A stretch of DNA of 57,889 bases from an uncultured Campylobacterales bacterium (GTDB taxonomy: Bacteria; Campylobacterota; Campylobacteria; Campylobacterales; Arcobacteraceae), in NCBI GenBank assembly GCA_905479135.1, contig CAJQLJ010000032.1:1-57889 (forward strand). Reading direction: 5' to 3'. Position 1 is the stretch's first letter. Each line of letters opens with the position of its first letter. The notes under the pieces were generated by a model. That model did no database searches. It worked only from the letters and a program-made list of their open reading frames with translations, and had not been told where the DNA came from. Positions 1 to 57,889 of the stretch are shown here, in pieces. A program made the position numbers and the translations under genes.

Positions 1-73
1 TTTCAAAAAAATCTTTTCCCATCCCTACAGTTTGAGAACCTTGTCCGGGGAAAATAAAAGCAACTTTTTTCAT
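1..73 (-). CDS. fabD: Malonyl-CoA:ACP transacylase FabD, N-terminal fragment
   Basis: Only the first 24 codons lie in the window; the gene runs off the left edge. They read MKKVAFIFPGQGSQTVGMGK and then DFFE, with the FPGQGSQ..GMG signature that opens FabD and other acyl-transferase domains. FabD moves malonyl groups from CoA to acyl carrier protein in fatty-acid synthesis. Finding it downstream of slyD fits the conserved Campylobacterota order tol-pal-slyD-fabD. The signature is short but very specific. Other acyltransferase families with the same N-terminus are less likely in this context. Confidence 0.85.
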   Translation of the reverse strand, partial: MKKVAFIFPGQGSQTVGMGKDFFE

Positions 74-160
74 TATAATACCTCATATAATTAAATTTTT
101 TAATTTTTAGTCTCTTTTAAAACTATTTGTTAAAGTTAAAATCATAACCCTAAAAAATAA

Positions 161-194
161 TTTTGCCCAAGTGCATAAATACACTTGGGCAAAA
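161..194 (-). terminator. Intrinsic terminator after slyD
   Basis: A 13-bp perfect inverted repeat (TTTTGCCCAAGTG at 161-173 and its complement at 182-194) has an 8-base loop and is flanked by A/T runs on both sides. It lies between the slyD stop and the fabD start. It should end the long tol-pal/slyD transcript, so fabD probably has its own promoter in the AT-rich 75-160 stretch. Nothing else is visible in this 173-base gap. Confidence 0.8.
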
Positions 195-246
195 AAATAG
201 TGATTATTTGTAATTATTAATATATATTTTGCTAACCTAGCAACTA

Positions 247-786
247 TTAATTACAACCACATCCACCAGATTGTGCAGGTGCAGCTTCTGATGAACCTCC
301 ACCACAACAACCACTACTCATAGCAGCCATACCACCAACAACACCAGTTTGAATTTCTTCTTCACTAGCGTCTCTTAATGATAAAATAGTAACAGAGAAC
401 ATTAAAGATTTACCAGCCATTGGGTGGTTATAATCAATAGTAACTTCTTTATCATCAAATGATTTAACTAAAACTTGAACAGTTTCACCTTGTTCACCAG
501 TCCCATATAAAGACATACCTTCTGCTAATTCAATACCAGCAAATTGCTCTGTTGGTAAAACTTGAACAGCTTCTTCATTGTACTCACCATAACCATCTTT
601 TGGTTCTACTAATACATCTGCTGATTCATTTGCAGACATAGTTTCAACTTTTGCTTCTAAACCTGGAATAATTTGACCTTTTCCAGTAATAAATTCTAAA
701 GGTGCTTGACCTAAATTAGTGTCTAATTGATCACCAGTTTTAGCATCTTTAAGATTATATTCGATTCCAATAACTTTATTTGACAT
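247..786 (-). CDS. slyD: SlyD-type FKBP peptidyl-prolyl isomerase with Cys-rich tail
   Basis: This is a 179-residue cytoplasmic prolyl cis-trans isomerase and chaperone. The FKBP half starts with IEYNLKDAKTG and contains GKGQIIPGLE. An inserted chaperone (IF) segment follows, and the FKBP fold closes around NHPMAGKSLMF, the typical SlyD arrangement. The last ~25 residues are rich in Gly and Cys (SSGCCGGGSS, GGCGCN), a likely metal-binding tail. In E. coli the SlyD tail is His-rich and supplies nickel for hydrogenase maturation; a similar metal role here is inference. A good ribosome site (AAGGA) precedes the ATG. It is the last gene before a terminator and lies 23 bases after cpoB. Confidence 0.9.
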   Translation of the reverse strand: MSNKVIGIEYNLKDAKTGDQLDTNLGQAPLEFITGKGQIIPGLEAKVETMSANESADVLVEPKDGYGEYNEEAVQVLPTEQFAGIELAEGMSLYGTGEQGETVQVLVKSFDDKEVTIDYNHPMAGKSLMFSVTILSLRDASEEEIQTGVVGGMAAMSSGCCGGGSSEAAPAQSGGCGCN

Positions 787-809
787 AAACGTTCCTTTTT
801 ATTAATTTT

Positions 810-1781
810 TTATAATTTTGATAAATTCTTCTGTGCAGTTTTAGACTCAGATGAACTAGGGTAAAGATCAATTAAAGTAGTGTAAAAACTTCTTGCATTA
901 TCTTTATCTTTTATCTTTTCAAATGAGATAGCACTGTGCAATAATAATGTAGGCATGTAAGCTGCTTGATCATAAAGAACAGCAGATTTTTTAAAATGAC
1001 TTATTGCAAGATCATATTTCTTTCTTACATACCACATTTCACCAAGGTAATAATTTCCCTCAGCTGGTTTATAATTTGCTTTTACAAGCGCTTCAAATTT
1101 TGGAATTGCTTTTGTAAAATATCTATTTTTGTAATTTTCTTTTGCACTTGCTGATAATGCAGGTTTGTTTGAAATATCTATTTTTGTAGATTTTTTTTCT
1201 TTTTTGACTGAAGCTGATTTAACACCAACAGCTTTTTTTAGAGCTTCGAATTCTGCTCTAGTAACAAACTGATTCATGTTAGTTTTCAATTCATTTTCAG
1301 AAATATATTGAGAGTTAATTTTATTAACTAATTTTGTAAGTTGTGAAATTGAAGATTTTAAAGAATTTATACTTTCACTAACTTCTCTATCAGTCTCTTC
1401 TTTCATAGTCAAAAGCTGTTCAGAAACAAGTTTTATCTCTTCAGTATCACTACTGTTTTTAGTAGCCATATCTGTAGATAATTCAACTTTCTTAATAATT
1501 TCATTCATTCTTAAAACTGTGGAGTTTAATTTTGAAGAATCACCTTCAAATATTGATTCCAAACCTTCAAGTCTTTTATTTAGGGAGTCAATTGTTAAAT
1601 TTACATCACTAAATTTTGAAGTTAAATTTCCTAATTTCTTTTTGTTATTAAGAATATGCTTTTCAGAAGAGTTTAATCCGTAAGGACTTTTTACATTTAA
1701 ATCACCCGCACCAAAAACTGAAACTTCAGCAGATACAGCAAATGTGCTAGTGATTAAAAAAGATAAAATATATTTATTCAT
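810..1781 (-). CDS. cpoB: Tol-Pal associated periplasmic protein CpoB/YbgF
   Basis: The 323-residue protein has a signal peptide (ending near SAEV), a long central region predicted as coiled coil (about residues 40-165, heptad-like Leu/Ile spacing), and C-terminal TPR-like repeats (about residues 205-323; YYLGEMWYVRKKYDLAI and a terminal YPSSSESKTAQKNL). This is the architecture of CpoB/YbgF, which links Tol-Pal constriction to peptidoglycan synthesis at the septum. It directly follows pal (4 bases), the usual position. The ribosome site is weak, suggesting translational coupling to pal. The coiled coil is longer than in E. coli CpoB (about 260 residues). Confidence 0.87.
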   Translation of the reverse strand: MNKYILSFLITSTFAVSAEVSVFGAGDLNVKSPYGLNSSEKHILNNKKKLGNLTSKFSDVNLTIDSLNKRLEGLESIFEGDSSKLNSTVLRMNEIIKKVELSTDMATKNSSDTEEIKLVSEQLLTMKEETDREVSESINSLKSSISQLTKLVNKINSQYISENELKTNMNQFVTRAEFEALKKAVGVKSASVKKEKKSTKIDISNKPALSASAKENYKNRYFTKAIPKFEALVKANYKPAEGNYYLGEMWYVRKKYDLAISHFKKSAVLYDQAAYMPTLLLHSAISFEKIKDKDNARSFYTTLIDLYPSSSESKTAQKNLSKL

Positions 1782-1785
1782 GAAA

Positions 1786-2337
1786 CTATTTAGTAAGAGC
1801 GTGCTCTACTCTTCTATTCTTTTGCCAACAAGCAGAAGTTTTTTCTGTACAAGTAGGATTACTTTCTCCTAATGTAACTAATGTAACATTAGCATTTACA
1901 CCATTGTTAATTAGGACATCTTTAACAACTTTTGCTCTTTTTAAACCTAATGCATAGTTATATTCATCAGTTCCCCATTCATCAGTGTTACCAGAAACTT
2001 TTATAGTTGAAGAAGTGTCTATAGCTGATAGTTTATTCGCATTATCCATAACAATTTCTTTCATAGAAGAAGTTAGATCATACTTATTAAAGTCAAAGTA
2101 TACGTTTTCAATTAATACTTTTTTACCATTGATAGTATAATAAATACCACTTTCAACTTGCTCATCTATTGAGAAAGAACCATCAACAATATTTGTTTCA
2201 GGAATTGTATTTAAAGCATCCTCTGAAGTAACTTGTTTTGGAGTATTATCAATAGTCATATCAACATTTTTTTCACTACAACCTGTTGTAAATAAAACAG
2301 ATGCAACGAGTAAAGAGTAAATAGTAATTTTTTTCAT
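1786..2337 (-). CDS. pal: Peptidoglycan-associated lipoprotein Pal
   Basis: The lipoprotein signal ends in a lipobox with Cys20 (FTTGC). The C-terminal OmpA-like peptidoglycan-binding domain (about residues 75-183) has the signature VSGNTDEWGTDEYNYALGL and the closing NRRVEHAL; the first motif binds meso-diaminopimelate in this family. Pal anchors the outer membrane to peptidoglycan and is the partner of TolB. It lies between tolB and cpoB with a clear AAGGA ribosome site. The segment between lipobox and OmpA domain (about residues 21-75) has no recognisable domain. Identity is very secure. Confidence 0.95.
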   Translation of the reverse strand: MKKITIYSLLVASVLFTTGCSEKNVDMTIDNTPKQVTSEDALNTIPETNIVDGSFSIDEQVESGIYYTINGKKVLIENVYFDFNKYDLTSSMKEIVMDNANKLSAIDTSSTIKVSGNTDEWGTDEYNYALGLKRAKVVKDVLINNGVNANVTLVTLGESNPTCTEKTSACWQKNRRVEHALTK

Positions 2338-2388
2338 AAATTTGTCCTTAAATTAAAAATTAGCTTATTCTACAAAATCATAACTTAA

Positions 2389-3660
2389 TTACCAATCAAT
2401 TGACTGAATTCTAGCATTTTTAGACGGAAATAAATACGATTTATTAAAGTTTAATCTTACAATACCAAGTGAACTAATTCCCCTGAATGTCTTTATAAAT
2501 AAAAGGGATTCTCCATCAGGAGAGAACTTTGGAAATTGATTAGTACCATTTGATGTTAATCTTTTTAAGTCATCAGATTTAGTAGACATCAAATAAAGAT
2601 TAAAAGACTTTTCTCCTAGTTCATTATTATTATCTTTACTTGCATAAACAATATTATTTTCAAATGAAGTAACTGAAGAATTATTTCTGCTATGATAGAC
2701 TAATTTTTCTACTCCTCTTGAATTAATACTTTTAGCGAAAATATTTGGACTTCCTAATCTATCTGAAACAAAAGCAATTCTTTTGTCATTTTCTATAAAT
2801 TGGCCTCCTACATCAATTCCGCTATATGTAGTAATTTTTGTCTTCATTTTTGTATTAATATCATAAGAATATATATCAGGTTGTCCTAATGGCGAAGCAG
2901 TAATCAATATTTTTGAACCGTCATCACTTACATCTGAACATGCAATCATACCATCTGAACTCATAATAATATTTTTATTTCTATTATAAATATTTAATTT
3001 TACAAGTGTTGGTTTATCATAATTATATGATGTGTAATAAATACTCTTTTGATCACTACTTGCCCACTTAGGAAAAATATTTAATCCACCACTAACAATT
3101 GCTTTTTTAAATGTTAAAGTATAATCACTAATCATAATATCAGCTTTTCCAGCATCTTTATATACTGAATAAATTACAAATTTGTCCATCCAACTAATAC
3201 TTGGAGCTTTAAAATAATCATTAATTGAAATTGCAGTTCTATGAGCTAAAAATGGAAACCTATCTTCTTTTGATGTTGAAAAATTTTTTTCTAAAATCAT
3301 AGCTTGAGCATTTATATCATATAACTTTGTAAGTAAACTATATCCACCAGTTTGATTTTTAATAGCTGATAAATTTAAATATAAATCAACATTTTGATTT
3401 GTTAATATATTTAAATCTGGTGATTCATAATAGTTTTTATTATGTTGTACATCTAATACTTGAAAATGTCCACTTATTTTTAAATCTTTAGATAATAAGT
3501 TTTTTATTTTATTTAATGTAGAAACCTCTGCTGTGTCATTTGCTATTGAAACTAATATTTTTGGTAAAGTATTTGCTTTCTTAATAATCTCAAGTTTTGC
3601 ATCTATAGCTGCAAAAGCTGAAGTTATCAACAATACAGTTATTAATAGTAATTTTTTCAT
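2389..3660 (-). CDS. tolB: Tol-Pal periplasmic protein TolB
   Basis: The 423-residue periplasmic protein has an N-terminal signal (MKKLLLITVLLITSAFA), a TolB_N domain and then a beta-propeller of WD40/PD40-like repeats, seen in GGQFIENDKRIAFVSDRLGSP-type and FPKFSPDGESLLF segments. TolB bridges Pal and TolA. Two ATGs are possible: 3666 overlaps the tolA stop (ATGA) but sits directly against AAAGG; the second, at 3660, has AAAGG six bases upstream and is preferred. It is translationally coupled to tolA in the tolQRAB-pal-cpoB operon. Confidence 0.95.
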   Translation of the reverse strand: MKKLLLITVLLITSAFAAIDAKLEIIKKANTLPKILVSIANDTAEVSTLNKIKNLLSKDLKISGHFQVLDVQHNKNYYESPDLNILTNQNVDLYLNLSAIKNQTGGYSLLTKLYDINAQAMILEKNFSTSKEDRFPFLAHRTAISINDYFKAPSISWMDKFVIYSVYKDAGKADIMISDYTLTFKKAIVSGGLNIFPKWASSDQKSIYYTSYNYDKPTLVKLNIYNRNKNIIMSSDGMIACSDVSDDGSKILITASPLGQPDIYSYDINTKMKTKITTYSGIDVGGQFIENDKRIAFVSDRLGSPNIFAKSINSRGVEKLVYHSRNNSSVTSFENNIVYASKDNNNELGEKSFNLYLMSTKSDDLKRLTSNGTNQFPKFSPDGESLLFIKTFRGISSLGIVRLNFNKSYLFPSKNARIQSIDW

Positions 3661-3662
3661 AA

Positions 3663-4400
3663 TCATCCTTTTGATTTAAAGTCAACGTTAATTTGGACTT
3701 CTTTACTCTTTTTAGGTTTAGGATATATTATACTTTTTTGTTCATCTAAAAAAGCTTTTAATGAAATATCAAAATCATTATTTCCTGAATATTTAGTGAA
3801 CCTATAATCAAAATTTCCATCAGGACTGATTGTCACAAGTATAGTAGCTATTAAACCGTCCTCCCTTATTAAAGGAATCCACACATCTAATAGTGCAGAA
3901 ATTTGAGAAAAGTATTCGTCACTTTCTTTGCTTTTACTTTTACTAGAGCTACTAACATTAGTTGTTGTTTTTTTATCATTTAGTAGTTTGTCAAGTTTTA
4001 CATTTGATGATTTTTTTTGTTTTTCGAATTTTGATTTAAATCTTTTAGGATCAATAGATTTAATAACTTTATTTACTTCTTTTTTTGCAACTTTTGTAGA
4101 TTTTGTACTTACATTTGCAAATAATGACTTTAAATCAGGTTTTTTTTCTTGACTTTTAGAAGCAGACTTTTTTATTACTTCTTCTTTTTCTTCTTGCTTT
4201 TTCTTATCTTCTTTTTTTTCTATTCTTTTTTTATCACTTTTTTCAACGATTACATCAAGCTCTAATATTGTAACTTTTGTTTGTGAAGTGTATTTTTTAA
4301 CAGGAGGTGTACTTATATAGTAAACAACTATTAAACATAAAAAAATATAAAAAGAAAAAGACAATATTCCTGTAATTAAAAGAGATGAGTTTTTTTGCAT
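3663..4400 (-). CDS. tolA: TolA-like inner-membrane protein (TonB/TolA C-terminal domain)
   Basis: The 245-residue protein has one membrane segment (about residues 8-28), a long charged middle (about 50-150) dominated by Lys, Glu and Ser, and a compact C-terminal domain (about 160-240) with the energy-transducer pattern WIPLIREDGLIATILVTISPDG. It spans the periplasm and passes proton-motive force from TolQR to TolB/Pal. Sequence alone cannot fully separate TolA from TonB, but position between tolR and tolB makes TolA the clear choice. The Lys-rich linker is shorter than in E. coli TolA. Confidence 0.88.
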   Translation of the reverse strand: MQKNSSLLITGILSFSFYIFLCLIVVYYISTPPVKKYTSQTKVTILELDVIVEKSDKKRIEKKEDKKKQEEKEEVIKKSASKSQEKKPDLKSLFANVSTKSTKVAKKEVNKVIKSIDPKRFKSKFEKQKKSSNVKLDKLLNDKKTTTNVSSSSKSKSKESDEYFSQISALLDVWIPLIREDGLIATILVTISPDGNFDYRFTKYSGNNDFDISLKAFLDEQKSIIYPKPKKSKEVQINVDFKSKG

Positions 4401-4403
4401 GAA

Positions 4404-4793
4404 TTAACCATCAGTAACTAAAGCAACTTTAAAAAATCCAGATTCTTTTACTGATTTTAAAACAAATATAATATCATCATATACTAAAGATTTATCTGCT
4501 CGTATATGTACAGGAGTATTTTTGTCTTTTCCATTAACAAATAGTAAAAAACTATCAGGAAAATTTGCAATATCATACTTTTTCTTATCTATAATAACTA
4601 TTCTATTTTTATCGATTTGAATGTCAATTTTTTTGAATTCTGTAACTTGTCTTGATTTACTTCCCTTTGGAAGATTGATTGATTCTTCATAATTAATAAC
4701 AGGAGCAGTTACCATTAGTATTGCTAGTAATACTAGCATTACATCAACTAATGGGGTAATATTTAAATCTGGTTTTTGATTAAAATCATACAC
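4404..4793 (-). CDS. tolR: TolR/ExbD-family proton-channel protein
   Basis: This is a 129-residue ExbD/TolR protein. A short cytoplasmic N-terminus carries the family motif PDLNITPLVDVMLVLL, where the Asp in the membrane helix (about residues 16-36) is the proton-carrying residue. A periplasmic domain (about 45-129) follows. It pairs with TolQ to energise TolA. The start is GTG, with AAGG ten bases upstream at the end of tolQ; an ATG two bases further on is out of frame. The tolR-tolA gap is three bases, so the genes are coupled. Confidence 0.92.
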   Translation of the reverse strand: MYDFNQKPDLNITPLVDVMLVLLAILMVTAPVINYEESINLPKGSKSRQVTEFKKIDIQIDKNRIVIIDKKKYDIANFPDSFLLFVNGKDKNTPVHIRADKSLVYDDIIFVLKSVKESGFFKVALVTDG

Positions 4794-4798
4794 GTAGA

Positions 4799-5359
4799 CT
4801 AACCCTTAGCAATTAATATTTGAGATTGTGCCTTAATATAAGTATTTAGTTCATAAACTTTTCTTACAATAATTTGGTGAAAAGTGTATGCAAAAATTGC
4901 CACAAAAATACCAGCTGCTGTAGCTATAAGTGCTTCTGAAATAGCAGGAGCAATTACTGAAAATGCAACTTTTGATTCAGTTGAAAATGCTGCAAAAGAT
5001 TCTAATATTCCTACAACCGTACCAAATAAACCAATAAAAGGTGCTGTAGATGAGATTATTGCTAACCAAGATACGCCAACACTGGCTTCTTTAATAATAT
5101 TAAGTTCGCATGCATTGAGTAATTCTTTTGAATTTGTATTATTAGCACATTTATTTAGTGCTGATATAGGCAAGAATATAGCTTCTCGTGAAGTTAAAGA
5201 TTCTAATGATTTTTCTTCATTTTTTATCAGTGTATTAAGTGCAGAATATCTATATAAGAAAATCCATACAGTAATGATTAAGTAAATTGACAATAGCGCT
5301 AAAACTATATAAGTTATAGCACTACTATTCGTCAAATAATTTAGTATTGTATCTGTCAT
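4799..5359 (-). CDS. tolQ: TolQ/ExbB-family proton-channel protein
   Basis: The 186-residue inner-membrane protein has three hydrophobic helices: about residues 16-37, then two in the conserved block STAPFIGLFGTVVGIL ... APAISEALIATAAGIFVAI. These give the MotA/TolQ/ExbB signature. With TolR it forms the proton-driven motor of the Tol system. It is short relative to E. coli TolQ (230), as is usual in Campylobacterota, where these genes are often labelled exbB/exbD. The gene starts six bases after atpC with no strong ribosome site, so it is probably read through from the atp operon. Confidence 0.9.
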   Translation of the reverse strand: MTDTILNYLTNSSAITYIVLALLSIYLIITVWIFLYRYSALNTLIKNEEKSLESLTSREAIFLPISALNKCANNTNSKELLNACELNIIKEASVGVSWLAIISSTAPFIGLFGTVVGILESFAAFSTESKVAFSVIAPAISEALIATAAGIFVAIFAYTFHQIIVRKVYELNTYIKAQSQILIAKG

Positions 5360-5365
5360 AAGCTT

Positions 5366-5743
5366 TTATGCAAATGAGTTAATTTTTGCTTCAACTGATG
5401 CAACAGAGATATTAGAATCTTTTACAGAATTAACTAATACTTTCGCAGCTTCAATATTTTTAGCAATCATTGAATCTTGTCCTGAAGTTAATGCAATTGC
5501 ACCATCAGCTAGAACGTCAACTGAATTTTCATCTACTTTGACATGTCCCCAATTTATGGCAACAGCTTCTGTAGAATCAGCTTTTTCAATAATAATTACA
5601 CCAACTGTTAGTGAAGAAACTAACGATGAATGTCCTGCTAAAACTCCGAACTCTCCCTCTTTACCAGGAAGAGTCACAGTTTTTACATCATCGTTAAATA
5701 TTTCTCCATTAGGTGTAACTATTGATAATTTAATTGTATCCAT
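5366..5743 (-). CDS. atpC: F1 ATP synthase epsilon subunit
   Basis: The 125-residue protein begins DTIKLSIVTPNGEIF and has the epsilon beta-sandwich signature LPGKEGEFGVLAGHSSLVSSL. The C-terminal helical hairpin (about residues 88-125) is present. Epsilon joins gamma in the central stalk and can restrain ATP hydrolysis. It is the last atp gene of the operon, 19 bases after atpD and with an AAGG site, and is followed without terminator by tolQ. Confidence 0.95.
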   Translation of the reverse strand: MDTIKLSIVTPNGEIFNDDVKTVTLPGKEGEFGVLAGHSSLVSSLTVGVIIIEKADSTEAVAINWGHVKVDENSVDVLADGAIALTSGQDSMIAKNIEAAKVLVNSVKDSNISVASVEAKINSFA

Positions 5744-5762
5744 GTTATGCCTTAATGGTTAA

Positions 5763-7175
<1,413 letters not shown>

Positions 7176-8060
7176 TTATTTTAATGATTCAACACCACTG
7201 ATAATTTCTATCAGTTCTGTTGTAATTGCAGCTTGTCTAGCTTTGTTATATTCTACTGTTAACGAATCAACTTTCTCTTTTGCATTTTTAGTTGCAGCTT
7301 CCATTGCTTGCATTCTAGCAGAATGTTCAGCAGCTAAAGAGTCAATTAGAGCATAATACATATTGAAATCAATATATTTACCTGTTAATTCATTTAACAC
7401 TTCTTCGTCATCATCTGGTTCAATATTTAACATAGAACTTGCTTCTTTTACATCCACAGTATCTAAGCTAATTGGTAACAATTCTCTAACTCTAATTTCT
7501 TGAGCTAGCATGTTTAAGAATCCATTATAAACAACAACTACTTTATCAGTAACGTTATTGTTAAAGTCTTCTACAACATCGTTAATAAAATCAGCAGCTC
7601 TATCATACTCTGGTGCTGAAGATAAATCACTAACTGATTGGTGTAAACTTACACCTTGGAAGTTAAAGTAATCAACACCTTTTCTTCCAGCAGCTCTTAA
7701 TCTAACTTTTGTACCTTTTGCATTATAGTCTTCCATCATTTTACTAACAGTTTTAATTGTTGCCATATTAAAACCACCGCAAAGTCCCTTATCGGCAGTA
7801 ACAAAAACAATATCAACTGTTTTTGGATTATCATTTGAAACAAATGCTTTACCGATGTTTCCTTCGTCTTGAACTTTGCTAACTCTAGTAGCGATATCAG
7901 AAAGAACATCATTTATCTTACCTGCATAACTTCTCGCTTGTTCAGACAATTGTCTAGTTCGCGTTAGTTTTGCAGAAGATACAAGCTTCATAGCTTTAGT
8001 TGTCTTCTGAGTGTTTTTCACACTACCAATTTGTAATTTAATCTCTTTTAAGTTAGCCAT
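7176..8060 (-). CDS. atpG: F1 ATP synthase gamma subunit
   Basis: At 294 residues it has the expected gamma length. It starts ANLKEIKLQIGSVKNTQKTTKAM, carries the globular-domain motif FVTADKGLCGGFN, and ends with the C-terminal helix MQAMEAATKNAKEK ... ITTELIEIISG. These N- and C-terminal helices form the rotating coiled coil inside the alpha3beta3 ring. Its place between atpA (10 bases upstream) and atpD is canonical. Confidence 0.97.
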   Translation of the reverse strand: MANLKEIKLQIGSVKNTQKTTKAMKLVSSAKLTRTRQLSEQARSYAGKINDVLSDIATRVSKVQDEGNIGKAFVSNDNPKTVDIVFVTADKGLCGGFNMATIKTVSKMMEDYNAKGTKVRLRAAGRKGVDYFNFQGVSLHQSVSDLSSAPEYDRAADFINDVVEDFNNNVTDKVVVVYNGFLNMLAQEIRVRELLPISLDTVDVKEASSMLNIEPDDDEEVLNELTGKYIDFNMYYALIDSLAAEHSARMQAMEAATKNAKEKVDSLTVEYNKARQAAITTELIEIISGVESLK

Positions 8061-8070
8061 TAACTAATCC

Positions 8071-9588
8071 TTAGTTTGCACTAAATACAGTTTTAAATTC
8101 TTCTAATGCAGCTTTTAAGTCTGCTTCAGTTTCATCATCTATCTTTTTCTTTGATCTAATTGCATCTAAAATATTAGTATATTTTTGTTCGAAGAATGCA
8201 TGTAACTCACCTTCAAATTTAACTACATCTTCAACAGCAACATCATTTAAATAACCTTTTGTACCAGCGTAAAGAATAACAATTTGTTTTTCAATTACTA
8301 AAGGAGCGTTAACACCTTGTTTAAGTACTTCAACCATTCTTTGACCAAGTTCAAGTTCTTTTCTTGTAGCTTCATCAAGATCAGATGCGAACTGTGCGAA
8401 TGCTTCTAACTCTCTAAATTGTGCTAAAGATAATTTTAAAGTACCAGCAACTTGCTTAGTAGCTTTAATTTGTGCAGCTCCACCAACTCTTGAAACTGAT
8501 AAACCAACATTAATTGCAGGTCTAATTCCTGAGTTAAACAGGTTAGTTTCTAAGAAAATTTGTCCATCTGTAATAGAAATTACGTTTGTTGGAATATATG
8601 CAGCAACATCTCCTGCTTGTGTTTCAATGATTGGTAATGCAGTCATAGACCCAGCACCATTTTCATCTGACATTTTTGCAGCTCTTTCAAGTAATCTTGA
8701 GTGTAGGTAGAATACATCCCCTGGGAATGCTTCTCGACCTGGAGGACGTCTAAGTAATAATGACATTTCTCTATATGCAACAGCATGTTTAGTTAAATCA
8801 TCATATACAATTAATGCATGTTGTGCGTTATCTCTAAAGTACTCACCAATTGTAACACCTGTATATGGTGCTAAGAATTGTAAAGCAGAAGAATCAGCAG
8901 CACCAGCATTAACAATAATAGTATAATCCATTGCTCCAGCTTCTTCTAGTGTTCTTACAACAGTAGCAACAGTAGATGCTTTTTGTCCAATTGCAACATA
9001 AATACAAGTAACACCTTGATCTTTTTGATTAAGGATTGTATCAATAGCAACTGTAGATTTACCAGTTTGTCTATCACCAATAATAAGCTCTCTTTGTCCA
9101 CGTCCAATTGGAACAAGTGCATCAATTGCTTTAATACCAGTTTGTAATGGTTCATGAACTGATTTTCTAGCCATGATTCCAGGAGCTTTTTCTTCAACTA
9201 ATCTTGATTCAGTTGATTCAATTGCACCTTTACCATCAATAGGTTCACCAAGAGCATTTACAACTCTTCCTTTCATTGCCTCACCTACAGGAGTAGATAA
9301 TAAAGAACCAAGTCTTTTACAAGAACTTCCTTCTCTTAATCCATCACCCTTACCAAGTACAACTACACCTACAGAAGCTTCTTCTAAGTTTAATGTAAGA
9401 CCTCTGTCTCCATTTTCAAACTCAACAATCTCACCAGCCATAACATTCTTTAGACCGTAAACTTGAGCAACACCATCTGCGTAAGAGATGATTTTACCAG
9501 TTTCATTTACATCTACATTTAATTCAAAGTTATCAATTCTTTCTTTTATGATCGAACTGATTTCATCAGCTTGAATTTTTGTACCCAT
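8071..9588 (-). CDS. atpA: F1 ATP synthase alpha subunit
   Basis: The 505-residue protein has the regulatory P-loop [15 protein letters not shown] near residue 170, the conserved alpha arginine region around [17 protein letters not shown], and N- and C-terminal domains of normal size. Alpha alternates with beta in the F1 hexamer and binds nucleotide without hydrolysing it. A clear AAAGGAG ribosome site is present. Gene order is atpH-atpA-atpG. Confidence 0.98.
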
Positions 9589-9610
9589 TCAATTTCTCCT
9601 TTGTTAAGTT

Positions 9611-10141
9611 CTAAACTGCTTGTAAAATATGATCAATCATTTGCGTCTTTAATCTTTCTTTTGAGAAAGAAATTTCAACACCTAATCCATCAATATCTAC
9701 TTTGATACCATCAAAATCACAAACGTTTTGTGATAAAGATAATTTAACATCAAATTTTTTACTAAATTGTTTTTCAATTGAAGAAACATAATCTTTCGAT
9801 AATTCTTCGTTTGTATAAACAACTCCAACATATGTATTATTCATTTTTGCAATTTGAACATTAAGTTCTGATGCAATAAACGGTAATATCTCTAATCTTC
9901 TTTTTTCACCAAGTAATTTAACAAAATTTGTTAAAGTTTTATCAGCATCTTTCACTAATGAAATAACTAATTCAACTTTTTTGCTATCACTTACTTCAGG
10001 AGAAGATATAATAGAGTTAAATTTTTCATCAGTAAATGCAGAAGACATAGTATTAAGGTTATTACTTATATCAGCAATACTTTCAACATTTCTTCCATCT
10101 ACTAATGCTTTAACATATTTTTTTGCTACTAAATCATTCAT
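9611..10141 (-). CDS. atpH: F1 ATP synthase delta subunit
   Basis: The 176-residue delta (OSCP-type) protein has an N-terminal helical domain starting MNDLVAKKYVKALVD and the C-terminal signature region ending DGIKVDIDGLGVEISFSKERL. Delta ties the top of F1 to the b/b' outer stalk. It starts one base after the atpF stop, indicating coupling, and lies upstream of atpA as expected. Confidence 0.93.
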   Translation of the reverse strand: MNDLVAKKYVKALVDGRNVESIADISNNLNTMSSAFTDEKFNSIISSPEVSDSKKVELVISLVKDADKTLTNFVKLLGEKRRLEILPFIASELNVQIAKMNNTYVGVVYTNEELSKDYVSSIEKQFSKKFDVKLSLSQNVCDFDGIKVDIDGLGVEISFSKERLKTQMIDHILQAV

Positions 10142-10142
10142 A

Positions 10143-10658
10143 TTAAGCTACCTTCTTTAAAACAATATTAACTAACTCATCTTGAGATAATTTTATATTG
10201 TCAGATTTTAGTAACTCTTCAAGAATTTCTGCAACAACTTCTTTTTTAGCTTTTGATGTTTCTACTTTAATCATTTCTTCTAAATTTCTTTCTAGATTAT
10301 TAATATCAGCAGCAACAGCTAATGATACTTTTTCTTTTACAGAATCAATATCAGCTTTTGCACTTTCAACTATTTCAGCTGCGATTTTACTTGCATCTTC
10401 AAGTTGTTTTTTAGCCTCATTTACTTTATCTTCAGAAGCTTTTAAAGTATCTTGTACTTTATCAAGTTCTGCTTGAATAGATAAAGATCTTTCAGCAAAA
10501 TATGCTTTAATTTTATCGGCAAGCAAATACCATAAAATTCCAGCAAAAATTATAAAGTTAACGGTTCTTTCAACAATATCTGTTTCAACCGCACCTTCGC
10601 CACTTGCAAACGATGCAACAGGAGCTAAAGCTAATCCAAGTAATAAAATTCTGTTCAT
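10143..10658 (-). CDS. atpF: F0 ATP synthase subunit b
   Basis: The 171-residue protein has an N-terminal hydrophobic part with a possible signal-like stretch (about 1-18) and a membrane helix (about 30-47, VNFIIFAGILWYLLADK), then a long charged helix predicted as coiled coil to the C-terminus. This is the outer-stalk b subunit. The extra N-terminal hydrophobic segment, with a possible cleavage site near FASGEG, is known from Campylobacterota and some other b subunits. A second b-type gene lies directly upstream, so the stalk is probably a b/b' heterodimer. Confidence 0.92.
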   Translation of the reverse strand: MNRILLLGLALAPVASFASGEGAVETDIVERTVNFIIFAGILWYLLADKIKAYFAERSLSIQAELDKVQDTLKASEDKVNEAKKQLEDASKIAAEIVESAKADIDSVKEKVSLAVAADINNLERNLEEMIKVETSKAKKEVVAEILEELLKSDNIKLSQDELVNIVLKKVA

Positions 10659-10673
10659 ATTTTCTAATCCCTT

Positions 10674-11096
10674 TTAAATTGAGCTAAGCTTAGCTTTTAG
10701 GCTCTCATTAAATTGAGGCATAGAAGATACTAAAGAATCTCTTAGAGCTTTAGTTTCATCTTGTAAGTTTTTAGTAAACTCCGAAGATTTTGCATCTAAA
10801 TTAGATTTAGCACTTGCAAGTTTTGCATCAGCACTCTCTTTGGCTTCCTTATAGGCTTGTTCTCTAATAGCAGCCGCTTCTTTTTTTGCTTCAGCAATTA
10901 CATTATTTGCTTCTGCAATCATTCCATCTACATTTGCACCGTTTGACTTCGCGTCTTCTAAATCTTTTGAAATAGAAGATGCTCTATCATCCATATGCTT
11001 AAGTAATGGCTTGAATAGACAACTGTTTAGTCTAGCAAGAACTAAAAGAAAGATAACACCAGAGCTAAGCAATAATACAGGACTTATGTCTAACAT
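10674..11096 (-). CDS. atpF': F0 ATP synthase subunit b'
   Basis: The 140-residue protein has one N-terminal membrane helix (about residues 5-22) followed by an Ala/Lys/Glu-rich helix running to the end, matching b' (AtpF'/AtpX). It would pair with the next gene product, b, in the outer stalk. A strong GGAGG site precedes the ATG. The 113-base gap upstream (11097-11209) holds a short imperfect hairpin near 11119-11139 and AT-rich sequence that may carry an operon promoter. Subunits a and c are not in this window. Confidence 0.92.
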   Translation of the reverse strand: MLDISPVLLLSSGVIFLLVLARLNSCLFKPLLKHMDDRASSISKDLEDAKSNGANVDGMIAEANNVIAEAKKEAAAIREQAYKEAKESADAKLASAKSNLDAKSSEFTKNLQDETKALRDSLVSSMPQFNESLKAKLSSI

Positions 11097-11209
11097 TCAT
11101 TCCTCCATATTTTTTACAGTTTAGTTTAACTAAAACTCATATATTTTAGCAAAGATAAGTATAAAATTATATTAAAGGAAAAAATTAAATTGTAAATTTT
11201 TAGATTTTG

Positions 11210-12070
11210 TTACGAATGTGACTTAAAGTAAGTAGAAATCTTTTCTATATCCTCTTGTGAGTCAATTTCAATTTTCAAATAATTCTTCTCAACCTTTGTT
11301 TTTAGACCATTGGCTGCAAGTTTTGATATAATATTGCTAAGAGGCTCAAAATTAAAAGAAGTTTCCTTGATTTGTTTTTTAGGACTAGTATTATTTTTAT
11401 TTTTTAAGGCTTTTACAAGTTTTTCTGTTTCTCTAACTGATAGTTTTTGTCCAATCACTGAATCACAAACCATCTTCTGATTAATATCACTTAAACCTAA
11501 CATAATTTTTGCATGTCCTGCTGTAATTTTGTTATTTGCTAGAAGTTGTTGTGTGTATGAACTTAATTGTAATAATCTTAATGTATTTGTAATAGAAGTT
11601 CTGCTTTTAAAAACTTTTTTTGATAATTCTTCATGCGTAATATTGTGTTCATTAATCAATTGTGCATAAGAATAAGCTAATTCCACAATGTTTAAATCAT
11701 CTCTTTGAATATTTTCAATTAATGCAAATTCTCTGAGTTTAAAAGTATCAATATTTAATATAATTGATTTAATAGTATTTAATTTGGCTAACTTGTGAGC
11801 TCTTAGTCTTCTTTCTCCAGAAACTAGAGTAAAAGTAGCATCATCATTTTCTATTACAGTAATTGGTTGTAATAAACCATGCTCTTTAATAGATAAACTT
11901 AATTCTTCAAGTTTTTCTTCATCAAAGATTTTTCTTGGTTGATTTGGATTTGCTTGAATTAATGAAATATCTAAATCTGAAACTTTTGAAGTATAATCAT
12001 CAGTATTATTATTAACATATGCTGATTCAACTTCGCCTAGTAATTCGCCTAATCCTCTACCTAATGCCAT
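11210..12070 (-). CDS. parB: Chromosome-partitioning protein ParB/Spo0J
   Basis: The 286-residue protein has a ParB/sulfiredoxin-like N domain (about residues 30-120) with ANPNQPRKIFDEEKLEELS and the CTP-binding motif GERRLRAHKLA. A helix-turn-helix region (about 125-195) with THEELSKKVFKSRTSITNTLRLLQLS follows, then a C-terminal dimer domain. ParB is a CTP-switch clamp that loads at parS sites and works with ParA to segregate origins. I found no convincing parS site in this window. It lies 33 bases after parA. Confidence 0.95.
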   Translation of the reverse strand: MALGRGLGELLGEVESAYVNNNTDDYTSKVSDLDISLIQANPNQPRKIFDEEKLEELSLSIKEHGLLQPITVIENDDATFTLVSGERRLRAHKLAKLNTIKSIILNIDTFKLREFALIENIQRDDLNIVELAYSYAQLINEHNITHEELSKKVFKSRTSITNTLRLLQLSSYTQQLLANNKITAGHAKIMLGLSDINQKMVCDSVIGQKLSVRETEKLVKALKNKNNTSPKKQIKETSFNFEPLSNIISKLAANGLKTKVEKNYLKIEIDSQEDIEKISTYFKSHS

Positions 12071-12103
12071 AATTTTTCCTAGTTATAATATAATTTTTGT
12101 AAA

Positions 12104-12880
12104 TTATGCAGTAATTGCACGAGCAAGATTTGTATATGCTTTAGTACCACTAGCACTTGCATCATATAGCATGATTGGTTTTCCAAAACTTGGACTTTCT
12201 GCTAATTTTATATTACGTGGAATTACTACATATGAACTATCATCAATTTTAAATAATTTACTTTCAAAATGCTGTGCTAAATCTGCAAATACTTGTTTTG
12301 ATAAGTTGTTTTGAGATGAATACATAGTTGGAAGAAAGCCTCTAATTTGTAAAGTTTTATTTATTGTTTGTTTAACTAATTTAATTGTACTTAATAATTG
12401 TGCTAATCCTTCAAGTGCAAAAAATTCACACTGAATTGGTATAAGTACAGAATTAGATGCACTAAGTGTATTAATAGTAATTGGTCCTAATGCAGGTGGT
12501 GAATCGATGATAATATAATCATAATCTTTTTTGATTGGATCGATTTTTCTTTTTAAAACTAACTCTCTTTCTTTTGTATTTTTGTAAAATTCTTTTTCAA
12601 TTCCTACAAGTCCAATATTAGAAGGTGCCACTTTCAAGTTTTCTATTTCTGAATCTAAGATAATTTCACTTAATTCTTTTGTACCTAACATAACATGATA
12701 AATATTATATTGATATGTATCTCTATGAAATCCTAAAGATGTAGTTGCATTAGCTTGAGGATCAGCATCAATTAATAATACTCTTTTACCCTCTAATGCT
12801 AAAGCAGCACTTAAATTAACAGCAGTAGTAGTCTTTCCTACTCCACCTTTTTGATTAGCTATTGCTATAATTTCTGTCAT
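12104..12880 (-). CDS. parA: Chromosome-partitioning ATPase ParA/Soj
   Basis: The 258-residue deviant-Walker ATPase has the P-loop NQKGGVGKTTTAVNLS at residues 9-24 (signature Lys in KGGVGKT), the motif LLIDADPQANAT, and Walker B YIIIDSPPALG. It binds DNA nonspecifically as an ATP dimer and drives ParB-parS movement. The start overlaps the end of birA by four bases. The parA-parB pair immediately upstream of the atp genes is a conserved arrangement in this phylum. Confidence 0.96.
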   Translation of the reverse strand: MTEIIAIANQKGGVGKTTTAVNLSAALALEGKRVLLIDADPQANATTSLGFHRDTYQYNIYHVMLGTKELSEIILDSEIENLKVAPSNIGLVGIEKEFYKNTKERELVLKRKIDPIKKDYDYIIIDSPPALGPITINTLSASNSVLIPIQCEFFALEGLAQLLSTIKLVKQTINKTLQIRGFLPTMYSSQNNLSKQVFADLAQHFESKLFKIDDSSYVVIPRNIKLAESPSFGKPIMLYDASASGTKAYTNLARAITA

Positions 12881-13512
12881 CTTAAACTAAATACCTTTTT
12901 GTTATTTACATCTATAGAACCGTCACTGTTTAAAACAGCATTTTTTAATGATACTTTTTCATTATCTATGGTTGCTTGGAATTTTTGACTATGTTGAAAT
13001 TCTATCTTAAAACACTTGAAAATTTGCTTCCACAAATATTTACTTTCTAATTTATCAAAATAAGATTTTAAGATTTTATTCGAATTTATCTCTATATCCA
13101 ATTTCCCATATTCATTACTTACAGATTTTAAATTCAAACCTATTCCACAATATATTAAATTTTGTGTTATATTTGTAATACTTCCTCCGATTTTTTTTTC
13201 ATCAATATAAAAATCATTTGGCCACTTCAACCATACTTTTGAATTATTTTCTTCTAAAACTTCTTTTAAAATATATGAAAAATAAATTGAAGCACTTTGT
13301 AATGGTAGATCCATGGGTAAATCATTTTGAGATATTACAAAAGAGAAAAAAAGATTACCTTTTATTCCACTCCATGTATTTCCTCTACTACCAATTCCAT
13401 GTGTTTGATAATTTGTATAAATACACATAGCTTCTTCAAATGTATTATTTTTTATATGCTCTTTTAAATATGTGTGGGTTGATGCTACTTCATTTAACTT
13501 TATTATTTTCAT
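12877..13512 (-). CDS. birA: Biotin--[acetyl-CoA carboxylase] ligase, catalytic-only BirA
   Basis: The 211-residue BPL/LplA-family protein begins MKIIKLNEVASTHTYLKEH. The biotin-binding loop resembles the usual GRGR-type motif in the segment HGIGSRGNTW; catalytic WLKWPND and KKIGGSI motifs are present. It attaches biotin to the carboxyl-carrier protein of acetyl-CoA carboxylase. It lacks the N-terminal DNA-binding domain of E. coli BirA, so it should not act as a repressor. An in-frame ATG five codons upstream (13527) is possible; neither start has a good ribosome site. bioA is also in the window (37142-38413). Confidence 0.88.
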   Translation of the reverse strand: MKIIKLNEVASTHTYLKEHIKNNTFEEAMCIYTNYQTHGIGSRGNTWSGIKGNLFFSFVISQNDLPMDLPLQSASIYFSYILKEVLEENNSKVWLKWPNDFYIDEKKIGGSITNITQNLIYCGIGLNLKSVSNEYGKLDIEINSNKILKSYFDKLESKYLWKQIFKCFKIEFQHSQKFQATIDNEKVSLKNAVLNSDGSIDVNNKKVFSLR

Positions 13513-13540
13513 AATAATAGTATACATAATTACTTTACAA

Positions 13541-13559
13541 GATTATATTAAATATAATC
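13541..13559. promoter_or_regulatory. Palindrome carrying divergent -10 boxes for birA and the AEC permease
   Basis: GATTATATT-A-AATATAATC is a 9-bp perfect inverted repeat around one base. Each strand carries TATAAT: plus at 13553-13558, minus at 13542-13547. The two predicted starts would point away from each other, with each promoter's upstream region overlapping the other's start. This is inferred from sequence only. Confidence 0.5.
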
Positions 13560-13576
13560 CTTATAAAAAGGTTAAC

Positions 13577-14470
13577 ATGTTAGATCCAGTTTTACCAATA
13601 GCAATGTATCTTCTTTTAGGATATTTATTTAAAATAATCTTTCATGACAATTCAAAGCAATTAATTGAATTTGTTATATATTTTTCTCTTCCAGCAATTG
13701 TATTTTCAAAAATTTATCCCTTAGTACTAGATGAAAAAATACTTGGATTAGTCTTGATGTTTATAGGTTTTATTCTTTTTAACCTATGTCTTGCATATTT
13801 TATTGGTAAAATGATGAAATTAAATAGATTACTTCTTGCTACATTTATGATCATGTCAACATTTGGTAATACTTCATTTATTGGTTTTTCTTATATTGAT
13901 GCTTTTTATGGTCAAGATTATATTGTATATGGTTTAATTTATGATTTATTTGGCTCTTTCTTACTTTTAGTATCTCTTGGTATGTTTATAATAACTTGGG
14001 GTAGTGGTAGAAAAAATGATACTAAATCAATTTTAAAAAGTGTTTTATTATTCCCACCAAGTTTAATGTTTTTTATTACTGTATTTGCAAAGAATTTTGA
14101 CGTTCCAAATTTCTTAATATTAACAAGTGATACCTTAGGTGCAACACTAGTACCAATTGCAATGATTGCAATTGGTATGAAATTAGAGCTTAGAAATATT
14201 TTTGTAAAGTTTCATATAGTTTCAATGGCAATGTTATTAAAAATGATTATCGTTCCGATTATAATTTTAATCGGATTTCAAATGTTTTATGGAATTGATC
14301 AAACTTGGGTAAAAGTTACTATTATTGAAGTTGCAATGCCACCAATGACAATGGCAACTGTGTTAGCAATAAAAGGTGGGTTAGATGAAAAAGTTGCAGT
14401 AAATTCACTTGTACTTGGTGTACTATTAAGTTTAATTACAATTACAGCTTATACAACATATCTAGGATAA
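13577..14470 (+). CDS. AEC-family (auxin efflux carrier-like) permease
   Basis: The 297-residue, strongly hydrophobic protein has about ten predicted membrane helices in two repeats. It begins MLDPVLPIAMYLLLGYLFK and ends in a C-terminal half containing LGATLVPIAMIAIGMKLEL and MPPMTMATVLA, typical of AEC/AuxE permeases. Bacterial members move malate or related organic acids; the substrate here cannot be told. An open frame extends further upstream, but the ATG at 13577 has AGG nearby, matches the family N-terminus and leaves the divergent promoter free. It interrupts, on the opposite strand, the otherwise conserved fmt-birA neighbourhood. Confidence 0.87.
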   Translation: MLDPVLPIAMYLLLGYLFKIIFHDNSKQLIEFVIYFSLPAIVFSKIYPLVLDEKILGLVLMFIGFILFNLCLAYFIGKMMKLNRLLLATFMIMSTFGNTSFIGFSYIDAFYGQDYIVYGLIYDLFGSFLLLVSLGMFIITWGSGRKNDTKSILKSVLLFPPSLMFFITVFAKNFDVPNFLILTSDTLGATLVPIAMIAIGMKLELRNIFVKFHIVSMAMLLKMIIVPIIILIGFQMFYGIDQTWVKVTIIEVAMPPMTMATVLAIKGGLDEKVAVNSLVLGVLLSLITITAYTTYLG

Positions 14471-14481
14471 ATTATCCTAGA
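14461..14481. terminator. Palindrome over the stop codons of the AEC permease and fmt
   Basis: TCTAGGATAA / TTATCCTAGA is a 10-bp perfect inverted repeat around one central base, covering both stop codons of the convergent genes. It could fold as a short bidirectional stop, but neither side has a good U-run, so termination strength is uncertain. Confidence 0.45.
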
Positions 14482-15397
14482 CTAAAAGATCACCTTTTTC
14501 TAATCTCTGACCTCTTATATAATCAACTGAACTTAAGGCTTTTTTTGATGGAGCTTGTAGCGTTTTTATTCTTATACTACCTATTCTACAAGCAATTATA
14601 ATAGAGTCATTTTCAATTTCCAAAATGCTGCCTTCTGTATTAGAAGATATATTTTCAATTAAGCTTATATCTTTCAATTTTAAACCTGAAGGAAGAAATA
14701 CTCCAGGCCAATATGAGTAAGCTTTATATTTTAAGAAAAGTTTTTTTGCAGATTTAAAATCTACTAATCCATCATCTTTTTTTATTTTTTTACAAAAAGA
14801 AACTTCTGCTTCATTTTGTTTCATAGGTTTTATTTTATTAAAGTTATCTAAGGTTGTTATTGTTAAAGATGCAGCAATATCAGATAACTTGTCAAAAGCT
14901 TCTTGAACTTCCATAGTAGGAGTTATTTTTAAATATTGTAAAGCTAAAATATCACCTGAATCTAAGCCCTCTTCCATAAACATAGAAGTAACACCTGTAA
15001 AGTAATCATCATTTAAAAGTGATTCTTGAATGGGACTCGCACCTCTATATTTTGGTAATAAAGAAGCATGAAGATTTATACATGGAGCAATTTCTAAAAT
15101 TTCTTTTGGTAAAATTTGACCGTATGCAGCAACTATTATAAAATCAGGATTTAAATTTAGAATTTGTTTTGTAACTTCATCATTAGCTCTCAATTTTTCT
15201 GGTTGAAAAATAGGGATACTTAAATCTTTATCCAAGCAATATTGTTTAATGTGAGGTGCAGTTAGAATTTGTTTTCTTCCAAATGGTTTGTCAGGTTGAG
15301 TAAAAAGACCAATTACTTCATATGAACTGTTAATTAATTCTTTAAATATTCTAGTTGCATAATCTGGTGTTCCCATAAAAAGTATTTTTTTACTCAT
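14477..15397 (-). CDS. fmt: Methionyl-tRNA formyltransferase
   Basis: The 306-residue enzyme formylates initiator Met-tRNA. It begins KKILFMGTPDYATRIFKEL, has the catalytic-region motif INLHASLLPKYRGASPIQ (Asn/His for formyl transfer), GVTSMFMEEGLDSGDIL, and a C-terminal OB-fold domain with KAYSYWPGVF. Length is normal. It is 14 bases downstream of proB with an AAGGA ribosome site, last gene of the obgE-proB-fmt operon. Its partner deformylase (def) is at the other end of the window. Confidence 0.96.
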   Translation of the reverse strand: MSKKILFMGTPDYATRIFKELINSSYEVIGLFTQPDKPFGRKQILTAPHIKQYCLDKDLSIPIFQPEKLRANDEVTKQILNLNPDFIIVAAYGQILPKEILEIAPCINLHASLLPKYRGASPIQESLLNDDYFTGVTSMFMEEGLDSGDILALQYLKITPTMEVQEAFDKLSDIAASLTITTLDNFNKIKPMKQNEAEVSFCKKIKKDDGLVDFKSAKKLFLKYKAYSYWPGVFLPSGLKLKDISLIENISSNTEGSILEIENDSIIIACRIGSIRIKTLQAPSKKALSSVDYIRGQRLEKGDLLV

Positions 15398-15411
15398 AAT
15401 TTTCCTTAAAT

Positions 15412-16182
15412 TTAATTTTCAGTTTGAAAAATTGTACCACTTTTATGATTATCATAAAGTAAATAATCATAGGCATTTGTTAAATCAAAACCTGATGTTA
15501 AATACATTTTTTTGTTTCTTTTTATTAGAAAACTAGCAGCTTTAAGTTTTGTAACAATTCCACCTGTAGCAAACTCAGAATTAGGAGTGTGTTTCATTTG
15601 AAGTTCTTCTTCATCAATAGAATTAACAACTTTTAAAATTTTTGCATTTTTATTTTCATGAGGATTTGAATCATAGAAACCATCAACATCACTTAATATT
15701 GCAAGCATATCTGCATCAAAAAAGTAAGCTGCATGAGCACCTAGTTGATCATTGTCTCCAAATAAAAGTTCTTCATTTGCAATTACATCATTTTCATTTA
15801 TAATTGGTACGACATCATTCTCTAATAATATTTCCATTACAGCTTTTGCATTCTCAGATCTTTTTCTTGAATCAAAATCTTCTGCAACCAAAAGCATTTG
15901 AGCACATTTTATATCATGTTGTGCAAATCTTTTTTTGTAATATTTCATAAGTAAAGGTTGTCCAATAGCTGCAAGTGCTTGTCTATTTAGGATCTCTTTT
16001 CTATCTAAATTTAATTTAGTATTCCCAGCTGCAACTGCTCCAGAAGATACTAAAATTACTTGAAGATTTTTTTCTTCTTTTAATTTAGCTATAAAATCGA
16101 CTAAATTATTTAATCTACTAATAGCTAAAGTTGTATCTTCTCTTAATACAGCGCTACCAACTTTTATAACTAAACGTTTCAT
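15412..16182 (-). CDS. proB: Glutamate 5-kinase, short form without PUA domain
   Basis: The 256-residue amino-acid kinase begins [16 protein letters not shown], with the motif VSSGAVAAG, the substrate loop [10 protein letters not shown] and GDNDQLGA, and the C-terminal [11 protein letters not shown]. It makes glutamyl-5-phosphate, the first step of proline synthesis. The C-terminal PUA domain of E. coli ProB (367 residues) is absent, as in other Campylobacterota. The ATG overlaps the obgE stop, so the two are coupled. Confidence 0.93.
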
Positions 16183-17270
16183 TTGTTTTGTTCTAATAAA
16201 TTATAAAGTGCAAAAGTAATAGATTTTGTATTTTTTCTAGTAACTGATGAAACCGGTAATACAAAAAATGGCTTACTATTGTCAAATCTTGAATAAGTTA
16301 AGTCTTGAACATAATACGGATAATCTTTATCAAATCCAAAATCATTTGAGTTAACACATTCTAAACCAATATCTGTGATAAATTGTTTAATATCTGATTC
16401 TAAATCTTCACCATAATACCCATCAATTTTGCTTAGTGCTATTGCATAGTTTCTTCCTGCTAATTCTGTAGAAAACTTTGCAACTTCTTCTTTTAGTACA
16501 TTATATTGATCAATCATTGTTCTATAATTTGCAACATCTACCATGAATAATAAAGTTTTAGTTCTTTCAATATGTTTTAAAAATTCTAATCCTAAGCCTC
16601 TACCATCCGCAGCACCATCAATAATACCAGGGATATCAGCCATTACAAATGAATTATAATCTCCTACTTCAACTACTCCTAATTTAGGAGTCAAAGTAGT
16701 AAATTCATAATTTGCAATTTCTGGATTTGCATTTGATGTAGTTGAAATTAATGTTGATTTACCAACATTTGGATATCCAACTAGTCCAACGTCTGCGATA
16801 AGTTTTAATTCTAATCTAATATTTTTACTAAGTCCTGGTAGACCTGGTTGAAAGTAAGTTGGTCTTTGATTTCTAGAGTTTTTAAAGTGTACATTACCAA
16901 GTCCACCTTTTCCACCTTCTAAAATTCTTACCTTTTCACCCTCTTTTACTAAGTCAAATAAAATATCTCCTGTATCATCATCAATAACTTGCGTCCCAGG
17001 AGGAACAATTAAAACTAAATGATCCGCAGATTTTCCTGTCATTCTAGATGACATTCCTGGTTTTCCACCATCAGCTTTAAATACTCTTCTACCTTTATAG
17101 TTTGATAGCGTATCAGTATTAGAATCTACTAAAAAGTAAACATCTCCACCTTTTCCACCATCTCCACCGTCTGGTCCACCTTTTGTAACAAACTTTTCTC
17201 TTCTAAAAGAGGCACAACCTTGTCCACCTTTTCCAGATGTCACATTGAATCTTGCATTATCTATAAACAT
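16179..17270 (-). CDS. obgE: Ribosome-assembly GTPase Obg/CgtA
   Basis: The 363-residue protein has the Gly-rich Obg fold (residues 1-~158, [29 protein letters not shown]), then a G domain with P-loop [29 protein letters not shown] and a SKID-type G4 motif. It binds the 50S subunit and connects ribosome assembly with growth state. The C-terminal part after the G domain is short. A terminator separates it from rpmA; the GAGG ribosome site and an AT-rich promoter region with an inverted repeat lie just upstream. Confidence 0.96.
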
Positions 17271-17286
17271 TTTAACCTCACTTTTG

Positions 17287-17329
17287 TGAAAAATAAAAAA
17301 TCAACTTTATATTAACTTTTTATTTTTCA
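17287..17329. repeat. 13-bp inverted repeat in the obgE promoter region
   Basis: TGAAAAATAAAAA (17287-17299) and its exact complement (17317-17329) enclose a 17-base segment containing a possible -10 (ATATAA-like on the minus strand). The repeat lies 17 bases before the obgE ATG. It is made almost only of A and T, so function as operator or leader hairpin is uncertain. Confidence 0.4.
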
Positions 17330-17343
17330 TTTTACTTAAATAA

Positions 17344-17377
17344 AAAAAGGGTGCCAGCATATGCTAACACCCTTTTT
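17344..17377 (-). terminator. Intrinsic terminator after rpmA
   Basis: Stem AAAAAGGGTG / CACCCTTTTT encloses a second small palindrome AGCATATGCT, and seven Ts follow on the minus strand. It sits 24 bases after the rpmA stop and closes the rplU-rpmA transcript, leaving obgE to its own promoter. Confidence 0.88.
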
Positions 17378-17400
17378 AAAGACATAAATAAAGTTCAGAA

Positions 17401-17655
17401 TTACGAAGCGTAAACTGAAACTTTTTTTCTTTTTTTATCTTTAACTTCGAATTTAACTACACCGTCAATTAAAGCATAAATTGTATGATCTTTACCGATA
17501 CCTACATTTTGACCTACGTGAACTTTAGTACCTCTTTGTCTGATAATAATGTTACCAGATCGTACTACTTCACCACCATATTTCTTAACACCAAGTCTTC
17601 TACCTGCTGAATCTCTGTTATTCTGCGTACTTCCTTGACCTTTCTTATGTGCCAT
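17401..17655 (-). CDS. rpmA: 50S ribosomal protein L27
   Basis: The 84-residue protein begins [28 protein letters not shown], the L27 signature, followed by [23 protein letters not shown]27 reaches toward the peptidyl-transferase centre. The N-terminus starts directly with AHKKG, so there is no Firmicutes-type cleavable extension. It is 26 bases after rplU with AAGGAG, ahead of a strong terminator. Confidence 0.98.
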
Positions 17656-17681
17656 AGTTTATCTCCTTAACTTGATTGTGC

Positions 17682-17999
17682 TTATGCAGCGATTTTAGTA
17701 ATTCTAATTTTAGTGAAGCTTTTTCTAAAACCTCTTTTTAATTTAGAATCTTTTCTTCTTCTTTTTTTGTAAATGATAACTTTTTTATCTCTATTTACAC
17801 CTGTACCATCTAAAACTACTTCTGCTTCAACTTTAGCACTTGATACAGCATCACCTGTAACTAATTCACCGTTATTTACAGCTAATACATCAGTAATTTC
17901 TAAAGTTTCTTTTGCAGCTTTACCAGTATAATCAATGTCTAAGATATCACCCTCAGAAACTTTATACTGTTTTCCACCACATTTGATAATTGCGTACAT
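17682..17999 (-). CDS. rplU: 50S ribosomal protein L21
   Basis: The 105-residue protein begins [18 protein letters not shown] and contains [20 protein letters not shown], both diagnostic of L21. It binds 23S rRNA in the 50S subunit. It is the first gene of the rplU-rpmA pair, with an AGAGGA ribosome site and a leader of about 110 bases that contains repeated TTAACTT-type elements and a likely TAATAT -10. Confidence 0.97.
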
Positions 18000-18013
18000 T
18001 TTACTTCCTCTAA

Positions 18014-18056
18014 ATTAACTTCTCTTGTGTTAACTTCATTTTATTAATGTTAACTT
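18014..18056. repeat. Direct repeats in the rplU leader
   Basis: TGTTAACTT occurs exactly at 18028-18036 and 18048-18056 (20-base spacing), and a partial copy ATTAACTT lies at 18014-18021. All fall between the likely rplU -10 and its ribosome site. The spacing is near two helical turns. They could be binding sites or part of a leader RNA structure; the base composition makes chance a real option. Confidence 0.4.
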
Positions 18057-18114
18057 TATTTTGAACGGGAATATTACCTAAAGTTTGTTTAAACTTTCTT
18101 TAAGACAATTCCTT

Positions 18115-18498
18115 TTATCTGTAATCTGCTGCAATTGCCACACAGTCAACCATGATTAATGAATTTTGAGGTAAACCGTTTGTTGAAATTGTACTTCTTG
18201 CAGGTTTGTGATCACCAAATGCTTCAGCGAATAATACATTAACAATTCCAAAATGATCAATATTTTCTAAGTATACTGACACTTTAATAACTTGTTCCAT
18301 TCCACTATCTGCGTCTTCTAATAAAGTTCTTAAATTCGAAAGTACTTGTCTTGTTTGAATTTTTATGTCTCTTTCTACCATTGTACCATCTAAAGTTATT
18401 GGAACTTGAGCTGATGTATATACTAAACCATTAACTTTTACAGCAGGAGAATAAGGTCCAATTGCTGCTGGTAAATTATCACTTTGTACTAATTTCAT
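18115..18498 (-). CDS. ridA: RidA-family enamine/imine deaminase
   Basis: The 127-residue RidA/YjgF/UK114 protein has the family motifs AIGPYSPAVKVNGLVYTSAQ, RTLLEDADSGMEQVIKVSVYL and the C-terminal ARSTISTNGLPQNSLIMVDCVAIA, including the catalytic Arg. It hydrolyses reactive 2-aminoacrylate-type intermediates made by PLP enzymes. AGAGGA precedes the ATG. It follows dnaG by 89 bases and may have its own promoter there. Confidence 0.93.
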   Translation of the reverse strand: MKLVQSDNLPAAIGPYSPAVKVNGLVYTSAQVPITLDGTMVERDIKIQTRQVLSNLRTLLEDADSGMEQVIKVSVYLENIDHFGIVNVLFAEAFGDHKPARSTISTNGLPQNSLIMVDCVAIAADYR

Positions 18499-18587
18499 AT
18501 TTTTTCCTCTTGATATATTATAAACTTTTTTTGTATTCTACAAAAAATCATCTAGAATAAAAATTAAACATAAACACTAATTATAAA

Positions 18588-20225
18588 TTATAAATTGTAA
18601 GTAACTAGTTTTCCTAATTTTAACTGATAAATATTATCTTTTATCTTTCTAATTAAATTTACTTTCTCTTTAAAATCGTATGTTTTGTCATAAGAGATTG
18701 CTGTTAATTTATTTGTATAAAACTTATAAAGTAAAGTGAGTAATTCTTGATTTAATCTTTCATCATTGTAATTTTCTAGTTTTTCATTTAAAGTAATTGA
18801 ATTTAATGAAGGATTATTCATATCAGTTAATAACAATTCAAATTCATTTTTATGTATTTCAAACATAGATGAATCTACTATATCTAATACAGAATCTAAT
18901 CTTGAAGGCTTTTCTAAAATTGATTTTATAATACATAACTCTGCTATATCAATTTTAGTGAGATTTGAATCATTAAGTCTTTGAATTGGGTCACTAGTAA
19001 CACTCACACGATTTTCTCTTATATTTAATTTTTGTGCAATATATCTTTTATATTCATCTTGATTTAATGGACTTAACGATTTAAGGTAGTCATTTGTTTC
19101 TGTTAAGGCTTTTTGCTTTTGGGCAGGATTATTTATTTCATATTTCTCAATAATATAATCAATTACATAAGGAATAAAAGCTTGAGGCTTTGCAAAAATT
19201 TTATTTAATTCTTCGATTCTTCCATCTTTAACCATATCAGCAGGATCCATACCATCACCAAATATAACAACACCACCTTCAAAATCACTTTGACTTATCA
19301 TTACAGAAGCTTTATAAGCAGCAGCAAGTCCTGCTTTGTCTCCATCATAAGCTAATATTATCTTAGGTTCGCCTCTTCTTATTAGAGGTAAATGATCTTT
19401 TGTAAGTGCTGTTCCAAGTGTCGCTACGGCTGTATTAAAACCTGCTTGATGCAACATAATTACATCCAAGTAACCCTCACATACAATTAATTGATTTTTT
19501 TTGTATATATGCTCACGTGCAATATGATATCCATAAAGCAAGCGTGATTTATTAAAAACTTTAGTTTGAGGAGAATTTACATATTTTGCATTATGACCTG
19601 TAATTGTTCGTCCACCAAAACCAACTATTTTGCCATTTATTCCATAAATAGGAAAGGTAATTCTTTCAATAAATCTAGAATATAAACCATTTGTACCTGT
19701 ATCAATAACACCTAAATCAATTGCTTCTGTTAAGTTATAATGATTTGATTTTAGATAATTAATGGTGTCACCAGATATTGGTGCATATCCAATTTCAAAC
19801 TTTTCAATTGAAAATTTAGAAATTGCTCGTGAATTTATGTATTCTTTTGCTGTACTGTTATTCACAAAGAGTTTTTGATAAAATTTATTTATATCTTCCA
19901 GGATTCTTATATCTTGTTGTTTTGTATTTACATTGTCATATTCTAAATTAACATTATTCATTGAAGCTAGTTTTTCTATGGCTTCTGGATATGAAAGTTT
20001 TTCGTATTCCATCATAAACTTTATAGAATCACCTCCAACACCACAACCAAAACAATGATATATCTGTTTTGCAGGACTAACAACAAAAGAAGGAGTTGAT
20101 TCACCATGAAAAGGGCAACATGCTTTAAAGTTTGCACCAGATTTTTTTACCTCTAAAAATTGTGAAATAACATCAACAATATCAAGATTGTTTTTTAAAT
20201 TTTCAATTGACTCTTTTTTTATCAT
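18588..20225 (-). CDS. dnaG: DNA primase DnaG
   Basis: The 545-residue primase has an N-terminal CHC2 zinc finger (CPFHGE ... YHCFGCGVGGD, about residues 38-65), a catalytic TOPRIM core with VCEGYLDVIMLHQ and AYDGDKAGLAAA, and a shorter C-terminal helicase-binding region. It lays RNA primers at replication forks. The MIKKESIENLKNNLDIVDVI start matches family N-termini, but no Shine-Dalgarno precedes it and an extended -10 box ends five bases upstream, so the mRNA is probably leaderless. Confidence 0.96.
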   Translation of the reverse strand: MIKKESIENLKNNLDIVDVISQFLEVKKSGANFKACCPFHGESTPSFVVSPAKQIYHCFGCGVGGDSIKFMMEYEKLSYPEAIEKLASMNNVNLEYDNVNTKQQDIRILEDINKFYQKLFVNNSTAKEYINSRAISKFSIEKFEIGYAPISGDTINYLKSNHYNLTEAIDLGVIDTGTNGLYSRFIERITFPIYGINGKIVGFGGRTITGHNAKYVNSPQTKVFNKSRLLYGYHIAREHIYKKNQLIVCEGYLDVIMLHQAGFNTAVATLGTALTKDHLPLIRRGEPKIILAYDGDKAGLAAAYKASVMISQSDFEGGVVIFGDGMDPADMVKDGRIEELNKIFAKPQAFIPYVIDYIIEKYEINNPAQKQKALTETNDYLKSLSPLNQDEYKRYIAQKLNIRENRVSVTSDPIQRLNDSNLTKIDIAELCIIKSILEKPSRLDSVLDIVDSSMFEIHKNEFELLLTDMNNPSLNSITLNEKLENYNDERLNQELLTLLYKFYTNKLTAISYDKTYDFKEKVNLIRKIKDNIYQLKLGKLVTYNL

Positions 20226-20230
20226 ATTTA

Positions 20231-20239
20231 ATTATAGCA
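20231..20239 (-). promoter_or_regulatory. Extended -10 promoter of dnaG (predicted leaderless start)
   Basis: The minus strand reads TGCTATAAT followed by TAAAT and the dnaG ATG. The TGnTATAAT extended -10 would place transcription start at or within one or two bases of the A of ATG (20225). A 7-bp hairpin, GTACTTT / AAAGTAC, at 20256-20275 sits between this and the divergent TPR gene. Confidence 0.6.
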
Positions 20240-20306
20240 CTTTATTTTTTTATATGTACTTTTATGATAAAGTACTTATCTATTTAAGATATAAATAAGG
20301 CCTAAA

Positions 20307-21356
20307 ATGGATAATATAGTTTTAGAATATAGAGACCCATTGTTCGGTGTAATGATCTTAGTTGCACTAGTATTTACAATTTCATTTTTAGCTTACTCAT
20401 ACGGAATTTATAGAGAAAGAATTGCTAGAAAAGATTACAGAAAATTATCACGTAGATTCGAATTAGGAAAACTAAAAGAAGAAGATTATGTGCATTTATA
20501 TAAAACTTACAATCTACCCTTTGACTCAATATTACTTTTAGCTTCATCATTTTTACATAAAGGCGATTATAACAAAGCTATAAATGTATATCTTACCTTA
20601 CTTGAACATGTAAAAGAAAGAGTCAAAAAAGAAGAACTATTAGAATTACTTGGAACAACTTATTTTAAAGGTGGATTTTTACAAAGATCAAAAGATATAT
20701 TTTTAAGAATTCTTAAATTTTCTCCTAGAAATAAACAAGCATTAAATCACTTACTAGTATTAAATGAAAAATTAAAAGACTTTAAAAAAGCAAAAGAGAT
20801 AACACTATGTTTAGAAGAATTAAATAAAAATGTTGAAAAAGATAAAATATACTTAGATGCTTTGATTATTTTAAATGATCCAATTTATTCATATGAAAAA
20901 AGAACACGATTATTATATGATATTTACAAAAAAGACAATAGCATTCAAAGATTATTTGTAGAGTACTTACTACAATTTAACAAAGAATACTTTTGGGATC
21001 ATGTTGATGAATTTGAAGCCAAATCTTTTATTGATTTAATGTGGTATTTAAATTTTGATGATATAAACTTTGACAAAGTAAGTAAAAATAATTTTTTATT
21101 TGAACTATATAATGCCAAAGGCTATTTGAATGATTTAGAACATAGTGAAGATTTCATTTTTAATATCCTTATTTTACTTCATAAATATTCAAAAGAAATC
21201 ACTGCTACTTTAGATTTTGAGTTTACTTGCACTTCATGTAAGCACTCACATCCTGTATATGATAATAGATGCCCTCATTGTCATGATATATTAACTTTTG
21301 AAGTAAATCATACATTGAGTAAATCATTAGATCAAGCAACTCAATCACTACAGTAA
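20307..21356 (+). CDS. LapB-like TPR membrane protein with C-terminal zinc ribbon
   Basis: The 349-residue protein has one N-terminal membrane helix (about 11-32), a basic cytoplasmic linker, TPR-like helical repeats (about 55-290; e.g. LLASSFLHKGDYNKAINVYLTLL, LLELLGTTYFKGGFLQRSKDIF) and a rubredoxin-like four-Cys site (C308, C311, C322, C325). This is the domain order of LapB/YciM, which in E. coli controls LPS synthesis by steering FtsH toward LpxC. LapB function here is inference from architecture; sequence resemblance is limited. It sits between dnaG and rnc, as a TPR gene does in Campylobacter by recall, but the rnhA expected next to it is absent. AAGG lies before the ATG. Confidence 0.7.
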   Translation: MDNIVLEYRDPLFGVMILVALVFTISFLAYSYGIYRERIARKDYRKLSRRFELGKLKEEDYVHLYKTYNLPFDSILLLASSFLHKGDYNKAINVYLTLLEHVKERVKKEELLELLGTTYFKGGFLQRSKDIFLRILKFSPRNKQALNHLLVLNEKLKDFKKAKEITLCLEELNKNVEKDKIYLDALIILNDPIYSYEKRTRLLYDIYKKDNSIQRLFVEYLLQFNKEYFWDHVDEFEAKSFIDLMWYLNFDDINFDKVSKNNFLFELYNAKGYLNDLEHSEDFIFNILILLHKYSKEITATLDFEFTCTSCKHSHPVYDNRCPHCHDILTFEVNHTLSKSLDQATQSLQ

Positions 21357-21376
21357 TAAATAAAAGAAAGATGTGA

Positions 21377-21382
21377 TATAAT
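21377..21382 (+). promoter_or_regulatory. -10 box of rnc
   Basis: GATATAATC contains a consensus TATAAT, predicting a start near 21389 and a 5' leader of about 44 bases with AAGG before the rnc ATG. No clear -35 is seen, normal for this phylum's sigma-70 promoters. Confidence 0.6.
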
Positions 21383-21432
21383 CTTGACTTTATTTATAAT
21401 AAAACAATAAAAAACTTAAGGAAAACATAACA

Positions 21433-22110
21433 ATGAGCGATTATTCAAAGCTAGAAAAGTGTTTGGGTTATCAGTTTAAAGATAAAAATCTGATAATCGA
21501 AGCACTTACGCACAAAAGTTTTAAAAAGCCCTATAATAATGAAAGATTAGAATTTTTAGGCGATGCCGTTTTAAACTTAATTGTTGGAGAATTTTTATTT
21601 TTAAAATTTCCTAAATCGAATGAGGGTGAGTTATCTAAAATCAGAGCATCTCTTGTAAATGAAACAGGCTTTACAAGATTAGCAAACGATATTAAATTAG
21701 GTGATTATATTTTTATCTCAAGTGCAGAAGAAAGAAATAAAGGAAGAACAAAAGCTTCAATTCTTTCAGATGCATTTGAAGCAATTATGGGTGCAATTTA
21801 TCTAGAATCAGGTTTAGAGGCTTTAAAACCAATTATACTAAAACTTCTAGATGAATCATATGACAAAATTAATTTGGATGTATTGTTCTCAGATTATAAA
21901 ACAGCTTTACAAGAAATTACACAAGCAAAATTTGGATCTATTCCTGAATATAGAATTGAAGCTTCATTTGGACCTGATCATAAAAAAGAGTTTGAAGTAT
22001 CAATATGGATTGATAATAAAACTTATGGTAAAGCTAAAGGCAAAAGTAAAAAACTTGCCCAACAAGCCGTAGCAAGAATAGCAATTGATATTTTAAAAGG
22101 AAGTGAATAA
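21433..22110 (+). CDS. rnc: Ribonuclease III
   Basis: The 225-residue enzyme has the RNase III signature [19 protein letters not shown] (residues ~35-53) with the metal-binding Glu/Asp, a second catalytic patch [15 protein letters not shown], and a C-terminal double-stranded RNA-binding domain (about 153-222; [29 protein letters not shown]). It processes rRNA precursors and cleaves structured RNA. Its stop overlaps the aroC start, so the two are coupled. Confidence 0.97.
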
Positions 22111-23183
22111 TGAATACATTTGGACATAGGTTTAGGTTCACAACCTTTGGAGAAAGTCATGGTAAAGCACTAGGTTGTATCGTAGATGGAGTTCCTGCTG
22201 GAATAAAAATTGATGAAGAATTTATTCAAAATGAAATGGATAGAAGAAAACCTGGAAAAAACAAATATGCAACTGCTAGAAAAGAAGGTGATAAAGTTGA
22301 AATACTTTCGGGTGTATTTGAAGGAGTTACTACTGGAACTTCTATATCAATGATTATTTTTAATGAAAATCAAAAAAGTAAAGATTATACAAACGTAAAA
22401 GATTTATTTAGACCAGGACATGCTGATTTTACTTACTTTAATAAATATGGAACAAGAGATTATAGAGGTGGGGGACGATCAAGTGCAAGAGAAACAGCTG
22501 CAAGAGTTGCAGCTGGTGCAATTGCAAAGTTAATGCTAAAAGAACTAAATATTGAAGTTCAAAGTGGAATTTGTGAAATCGATGGTGTTAAAGCAGAGAA
22601 CTATGACTTTTCAAAAGTAAAAGATTCAGAAATTTTTGCATTAGATTCAAATATAGAACAAGCTCAAAAAGATGCAATTATGCGTGCAAAAAAATCTCAC
22701 AATAGTGTTGGTGGAGTTGCATTAATAAATGTAAAAAATGCACCAATTGGACTTGGTGAGCCACTTTATTTCAAGCTTGACTCACAAATTGCAAATGCTA
22801 TGATGAGTATAAATGCCGTAAAGGCTGTTGAAATTGGAGATGGGACACTTTCATCTAAAGTAAAGGGTTATGATAATAATGACCAGATAAGAAAAGATGG
22901 TTTTAAAACAAATCATAGTGGAGGCATGTTAGGAGGAATCTCAAATGGTGATGATATAAATGTAAAAGTATATTTTAAATCAACTCCATCTATTTTTATC
23001 AAGCAAGAAACTGTTGATATTAATAATAATGAAGTAGATTGTGAATTAAAAGGTAGACATGATCCTTGCGTTGCAGTTAGAGGTTCTGTTGTTGCTGAGT
23101 CAATGATGGCTTTAGTATTAGCAGATATGGCACTTTTAAATATGTCATCAAAAATTGAAAATGTAAAAAAAGTTTATTCTTAA
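22110..23183 (+). CDS. aroC: Chorismate synthase
   Basis: The 357-residue enzyme begins [22 protein letters not shown] and contains signatures [25 protein letters not shown] (split by variable residues) and RHDPCVAVR. It converts EPSP to chorismate using reduced FMN, the last common step of aromatic amino-acid synthesis. Length is normal. It is translated directly from the end of rnc. Confidence 0.97.
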
Positions 23184-23203
23184 AAATACTTAACAGGAAC
23201 AAT

Positions 23204-24202
23204 ATGAATTCAAACAATCAAGAAACTTATTTAAAAGAAGATGAAATAGATCTAAGAGAATTATTTATCAAGATTTGGGCTAAAAAAATATTTATTGTTA
23301 GCTTTACTTTTATTGTAACTATTTTAGCAGCTGCTTATACTCTTACAAAAACTCCAATTTATGAAGGAAAGGTTTTAATTGAAATTGGGAATTATAAACT
23401 AGATAATAGTAATAATAATAATAGTAATAATAATAGTAATATTCTAATTGATAATGCAAATGCTTTAGTACAAAAATTAAATATTCTATTTATTGATATG
23501 AAAAAGAATGTTAAAAATAAAGAAGTAGAAATTACAAATATAAGTGTCCCAAAAAAACAAGATAGTTTTATAGAGATTACTGCAAATGGTATTAATAATG
23601 ATTTGATAAAGAAAGATATTTTAGGAATAGTGAAATATATATCAACTAGTCATAAATCTATTTTAGAAGACGTTAAAAATAGAAGAGAACTTCAAATAAA
23701 TAATATTAATAGAAAAATCAACAATATTAAAAACAATGAAATAAAACTTCTAGAAGAAAGAGTTTCTCTACAAAATCAAACAATTGAAGATCTTAAAAGC
23801 CAACTAAAAATTATTGATGAAAATTTAAAAAAGATTGAAAAAATCAATCCTACATTAGCAGCTTTAAAACTAATGGAAAAAAGAGATATTTCAAATTTTA
23901 TTTTAAAAATAAGTGAAGACTTAATGGAAACAAAAAATAAAAAAGATATATTAAACACTACAATATTAAGTCAATTAGAAGAAGAAAGAAATCTTATTCA
24001 ATCGTTATTATTACCTCATAACTATAAAAATACACAAATTGTAGGAAAGATTCTAATAAACGATTATGCTATTAAGCCTAAGAAAACTCTAATAGTTATA
24101 GTTTCATTTATTACAGGATTGATTTTAGCAATTTTTTTAGTTTTTCTAATTGATTTTATAAGAGGATTTAAAGAAACAGAAGATAAATTAAATTTTAAAT
24201 GA
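23204..24202 (+). CDS. Wzz/chain-length-determinant-like inner-membrane protein
   Basis: The 332-residue protein has two membrane helices, at about 29-48 and about 290-316, with a periplasmic coiled-coil segment between them (about 150-250). The N-terminal EIDLRELFIKIWAKKIFI and TPIYEGKVLIEIG match the Wzz/polysaccharide co-polymerase family that sets O-antigen or capsule chain length. No polysaccharide genes surround it, so it is isolated here. An Asn/Ser low-complexity stretch (residues 68-79) is encoded by an AAT/AGT triplet repeat. CAGGA precedes the ATG, 20 bases after aroC. Confidence 0.8.
   Translation: MNSNNQETYLKEDEIDLRELFIKIWAKKIFIVSFTFIVTILAAAYTLTKTPIYEGKVLIEIGNYKLDNSNNNNSNNNSNILIDNANALVQKLNILFIDMKKNVKNKEVEITNISVPKKQDSFIEITANGINNDLIKKDILGIVKYISTSHKSILEDVKNRRELQINNINRKINNIKNNEIKLLEERVSLQNQTIEDLKSQLKIIDENLKKIEKINPTLAALKLMEKRDISNFILKISEDLMETKNKKDILNTTILSQLEEERNLIQSLLLPHNYKNTQIVGKILINDYAIKPKKTLIVIVSFITGLILAIFLVFLIDFIRGFKETEDKLNFK
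23405..23440 (+). repeat. AAT/AGT triplet repeat inside the Wzz-like gene
   Basis: Twelve successive AAT or AGT codons encode an Asn/Ser run just after the first periplasmic beta segment. The unit length of three means that slippage would change the protein by whole residues and would not switch it off. Confidence 0.85.
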
Positions 24203-24233
24203 TATTATAAATTTACGCATTTATAATTTCTAT

Positions 24234-24263
24234 AAAGAAAGCCTTTAGATTAAAGCTTTCTTT
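24234..24263. terminator. Bidirectional terminator between wzz-like gene and 5'-nucleotidase
   Basis: AAAGAAAG(C)CTTTA / TAAAGCTTTCTTT forms a 13-bp stem with a one-base bulge and a three-base loop, with A/T runs on both sides. It serves two convergent genes. Confidence 0.75.
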
Positions 24264-25177
24264 TAAATTCTATTTAATATAGATTCTTCTTTGTATAATA
24301 CTTTAGCACTTGGTGTTTGCTTTGAAGTAGTCTCTAAGTGAACATCTTGATCATCAAAGAAGATATCTGCTCCAAATGCTTTTACAACTTCATACTTATC
24401 AACTCCACCTAAGAAAAATGCTTCATCTAATCTAACATTCCAATCAGATAAAGTTCTAATCACTCTTTCGTGTGCAGGAGAGTTTCTTGCAGTAATTAGT
24501 GCTGTTCTTATTGGTGTTTGTTCTTCTGGATATTTAGCTTGTATATTTGAAATAACTCTTAATAATTGTGCAAAAGGACCGTCTTTCATTGCATTAGTAA
24601 CATTCATTTTTTCATGTTCTAAAAATGCTTCTAAGCCTTGTGTTTTATAAATAACTTCAGATTCTTCTGAGAATAAAACAGCATCACCATCAAAAGCAAT
24701 TTTGACTTGCTGGGAGAGTTCATCATCAATATTTTCATAAGGTAGTATTCTTGCAGATGCAATTCCTTCATTTATTGCATTTTGAACATCTTCTTCATTA
24801 GCAGATAAAAATAAATCAACCTTGAAAGGTTTTAAATATTTTGCAATATCATTTCCACCAGTCCAAGCTGAGCGTTGAATATCCAAGTTATATTTTTCTA
24901 TTGATTTAGTTATTCGCAAAGAAGTTGCTGAATTGTTTCTTGACATTATTATTACTTCTACTTGTTTGTCATCAGGGAAATCTTCATTTATCTTTAATAA
25001 ATTATTTACAAGTCTAAATCCTGTTCCTTGTGCTATTTTTTTATCTTCATTTTCTATCTGATATTTATAATAATCATTTAAACCTTTTTCTTCAAATATC
25101 TTATTCTCATCTTCTAAATTGAACAATGCTCTAGAAGAAATAGCTATTACTAATTTTTTGTTTAAATCATATCCCAC
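24263..25177 (-). CDS. 5'-nucleotidase, cytosolic cN-I-like family
   Basis: The 304-residue protein begins with KKLVIAISSRALFNLEDE and contains a duplicated-looking pattern: IIMSRNNSATSLRITKSIEKYNLDI in the first half and ALITARNSPAHERVIRTLSDWNVRLDEAFFLGG in the second. It also has AFDGDAVLFSEESE, a HAD-like acid motif. This is the bacterial 5'-nucleotidase family related to cytosolic 5'-nucleotidase I, which removes phosphate from nucleoside monophosphates. Exact nucleotide preference cannot be told. It stands alone between a terminator and the divergent sixA. Confidence 0.82.
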   Translation of the reverse strand: MGYDLNKKLVIAISSRALFNLEDENKIFEEKGLNDYYKYQIENEDKKIAQGTGFRLVNNLLKINEDFPDDKQVEVIIMSRNNSATSLRITKSIEKYNLDIQRSAWTGGNDIAKYLKPFKVDLFLSANEEDVQNAINEGIASARILPYENIDDELSQQVKIAFDGDAVLFSEESEVIYKTQGLEAFLEHEKMNVTNAMKDGPFAQLLRVISNIQAKYPEEQTPIRTALITARNSPAHERVIRTLSDWNVRLDEAFFLGGVDKYEVVKAFGADIFFDDQDVHLETTSKQTPSAKVLYKEESILNRI

Positions 25178-25356
25178 TTTTTTTAACCTTAATCTTTTTT
25201 CTATTATACATATATTAAACTATGAAATATATTTTTAAATAATAACTTGTAAAAGATATGCAAAAATATTTATTATTCAAATTAATAATTAAATTTTATT
25301 GTATAGAAAGCTTTATTTTCTTAAAATCATATCTATTAACTAAAAAGAGTCTAAAT

Positions 25357-25839
25357 ATGAAAAAACTATTTATTGTAAGACATACACATAAGGCACTAGA
25401 AAAGCCAGGCCAAGATGACTATGACAGAGAATTAAGTAAAGAGGGATTAGAGGAAGCTACAAAAATAGCAAAAAAACTAGCAAGCACATCTATAAAAACA
25501 GATTTAATTGTCTCAAGTCCTGCTGTTAGAACAAGACAAACAGCTGAAATATTTTCAGATGTATTAAATTATGATAAATCAATTATGTATAATGAAGTTT
25601 TATACCTAGCTTTCGTGAATGAACTACTTGAAACAATTTCATATACATTTGATACTGTTGATACAATGATCCTAATAGGTCATAATCCTTCTTTAACAGC
25701 TTTGGCTATAACATTAACTGATTTCAAAGAAAGATTTGAAATAGGTGGAATTATGGAAATAGAATTTGATTGTAAATCTTGGATAGATATAGATAAAGAA
25801 AATGCAAAGTTGGTATCATATATTCTTCCAGATAAATAA
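25357..25839 (+). CDS. sixA: SixA-type phosphohistidine phosphatase (histidine phosphatase superfamily)
   Basis: The 160-residue protein begins MKKLFIVRHTHKALEKPG. His in RHT is the catalytic nucleophile; the usual RHG/RHA reads RHT here. IVSSPAVRTRQTAEIF and the second catalytic His in LIGHNPSLTALA follow. SixA removes phosphate from histidine phosphotransfer domains or the nitrogen PTS. The frame is open for 33 codons upstream, but the ATG at 25357 has GAG upstream and gives the family N-terminus. Convergent with mnmE. Confidence 0.83.
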   Translation: MKKLFIVRHTHKALEKPGQDDYDRELSKEGLEEATKIAKKLASTSIKTDLIVSSPAVRTRQTAEIFSDVLNYDKSIMYNEVLYLAFVNELLETISYTFDTVDTMILIGHNPSLTALAITLTDFKERFEIGGIMEIEFDCKSWIDIDKENAKLVSYILPDK

Positions 25840-25871
25840 AAGTAATTAATATATAATTCACTTTTATTTAT
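25832..25871. terminator. Bidirectional AT-rich terminator between sixA and mnmE
   Basis: ATAAATAAAAGT (25832-25843) and its exact complement (25860-25871) form a 12-bp stem with a 16-base loop, overlapping the sixA stop. A TTTTTTATTTT run follows on the plus strand. It is weak in GC but well placed. Confidence 0.6.
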
Positions 25872-25877
25872 GGTTTT

Positions 25878-27245
25878 TTATTTTCCTAGACAAAATTCTC
25901 CAAACATAACATCTAACATCTGATCATTATCATATGGTCTAGTGATATTTGAAATATTTTCTAAAGCCTCAGTTATATGATGAGCAAAAAATTCTAATTC
26001 TCCAGTATTCAAAGGCATAATAGATTGATTTATATGAGATAAAGTTTCTTCTACAGATATTACCTGTCTTTTTGAAATTAATGTCATCTCATCACTATGT
26101 GTATTCGCATCTAAAATTCTTTCAATTTTTTTAATCAAAGGATTAATATCTTCTTTAGTAGATAATTCAATAAAGTCTTTTAGTAAAGATTTATTAAACC
26201 TGCTTTCTAAATCAGATTTATTTACTACTCTTACAATTTCTTTATCATCATTTTGATTTAGTAATTCAAGTATTTTTTTATCTTCATCATCTGAAGGTTT
26301 ACTATTATCAAATAATGAAATTACAATATCTGCTTCGTTGATAGCTTCAATTGATTTTTCAATACCAATTTGTTCGATTACATCTGATGCATTTCTAATA
26401 CCAGCTGTATCAACTATTTTAATAATATGTGTTCCTATTTTAACAGACTCTTCAATTGTATCTCTAGTTGTACCTGCAATATCTGAGATTATTGCTCTAT
26501 CATAATTTAAAAGTTTATTAAGTAATGAAGATTTTCCAACATTAGGTTTCCCAATGATTGCTACTTTAAAACCTTCAATCATACCTTCACGTCTTTTACT
26601 AGCATCTAAAGTATTAGATAATTTTACAATAATTTTATCCATCTTAGATTTAATCTGTTCAAAAATATCAGAAGGTAAATCATCTTCTGCATAATCAATA
26701 GAAACTTCAGTATAAGCTAACATAAATAATAAATCTTCTCTAATATTATTCACAAAAGAAGTTAATTCTCCTTTTAATTGACGAGCAAGTAATTTAACAG
26801 CATCCTCACTTCTAGCTTCAATAATTTTAGAAATTGCCTCTGCTTTTGATAGATCTATTTTATTGTTTAAAAAAGCCCTTTTAGAAAACTCACCTGGGTT
26901 TGCTAATCTTGCACCCCTTTTTAAAGTTTCATTTATTATCATATTAGCAATAGCAACACCACCATGACATTGGAACTCTACTACATCTTCACCTGTGAAA
27001 GAGAATGGTGCTTTAAAATAAAGAATTAAAGCCTCATCTATTAGCTCATTATCTTTACTATAAATTGTACTTAAAGTAGCAAGTCTTGGTTGAAATTGTG
27101 ATTTTTTAGTGATTTTAGAAGCAATATCAAGAGCTGATGCTCCAGATAGCCTTACTATTGAGATTGAACCAATACCATTTGCAGTTGCAATTGCTACTAT
27201 TGTATTATCATCAAACAATTTATTGCTCTTTACTTTTGTACTCAT
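25878..27245 (-). CDS. mnmE: tRNA modification GTPase MnmE/TrmE
   Basis: The 455-residue protein has an N-terminal tetrahydrofolate-binding domain (TIVAIATANGIGSISIVRLSG), a helical domain, a G domain with P-loop GKPNVGKSSLLN and DTAG region AGTTRDTIEE, and the C-terminal Cys motif as FCLGK (usually CIGK). With MnmG it modifies U34 of certain tRNAs. The start overlaps the khpB stop by 26 bases, the position seen in related genomes (rpmH-rnpA-yidD-yidC-jag-mnmE). Confidence 0.96.
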   Translation of the reverse strand: MSTKVKSNKLFDDNTIVAIATANGIGSISIVRLSGASALDIASKITKKSQFQPRLATLSTIYSKDNELIDEALILYFKAPFSFTGEDVVEFQCHGGVAIANMIINETLKRGARLANPGEFSKRAFLNNKIDLSKAEAISKIIEARSEDAVKLLARQLKGELTSFVNNIREDLLFMLAYTEVSIDYAEDDLPSDIFEQIKSKMDKIIVKLSNTLDASKRREGMIEGFKVAIIGKPNVGKSSLLNKLLNYDRAIISDIAGTTRDTIEESVKIGTHIIKIVDTAGIRNASDVIEQIGIEKSIEAINEADIVISLFDNSKPSDDEDKKILELLNQNDDKEIVRVVNKSDLESRFNKSLLKDFIELSTKEDINPLIKKIERILDANTHSDEMTLISKRQVISVEETLSHINQSIMPLNTGELEFFAHHITEALENISNITRPYDNDQMLDVMFGEFCLGK

Positions 27246-28104
27246 TTACAAGTACATATTTATCACCTCTAACGTTTGTTTTTACAGCAACATATTTATT
27301 GGGGAATTCTTCTCTTAATTTTTTAAGAGCAATATGAACTAAAATACCATCTAAAGGCTTAGTTTTAAAAGTACCTTTTTCTTTGATTACTTCAATAACT
27401 GGTTCTAAATATGCATATATAGAAGTTTCTTGATTTTTTAAAAATTCTGCAACTTCTAATCTTAACATTAATCCGTATTTTTCATTAATCCAGTTAAATA
27501 AAATATATGATAATGCTTTATATCTATAGCCTTCTTTACCAATTAATAATGCAGAATCTTTTCCTGTAAATTCAACATATAAAGTTTCATCATCATAAAA
27601 ATTTATTTTAATATTATCAATTTCATAACATGTGTCTTTAAATAATAAATTTATTGCTTCTGTTATTTCATTAAGCAATTCATCTTTATTCTTTTTTACA
27701 ACAAGTGTAGACATCTCTGTTTGAGATTTATCTTCATTATAAAAGTTATCAAAAATTTTGTTTTTTGAATTGTCTTTTGGAACTTCATTAAGTATAGGTT
27801 TATTTTGAGATCTGAGATTACTTTTTACTAATTCATCATTTTTGTTTGAATCATTAATTCTTTTAGAAACATCATCAATCTGTATATCTTTTTTTCTAAA
27901 TGTCTCAGTTGTTGTTTCTGTTTCATATCTTTTACAGTTTTCTTTAAAACAAACTTCAATTATTGCAGTTTTTTTTCCAAAGCCAAGAAATCCTTTACTT
28001 GGCTGTTGGATAAGGTTTATATCTAACTCAGTGATTGAACACTTAAAGTCAGCTGCTGCTAATTCATAAACTTCTTCTAAACATTTAGCTTCAAATTTTT
28101 TCAT
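27220..28104 (-). CDS. khpB: RNA-binding protein KhpB/Jag (Jag-N, KH, R3H)
   Basis: The 294-residue protein has a Jag N-terminal domain (1-~50; SITELDINLIQQPSKGFLGFGKKTA), a long charged variable linker, a KH domain (about 145-210; GKEGYRYKALSYILFNW, a degenerate GxxG loop) and an R3H domain (about 215-285; PLDGILVHIALKKLREEFPNKYVAVKTN). Jag/KhpB binds many RNAs and is linked to cell-envelope control in Firmicutes. Directly downstream of yidC, the typical site. Confidence 0.9.
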   Translation of the reverse strand: MKKFEAKCLEEVYELAAADFKCSITELDINLIQQPSKGFLGFGKKTAIIEVCFKENCKRYETETTTETFRKKDIQIDDVSKRINDSNKNDELVKSNLRSQNKPILNEVPKDNSKNKIFDNFYNEDKSQTEMSTLVVKKNKDELLNEITEAINLLFKDTCYEIDNIKINFYDDETLYVEFTGKDSALLIGKEGYRYKALSYILFNWINEKYGLMLRLEVAEFLKNQETSIYAYLEPVIEVIKEKGTFKTKPLDGILVHIALKKLREEFPNKYVAVKTNVRGDKYVLVNEYKSKEQ

Positions 28105-28113
28105 AGTAACTTC

Positions 28114-29712
28114 CTATTGTTTTTCGGCTCTTTTTCTTTCAAACATTTTATTAATATAAAATTGTTGTGAAATTGTAAATACATTATTCACGAACCAGTA
28201 TAAAGTAAGTCCTGCAGGGAACCATAAGAAGAAGAATGTAAAGATTATTGGTAATAACTGGAATATTTTCTTTTGCATTTCATCTTGCATTGTATTTGGA
28301 GTAATCTTTTGCTGTAAGTACATAGATGCACCCATTAAAATTGGTAAAACAAAATATGGATCCATTTCAGCTAAATCGTGTACCCACCAAATCCATTCAG
28401 CACCTTTTAATTCAATTGAATTTAAAAGAACTCTATAGATTGCAAAGAATACCGGAATTTGTAAAACTAATGGCAAACAACCGCCCATTGGGTTTGCACC
28501 ATGTTTCTTGTATAATTCCATCATATGCATAGATTGTTTTTGTTTATCATCTTTATATTTAGCTTGGATATCTTTCATTTTTGGCGCTAAATCTTTTAAT
28601 TTTTGCATTGATACCATACCTTTGTATGATAAAGGATAAAGCACAAGCTTAATTAAAATAGTTAAAGCAACAATTGTCCAACCCCAGTTACCAATATAAC
28701 TTTGTAGGAATTGTAAAAGTAAGAACATTGGTTTTGCAATAAATGTGAACCAACCATAATCAATAACATGTGTTAATTCTTTATTTAAAGCAGCTAAATC
28801 TTTAAAGTTTTTAGGCCCAGCGTATCCTGAAAATGTAATATTATCTTTACCGTGAATAAATGCTTGTGGATTTGAATCAGTATCTGGCATTAAAGATATT
28901 GCTAAAGTTTTTTCGTAATTATAAATAACAGTCGCATAGTATCTATCAAAATTAGAAATGAACTTAATTCCATTTAAGTTTTGAATCTTATCTAAATCAC
29001 CATCTTCAATAGTCTCTAAAGTACCATCAGCTAATTGTGCCATTGCTCCATGAACTGCATACATATCAGCTAATACATTTGGTCTAAACCCATTTGTAAT
29101 AAAGAAATTTTTCTGGTTAGTAGTTTTTACATTTAAATCATAATGACCATTTGGATAAATTGTAAATATTTTAGTTAAAACAGTTTCACCTAAATTTTGA
29201 GTTATTACTAACTCTTTCTTAGAAGTGCTTGCATTTAATGTAGATGCGCTAGAAGTAGCTGCTATTTTAAATGCTTTTTCATTTATATTTCTATCTTCAA
29301 ATCTAACCTCCAAAGGTCTTAATTGATTTGCTTCAAAAAGTTTTATTCTATTTCCATCTTCATCTTTATATTTTGCTTCAAGTAAAGTAATTTGTGCAAT
29401 TCTACCAAGATTATCAATTTCAATAATATTTCTTGCTGTTTTTATAACAGAAATGATTTCTGATGATGCAATAGCTTTAGTTGATAATGCTTCAACAGAT
29501 TTTGACATATCAATTGGATTACCAGATACATCAGTTGCTACCATATTTACTTCAGGTGTTGCTTTTTGTTGTGCCGTTTGTTCTTGTTTAGCTTGAACAG
29601 CTTTAGCTTCTTGCTGTGGTTTTAATACTAAAAACTCATAAGCTATGAAAAATACAAAAACGACTAAAGTCATTATTAACATTCGCTTTTGCATACCATT
29701 ATTTTGATTCAT
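28114..29712 (-). CDS. yidC: Membrane protein insertase YidC
   Basis: The 532-residue Gram-negative YidC has an N-terminal membrane anchor (about 10-27), a large periplasmic beta domain (about 60-335), then five C-terminal membrane segments with YIGNWGWTIVALTILIKLVLYPL and LQIPVFFAIYRVLLNS, ending in a basic tail. It inserts and folds inner-membrane proteins, alone or with Sec. A strong CAGGAG site precedes the ATG one base after yidD. Confidence 0.97.
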   Translation of the reverse strand: MNQNNGMQKRMLIMTLVVFVFFIAYEFLVLKPQQEAKAVQAKQEQTAQQKATPEVNMVATDVSGNPIDMSKSVEALSTKAIASSEIISVIKTARNIIEIDNLGRIAQITLLEAKYKDEDGNRIKLFEANQLRPLEVRFEDRNINEKAFKIAATSSASTLNASTSKKELVITQNLGETVLTKIFTIYPNGHYDLNVKTTNQKNFFITNGFRPNVLADMYAVHGAMAQLADGTLETIEDGDLDKIQNLNGIKFISNFDRYYATVIYNYEKTLAISLMPDTDSNPQAFIHGKDNITFSGYAGPKNFKDLAALNKELTHVIDYGWFTFIAKPMFLLLQFLQSYIGNWGWTIVALTILIKLVLYPLSYKGMVSMQKLKDLAPKMKDIQAKYKDDKQKQSMHMMELYKKHGANPMGGCLPLVLQIPVFFAIYRVLLNSIELKGAEWIWWVHDLAEMDPYFVLPILMGASMYLQQKITPNTMQDEMQKKIFQLLPIIFTFFFLWFPAGLTLYWFVNNVFTISQQFYINKMFERKRAEKQ

Positions 29713-29713
29713 A

Positions 29714-30046
29714 TTATTCTTTCTCCTGTTTCCATTCCCGATTTTTAACTACAAAATACTTATCATTTTCTATTGGAATATACCAATATTTGATTTTAAT
29801 TTTTGTAAAATTTTGATTTTGAAGCTTTTTTAACTTTACTACTGGGTAGTCAATACCTCCAGTAAAAAGTTGATTACATTTCAATACGCGTGATATTGTA
29901 AAATAAATCGCCTTAAAAAATGTATTATTATCTAGTTGCCACAAGGCATATTGTGAACAAGTTGGATAATATCTACACGATCCGTATGAAATAACACTTA
30001 AATACTTTTGATAAAATCTTATTAAGTATTTAAAAAATATTTTCAT
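29714..30046 (-). CDS. yidD: Membrane protein insertion efficiency factor YidD
   Basis: The 110-residue protein has the family core LIRFYQKYLSVISYGSCRYYPTCSQYALWQL with conserved Cys residues, and KCNQLFTGGIDYPVVK. YidD is a small peripheral membrane protein that helps YidC insertion. It lies between rnpA and yidC and its ATG overlaps the rnpA stop (ATGA). The C-terminal ~35 residues are basic and less conserved. Confidence 0.93.
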   Translation of the reverse strand: MKIFFKYLIRFYQKYLSVISYGSCRYYPTCSQYALWQLDNNTFFKAIYFTISRVLKCNQLFTGGIDYPVVKLKKLQNQNFTKIKIKYWYIPIENDKYFVVKNREWKQEKE

Positions 30047-30378
30047 TGTAATAATTCAAGTCTTTTAAGTGCAAAATCAAAATCTTTCTTTAACTGTAAA
30101 AAGCTTTTTTCATGTATGTTATTCTTAACAACAAAAATATATTTACCTGATTTGACTTGATTTTCGTATGTAGCAAATAAAGCTCTCATTCTTCGTCTAG
30201 CTTTATTTCTAAGAACTGCATTGCCAACTTTTTTTGAAGTCACAAATCCAGCTTTTAATGTGTCATTAGAACCAAAAAAAGCGATAAAAGATGACGTATG
30301 CCATCTTTTATCGCTTTTATATAGTTTGTTAAAATCTTTAGAACTATTAAGTCGATGTCGCTTATTTAAACAGCTAAT
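30043..30378 (-). CDS. rnpA: Ribonuclease P protein component, predicted ATT start inside rpmH
   Basis: The frame encodes a full RnpA of 111 residues: [18 protein letters not shown], then [28 protein letters not shown] (the RNR signature) and a C-terminal helix. RnpA is the protein cofactor of the tRNA 5'-processing ribozyme. The first in-frame ATG/GTG/TTG is GTG at 30243, which would delete the first 45 residues, including the N-terminal half of the conserved fold. The frame is closed by TAG at 30385, so the start must lie in 30364-30384. The only recognised start there is ATT at 30378, with AAAGG nine bases upstream, inside rpmH (13-base overlap). Product identity is secure; the start codon is inference. 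Confidence 0.88.
30274..30318 (-). terminator. Intrinsic terminator inside the rnpA coding sequence
   Basis: A 17-bp perfect inverted repeat (AAAAGCGATAAAAGATG at 30277-30293, complement at 30302-30318) has an 8-base loop and, on the minus strand, a run of seven Ts ending at 30274. It lies 48-92 bases after the rpmH stop and inside rnpA, where it encodes residues ~20-35. It has every feature of a factor-independent terminator and would limit transcription of rnpA-yidD-yidC-khpB-mnmE relative to rpmH. Confidence 0.8.
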
Positions 30379-30500
30379 CTTTTTCTACCTTTAGCTCTTC
30401 TTGCTTTAATAACTTTTCTACCGTTTTTAGTAGCCATTCTGATTCTGAAACCATGCGTTCTCTTTCTTGGAGTGTTATGCGGTTGGTATGTTCTTTTCAT
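30366..30500 (-). CDS. rpmH: 50S ribosomal protein L34
   Basis: The 44-residue protein reads [19 protein letters not shown] ... [24 protein letters not shown], the near-invariant L34 sequence. GAGGA precedes the ATG. It heads the rpmH-rnpA-yidD-yidC-khpB-mnmE cluster. The last four codons overlap the predicted rnpA start. The dnaA gene often found beside rpmH in other phyla is not here. Confidence 0.98.
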
Positions 30501-30537
30501 GATTGTTATTCCTCTGTATTCACTAATTAAGTTGGGG

Positions 30538-30543
30538 ATTATA
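30538..30543 (-). promoter_or_regulatory. -10 box of rpmH
   Basis: The minus strand carries TATAATCC 38-43 bases before the rpmH ATG, with T-rich sequence upstream, predicting a 5' leader of about 30 bases. The rest of the 167-base gap to clpB (30501-30667) is AT-rich; an 8-bp inverted repeat at 30622-30649 follows clpB but lacks a U-run. Confidence 0.55.
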
Positions 30544-30667
30544 GTTAAACAAAGCTTAAATATTCTTTAGTTTTATACTTTTATTTTTTTTATTCATAAT
30601 TTTTTTTACATCAATTCAAGTCTAAGTATTCGGTATAATCTATACTTAGTACTTGATATTTTAAGTT

Positions 30668-33250
30668 TTATAATTGTGATAAGTTTACAACTACCTCATC
30701 ATTTGTAACGTCAAATTCTATTTTAGAACCTTCCTTAACTTTATCTTCTAAGATTAAATCTGCAAGCCTATCTTCAACTAGTTCATAAATTGCTCTTTTA
30801 AGAGGTCTTGCACCATACACAGGATCAAAACCAGCATTAGCAATATATGCTTTTGCATTTTGTGTTAAAGAAATACTTATATCTTTTTCTTCTAGTTTTA
30901 CTTTAATACTATTAAACATAATATCAACAATACTAGTAATTGCTTCTAGATTTAGTTGCTCAAAAATAACTATATCATCAAGTCTATTTAAAAATTCAGG
31001 TTTAAAATAAGCTTTTAAGTCATTTAGAACTTCTTTTCTTCTCTCAGCTTTATCACTTATTTCAATAATTTTTGCACTACCTATATTTGATGTTAAAATA
31101 ATAATTGTATTTTTAAAATCAATTGTAACACCTTTATTATCAGTTAATCTTCCATCATCAAGTACTTGTAATAAAATATTAAATACATCAGGATGTGCTT
31201 TTTCAATTTCATCAAATAATATTACAGAATATGGTTTTCTTCTAACTGCTTCTGTTAGTTGACCTCCTTCTTCATATCCTACATATCCTGGAGCTGCTCC
31301 AATTAATCTTGATACTGCGTGTTTTTCCATATACTCACTCATATCAAATCTTATAAGTGATTTTGCATCATCAAACAAAAATTTTGCTAATGTTTTAGCA
31401 GCTTCTGTTTTACCAACACCAGTAGGTCCTAAGAACATAAATGAACCAATAGGTTTAGAATCTTCACTTAATCCTGCTTTATTTCTTTTAATAGCTCTAG
31501 AAATTGCTTTTAAGGCTTCATCCTGTCCTATTACATCTTCTTTTAATACAGATTCAACTTTTAAGACTTTTTGCTTTTCACTATCCATCATTTTATTTAC
31601 AGGAATTCCTGTCCATCTAGAAACTATATTTGCAATAGCATCTTCATCTACAGAGTTTCTTAAAAGTGTACCTTGCTCTTGCATTCTATTCCACTTTTCT
31701 TCATTCTCTTTAATTTTTTCTTCTAAGCTCGGTATTTCACCATACTCAATAGAAGCTGCTTCTTCAAATTTTGATTCCCTCTTAGCTCTTTCTGCCTTTG
31801 TTTTAAGCTCGTCAATTTTAGTTTTTAATGTACTTGTAGCATTAAAAGTCTCTTTTTCATTTTGAAATCTTGTTTCTAAGTTTTGTTTCTCTTCACTTAA
31901 ATTTGCAAGCTCTTTTTCTATAACTTCCAATCTTTGATCATTTTTCTTAGACTTTTCCATTTTAAGAGCTTCTTTTTCTACATTAATAGTTTGAATTTCT
32001 CTTTTTAATGTTGAAAGAACAGTTGGTTCTGATTCTATTTGCATCTTTAACTCAGCAGCTGCTTCATCTATTAAATCAATTGCTTTATCAGGTAGAAATC
32101 TATCTGTAATATATCTATGAGATAACTTTGCAGCTGATATTAATGCTGAGTCATTTATTGTTACATTATGATGTGTCTCTAGCTTCTCTTTTATTCCTCT
32201 TAGTATTTGTAGGGCTTCGTTCACACTTGGTTCATCTACATTAACTGGTTGAAATCTTCGTTGCATTGCTGTATCTTTTTCAAAGTACTTTCTATACTCT
32301 TTTAATGTCGTTGCACCAATAGTATGAAGTTCACCACGAGCTAGACTTGGTTTTAAGATATTTGCAGCATCCATAGAGCCTTCACTTGCCCCTGCTCCTA
32401 TAATAGTATGAATCTCATCTATAAATAAAATAATATTCCCTGCTTTTTTTACTTCATCAATTACTGATTTTAATCTATCTTCAAATTCACCTCTATATTT
32501 TGCTCCTGCTATCAATGCACTCATATCAAGAGTAATTACTTTTTTATTCATTAAAGAAGTAGGTACTTGCTTTTCAACGATTCTTTGAGCAAGACCTTCT
32601 GCAATGGCTGTTTTACCAGTTCCAGGTTCACCTAATAATATTGGGTTATTTTTTGTTTTTCTAATTAGAATTTGCATCATTCTATTAATTTGTTCATCTC
32701 TTCCAATTACAGGATCAAGTTCTCCATTAATAGCCATTTTATTTAAATCAATTCCATATTTTCCCAATGCTTCTAAATTCTCATCAGCACTTGCAGAATC
32801 AATTGTAGCACCAGCTCTTAAAGCCTCAAGTTCTTTATTAGCTTCTCTTAAATCAATATATTTACCTAATACTTCTTTTAATTCAATAGAATCAAAATTT
32901 GCAATTAACCATGTGTCAATTGCGATAAACTTATCACCTAGTTTTACGGCAACACCTTCTGCTTTTTCTAAACTTTGGGCAAGATTTCTTGATAGTTTTA
33001 TATTTTCTTTTGTTACGGATGATACTGCTGGAAGTTTTTGAGCATAAGATTTTGCTTCAAGAACTATGGCTGCTTTATCAATATTCATTTTATTTAATAA
33101 TTGATTTAGTACAGAATTTGTATTTGTTAATAAAGCCCATAAAAGATGAATAACTTCTACTTCTTGATTTTTATTATGTAATGATAATGCAACACCTGAG
33201 TCAATTGTCTCATTAAGTTGATTAGTTAGTTTTTCAAATAATTTATTCAT
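30668..33250 (-). CDS. clpB: Disaggregase chaperone ClpB
   Basis: The 860-residue Hsp100 protein has an N-terminal Clp repeat domain (1-~145), AAA-1 with [13 protein letters not shown] (near 205), a long coiled-coil middle domain (about 405-525, rich in Glu/Lys/Leu, the ClpB hallmark), AAA-2 with [12 protein letters not shown] (near 605) and a C-terminal domain with [15 protein letters not shown]. With DnaK it resolubilises protein aggregates. There is no ClpP-binding IGL/IGF loop to suggest ClpA. Two heat-shock repressor-type operators flank its near-consensus promoter. Confidence 0.97.
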
Positions 33251-33251
33251 T

Positions 33252-33278
33252 TTAGCACTCCTTTAGTATAACTGCTAA
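33252..33278 (-). promoter_or_regulatory. CIRCE-like HrcA operator at clpB
   Basis: TTAGCACTC-N9-AACTGCTAA compared with the CIRCE consensus TTAGCACTC-N9-GAGTGCTAA: the left arm is perfect and the right arm matches at 7 of 9. It overlaps the predicted transcription start and contains the clpB Shine-Dalgarno (AGGAG on the minus strand), one base from the ATG. Confidence 0.75.
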
Positions 33279-33282
33279 AATA

Positions 33283-33312
33283 ATTATAGCACCTTGAGCG
33301 CATCTTTGTCAA
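33283..33312 (-). promoter_or_regulatory. Near-consensus sigma-70 promoter of clpB
   Basis: The minus strand reads TTGACA (33312-33307), 18 bases, then TATAAT (33288-33283), with TG one base before the -10 (extended -10). Such a full -35 is unusual in this phylum. Predicted start is near 33276. Confidence 0.8.
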
Positions 33313-33313
33313 G
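33293..33313 (-). promoter_or_regulatory. HAIR-like HspR operator overlapping the clpB -35
   Basis: The minus strand reads CTTGACA-N7-GCTCAAG; the HAIR consensus for HspR is CTTGAGT-N7-ACTCAAG. Outer bases and spacing agree (11 of 14 arm positions). The left arm includes the -35 hexamer, so a bound repressor would block RNA polymerase. Confidence 0.65.
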
Positions 33314-33337
33314 TGTTTTTTATATAAATTCAAATGT

Positions 33338-33343
33338 TATAAT
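33338..33343 (+). promoter_or_regulatory. -10 box of rnhB
   Basis: TATAAT 22 bases before the ATG at 33366 predicts a start near 33350. This rules out the upstream in-frame start at 33294 and supports the shorter RNase HII. It is 25 bases from the clpB -35 on the other strand. Confidence 0.6.
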
Positions 33344-33365
33344 AAAAAAAACAAAAAGGTATTAT

Positions 33366-33938
33366 ATGTTATGCGGAATAGATGAAGCTGGACGTGGTCC
33401 AATTGCAGGTCCATTAGTAGTTGCTGGAGTTGTAATTAAAAAAAAAATAAAGGGATTAAATGATTCAAAAATTTTAAGTGAAAAAAAAAGAGAAGCTTTA
33501 TTTCCTGAAATTATAGAGAATTCTTCTTACCATATAGTATTTACAACTGCAAAAACTATTGATAAAAAAGGTTTAAGTATTTGTTTAAAAAACTCAATAG
33601 ATGAAATAATGATTAAACTTTCAAAAGATGCAAATAAATTTTTAATGGATGGAAATACTTCATTTGGAATACAAACACTGCAACATAAAATAAAAGCAGA
33701 TGCAACAATTCAAGAAGTAAGTGCTGCTTCTATATTAGCAAAAGTAAGTCGAGATAGATATATGTATGAAATATCAAAAAAGTATCCTGTATATAATTTT
33801 GATAAGCATAAAGGATATGGAACAAAAGCTCATATAGAACTTATTAAAGAATATGGAAGATGTAAAGAACATAGATTTACATTTAAATTAAAAGCTTTAG
33901 GTGAAGATATACAAGGTATACAAAAAAGTTTATTTTAA
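33366..33938 (+). CDS. rnhB: Ribonuclease HII
   Basis: The 190-residue enzyme begins MLCGIDEAGRGPIAGPLVVAGV, the DEAGRG active-site signature of type 2 RNase H, followed by LNDSKILSEKKRE, ASILAKVSRDRYM and the C-terminal KYPVYNFDKHKGYGTKAH. It removes RNA from RNA-DNA hybrids, including single ribonucleotides. A longer frame exists upstream, but AAGGT before 33366 and the -10 at 33338 fix this start. RNase HI (rnhA) is not in the window. Confidence 0.94.
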   Translation: MLCGIDEAGRGPIAGPLVVAGVVIKKKIKGLNDSKILSEKKREALFPEIIENSSYHIVFTTAKTIDKKGLSICLKNSIDEIMIKLSKDANKFLMDGNTSFGIQTLQHKIKADATIQEVSAASILAKVSRDRYMYEISKKYPVYNFDKHKGYGTKAHIELIKEYGRCKEHRFTFKLKALGEDIQGIQKSLF

Positions 33939-34005
33939 TACAAATATTTAGTGAATTTTTAAAAAAAGTTTGATAGAATGATTTATAAATAAAAAAGGAA
34001 ATTAT

Positions 34006-34344
34006 ATGCAAATTAATGTATCACCTGAAGTAATATTATCTCAACTTGGATATTCTAAAAGTGAATCTTCAATACAACAAGCAGAAAAAATGATTTCATC
34101 TACAAATAATTTTGATAAATTCTCAAAACACATTTTTTCACTAAATGACCATCTGAAAAAAATGAACGCATACGTAGGATTATCAAATAAGACAGATTAT
34201 TTAAAAATCAAATGTGATGAAAATGATGCAGATGAAATTTTAGAAGGATTTCATTATGAAGTTTCACATTGGGCTGGTAAATATAATGTAAAACTTCAAC
34301 AATTAGACAAAAAACCTATTTATTATATTTTAGGAACTATCTAA
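34006..34344 (+). CDS. Conserved-looking small protein of unknown function
   Basis: The 112-residue protein has no signal peptide or membrane segment and no motif that I recognise. It is predicted mostly helical in the first half (SESSIQQAEKMISS, FSKHIFSLNDHLKKMNAYVGL) with beta-like segments near the end (HWAGKYNVKLQQ, PIYYILGTI). A good AAAGGA ribosome site and a TAGAAT -10 at 33974-33979 support real expression. Its stop overlaps the convergent msrA stop by three bases. Codon use looks like its neighbours. Confidence 0.7.
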   Translation: MQINVSPEVILSQLGYSKSESSIQQAEKMISSTNNFDKFSKHIFSLNDHLKKMNAYVGLSNKTDYLKIKCDENDADEILEGFHYEVSHWAGKYNVKLQQLDKKPIYYILGTI

Positions 34345-34832
34345 AATATTTTTCTATAGCTATGACAATAAGGTGTCTTTTGATGCCTTTCATAGTAATC
34401 TTGGTGATATTCTTCGGCCTCATAAAATGGAACCATTTCATAAACTGAAGTTGCTACTTTATAAGCTCTATCCTCTAAGTATTTTATAGTTTTTTCAAGC
34501 ATTTGTTTTTCACTCTCATTATCATAAAAAACTGCAGATAAATATTGACTACCTATATCTGGACCTTGTCCATTTGTTTGAGTGAAATCATGAATTTCAA
34601 AAAAAAGTTTTAGAAGAGTATCATATGAAACTATTGTTTCATCGTATTCGATTTTCACTACTTCTAAATGCCCTGTTCGTCCAGTACAAATATCAGCATA
34701 TGTAGGATTTAATGTATGTCCTCCCATATAACCTGATATTGCAGAATTAACACCTTTTAATTTTTCAAAGTGGTATTCAACACCCCAAAAACAACCCGCT
34801 GCAAAATATGCATTTTTTATATTATTTGTCAT
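34341..34832 (-). CDS. msrA: Peptide methionine-(S)-sulfoxide reductase MsrA
   Basis: The 163-residue enzyme has the catalytic motif AAGCFWGVEYHFEKLKGV (Cys14), SGYMGGHTLNPTY and GQGPDIGSQYLSAVFY, with a C-terminal Cys (TPYCHSY) that could act as resolving residue. It repairs S-methionine sulfoxide in proteins. It follows msrB by 39 bases in the same orientation; the two cover both stereoisomers. Terminal overlap with the preceding plus-strand gene leaves no room for a terminator. Confidence 0.95.
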   Translation of the reverse strand: MTNNIKNAYFAAGCFWGVEYHFEKLKGVNSAISGYMGGHTLNPTYADICTGRTGHLEVVKIEYDETIVSYDTLLKLFFEIHDFTQTNGQGPDIGSQYLSAVFYDNESEKQMLEKTIKYLEDRAYKVATSVYEMVPFYEAEEYHQDYYERHQKTPYCHSYRKIF

Positions 34833-34871
34833 TAATTCCCCTATTTTAATATTATATATTCTACGAATAAA

Positions 34872-35228
34872 TTATTTGCTAAAAGATAGCGATACTGAGT
34901 TAACACAATGTCTAGTATTTTTTGAAGTAAAGCCTTCACCTTCAAATACATGACCTAAGTGCCCTTCACAGTTTGCACAAACTATTTCAACTCTTCTTCC
35001 ATCCAAATCAGTTACTCTTTTAACTGCATTTTCAATATTATCATCAAAACTTGGCCAACCACAACCTGATGAAAATTTTGTATCGGATGTATATAGAGGT
35101 GTATTACATTTTCTACATATAAATACACCTTCTTGATAAAAATCATTGTATTTACCAGAAAAAGGTCTTTCTGTTCCTTTATTTTCTATTACTCTTATTT
35201 CTTCATCATTTAATTTATTAAAATTCAT
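34872..35228 (-). CDS. msrB: Peptide methionine-(R)-sulfoxide reductase MsrB
   Basis: The 118-residue enzyme has two CxxC zinc pairs (CRKC and CANC), SGCGWPSFDD and the catalytic region GEGFTSKNTRHCVNSVSLSF with nucleophile Cys in RHCVNS. It reduces R-methionine sulfoxide. It is slightly short at both ends compared with E. coli MsrB (137). It lies 12 bases after the FAH-family gene and upstream of msrA. Confidence 0.95.
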   Translation of the reverse strand: MNFNKLNDEEIRVIENKGTERPFSGKYNDFYQEGVFICRKCNTPLYTSDTKFSSGCGWPSFDDNIENAVKRVTDLDGRRVEIVCANCEGHLGHVFEGEGFTSKNTRHCVNSVSLSFSK

Positions 35229-35240
35229 TTTTTACCTTTC

Positions 35241-35855
35241 CTATGAGACTATAAATTCTTTTTCAATTATAATTTCATTTTTATATAGAATTTTTCCTAG
35301 AAATTTATCTCCTATTCTAAATTCGCCAACTCCTTTTGGAGTACCTGACATTAAAATATCACCATCTTCAAAACTTATGAAGGTATTTGCTTCTTTGATA
35401 ATTTCATATGGGTTATTTATCATCATTAAAACATTTCCTTCTTGTTTTAGTTCATCATTTATAAATAATTGTATTGAAAGGCTATTTATATCTCCATCAA
35501 ATGATTTGAATCTCGAAAAAACCGATGCATTATCAAATGATTTTGCTCTCTCCCAAGGTAGTCCTTTAGCTTTTAAATTTGACTGAACTTCTCTTAGTGT
35601 TAAGTCTAAACCAAAACCAACTGCTGTGATTTTGTTATTATTAATTAAAAAAGAAATTTCAGCTTCATAGTGGCATGAGTTATTCCCTTTTGGAAAAACT
35701 AAAGAATTAGAAATTGATGAGTTAGGTTTTATAAAAAAAACCATTTCATCTGGAGTCTCATTATTTAATTCTGCAATATGTTCTGTATAGTTTCTACCAA
35801 TACAAAGCACTTTTGATGGATATATTTCTTTATCATCTACTAAAATTTTATTCAT
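35241..35855 (-). CDS. Fumarylacetoacetate hydrolase-family protein (YcgM/FAHD1-like)
   Basis: The 204-residue protein has VLCIGRNYTEHIAELNN, the metal-binding acidic motif HYEAEISFLI, AVGFGLDLTLREVQSNLKAKG, the loop PWERAKSFDNAS and the closing LMSGTPKGVGEFRIGD. This is the small FAH family that includes acylpyruvate hydrolases and oxaloacetate decarboxylases acting on 2,4-diketo acids with Mg2+. The physiological substrate is unknown. It heads the FAH-msrB-msrA run, which suggests housekeeping or repair. Confidence 0.87.
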   Translation of the reverse strand: MNKILVDDKEIYPSKVLCIGRNYTEHIAELNNETPDEMVFFIKPNSSISNSLVFPKGNNSCHYEAEISFLINNNKITAVGFGLDLTLREVQSNLKAKGLPWERAKSFDNASVFSRFKSFDGDINSLSIQLFINDELKQEGNVLMMINNPYEIIKEANTFISFEDGDILMSGTPKGVGEFRIGDKFLGKILYKNEIIIEKEFIVS

Positions 35856-35971
35856 TTATTTAACCTTTAACTATAAATTGTATTAAAAATACTATTTATT
35901 TTGATGAAATTTAATGCTCAATTATTTTATCAAAATAATTATAATTAGAAAGAGTAAATTATAAAATATAT

Positions 35972-36403
35972 TTATTTTTTAGAAAAGTAATTATCAAAAG
36001 AGTATTTACCAGCTCCAAAGGAAGCAAAAAAACCTAAAAATAATAAAAAATATAAAGGTATTTCAAAACCATTATCTCCCGAACTAAAACCATTTCCTAT
36101 ATGCACAGTAAAAATTGCTACAGTCATTGTAACTATTAATGGTAAACTAATAGCTCTTGTTAAAAGACCTAATGCTAGTAACACTACACCTAAAGATTCT
36201 ATTGAAGCAGAAATATAAACATTCAATAAAGGAAGTGGTATCCCTAAACTTTCAAACCACGATGCGGTATCTGTTATATTATTCCATTTATTTAAAGCGG
36301 GTTCAAAAAAACCATATGCAATTACTAATCTTGCAAATAACAAGAAAGCACTTCCGAAGTTTTTAAGTAATTTTTCAAAGAAATTATTGATTTGATTAAT
36401 CAT
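35972..36403 (-). CDS. DoxX-family membrane protein
   Basis: The 143-residue protein has four predicted membrane helices. It has the DoxX pattern FLLFARLVIAYGFFEPALNKW near the N-terminus, a LPLLNVYISASIESLGVVLLALGLLTR central pair and a GNGFSSGDNGFEIPLYFLLF segment before the last helix. DoxX proteins are loosely tied to quinone or thiosulfate redox reactions and to stress; no function can be assigned here. Gaps of 116 bases (35856-35971) and 85 bases (36404-36488) suggest single-gene transcription. Confidence 0.82.
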   Translation of the reverse strand: MINQINNFFEKLLKNFGSAFLLFARLVIAYGFFEPALNKWNNITDTASWFESLGIPLPLLNVYISASIESLGVVLLALGLLTRAISLPLIVTMTVAIFTVHIGNGFSSGDNGFEIPLYFLLFLGFFASFGAGKYSFDNYFSKK

Positions 36404-36488
36404 AATCTGTCCTTTATCTTTTAATTAAACAGATTCTAGAAGAATAGTATTAAGTGATTGTGTAGCTTGTTATGTATTTTAAAGAGTA

Positions 36489-37145
36489 TTAGTACTTTTC
36501 TAGTAAATCATTAATTATAACAGAGGTAATTCCCCAAATAATTTCATTTTCATATTTATATACCCAAATTTTATGTCTTTTATTTCCCCAAGGTTTTCTG
36601 TACATTTGGGGTAAATCTAAATCAGCAGCAGGAAATAAAATTTCTTTTTCACCTTTTTCATTTATCTTGTAAGGTTGTATTTCATGGGCTAGTGTATATT
36701 CAAGAGCTTTAGTATTTTTAAAAAATGATACAGGAATTAAAAGAGTTTTTTCAACTTCATCTTTATCTATTAGCATTTTTTTTAAAGTACTTTTTTTTAT
36801 TTTTCCAATAAAAGGTTCAATAATAGCACCAATAGGTGCAACATAAGTATCAAGCTGTCCTATTATTTTTATATCCTTAGCTTTAATTCCTAACTCTTCA
36901 TATGTTTCACGTAATGCTGTTTCTTTAAAATTTTTATCAATTCCTTCTTCAAAACCACCACCAGGAAAACAAATATCTCCACCTTGTCTAATTGTTGCTG
37001 CTCTTTTTTGAAAAAGTAAAAAATATTCACCTTTTATTTTAATAAGTGGTATTAAGACTGCTGAATTAAAAAATCTATTTCGTCCTAATACACCTGGTTT
37101 TTTTGGTAAATTTTTTGATAATTTTTTTAAATTTTCTTTTTTCAT
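36489..37145 (-). CDS. Nudix hydrolase, CoA pyrophosphatase (NudL) type
   Basis: The 218-residue protein has a Nudix box around GGGFEEGIDKNFKETALRET and YEELGI, preceded by RQGGDICFPGG, the extended motif of the CoA/acyl-CoA diphosphatase subfamily (NudL, yeast Pcd1). It would cleave CoA into 4'-phosphopantetheine and 3',5'-ADP. The start overlaps the bioA stop by four bases. It is last in the kinase-like gene/bioA/Nudix operon. Confidence 0.82.
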   Translation of the reverse strand: MKKENLKKLSKNLPKKPGVLGRNRFFNSAVLIPLIKIKGEYFLLFQKRAATIRQGGDICFPGGGFEEGIDKNFKETALRETYEELGIKAKDIKIIGQLDTYVAPIGAIIEPFIGKIKKSTLKKMLIDKDEVEKTLLIPVSFFKNTKALEYTLAHEIQPYKINEKGEKEILFPAADLDLPQMYRKPWGNKRHKIWVYKYENEIIWGITSVIINDLLEKY

Positions 37146-38413
37146 TGTGCTTTCTCTAATGATTTTATTGCTTCTATCATCGTTCTTATAATTTTCTTTA
37201 AATCTTCTTCTTTTATTGTATATGCAACTATTGAATAAATAAGTTTACCAAAAGGTCGAATCCAAACTCCATGATTTACACAATAGTCTTGAATTTTCTG
37301 AGCATGAGATTCATCTTTTAATTCAATAACTCCTATTGCTCCAATATTTCTTATGTCCTTTACTAATTCAAGTTCTTTTGCAAAAATAAGCTCTTCTTCA
37401 AATACTCTTTCTATATTTAAAACATTTTTTTGCCATTTACCATTTTCTAATAAGTTCAGACTCTCAATTGCAACACTACAAGCTAAAGGGTTTCCCATAA
37501 AAGTTGGTCCATGCATTAAAATACCAAGATTAGAGTTAGAAATTGTGTCAGATACTTCTTTTGAAGTAATCATAGCAGCCATTGTCATATAACCACCAGT
37601 TAAACCTTTTCCAAGAGTCATAATATCAGGCTTAATAGAAGCCCATTCACACGCAAACATTTTTCCTGTATGTCCAAAACCTGTAGCTATTTCATCTGCA
37701 ATAAATAAAATATCGTATTTAGTACAAAGTTCTCTAGCTTTTTTTAAATATAAAGGATTATATATTCTCATTCCTCCTGCACCTTGAACAATAGGCTCTA
37801 TTATAAAACCTGCAACTTCTTTTTCATACTTTAAGAAAGTTTCCTCTAGTACTTTTATAGAATTTGTACAATCAGAATTAAATCCTAATTCTGGAGCTTT
37901 TGTAAAAATATGTTTTGGTAGATAAGTTCCATAAATACTATGCATTGAATTATTAGGATCACAAACACTCATTGCAGCTAATGTATCACCATGATAAGCA
38001 TGCTCTAAAGCTATAAATTTATACTTTTTAAGACCCTTAGCTTCTTGGTATTGAATCGCTGTTTTTAATGCAACTTCAACAGATACAGAACCTGAATCAC
38101 ATAAAAACACACTATTTAATCCTGTAAGTCTAGCAAGTTTACTTGAAAGAATTGATGCTTTTTCATGTGCAATACCTCCAAACATAATATGAGGCATTAT
38201 GTCTACTTGTTCTTTAAGTGCTTTTGTCAATTTAGGATGATTGTATCCATGGATACAACTCCACCAAGAACTCATACCATCAATTAGTTCTTTTCCATCT
38301 TCTAAAAAGATTGATGTTTTATCTGTACTTTTTACGCTTAATAAGTTACTTCTTGAAGGTAAAGAGTTGTAAGGATGCCATACATGTTGTTTATCTAATT
38401 CAATCCAATTCAA
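37142..38413 (-). CDS. bioA: Adenosylmethionine-8-amino-7-oxononanoate aminotransferase
   Basis: The 423-residue class-III PLP aminotransferase starts with LDKQHVWHPYNSLPS, has GMSSWWSCIHGYNHP (typical BioA residues around the KAPA site), ALEHAYHGDTLAAMSV, FIADEIATGFGHTGKMFAC and the PLP Lys in LGKGLTGGYM. It makes 7,8-diaminopelargonate in biotin synthesis from KAPA and SAM. Other bio genes are absent here. It is eight bases after the sensor kinase-like gene, thus very probably cotranscribed. Confidence 0.95.
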   Translation of the reverse strand: MNWIELDKQHVWHPYNSLPSRSNLLSVKSTDKTSIFLEDGKELIDGMSSWWSCIHGYNHPKLTKALKEQVDIMPHIMFGGIAHEKASILSSKLARLTGLNSVFLCDSGSVSVEVALKTAIQYQEAKGLKKYKFIALEHAYHGDTLAAMSVCDPNNSMHSIYGTYLPKHIFTKAPELGFNSDCTNSIKVLEETFLKYEKEVAGFIIEPIVQGAGGMRIYNPLYLKKARELCTKYDILFIADEIATGFGHTGKMFACEWASIKPDIMTLGKGLTGGYMTMAAMITSKEVSDTISNSNLGILMHGPTFMGNPLACSVAIESLNLLENGKWQKNVLNIERVFEEELIFAKELELVKDIRNIGAIGVIELKDESHAQKIQDYCVNHGVWIRPFGKLIYSIVAYTIKEEDLKKIIRTMIEAIKSLEKAQ

Positions 38414-38421
38414 AAAACGTC

Positions 38422-41037
38422 CTATTCTTGTTTATTATTTTCTGGGTATAAAGTGATTAGTGTTTCTAAACCTTTATATTTAATATCATTATAAATATAT
38501 TTTTTATTTACTGATTCTATTTTACCATTCATATGTTTAGTAATTATTTCATCACACATGAAAAGTCCAATACCTGTACTTTGAGATCTTAATTTTGTAG
38601 TAAAATATGGTTCATATATCTTATTAATTATATTTCTTCTTACTCCACCAGCATTATCTCTTATTTTAATTAAAATATTTTCTTCATTCATCAATATATC
38701 AATAAAAATTAATCTCTCTTGATTTACTGTGTTAGAGAATGCATCATTTGAATTATTTATAATACTCATTAAAACTTGTATTATTTCACTTTCGTAGCTT
38801 TCTATTGTAATACTTTCAAAGTTTTTAATTATTCTTATATTTTTATTCTTTATTTTTTTGTTTAATAAATCTAAAGTTTTATTACAGCACACAGATAAAG
38901 AAATATTTGCTTTTTCTTTAGTAGGTTTAAAGAAATCCTTAAAATCATCTATAGTAATTGACAAATTTGTAGCTGAATTTAGAATTGAATCAAGAGTATC
39001 TGTTAAAAACTTGTCTTCTAAGATACCTAATTCTTTTTTTGTTTTTATGTCATCCAAATTCTTTGTAATTGAAGATAAAGGACTTCTCCATTGATAAGCT
39101 ATACTTTCCATCATTTCACCAATAGCTGCCATTTTTGATTGTTGAGATAAAGTTCTGTCTTTTCTTAAATTTTCATCAATAGCTTCTTTAATTTTCTTTT
39201 CCAAATCATCATTAATTTCTTTTAACTCTTTTGTTTTTTCTTCAACATTTATAACTAAAGATTTGTTCATTTTATTTAAAAGTTTTTGTCTATATAAAAC
39301 TGCAAATAAAATTAAAATTAAGACAGCTAATCCTATAAAAATAATACTATAGTCAAAATCTTTTTTATATTCTATATATAGCCATTTATTTAAAATATTT
39401 GATTTTATTTCCTCATCAAAATTAATAATAAATTTATCAAGTATATTTAATAAGGGAATATCATCCTTATCCATTCCAATATGAGTATTAGTAATTTCAT
39501 CAATCTTTCCAGATATTTTTAGTTTATTAATAAACTTTTGATTTACCTTATATGATGTGATTGAGCTTTCACCTATAAAAGCAAATATTTCATTGTTTTT
39601 AACTTTTGATAAACCTTCATTTAAATTCTTTACTTCTACAAAATCAATATTTTTATATTTGTTATTTAATATATTTAAAATCACATGATCTTTAATAACA
39701 GCAATCTTTTTATTGCTTAATATTTTCATATCAGAAATAAAAGGAATTTCATTTGTTGTAACTATCACATATTTTAATCTATTGTATGGCTTTGAAAAAT
39801 TTAAAATAGACTCTCTGTTTTTATCATAAGATAGCGATGGAATGACATTACATTTTTTATCTTTCAAGTATTCTAAACTCTCTGTAATTGAATTAGTAGA
39901 AATAGGAATAATATTTATATTTAGTTTCTTTTCTAATAAATTTGTAAAATCTGATATAGCTCCAATAAATTTGCCATTTTGAATATCACTATATGGCATA
40001 AAATTATTCAAAACACAGATCTTTAATTCTTTTTTATTTGCAAGATATTCATATTCTTTTAGAGTAAATTTTAGATTTTCAATTTTTCTATCATAATAAA
40101 TAAAGTCATTAATATTTAGTTTATGTTTTGCTAGACCCATAACATTATATAAATCATAAATTCTTTGTACTTTTTCTTTTTTTATTTCACCTAATTTATT
40201 TGTTTTAAAATATGATAATTTTTTTAGTTCATTAGCTTCAAAGATTAGAGCTTCTTTTGATAATTTTGATGTATTATATTTTTTAATTATTAAATCTGCT
40301 GCTTCATCTATGTTTGAATATGCATACTTCCAACCTTTTAACGAAGCTTTTTTAAAATCGCTTACTGTTTTGGAATCTTGTTTTATTAACTTTTCACTTG
40401 TATATAGAAAATCACTATACATATCAAAGCCATATATTTTTGGATCAAATATATTGTATTTAATTCCTTTTTTATTAAGTTCATAAGGAGACTTTGATAA
40501 ATAGGCAGAAATTAAATCCGTTTTTTTGTTAATTAAATCATTTATATTGTGAGTATGTTTTATAAAATTTAATTGCTTAATATAAATATTATTTGAGTTT
40601 ATCATTGATCTTAATGAAACTTCACTCGCATCTTCTATTGTTGTCATAATTCTTTTACCAATAAAATCAGTTATTGTGTTAATATTTGATTCTTTTGTAC
40701 TTAGTAAAACTAATGGGCTTGCTTGAAATAATGCATATAATGCAACTATTTTTTTTTCTTCAGATCTATCAAGTAAAAGGGTTTCTCTTCCTACTGCAAA
40801 ATCTATATTTCCTATACTTACTTCTTTAGAAATGTCTATACCAAATTTAAATGGTTTAATAATTACATCTAAACCCATTTGTTCATAAAAACCTTTTTCT
40901 TTTGCTATATAATAACCAGCAAATTGGAATTGATCAAACCATGATAATTGAATTGTTACAGGTTTTAATTCTTTAGAAAATAGTGATGAAGATAAAAAAA
41001 GAATAATAAAAAGTAAAGTTTTAAAATAACTTAACAA
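38422..41037 (-). CDS. Hybrid periplasmic-sensor histidine-kinase-like protein lacking the H-box histidine
   Basis: An 871-residue protein: signal segment (about 1-22), an NMT1/THI5-like binding domain (about 25-290; PVTIQLSWFDQFQFAGYYIAKEKGFY), a family-3 solute-binding domain (about 335-545), a membrane helix (about 564-582), a coiled coil (about 590-635), a HisKA-like dimer domain and a HATPase domain (about 740-865) with N box NNSNDAF, DNAGG, FTTK and GIGL. The expected H-box IAHQWRxPLS reads IAYQWRSPLS: residue 648 (codon 39094-39096) is Tyr. Start: an ATG at 41085 is in frame, but TTG at 41037 has AAAGGA eight bases upstream and gives a clean signal peptide. No response regulator is adjacent. 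Confidence 0.85.
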   Translation of the reverse strand: MLSYFKTLLFIILFLSSSLFSKELKPVTIQLSWFDQFQFAGYYIAKEKGFYEQMGLDVIIKPFKFGIDISKEVSIGNIDFAVGRETLLLDRSEEKKIVALYALFQASPLVLLSTKESNINTITDFIGKRIMTTIEDASEVSLRSMINSNNIYIKQLNFIKHTHNINDLINKKTDLISAYLSKSPYELNKKGIKYNIFDPKIYGFDMYSDFLYTSEKLIKQDSKTVSDFKKASLKGWKYAYSNIDEAADLIIKKYNTSKLSKEALIFEANELKKLSYFKTNKLGEIKKEKVQRIYDLYNVMGLAKHKLNINDFIYYDRKIENLKFTLKEYEYLANKKELKICVLNNFMPYSDIQNGKFIGAISDFTNLLEKKLNINIIPISTNSITESLEYLKDKKCNVIPSLSYDKNRESILNFSKPYNRLKYVIVTTNEIPFISDMKILSNKKIAVIKDHVILNILNNKYKNIDFVEVKNLNEGLSKVKNNEIFAFIGESSITSYKVNQKFINKLKISGKIDEITNTHIGMDKDDIPLLNILDKFIINFDEEIKSNILNKWLYIEYKKDFDYSIIFIGLAVLILILFAVLYRQKLLNKMNKSLVINVEEKTKELKEINDDLEKKIKEAIDENLRKDRTLSQQSKMAAIGEMMESIAYQWRSPLSSITKNLDDIKTKKELGILEDKFLTDTLDSILNSATNLSITIDDFKDFFKPTKEKANISLSVCCNKTLDLLNKKIKNKNIRIIKNFESITIESYESEIIQVLMSIINNSNDAFSNTVNQERLIFIDILMNEENILIKIRDNAGGVRRNIINKIYEPYFTTKLRSQSTGIGLFMCDEIITKHMNGKIESVNKKYIYNDIKYKGLETLITLYPENNKQE

Positions 41038-41132
41038 ACAGGCAGTCCTTTTGATAATAATTGAAGTAATTTTAAACTTTAGCATTTGTTTGGTTATATT
41101 AAATTGAAATGAGAAAAATTATGAAAATTAAA

Positions 41133-41166
41133 AAGATAATTTATAGAAATATCTATAAATTATCTT
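41133..41166 (-). terminator. Terminator after purH
   Basis: A 15-bp perfect inverted repeat AAGATAATTTATAGA (41133-41147) / complement (41152-41166) has a four-base loop and TTTTAATTTT after it on the minus strand. It lies 14 bases beyond the purH stop and separates purH from the kinase-like gene. Confidence 0.75.
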
Positions 41167-41179
41167 AATAGCAGATATT

Positions 41180-42712
41180 TTAATGTAAAAAATGTCTTTT
41201 ATTAGAGAAATATAAAGCCATATCAGACTCATTAGCAGCTTCTATGATTTCTTCATCTCTTATACTTCCACCTGGTTCAATTACACATTTAACACCAGCT
41301 TCTACTGCTGCATCAATAGAATCTCTGAATGGGAAGAATGCTTCTGATGCTAGAGCTGAACCTGAAACATCAATACCTAAATCTTCTGCTTTTCTAAGCG
41401 CTGCTTTTGCTGCATCTACTCTACTTGTCATACCCATACCAACAGCAACCATTGCAGAATCTTTTACATAAACAACACAATTGGATTTAGTTAATGATGC
41501 AACTTTATATGCAATTTCCATATCTTTTTTCTCTTGTGATGTTGCTTCTCTTGTTGATTTTAACTCAGAGTTTTTAACCTCATCTTCTTCAACTTTATCC
41601 GCATCTTGGTATACAAATCCACCATCAACAATTTTAAAATTAAAATCATCATTTGCCATTTCTAAATTAGTAGTACCTTGTTTAAATAATTTAATTCTTT
41701 TCTTTTTATTTAATTCTGTTTCTGCTTCTTTCGTAAAATCAGCTGCAAAAACAACTTCTAAGAAAATTTCATTCATTTTTATAGCAAGATCTAAATCAAC
41801 AATTCCATTAACTGCAACAACTCCACCAAAAGCAGAAATAGGATCACATCTTAATGCATTTTCATATGATTCTAATAAAGTATCTTTAATAGCAAAACCA
41901 CAAGGGTTACCATGTTTTACAATACAAACTGCATTATCATTACCAAAAGCAGATGCAATTTTAGCAGCACCTGAAATATCACCCATATTGTTAAAAGATG
42001 CTTCACCTTTAAGTGTAATAAATTTATTTGATAAGTGATTATTAAATTCGTATAATGAACCTTTTTGATGAGGATTTTCACCATATCTAGTATCAAAAAC
42101 TTTTTGTCCTACGATAAATTGCTTAGCACCCATTCCATTGTTAAATCTTTTATTCATGTAGTTTGCAATCATAGAATCATATGCTGCAGTATGTTCATAA
42201 GCTTTAATCATCAAATCACGTCTAAATTCAAACGTATTAGTATCATTTTTAAGATTCTCTAAAACTAAGTCATAATCAATAACATCAGTTACAATAATAA
42301 CTGAATCATGATTCTTAGCAGCAGATCTAACCATTGCTGGTCCACCAATATCTATGTTTTCAATAATCATTTCATAATCATCAGTTGATTCAATTGTTGC
42401 TTTAAATGGGTAAAGGTTAACACATACTAAATCAATACCTTCAACACCTAATTCTTTTGCTTCATCAATATGAGATTGTTTATCACGTCTGTGTAAAATA
42501 CCTCCATGAATATAAGGATTTAAAGTCTTAACTCTTCCTTCAAAACATTCAGGAAATTTAGTAACTTCATTTGCTTCTATTACTTTAATACCTGCATCTT
42601 TTAATTTATTATAAGTACCACCTGTAGAAATAATCTCATAACCTAAAGATACTAACTCTTTTGCAAAGTTTTCAACACCACTTTTATCACTTACACTAAT
42701 TAATGCTCTCAT
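41180..42712 (-). CDS. purH: Bifunctional AICAR transformylase / IMP cyclohydrolase
   Basis: The 510-residue PurH has the N-terminal MGS-like cyclohydrolase domain (1-~195; [42 protein letters not shown]) and a C-terminal formyltransferase domain ([49 protein letters not shown]). It performs the last two steps of IMP synthesis. Terminators lie on both sides (41133 and 42751), so it is a single-gene unit behind purL. AAAGGA precedes the ATG. Confidence 0.98.
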
Positions 42713-42750
42713 TTATATTTCCTTTATTCTTTTAAATATTTAAATAAAAA

Positions 42751-42779
42751 AAGCCAGATTTTGTATTAAAATCTGGCTT
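42751..42779 (-). terminator. Intrinsic terminator between purL and purH
   Basis: AAGCCAGATTTT / AAAATCTGGCTT is a 12-bp perfect stem with a five-base loop, followed on the minus strand by a T-rich run. It lies 15 bases after the purL stop. Partial readthrough into purH is possible because no strong promoter for purH is obvious in 42713-42750. Confidence 0.88.
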
Positions 42780-42794
42780 AGTGATTGTTTGTTA

Positions 42795-45008
42795 CTATAA
42801 ATCTTGTTCAATAACTCGTTTAAATTTATTAAAGTAAACATCAGATGCTTCATCTAATTCTTTATAAATGTCATTAATTGAAATTTTATTACCTTGAACT
42901 AAACCTATTTTAGAAATATTAATATCTTTTAAATTAGCTAATTCTTCGAATTTAGAACAATTTTCAGGTTTAACTTCTACAATTGCTCTACTTAATGATT
43001 CAGAGAAGATATCTCTAGATTCATTTAATGAAATACTAGCTTCAACACCTATTTTACCAACAACTGCCATTTTTGCTAATGCTATTGCAATACCACCAAC
43101 ATTTACATCTTTAGCAGCTTCTAATAGTGAAACTTTATTTGCTTCAATTACAGTATCCCATAACTTTAATTCATTAGAATAGTTAACTTCTGGATGAGAA
43201 CCAGCAACTCTATCATACATTTTTTTCATATATAAAGATCCACCAAATTCGCTCTTAGTGTCTCCTAATATGTATAAAATATTACCTTCTTTTTGAACAC
43301 AAGAAGGAAGGACTTTATTTGCATCATCATTAATACCAACCATTGCAATTGATGGAGTTGGGAAAACTCCTACACCATTTGTTTCATTATATAAAGAAAC
43401 ATTTCCACCAATCACAGGTGTAGTTAATTCTTTACAAGCAGTTTTAATACCTTCACAAGATTGTGCAAATTGCCACATTACTTCTGGGTTTTCTGGATTA
43501 CCAAAATTAAGACAATCTGTAATAGCTTTAGGTCTTGCACCACTCATAGCTACATTTCTTCCTGATTCCATAACAGCAGCTGCAGCACCTAGTTCTGGAT
43601 TAATATAACAAAGTCGTGTATTACAATCAGCAGACATAGATAAAGCTTTTCCTGTTTCTTTAATTCTAATAGAAGATCCATCTAAAGAACCAGGTCCTTT
43701 GATAGTATTCGTTTGAACCATTGAATCATATTGTGAGTAAACCCATGATTTATCAACAACTTCCATATCAGAGAATAGATCATCAAAAGCAGCTTGATTA
43801 GAAATTTCTTTATCTAAATTAATATTTTCAATATCTTCTAGATAAGTAGGTTTTGCAACAGGTCTATCTAAAATAGGTGCTTGTTCAGAAACAGGTTGAA
43901 CAGGTACTTCAGCACATTTTTCTCCATGCCAGAATAATTCCATATTTCCAGTATCAGTAACTTCACCAATAACTGCAACATCTAATTCCCATTTTTCAAA
44001 AATATCAATAATTTTTTGCTCATGACCTTTTTTGGCACAAATAAGCATTCTTTCTTGTGATTCTGAAAGCATAAAGTCATAAGGAGTCATACCCTCTTCA
44101 CGCGCAGGAACTTTATCTAAATGCATAATCATTCCAGATTCAGATCTTCCTGCCATCTCAAAAGATGATGAAGTAAGTCCAGCAGCACCCATATCTTGAA
44201 TACCAATAATTGCATCTTCTTTAAATAATTCTAAACAAGCTTCTAAAAGTAGTTTTTCAGTAAAAGGATCTCCAACTTGTACAGTTGGTCTTTTTGATTC
44301 GTTATCTTCAGTAAATGAAGCAGATGACATAACAGCACCACCTAATCCATCACGTCCTGTTTTAGAACCAACATACATTACTGGATTTCCAACACCTTCA
44401 GCAAGTCCTAAAAAAATTTCGTCAGATTTGGCAAGTCCTAGAGTAAATGCATTAACAAGATTATTTCCAGCATAACACTCTTCAAAAGTAGTTTCACCAC
44501 CAATAGTTGGAACTCCCATACAGTTACCATAGCCACCAATACCAGCAACAACACCTCTTAATAAAAACCTATGTTTTTGAGCAGTTTCAGAATCACCTTC
44601 AATTCCAGCAAATCTAATTGAGTTCATATTAGCAATAGGACGAGCTCCCATAGTAAATACATCTCTTAGGATTCCACCAACACCAGTTGCTGCTCCTTGA
44701 TAAGGTTCAATAAATGAAGGGTGATTATGAGATTCCATTTTAAATACAGCTGCATATCCATCACCTATATCGATAACACCAGCATTCTCACCTGGACCTT
44801 GAATTACCCAAGGAGCTTTTGTTGGAAAACCATTTAAATATTTTTTACTTGATTTGTACGAACAATGCTCGCTCCACATAGCAGAGAAGATACCAATTTC
44901 TACATAATTTGGTTCTCTTCCTAAAATTTCTTTTATATTATCTAATTCTTCAAGTGTCAAAGAGTGAGCTAGTGCCATCTCTTCTAAGTTCATGTCTTTT
45001 TTTTGCAT
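42795..45008 (-). CDS. purL: Phosphoribosylformylglycinamidine synthase subunit PurL (small form)
   Basis: The 737-residue synthetase matches the small PurL that needs separate PurS and PurQ. Motifs: [15 protein letters not shown] near residue 45, the ATP-binding [33 protein letters not shown], and second-half repeats such as [17 protein letters not shown] and [12 protein letters not shown]. It makes FGAM from FGAR using ammonia supplied by PurQ. AAGG lies six bases before the ATG. It is divergent from the M23 peptidase gene. Confidence 0.97.
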
Positions 45009-45040
45009 CTTTAGCCTTAAATATGGTTGTTATAATTGCG

Positions 45041-45046
45041 ATTATA
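45041..45046 (-). promoter_or_regulatory. -10 box of purL
   Basis: TATAAT on the minus strand in GATATAATCGC, 33-38 bases before the purL ATG. It predicts a leader of about 25 bases containing AAGG. No PurR-like box was recognised. Confidence 0.55.
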
Positions 45047-45141
45047 TCAAAAAAAGAGTTAAATTTACTTTTAGTCAATTATTAAATTCTTATGATTAGT
45101 TTTACATTAATATTCAAATTATTTTTTAAGTTATTCAATTG

Positions 45142-45147
45142 TATAAT
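45142..45147 (+). promoter_or_regulatory. -10 box of the M23 peptidase-mgtE pair
   Basis: TATAAT in GTATAATATT predicts a start near 45154. That makes an upstream TTG (45139) impossible as start and leaves GTG 45172 or GTG 45184. Confidence 0.55.
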
Positions 45148-45183
45148 ATTAATCTAATTTTAAACAAAAAAGTGAATTTAACA

Positions 45184-46371
45184 GTGAAAAAAATCATCTT
45201 AAGCATTATTATTTTTTTAAATATTTTGTATTCTGCAGAAGTACAAGAACTTCCATGGCCTAAAGGTGTAAGTTTCTTGACATTTTTAGAAAAACATTCT
45301 ATTCCTCAAAAATTATATTTTGATCTTGAAAAAGAAGATAAAGAATTATGTTCTGAAATTGTTGCAGGTAAGAGATTCTTTCTTTATACTGAAGATAATG
45401 GGGATTTTAATCAAGTTTTAATTCCCGTATCTGAAGATATACAAATTCATATTTACAAAGATAGTAGTGATATAATTAAATTCCAAACATTACCTATTAA
45501 TTACAAAGAACATACAGAATCTATTGCGATACCAATAACAGTATCTGTTTCATACGACTTACAAAAAGCTACTGGAAATGCAACTTTAGCAGTTCAATTA
45601 AAATCCTTATTTAGAGGTATTGTAGATTTTAGAAAAATGCAAAAAGGTGATTTTATTGCTTTAAAATATACTAAAAAAAGTCTTTATGGACGTCCTCATG
45701 GTTTACCTGAATTAAAAGCTGCAATGGTTGAAATTAATGGAAAAGAATATTATAGAATTAAGAATAATAAAGATGACAAATACTATGATGAAAAAGGTAA
45801 AGGTTTTTCAAAAAGTTTCTTTTTTAAAATACCATTAACTTATAAAAGAATTTCTAGTAAATTTACAAAAAAGAGATGGCACCCTGTTCTAAAAAGATAT
45901 CGAGCTCACTTAGGTACTGATTTTGCAGCTCCAAGAGGAAGAAAAATCTATGCTGCAGGAAATGGTAGAATAGAATTTAAAGGTCGAAGAGGTGGTTATG
46001 GTAACACTATTATCATAAATCATGGAAATGGTTATAAAACTTTATATGCACATCAAAATGGCTTTAGAAAAGGTCTTAAAAGAGGTCAAAGAGTTAAAAA
46101 AGGTCATCATATTGGTTATGTTGGAAGTACTGGACTTAGTTCTGGGCCACATTTACATCTAGGACTTTATAAAAATGGTAAAGCAGTTGATCCCTTAAAA
46201 GTTATTAGAAAACCAAAAACTACAGGATTAACAGTAAAGCATAGAGCAACTTTTTTAGCAAATACTAAAGAGATTATAAAAGTTTTCCAATATGAAATGA
46301 AAAGCGAAAATAGAAAACAAGCTACTAAATTAGATAGACTTACATATAAAAGTGAAGTAAAAAAATTATAA
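45184..46371 (+). CDS. M23 (LytM-type) peptidoglycan peptidase, Csd3/Pgp3-like
   Basis: The 395-residue protein has a signal peptide (KKIILSIIIFLNILYSAEV), N-terminal inhibitory/LysM-like domains (about 25-240) and a C-terminal M23 domain with the metal ligands HLGTDFAAP (HxxxD), GNGYKTLYAHQNGF and HLHLGLY. It should cut peptide cross-links in the cell wall. Length and layout resemble Csd3/HdpA of Helicobacter and Pgp3 of Campylobacter, which trim muropeptides and control helical shape; this subassignment is inference. The start is GTG with no clear ribosome site; GTG at 45172 is an alternative. Twelve bases separate it from mgtE. Confidence 0.85.
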   Translation: MKKIILSIIIFLNILYSAEVQELPWPKGVSFLTFLEKHSIPQKLYFDLEKEDKELCSEIVAGKRFFLYTEDNGDFNQVLIPVSEDIQIHIYKDSSDIIKFQTLPINYKEHTESIAIPITVSVSYDLQKATGNATLAVQLKSLFRGIVDFRKMQKGDFIALKYTKKSLYGRPHGLPELKAAMVEINGKEYYRIKNNKDDKYYDEKGKGFSKSFFFKIPLTYKRISSKFTKKRWHPVLKRYRAHLGTDFAAPRGRKIYAAGNGRIEFKGRRGGYGNTIIINHGNGYKTLYAHQNGFRKGLKRGQRVKKGHHIGYVGSTGLSSGPHLHLGLYKNGKAVDPLKVIRKPKTTGLTVKHRATFLANTKEIIKVFQYEMKSENRKQATKLDRLTYKSEVKKL

Positions 46372-46383
46372 GGATTATATCAC

Positions 46384-47736
46384 ATGCATCAAGATGAAAC
46401 TATAAAAGAACCTAAAAAACTTTTAGAAGAGCTTGATAATTTACATCCAAGTGATATTGCAAATAGCCTTAAAAGAATAGAGAAATCAAGTGAAGAAGAT
46501 TTTTTCACTGTACTTAAAAAACTACCAGATGATATTTTAGGTGAAGTACTACTTGAGCTTCCTGAAAACTTAAGAGAAGATGCCTATTCAGAGCTTACAA
46601 TTAAACAATTAACCCATGCCGTAGATGAACTAGAATCTGATGATCAAACAGATATCATACAAGAACTTGAAGAACATGATGAAGAAAAAGCAAAAGAGAT
46701 TTACGATGGACTAGAAGTTGAAGATCAAAAAGAAATTGATTGGTTAAAAACATATGAAGAGGATCAAGCTGGTTCATACATGCAAACTGAGCTTTTTTCT
46801 GCAAATTTAAAAGAAACTATCAAACAATCCCTTGATAGATTAACAGAAGGCAAAGCACGAGATGAATTAGAAAATATTCATCAAGTATTTATTATAAATG
46901 ATGATAAAAAATTAATAGCTTCCATTTTACTAGAAGATTTAATTATTATAGATTTTAAAAAGACTTACCAAGAGGTATTAGACGAATATGATGAAAATAA
47001 ATTTAAACCTTTTGTTGTCCAAGATAAAGATAATATTGATGATATTGCAAAAAAATTCGAGAAATATGATCTTCACGTTGTAGCTGTAGTTGGATATCAA
47101 AATATGTTGATGGGAAGAATCACATCTGATGATATTTTAGATGTAATTGAAGAAAATGCAACTGAACAAATGTATCAATTAGCTGGTGTTAGTGACGAGT
47201 TTGAGCATGAAGATAATTTATTTGCTACTGCCAAAAAAAGAGCAATGTGGCTATTCTTAAATTTAGGAACTGCAATATTAGCATCTTTAGTAATTGGGAT
47301 TTTTGATGAAACTATTCAAGCCTATGTTGCACTTGCTATTTTAATGCCTATAGTAGCTTCAATGGGTGGAAATGCAGGAACTCAAACACTAGCCGTTATG
47401 GTTCGACAGTTAGCTTTAGGCGACATTGAGTTAGAACACTCTAAAGATGCAGTTAAAAAAGAGGTTATTATTTCACTATTTAACGGTTTCTTGTTCGCTG
47501 TTATTATGGGAATAATTGCCTGGCTTTGGTTTGATGAAAAGCTTTTAGGGCTTGTAATTGGACTATCAATGATTCTAAATTTATTTGCAGCTGGTTTCTT
47601 TGGAGCATCTATTCCATTGCTACTTAAAAAATTTGACATAGATCCAGCAATTGGAAGTACGGTATTATTAACAACAGTAACTGATATCGTAGGATTTTTT
47701 AGTTTTTTAATGCTTGCAAAAGTTATACTTTTATAA
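46384..47736 (+). CDS. mgtE: Magnesium transporter MgtE
   Basis: The 450-residue protein has an N-terminal helical superhelix domain (about 1-130; LEELDNLHPSDIANSLKRIE), a CBS pair (about 135-255) and five C-terminal membrane helices (about 285-450) with PIVASMGGNAGTQTLAVMVRQLALG, the MgtE pore signature. The cytosolic domains sense Mg2+ and close the channel when Mg2+ is high. AAGGA precedes the ATG. Cotranscribed with the M23 peptidase gene. Confidence 0.96.
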   Translation: MHQDETIKEPKKLLEELDNLHPSDIANSLKRIEKSSEEDFFTVLKKLPDDILGEVLLELPENLREDAYSELTIKQLTHAVDELESDDQTDIIQELEEHDEEKAKEIYDGLEVEDQKEIDWLKTYEEDQAGSYMQTELFSANLKETIKQSLDRLTEGKARDELENIHQVFIINDDKKLIASILLEDLIIIDFKKTYQEVLDEYDENKFKPFVVQDKDNIDDIAKKFEKYDLHVVAVVGYQNMLMGRITSDDILDVIEENATEQMYQLAGVSDEFEHEDNLFATAKKRAMWLFLNLGTAILASLVIGIFDETIQAYVALAILMPIVASMGGNAGTQTLAVMVRQLALGDIELEHSKDAVKKEVIISLFNGFLFAVIMGIIAWLWFDEKLLGLVIGLSMILNLFAAGFFGASIPLLLKKFDIDPAIGSTVLLTTVTDIVGFFSFLMLAKVILL

Positions 47737-47742
47737 AAAATG

Positions 47743-47775
47743 AAATAAAACTAAGATTAGATCTTAGTTTTATTT
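47743..47775. terminator. Bidirectional terminator between mgtE and folE
   Basis: AAATAAAACTAAGAT / ATCTTAGTTTTATTT is a 15-bp perfect stem with a three-base loop. It covers the folE stop and begins seven bases after the mgtE stop. Confidence 0.82.
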
Positions 47776-48342
47776 ATGTAAAGATGAAGAAACTATCGAT
47801 AAAAATTCGTCTTTAGTTTTTTTGTTTGATTTAAATAATCCTCTAAGTGCAGAAGTTACTGTAGTTGAACAAATCTTTTGAACTCCTCTCATTTCCATAC
47901 ACATATGTCGTGCATCAATCATAACAGCTACACCTTTTGGTTGTAAGTGCTCATTTAAAGCGTCACAAATCTGTTCTGTTAATTGCTCTTGAATTTGAAG
48001 TCGTCTAGCAAATACATCAATAACACGAGGAATCTTTGAAAGTCCTACAACTTTACCATTTGGAATATATGCAACATGTACCTTTCCAATTATTGGTAAC
48101 ATATGATGCTCACATTGTGAATAAAATTCTATATCTTTTACAACAACCATTTCATCATTTGTTGAAGTGAATAATGCTTTTTGTAAAATTTCTTTTGGGT
48201 CTTGATTATAACCACTACACATAAATTCAAATGCTTTTCTAACACGGCTTGGTGTATCTATAAGACCTTCTCTAGTTGAATCTTCACCTACATGCGCAAG
48301 CATCTTTTTAATAGAATTTTCAAACTCTGTATTCTTATCCAT
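47770..48342 (-). CDS. folE: GTP cyclohydrolase I
   Basis: The 190-residue enzyme has the zinc and active-site motif [44 protein letters not shown] and the second zinc Cys in HMCMEMRGV. It converts GTP to 7,8-dihydroneopterin triphosphate, entering folate and queuosine-type pathways. It begins 12 bases after the GspF-like gene and has AAAGGA, so it may ride on that operon's transcript. Confidence 0.97.
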
Positions 48343-48354
48343 TAAGTATTTCCT

Positions 48355-49548
48355 TTAAACTTTTATAATATTTCCCATATCCCAAATTGGCATAAATACT
48401 GCAAGTACAATCCATAGAATTAGACTCATTATGCAAATAAGAAAAAAAGGTTCAATCAAGGTTGTTAATAAATTAATTTTGTTATTAAACCTATTTTTGT
48501 ATATTTTCTTTATTTCACAAATACTTATATCTAATGAATTAGATACCTCACCTGTATTAATTAGGTTTAAAGTAATATCATCAAATATTTTTGTTTTTGA
48601 AAAAGAAGAACTAATATCTTTACCATCTAGTAGTAAATTTTCGATAATTGACATTTTATCTAAAAGGTATTTATTTTTAATTAAAACTTTTGATGAGATA
48701 AAAGACTTATGGAATTCATATTTGGATTTAAGCATTATATCTAAGAATAAAAATAATTTATAAAGTTGCATATTTAAGTAAATATCTTTAATTAGATAAA
48801 TATTATTTATCAAGATTTTATGAATAAAGAATTCAAATTTTTCAACTTTTTTATAAATAAATATAAAACAACTACATAAAATTAACAATAAAATCACAAC
48901 TATAACTAAATAGTTTTCAAATAAATATTGCACATTTAAAAGTATTTTACTTGCAATTGGAAGTTCAGCATTTGTTTGTTCAAATATTGTTTTAAACTTT
49001 GGAATAACAAAATAAAAAATTGAGATAAGTGAAAGGAAAAAACTAATTAAAAGAACAATAGGATAACTAATTGATTTTATAAAACTTTTCTTAATTTCAT
49101 ATGATTCACTTAATAATTCAGATAAAGCTTTTACATTTGCAATAATATTTCCTGAATCTTGAGAAATATCTAAAAAGGAACCAACCAAATAGTTAATTTT
49201 AAATTTTTCTAATTCTTTTGAAACTTTATTTGAACTTGAGAATGAATATTTCAATGTATTTAAGAACTCTAAGACAACAATATCCTTTCTATTTTTAATT
49301 AAAATATCTAAGGCATCACTTAAGGTAATATTTGATTCTAACATAATGTTTAGTTCATAAAAAATAGCAATTAATACTTTTTCTTTTATAATTTTTTGTT
49401 CTTGAAATAAGCTTCTAACTTCAAATTTTTTTATCTCTTTTATATTTAGAATATTTTTAGGTAACTCCTCTTTTAAAATATCAATAGTATCAATTATTGT
49501 AGTTTTGATTTTATTATTGCATTGATAAAATATTTTATATTTTTTCAT
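48355..49548 (-). CDS. Type II secretion/type IV pilus inner-membrane protein GspF/PilC-like
   Basis: The 397-residue protein has two repeated cytoplasmic four-helix domains (about 60-165 and 265-355) and three membrane segments (about 168-190, 208-230, 362-387). FLDISQDSGNIIANVKALSELL and its second-copy counterpart NLINTGEVSNSLDISICEI are typical of the T2SS F domain. It is the platform protein for pseudopilus assembly. In this phylum the counterpart is CtsF of the natural transformation apparatus; this link is inference. The ATG overlaps the gspE-like stop (TAATG). Confidence 0.85.
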   Translation of the reverse strand: MKKYKIFYQCNNKIKTTIIDTIDILKEELPKNILNIKEIKKFEVRSLFQEQKIIKEKVLIAIFYELNIMLESNITLSDALDILIKNRKDIVVLEFLNTLKYSFSSSNKVSKELEKFKINYLVGSFLDISQDSGNIIANVKALSELLSESYEIKKSFIKSISYPIVLLISFFLSLISIFYFVIPKFKTIFEQTNAELPIASKILLNVQYLFENYLVIVVILLLILCSCFIFIYKKVEKFEFFIHKILINNIYLIKDIYLNMQLYKLFLFLDIMLKSKYEFHKSFISSKVLIKNKYLLDKMSIIENLLLDGKDISSSFSKTKIFDDITLNLINTGEVSNSLDISICEIKKIYKNRFNNKINLLTTLIEPFFLICIMSLILWIVLAVFMPIWDMGNIIKV

Positions 49549-50912
49549 TAGAAAGTTACTACTTTCATAACTTCTTCAATAGATGTTATCTTTAAGGTTA
49601 CTTTATCTTTTCCATCATCTAGTATTGTTTTAAAATTAATACTTTTTAAATATTTTTTAATTTTATTAACATCTTCTTTTTTAAATATCATAGAAGATAT
49701 CTTTTCATCAATAACCATAGCTTCTGCAATACAAGATCTATCATAAAACTTAGTAAAATTACACTTTTCACAACCTATAGCATTGCAAAACTTGCAATAG
49801 TTCAAAATAAGTCTTTGCGAAAAAATCAACTTTAAACTTGATGAAATCAAGAAAGGATCAGCCTCTAAATCCATTAATCTCAAAATTGTTTCAACACTAT
49901 TATTTGAATGAATACTAGCAAGAACTAAATGTCCTGTAAGTGATGCTTGAAGTGCAATATCTAAAGAGAATCTATCCCTAATTTCACCAATAAATATGAT
50001 ATCAGGATCTTGTCTTAATATATTTTTTAGAACAATTTCAAAACTTAATCCAATTTTATTGTTAACTGCAATTTGGGAAATTGAATCAATTTTATATTCA
50101 ACAGGGTCTTCTACTGTTATTATTTTTTTCTCATTAGAATTAAGTTCTTTTAAAACCGAATATAAAGTAGTAGTTTTACCAGCACCAGTAGGACCTGTAA
50201 CTAAAATCAAGCCTTGAGTTAAGCTTAGTGCTTTTTTCAAAATTGCATATATATTTGATGATAGCCCTAAATCTTCTATGCTCTTATTAATATTCTTTTT
50301 ATCTAATATTCTAATCACAATTGATTCAGATTCAATTGTAGGCATTACTGAAACTCTAAAGTCATATGTATAATCATTTATCAAAATAGAAAATCTTGAA
50401 TCTTGAGGAATTCGTGTTTGAGTAATATCAATATTTGAAATAAGTTTTATATAAGAAGAAATGATTTTTAATAATTCATAAGAACAAGAAAAAAAAGTTT
50501 TTAATTTTCCATCAACTCTAAATCTAAATAAAAGTTGATTCTTATATTGTTCTATGTGTATATCACTCGCTCTTGTTTTTATAGAAAAGTCTAATAGTTT
50601 ATACAAAAATTCCTTTATTGATTTATTTTCATTTTTTTCTTCGGAAATTATAGAATTCACAGTGTTAAATAGATCTATCTTTATCTCTAAAAAACTTAAG
50701 TGAAAAAGTAATTCATCTATATTTATTTCTCTAAATTTTAAGAGTTTTGTAAAATTATTATTTACATCATTTAAGTTTGATTCTTTGCAAATTACTAAAG
50801 ACAAAGAAATAGTATCTTCTTCTATAGGAATAATTTTATTTTTAATAAAATACTCTCTGTCATATAAAGAAAATAATTGATAATCTATATTTATATTACT
50901 TGTGTTATTCAT
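49548..50912 (-). CDS. Type II secretion/type IV pilus assembly ATPase GspE/PilB-like
   Basis: The 454-residue ATPase has Walker A GPTGAGKTTTLYSVL (about 239-253), an Asp box HIEQYKNQLLFRFRVDGKL near 118, Walker B RQDPDIIFIGEIRD, a His box TGHLVLASIHSNN and a C-terminal tetracysteine zinc site (CKFC ... CEKC). It powers pseudopilus extension. The N-terminal domain is short, about 110 residues before the ATPase core, compared with PilB of about 560 total. Probable counterpart of CtsE of the Campylobacter transformation system. It overlaps its upstream neighbour by eight bases. Confidence 0.88.
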   Translation of the reverse strand: MNNTSNINIDYQLFSLYDREYFIKNKIIPIEEDTISLSLVICKESNLNDVNNNFTKLLKFREINIDELLFHLSFLEIKIDLFNTVNSIISEEKNENKSIKEFLYKLLDFSIKTRASDIHIEQYKNQLLFRFRVDGKLKTFFSCSYELLKIISSYIKLISNIDITQTRIPQDSRFSILINDYTYDFRVSVMPTIESESIVIRILDKKNINKSIEDLGLSSNIYAILKKALSLTQGLILVTGPTGAGKTTTLYSVLKELNSNEKKIITVEDPVEYKIDSISQIAVNNKIGLSFEIVLKNILRQDPDIIFIGEIRDRFSLDIALQASLTGHLVLASIHSNNSVETILRLMDLEADPFLISSSLKLIFSQRLILNYCKFCNAIGCEKCNFTKFYDRSCIAEAMVIDEKISSMIFKKEDVNKIKKYLKSINFKTILDDGKDKVTLKITSIEEVMKVVTF

Positions 50913-51555
50913 TTTTATTCAACCTTAATTTTATTTTATTTTTTTGATATTCTAAAACTACAAGGTTTTTTTCAATATTTATAATCTTATATTTTCCAAT
51001 TAAATCATTTTTACTGTACCACTTGTTATTAAGTAAAATGTTATTTGATATAATTGCTCTTAAATCAAATCTTTCAATTCTTTCTTGAGTATGCTTTGTT
51101 TCTTCTAAAACTTTTTCTTTTATATAATATTTATTAAATTCACTATTTATTTCAAAATAATATTCTTTACTTTTTACTTCTTTTTTAATATAAAATGAGC
51201 AAATTTTTGAAAAACTATTTATATATTCTACTTTTGTTATTAGTTTATTAATATTTTCTAAAGATGATTTTCCTTTTATTAAAAGCTTATTTTTATTATA
51301 ATTTATAAAATCAATTTTTATTTTTTCTGATGAAGAAAAAGATTCAATCTCTTTTATTAGACTTATATATGATCCTACAAATTTCTTATTTATTAAACTA
51401 TTCATATTATTTAAACTCGAATTAGAATAAGAATTTATACTTATTTTATCTTCTGCATAAAAATAAAAATATATCAAACAAATAGGTAAAATTAAAAGTT
51501 GTATTTTAACTTTTAATTTACTTTCTAAATAATAATTTTCAATTTGACTTAACAT
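50905..51555 (-). CDS. Predicted GspM/PilO plus GspC/PilP-like inner-membrane protein
   Basis: The 216-residue bitopic protein has a membrane helix at about 17-34. A mixed periplasmic segment (about 45-150; IKEIESFSSSEKIKIDFINYNKNKLLIKGKSSLENI) has the beta-alpha pattern of GspM/PilO ferredoxin-like domains. A C-terminal 54-residue part (163-216; FDLRAIISNNILLNNKWYS, KIINIEKNLVVLEYQ) has the rhythm of PilP/GspC homology-region domains. Family assignment rests on pattern and position, not clear homology. The last base pairs overlap the gspE-like gene; very Lys/Asn/Ile-rich. Confidence 0.6.
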   Translation of the reverse strand: MLSQIENYYLESKLKVKIQLLILPICLIYFYFYAEDKISINSYSNSSLNNMNSLINKKFVGSYISLIKEIESFSSSEKIKIDFINYNKNKLLIKGKSSLENINKLITKVEYINSFSKICSFYIKKEVKSKEYYFEINSEFNKYYIKEKVLEETKHTQERIERFDLRAIISNNILLNNKWYSKNDLIGKYKIINIEKNLVVLEYQKNKIKLRLNKNE

Positions 51556-52444
51556 TTATTGTACCAATGAACATATTAGTTGACTCTTCTTTTGTAATAC
51601 TGTTATAAAGTATAAACTTTTCATATTTATCTAAAAAGTTATATATGTTATTTTTATTTTTAGAACTAAGTCTTATTTCAATTTGCTCATGATTATAATT
51701 AAATGAAAGTATTTCAAGTTTATATTTGTCTGCGGTATTTATAAAATTAGTATATTCATTTTTTAATGGTCTGTATTTTAATACTTTAGATGCTAGTAAA
51801 TATTTTTCTTTATCACTAATTATTTTTTGCAATCTCTTCTTATTTTCAACATTACTATCGTAAGCACTATATATTAATGTTAAAAAAACACACAATACTA
51901 AATATAAAATATAAAGTATGAAGCTTTTATTACTTTTTTTATTAAGATTTGTAAAAGAAGAAATTATTTTTTTCTTATTGCTGTTATTAATAATTTCACT
52001 TAAGTCTAAGTCACTTAACTCATAACTATTTGATATTGTAATATTGAATTTTTTGCTTATAAAATTTAATAACTCATCATTTTTATATTTATAATTTAGT
52101 GTTTGATAAGAATAAAATATAGAGTCTTTAAATATTACAAAAAAACTTTTTGTGATGTATAAATTAAAATTAATCAAAGAACTATTTTCTCGTCTGGTTA
52201 ATTTTTTATCTTCATCATTTAATATTTCAAATAACATATATTTAAATTTATTAGAAAAGATTAGTATTTGATATTGTTTTGAGTATTCTAAGAAGTTAGC
52301 ATATATTATATCACTTGCAGAGTATTTTATGTTGTTAGTATTTAAAGAAGTGTGAACGAAAATTGAAAGATTTTTTTTATTGATTTTCTCAGAGACATCA
52401 ATTATTAAACTTTTTATATCTGAAGTGTTAGCAATATTTTCCAA
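51539..52444 (-). CDS. Predicted GspL/PilN-like assembly protein
   Basis: The 301-residue protein has a cytoplasmic N-terminal part (1-~172) with beta/alpha alternation, one membrane helix (about 174-193), a short coiled coil and a periplasmic ferredoxin-like end (about 235-300; LEILSFNYNHEQIEIRLSSKN). This is the layout of GspL or a PilM-PilN fusion, with the cytoplasmic part as partner of the GspE ATPase. The ATPase/actin-like motifs of PilM are not recognisable. Start TTG, with AAGG nine bases upstream. First gene of the four-gene set; overlaps the next by 17 bases. Confidence 0.6.
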   Translation of the reverse strand: MENIANTSDIKSLIIDVSEKINKKNLSIFVHTSLNTNNIKYSASDIIYANFLEYSKQYQILIFSNKFKYMLFEILNDEDKKLTRRENSSLINFNLYITKSFFVIFKDSIFYSYQTLNYKYKNDELLNFISKKFNITISNSYELSDLDLSEIINNSNKKKIISSFTNLNKKSNKSFILYILYLVLCVFLTLIYSAYDSNVENKKRLQKIISDKEKYLLASKVLKYRPLKNEYTNFINTADKYKLEILSFNYNHEQIEIRLSSKNKNNIYNFLDKYEKFILYNSITKEESTNMFIGTINVKSN

Positions 52445-52506
52445 ATCAAAGTACCTTAATAATATTTTATATTACTATATAATAATTAATTAAGGTACTA
52501 GTTAAA

Positions 52507-52538
52507 TTTATAGATTAATTTAAAGAATTATCTATAAA
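52507..52538. terminator. Weak AT-rich hairpin between era and the pilus-like set
   Basis: TTTATAGAT / ATCTATAAA is a 9-bp perfect inverted repeat with a 14-base loop in the 107-base gap downstream of era. It is mostly A/T, so termination is only plausible. The remainder of the gap holds AT-rich sequence that could carry the promoter of the TTG-started gene at 52444. Confidence 0.4.
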
Positions 52539-52551
52539 TAAAAAGATTTCT

Positions 52552-53436
52552 TTAAAAAGTTACATCATAACCAAGTTCTTTAAGACCCTGTTTATCTTTT
52601 GTCCAACCTTTTTTAATTGAGACAAATAATTCTAGGAAACATTTTCTTCCTGTAAGTTTCTCAATTTTTAATCTTGCATCTCTACCAATTCTTTTAATTG
52701 CATCTGCATTTTTACCAATAATCATACCCTTTTGTGTTCCTTTTTGAACAATTATAGTAGCTTTGATGACATCAATTTTTGGCTTTTCTTCTACTTTATT
52801 TATTAATACATCAGTTTCATAAGGGATTTCATCTGAAATATTTTCAAAAATTGATTCTCTAATAAACTCTTTAAATATATCTCTCATATGTTCAGTTGTC
52901 ATAATTTCTGGGTCAAATAAATAAGGATGTTCAGGTAAATGCTTAACAACATCATCTAAAATATTTGCATGAGTTGTACCTTTTTTAATAGATACCGGAA
53001 TAATAGACTCATATTTTTCAGAATAAACTTCATATTCTTTCATTTTTTCTAAAACTTCTTCATTTGAAACATTATCAATTTTTGTAAGTAATAATATATG
53101 TTTCACATTTTTTTTATTTTTTACTAAGAAATCTTCGTAATGTGTAAGTTTATCAGTAACTGGTGCTAGAAATAAAATTAAATCACAATCACCCATTGCT
53201 TTTAAAGCTTCATCCAACATAAATTTATTTATTAGTTTTTCTGTCTCATGAATTCCTGGTGTGTCAACAAATACAATTTGATCATCTTCATGCATTACAA
53301 TTATATTTGATCTTTTTCTAGTAGCATTAGCTTTGTGTGAAACCATTGCAATTTTTTCACCAACTAACCAGTTTAATAACGAACTTTTTCCAGCATTAGG
53401 TCGTCCTACTACTGATACATAACCACATTTAGTCAT
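52552..53436 (-). CDS. era: Ribosome-assembly GTPase Era
   Basis: The 294-residue protein has a G domain with P-loop GRPNAGKSSLLN (11-22), DTPGIHETEKL, LLTKIDNV, and a C-terminal KH domain (about 205-290) with the loop GMIIGKNADAIKRIGRDARLKIEKLTG that binds the 3' end of 16S rRNA. It finishes small-subunit assembly. It lies 77 bases after comM; a small AAGCTT palindrome sits in that gap. Confidence 0.97.
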   Translation of the reverse strand: MTKCGYVSVVGRPNAGKSSLLNWLVGEKIAMVSHKANATRKRSNIIVMHEDDQIVFVDTPGIHETEKLINKFMLDEALKAMGDCDLILFLAPVTDKLTHYEDFLVKNKKNVKHILLLTKIDNVSNEEVLEKMKEYEVYSEKYESIIPVSIKKGTTHANILDDVVKHLPEHPYLFDPEIMTTEHMRDIFKEFIRESIFENISDEIPYETDVLINKVEEKPKIDVIKATIIVQKGTQKGMIIGKNADAIKRIGRDARLKIEKLTGRKCFLELFVSIKKGWTKDKQGLKELGYDVTF

Positions 53437-53513
53437 TAATTCTCCTCAAGCTTTAAAGCTTTTTAATTAATCGAATAATACCATGATTGTGATTATAAAG
53501 GGTTAAATTAAAT

Positions 53514-55025
53514 TTATCTTCGCCTGAAGCTCAAACTTTTTAGTATATCGTTTTTTGTTATTAATTCATTATTATTTAAATCTGCAATTGTTCTTCCAAC
53601 TTTTAAAACTTTGTTTATACTTCTAAAAGATAATTGATAATTTATTTTTGCACTCTCAAATAAAATATCTGCATCTTGATCTAAAAGACAATATTTTTTT
53701 ACATCACTATCACTTAGTTTACCATTTAGTTCTTTTTGTCCTCTTTGCTTTTGCTTTACAAATGCACTAATAACATTTTGATGTAATTCTTGTGAACTAA
53801 CAATATTTTTTGAATCATTAATAGTATCATTCATAATAACATACAAATCAATTCTGTCTAAAAATGGTTCTGATAATCTATTTTTATATCTTTGTATTTC
53901 AGCTTCATTACATCTACAATCTTTAATACTTGAAAGAAGATTTCCACAAGGACAAGGATTCATAGATGATATAAAAATAAATTTTGTGTTATATTCTATT
54001 TTGCTATTTACTCTTGATATTAATATCTTATTGTCTTCTAATGGCTCTCTTAAAGCTTCAAGTATAGACTTGGAAAAATGTGGTAATTCATCAAAGAATA
54101 AAATACCATTATTACTAAGTGCAATTTCACCTATCTTAGCACTTGAACTACCTCCTCCAAAAATTGATGACTTTGTAGAACTATGATGAGGATTTCTAAA
54201 TACTCTTAATGCTGAAAACTCAATATTTTTATAATCTAAAGATTGAAGTTTAGCTTTTTCTAATATTTCATCTAAACTCATTGGTGGTAAAATATATCTT
54301 ATTCTTTTACTAATCATACTCTTACCACAACCAGGACTACCTTCAAATAATAAGTTATGATTCCCTGCGGCACATATTAATGCCGCAAATTTTGCATTAT
54401 CTTGTCCTAAAACATCAGAAAAATCTTCTATATATATATTTTCATAATGGTATGTTTCATTCTCTATTTTTATATTTTTACTATTTAAATCAATTGATTC
54501 ATATTTATACTTTAGCTTATCGCTTGTATTAAAAAATTCAATTGCATCACTTACATCTTTAACTACATAAATTTCTAAATTCGGGATATTCGCAATTTTT
54601 ATAGCACTTTCTTTACAAACTAAAACTTTCATCTTCTTATTATTTCTTGCAAGCGATAAAACAAGTGGAAATATTGTACTTGTATCTTTGATATTACCAT
54701 CAAGGCCAAGTTCACCAAATACAAAAAAATCTTTGAATATGTCTTTTTTTATGTCATACAAAGCAATTTGTAAAGCAATTGCTAAATCAAAATGTGTACC
54801 TTTTTTATTAATATCAGAAGGTGATAAATTCACAGTGATTTTTAATGGAGGGAATTTATAATCATTCATCAATAAAGCTGATTTTACTCTATCTTTTGAT
54901 TCTTGAATACTTGTGGATATTAAACCAACAATTGTAAAAGAAGGTAACCCTTTTGTAAAAGTTGATTCTACATTAATTATAAGTGCTTCTAAAGAGTCTA
55001 ATGAGGCAGATTTGATAATTTTCAT
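53514..55025 (-). CDS. comM: ComM/YifB-family AAA+ ATPase (Mg-chelatase-like)
   Basis: The 503-residue protein has an N-terminal Lon-like domain (1-~170; VNLSPSDINKKGTHFDLAIALQIAL), an AAA+ Mg-chelatase domain with Walker A GSPGCGKSMISKR (near 225), Walker B NNGILFFDELPHFSKSILEALREPLED, zinc-type Cys cluster NPCPCGN ... CRCNEAE, and a C-terminal domain ending SFRSINKVLKVGRTIADLNN. ComM is a hexameric helicase that extends heteroduplex during natural transformation. Its start sits in a long inverted repeat. The nearby pilus-like genes strengthen a competence role. Confidence 0.93.
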   Translation of the reverse strand: MKIIKSASLDSLEALIINVESTFTKGLPSFTIVGLISTSIQESKDRVKSALLMNDYKFPPLKITVNLSPSDINKKGTHFDLAIALQIALYDIKKDIFKDFFVFGELGLDGNIKDTSTIFPLVLSLARNNKKMKVLVCKESAIKIANIPNLEIYVVKDVSDAIEFFNTSDKLKYKYESIDLNSKNIKIENETYHYENIYIEDFSDVLGQDNAKFAALICAAGNHNLLFEGSPGCGKSMISKRIRYILPPMSLDEILEKAKLQSLDYKNIEFSALRVFRNPHHSSTKSSIFGGGSSSAKIGEIALSNNGILFFDELPHFSKSILEALREPLEDNKILISRVNSKIEYNTKFIFISSMNPCPCGNLLSSIKDCRCNEAEIQRYKNRLSEPFLDRIDLYVIMNDTINDSKNIVSSQELHQNVISAFVKQKQRGQKELNGKLSDSDVKKYCLLDQDADILFESAKINYQLSFRSINKVLKVGRTIADLNNNELITKNDILKSLSFRRR

Positions 55026-55028
55026 AAT

Positions 55029-55071
55029 AATCCTATTTAAATAATAATAATTATTATATTTAAATAGGATT
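55029..55071. repeat. Long inverted repeat covering the comM ribosome site
   Basis: AATCCTATTTAAATA (55029-55043) and its exact complement (55057-55071) flank a 13-base AT core that is itself nearly symmetric. On the minus strand the right half is transcribed before the left; the comM AGGA site lies in the arm next to the ATG and would be paired in the folded RNA. Operator or RBS-sequestering hairpin. Confidence 0.65.
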
Positions 55072-55176
55072 AATTACTAATTAATATTAAAAAACTATAC
55101 TTTTAATATCATTACAATCAATAAAAAGGTATAAATATACTTTATAAATTCAATTTAAATTTACGGAGAACAATAT

Positions 55177-55554
55177 ATGAACTTAATTTCATGTCCAGAA
55201 TGCGAAAATAAAATACTAGAGAGAATGGGGACTATTTGTCCAAAATGTGGTTATACAGTTGGTTATTTTAATGAAACTAAAAAAAGACCAAAATACGCTA
55301 AATTTTTTGCACTAAGTGTATTTTTACCTTTTACGTCATTCTTAATAATAATTTTTTCATCAATAAATGAAATAGCTTTCACTTTTGCTGTAATTTACTT
55401 TTTATATATTGCATATAAGTCTTGTCCATATTTGTATAAAGAGTTGTTTGTTACAAAATTTGAAAAAATGTTTTTTTGGGGAGTTTGGATATTAGTAAAT
55501 AGTCTACTAATAACAATGATATATAATATAATTAATAAAGTACAAGTAGTTTAA
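55177..55554 (+). CDS. Small zinc-ribbon membrane protein of unknown function
   Basis: The 125-residue protein has an N-terminal four-Cys zinc ribbon (C6, C9, C21, C24: CPECENK ... CPKCGYTVG) and then two to three membrane helices (about 42-64, 66-84 and 98-119). A GGAG site and TATAAAT-like -10 lie upstream. This ribbon-plus-membrane layout recurs in many uncharacterised bacterial proteins. It is divergent from comM across the inverted repeat and convergent with def. No function can be assigned. Confidence 0.75.
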   Translation: MNLISCPECENKILERMGTICPKCGYTVGYFNETKKRPKYAKFFALSVFLPFTSFLIIIFSSINEIAFTFAVIYFLYIAYKSCPYLYKELFVTKFEKMFFWGVWILVNSLLITMIYNIINKVQVV

Positions 55555-55559
55555 AAAAT

Positions 55560-55587
55560 CAGAAAAAATATTAATTTATTTTTTCTG
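55560..55587. terminator. Bidirectional terminator between the zinc-ribbon gene and def
   Basis: CAGAAAAAATA / TATTTTTTCTG is an 11-bp stem with a six-base loop and U-runs on both strands, covering the def stop codon. Confidence 0.7.
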
Positions 55588-56094
55588 TTCTTTCAGTCTT
55601 TTTTTCCATTCTTTTTCAAATTTTTTTCTTTTTAAAAAAGATAAATGTTCAATAAATAAATGTCCAGCTAAATGTTCCATTTCATGTTGCCATGCAACAG
55701 ATAGAAAATCTTCAGCTTCCATAGTTTGCTTTTCACCATTTCTATCAAAATATTCAATAATAATATGCTGAGCTCTTGTAACATCTTCAGTAAATCCAGG
55801 AACACTTAAGCATCCTTCTGTAAATACTTGCTCACCATCTTTATGGGTAATAACAGGATTAATAGCTTCAATCAAATTATCTTTACCTTGAATATCTTCA
55901 TCATTAGGTAAGCAAATAATTAAAATATTTAGAGGAACAGCAACTTGAATTGCAGCAAGTCCAACACCTGATTGATTAAGCATTGTTTCATACATATCAT
56001 CCAAAAGAGTGTGAAGTTCAGTATCGAACTTCACAACATCTTCTGATTTAACACGAAGTAATTTATTTGGGTAAGTTATAACTTCTCTAACCAT
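55576..56094 (-). CDS. def: Peptide deformylase
   Basis: The 172-residue metalloenzyme removes formyl from new polypeptides. Motif 1 is GVGLAAIQV, motif 2 EGCLSVPGF (metal Cys) and motif 3 QHEMEHLAGHLF, where the usual HExDH reads HEMEH; the metal ligands and catalytic Glu are intact. The basic C-terminal tail (FLKRKKFEKEWKKRLKEQKK) is typical of Gram-negative forms. It starts eight bases after clpP in the tig-clpP-def operon. Confidence 0.96.
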   Translation of the reverse strand: MVREVITYPNKLLRVKSEDVVKFDTELHTLLDDMYETMLNQSGVGLAAIQVAVPLNILIICLPNDEDIQGKDNLIEAINPVITHKDGEQVFTEGCLSVPGFTEDVTRAQHIIIEYFDRNGEKQTMEAEDFLSVAWQHEMEHLAGHLFIEHLSFLKRKKFEKEWKKRLKEQKK

Positions 56095-56102
56095 AGTATT
56101 TA

Positions 56103-56687
56103 CTACTTATGTTTAGCTATAACTTCATCAATAAGACCATAATCACAAGCTTCTTGTGCACTCATAAAGTTATCTCTTTCTGTATCATTTTCTACTTTTT
56201 CAACTGATTGACCAGTTTGTTCTGCAATCATAGCATTCAATTCGTCTTTCATTCTTTGAATTTCTTTAGCTTGAATTTGAATATCAGTAGATTGTCCTTG
56301 AGCACCACCTGATGGTTGATGTATCATTATTCTAGAGTTAGGAAGAGAATATCTCTTACCTTTTACTCCAGCTGATAATAAAAATGCACCCATAGATGCA
56401 GCTTGTCCTATACAAATAGTACAAACATCAGGTTTGATATAATTCATAGTGTCATATATAGACATTCCACTAGTAATTACTCCACCTGGAGAGTTTATAT
56501 AAAGGTAGATGTCTTTATCTGGATCTTCTGCCTCAAGAAAAAGTAATTGAGCAACAATTGTTGATGCCACTTGATCATTTACTTCTCCACTTAACATGAT
56601 GATTCTATCTTTTAGAAGTCTAGAGTAGATATCATAAGATCTCTCGCCTCTTCCACTTTTTTCTACTACGTATGGTATATAACTCAT
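56103..56687 (-). CDS. clpP: ATP-dependent Clp protease proteolytic subunit ClpP
   Basis: The 194-residue serine protease begins [25 protein letters not shown]. The catalytic Ser is in [14 protein letters not shown], the His in [12 protein letters not shown], and the Asp in the [11 protein letters not shown] segment. It forms the double-ring protease core used by ClpX/ClpA. It lies 16 bases after tig. No ClpX gene is in the window; a window-edge neighbour is unknown. Confidence 0.98.
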
Positions 56688-56703
56688 TGTTTATCCTAAA
56701 GGT

Positions 56704-57889
56704 TTATTTTCCTAATTTTTCGTCTAATAATTTAGTAATAACTTTTTCTTCAATCATTGACATTTTAATTGCTGGTAAGTATCCTGCGTCTTGATATTGT
56801 TTTAAAACATCTTGAGGATTTTGACCCATTTGCATTGCTTCATAATATAAAACTTGAGAAACTTCTTGATCACTTACTTCAACACTTTCAGCTTTTGCTA
56901 AAGCATCAACAATAAATGTAGCTTTTACTGAATTTTCAGCATCTTCTCTTAATTCTTCTCTTAAAGCTTCTACTTTAGAAGCATCTTCTTGTAAAACTTT
57001 AATTTCATCTTCCGACATTTCTCTTGCTTTATTGTTTAAAGCTTGATTAATTTCTTGATCAACTACAGTTGAAGGTAATGCAAAGTTTAACTTTTCAACT
57101 AAAGTTTCTAAATATGCAGGTTTTAATTCTTCTCTGTAGTATTTATTTTTAGCTTCAGCTTTAATTTGTTCTTCAAGTTTTTCTTTTAACATATCAAGAG
57201 TTGCATTTTCTTCACCTTGTAACATTGTAGCAGCAAATTCATCATTTAATTCTGCTGCTTTTTTCTCTTGGATTTCATGTAGTGTTACTTTAAATACAGC
57301 TTCTTTTCCAGCTAAATCTTTTGATTGATATTCAGCAGGGAATGTAACAGTAATATCTTTTTGTTCTTCATATTTCATACCAATAACTTGTTCTTCAAAA
57401 CCTGGAATAAATGAACCTGAACCTACATGTAATGCGAATTTTTCAGCTTTTCCACCTTCAAATGCAACACCATCAACAAAACCTTCAAAGTCAATTAAAG
57501 CGTGATCTTGATCTTTAACCATTCTTTTTCTAGCAATTTTAGTTAAAGGAGCAGATTGAGTTGCTAATTCTTCTAATTTTGTATCAATTTCTTTGGCATC
57601 TACTGCTTTATCTTCAACTTCTGGTAATAATAATTTATAATCACCTAAGTCAACTGCTGGTTTACAAGCTACTGATACTTCAATATCAATTGAACCATCT
57701 TCTTTTTTATCAAACTTAGAAATTGAAGGCTCGCCTACTAAATCTTCATTTGCTATGTTTAGTTCTTTTAAACCATTTGCTAATACAGCTCTTAATGCTT
57801 CACCTTCAGCATCTTCTGTTAATTTGTCAGCATATCTTTGCTTAACAACAGCAACAGGTACTTTACCTTTTCTAAAACCTTGAATATCC
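56704..57889 (-). CDS. tig: Trigger factor, 5' end outside the window
   Basis: About 394 residues of the ribosome-associated chaperone and prolyl isomerase are visible; the frame stays open to the right edge. The first visible residues DIQGFRKGKVPVAVVKQRY include the ribosome-binding signature GFRKGKVP. The FKBP-type domain (DHALIDFEGFVDGVAFEGGKAE ... SGSFIPGFEEQVIGM) and the helical C-domain follow. Roughly 40 N-terminal residues are missing compared with full-length family members. Do not take the internal ATG at 57522 as start; conserved sequence continues upstream. First known gene of the tig-clpP-def operon. Confidence 0.97.
   Translation of the reverse strand, partial: DIQGFRKGKVPVAVVKQRYADKLTEDAEGEALRAVLANGLKELNIANEDLVGEPSISKFDKKEDGSIDIEVSVACKPAVDLGDYKLLLPEVEDKAVDAKEIDTKLEELATQSAPLTKIARKRMVKDQDHALIDFEGFVDGVAFEGGKAEKFALHVGSGSFIPGFEEQVIGMKYEEQKDITVTFPAEYQSKDLAGKEAVFKVTLHEIQEKKAAELNDEFAATMLQGEENATLDMLKEKLEEQIKAEAKNKYYREELKPAYLETLVEKLNFALPSTVVDQEINQALNNKAREMSEDEIKVLQEDASKVEALREELREDAENSVKATFIVDALAKAESVEVSDQEVSQVLYYEAMQMGQNPQDVLKQYQDAGYLPAIKMSMIEEKVITKLLDEKLGK

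Follow-up and report, generated by a model that had tools for sequence, protein, structure and literature searches.

How the clpB gene of this member of the Arcobacteraceae is controlled is a question raised by the DNA directly 5′ of it, where two different repeats resembling heat-shock operators share one promoter. The window, i.e., the whole stretch of 57,889 nucleotides that was analysed, corresponds to contig C32 in a draft genome of 1.52 Mb and 88% completeness. On the minus strand, the elements preceding clpB follow one another in the order CTTGACA-AAGATGC-GCTCAAG-GTGC-TATAAT-TATT-TTAGCAGTT-ATACTAAAG-GAGTGCTAA-A-ATG, and their coordinates are collected in Table 1.

Table 1. Features of the clpB promoter region, with positions counted along the window.
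Feature	Position	Strand	Basis
clpB, ATP-dependent disaggregase, 860 aa	30668..33250	-	TIGR03346 chaperone_ClpB, E=0
CIRCE-like repeat TTAGCAGTT-N9-GAGTGCTAA, putative HrcA operator, separated from ATG by 1 nt	33252..33278	-	repeat search
Shine-Dalgarno (SD) AAGGAG, overlaps CIRCE spacer and right arm	33258..33263	-	sequence
Putative transcription start (A/G), within the CIRCE left arm, 7-8 nt downstream of the -10	33275..33276	-	inferred from promoter geometry
-10 element TATAAT, extended TG at 33290-33291	33283..33288	-	consensus scan; conserved
HAIR-like repeat CTTGACA-N7-GCTCAAG, putative HspR operator, with the -35 within its left half	33293..33313	-	repeat search
-35 element TTGACA	33307..33312	-	consensus scan; kept in nearly all relatives
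rnhB (presumed ribonuclease HII), neighbouring gene on the far side of a 115-bp gap, divergent	33366..33938	+	ORF

An earlier sequence-only reading had described this region as a near-consensus promoter with an extended -10, bearing a HAIR-like repeat over its -35 and a CIRCE-like repeat over its start and ribosome site, and had taken the two repeats as operators of HspR and HrcA. The promoter proper bears this description out, as TTGACA and TATAAT, separated by 18 bp, agree with the consensus at 12/12 positions and a TG lies one base before the -10. It ranks first among 38 promoter-like matches in a 6-kb scan, in which every other site scores ≤10.

The CIRCE-like repeat is likewise present as described, spanning the predicted start site to the clpB ribosome site. 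It departs from the consensus TTAGCACTC-N9-GAGTGCTAA at 2 of 18 positions and retains the N9 spacer. With an expectation of 0.01 per window at ≤3 mismatches, the clpB site stands far above chance, and genome-wide only three sites reach this threshold (groES, clpB and hrcA), compared with none in the reversed control. Pairing between its arms is imperfect (7/9 pairs), so that the affinity of HrcA for it may be modest. Among the relatives, the left arm on clpB reads TTAGCA[G/A]TT whenever CIRCE touches the SD, and is of the TTAGCACT type otherwise; the hrcA promoter runs against this pattern, since its left arm is TTAGCAGTT although it lies away from any SD. The idea that the left arm may be asymmetric in order to spare the SD fits clpB and groES and does not fit hrcA.

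Taken alone, the HAIR-like repeat is the weaker of the proposed sites. It matches the consensus CTTGAGT-N7-ACTCAAG at 11/14 positions, with the N7 spacer, and 2.8 hits with three mismatches are expected in the whole window; it is thus not significant window-wide and needs support from elsewhere. Genome-wide, 61 HAIR-like hits compare with 46 in the reversed control. In 11,200 dinucleotide shuffles of clpB upstream regions, HAIR with ≤3 mismatches arose 132 times, CIRCE with ≤3 mismatches once, and both together never. The left half, CTTGACA, departs from CTTGAGT exactly where the -35 consensus requires. Halves that overlap a -35, on clpB and hrcA, read CTTGACA, whereas the repeats located upstream on groES read CTTTAGT or CTTGAGT; the HAIR half-site therefore appears, from this comparison, to be tailored to serve both polymerase and repressor. 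The support that the repeat needs comes from the family, whose conservation of both putative operators at fixed spacing, set out below, settles that they are real.

The sequence-only reading would have been refuted by the absence of either regulator gene, and this does not occur, as both are encoded in the same genome. The hrcA ORF adjoins and precedes grpE on contig C82. It matches the NCBIfam HrcA family NF003033 (E=4.5e-69, 233 bits, below the model's cut-off of 248), TIGR00331 over its N-terminal part (E=3.6e-23) and the solved HrcA structure 1stz (E=3e-10). The Pfam HrcA model PF01628 matches neither this genome nor any of the relatives (0/60), which is not read as absence of hrcA because the ORF is visible beside grpE and a protein query found the gene in 50/60 relative genomes. 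An annotation based on Pfam would call hrcA absent, as at locus L021 2077-2862. The hspR gene follows cbpA on contig C119 and scores 114.8 bits against NF047375 HspR, above the cut-off of 105. In this genome, the hrcA promoter carries HAIR (CTTGACAAATATACACTCAAT) and CIRCE in the same compact arrangement as clpB, the cbpA promoter has a HAIR with one mismatch upstream and no CIRCE, and the groES promoter has a CIRCE with one mismatch. On cbpA the HAIR reads CTTGATTGACT...GACTCAAG (e.g., L019 around 518-538); its left half holds the beginning of the -35, TTGAC[T/A], offset by 5 nt from the start of HAIR, and the hexamer extends from there into the spacer, a nesting that differs from that on clpB and hrcA.

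The clpB, hrcA, groES and cbpA promoters were gathered from 60 genomes, all of which possess clpB (60/60), and 35 of the clpB promoters belong to the same family. Within it, HAIR is found on clpB in 30/30 hspR-bearing genomes, and CIRCE in 34/34 genomes bearing hrcA against 0/1 without it, the latter being a single contrasting genome. In the hspR-bearing members the -35 invariably begins at the second base of the HAIR, the gap from HAIR to CIRCE is 12-14 bp and that from the -10 to CIRCE is 2-4 bp; the HAIR right half, (A/G)CT(C/A)AA, has 0-1 mismatches in all 30. Across the family genomes, the arms of the clpB CIRCE are conserved and the letters of its spacer vary. Elsewhere in the order, clpB commonly has HAIR, and CIRCE occurs only in G043, which groups with the family on the ClpB tree, and in G045, where it sits upstream of the -35. 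Degenerate CIRCE-like repeats at the clpB SD are also seen in G037, G040 and G054, so that CIRCE on clpB may be older than the family. In several family genomes groES carries a HAIR-like repeat upstream. At hrcA, a second CIRCE lies ~65-85 bp upstream of the first in G022, G017, G030, G031, G014 and G021 (loci L097, L094, L100, L104, L105 and L103).

A protein query and the HspR model, which detects the positive controls, did not find hspR in G014, G015, G021, G031 and G032; the relatives are draft genomes, and some of these gene absences could be assembly gaps. The presence or absence of hspR changes at least three times independently on the ClpB tree, and a sign test cannot reach 0.05 because only three independent hspR contrasts are available. 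In the five hspR-less genomes measured (5/5, G043 included), the right half of the clpB HAIR has 3-5 mismatches. The left half fares differently: CTTGACA persists as the clpB -35 in the hspR-less G014, G021 and G031, and TTTGACA in G043. The clpB CIRCE is retained where hspR was lost and is near-perfect in some of these genomes, and G032, without hspR and hrcA, has neither HAIR nor CIRCE on clpB. Sites and regulators are thus inherited together: across the relatives, the predicted clpB operators track the presence and absence of the corresponding regulator genes. A related pattern is seen on cbpA, where the hspR-less G014, G021 and G031 carry a CIRCE-like site upstream, whereas hspR-bearing genomes have HAIR and no good CIRCE, with the one weak exception of G017 (three mismatches). 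As an exception to the loss of HAIR, the hspR-less G021 keeps a good HAIR right half on its hrcA promoter.

This distribution bears directly on the possibility that only one of the two repressors acts on clpB. In Campylobacter jejuni the clpB promoter is controlled by HspR only (PMC7464140, PMC12131804), and in the majority of the order's other families clpB has HAIR and no CIRCE. By analogy, HspR could be sufficient here too, and the CIRCE-like repeat vestigial or fortuitous. We consider this very unlikely, as a vestige is at odds with a repeat that occurs in every hrcA-bearing family genome, keeps its arms while its spacer varies, disappears with hrcA and persists, in some cases near-perfect, after the loss of hspR. 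The converse possibility, that HrcA alone controls clpB and the likeness to HAIR is a mere by-product of the -35 hexamer, would account for a left half that differs from CTTGAGT precisely at the positions demanded by the -35, and agrees with the lack of window-wide significance. It has no place, however, for the right half, which belongs to no promoter element and yet holds to at most one mismatch in the 30 hspR-bearing family genomes and is gone in all five hspR-less ones measured; we regard it as highly improbable.

Another use of the CIRCE-like repeat would be at the RNA level, mainly as a hairpin that masks the ribosome site in the manner of a thermometer. The repeat does overlap AAGGAG, and in the leader as folded at 30 °C the SD is roughly half unpaired. 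Such a role appears extremely unlikely, in view of a hairpin that is truncated (-5.6 kcal/mol), because the predicted start falls inside the CIRCE left arm, and of several relatives in which the repeat lies upstream of the SD at an unchanged distance from the -10. That the presence of the repeat follows hrcA also speaks against it.

The explanation that we hold with high confidence is that clpB is preceded by a compact two-repressor heat-shock operator, with HspR predicted to act at the HAIR and -35, and HrcA at the CIRCE and start. The two-repressor reading of this promoter proposed earlier gains support from the fact that each predicted site follows its own regulator gene across the relatives. 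In the unstressed cell, HspR, a member of the MerR family, would occupy the HAIR-like repeat containing the -35, and HrcA the CIRCE-like repeat over the predicted start and ribosome site. With the repressors so placed, we propose that both would deny RNA polymerase access to a sigma-70 promoter that is strong in itself. Once heat or the titration of chaperones had inactivated the repressors, clpB would be expressed. HspR and HrcA may also touch one another across the 13-14 bp gap. From this arrangement of sites we infer binding of HspR and HrcA to clpB, joint repression, an order of release, cooperativity and heat induction; the tight heat-shock repression suggested by the sequence-only reading would likewise be a probable outcome of it.

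The same pair of repressors is known from related bacteria. In C. jejuni, the hrcA-grpE-dnaK and groESL promoters are co-repressed by HspR and HrcA, whose footprints lie 11 and 27 bp apart and which interact directly (PMC7464140). As in the present case, both repressors meet there on one sigma-70 heat-shock promoter with HrcA over the start; unlike it, HspR binds upstream of the core, and the targets are hrcA-grpE-dnaK and groESL instead of clpB. On the clpB promoter analysed here no such upstream position is found, since HAIR begins just one nucleotide ahead of the -35 and covers it. The closest characterised clpB promoter, that of C. jejuni, shares the gene and an HspR site overlapping the core promoter, and differs in being HspR-only, with no action of HrcA reported, whereas the present promoter has an additional CIRCE spanning the start and SD (PMC7464140, PMC12131804). 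C. jejuni requires clpB for survival of heat (PMC12131804).

In Helicobacter pylori, the groESL and hrcA operons are under HspR and HrcA, and cbpA-hspR is under HspR alone (PMC6102357). The precedent of joint control invoked by the sequence-only reading therefore stands for these operons, as does the likeness in the repressor pair and in HspR acting alone on cbpA-hspR. It does not extend to a compact double operator on the core, because in both H. pylori and C. jejuni HspR occupies a position upstream of the core on the promoters that it shares with HrcA (PMC6102357, PMC7464140); on the double promoters of H. pylori it binds far upstream, and clpB is outside the direct HspR regulon (PMC6102357). 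The two repressors cooperate in C. jejuni (PMC7464140) and bind independently in H. pylori (PMC6102357). More distant cases, as cited in PMC7464140, are CtsR with HrcA on groESL in Streptococcus pneumoniae and Staphylococcus aureus, and HspR with HrcA on acr2 in Mycobacterium tuberculosis. As far as that citing source describes them, they resemble the present promoter in the overlap of repressor regulons on one chaperone gene, and differ in the gene and, for CtsR, also in the repressor pair. A search of the literature accessible without subscription found no paper treating HrcA and HspR together in Arcobacter-like bacteria and none on a clpB promoter combining HAIR and CIRCE. The double-site layout of clpB, family-wide here, is not described for Campylobacter or Helicobacter. 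The evidence from the relatives points to a conserved, functional-looking double operator that is real, and to a lineage-wide variation on the known HspR/HrcA circuit.

For the history of this circuit we lean, by a little, towards a scenario confined to one family. The HrcA regulon would have grown to take in clpB and, in some of the members, htpG and hsp20 genes as well, and clpB and hrcA would have come to share a standard compact operator pair in which HAIR merges with the -35 and CIRCE lies at +1. After the loss of hspR, HrcA would have taken over targets including cbpA, so that the repressors were swapped and the -35 half-site was left behind. Under the two-repressor reading, two sensors rather than one would govern clpB, and the relatives would offer a natural series, with both repressors, with only HrcA, with only HspR or with neither, for testing promoter sharing and repressor replacement. 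The layout also indicates that one seven-base stretch can be repressor half-site and -35 hexamer together.

Several further observations concern the surroundings of clpB and other heat-shock loci. Homologues of rnhB, a name that we give to the divergent ORF by recognition of its sequence, adjoin clpB in at least 16 of the clpB loci. On the plus strand, rnhB has an extended -10, TG-T-TATAAT, at 33335-33343 and no clear -35; HspR might touch this divergent promoter too, because the HAIR sits just upstream of the rnhB -10. Near clpB, at 34341-35228, lie two tandem ORFs whose sequences we recognise as presumably msrA- and msrB-like. In many family members, CIRCE-like sites occur upstream of htpG-like genes (L348-L351, L353, L354, L356-L358 and L360), i.e., HSP90-type ATPases named from the N-terminus, and in most cases another conserved repeat, AAACTTTAGC...TATAAAGTTT, comes after them close to the -10. 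At the hsp20 genes L342, L343, L345 and L359, the upstream CIRCE encloses TTGACAA in register with a -10, the -35 hexamer being nested within the operator, and 3/4 of these loci have a second CIRCE-like repeat ~30 bp upstream.
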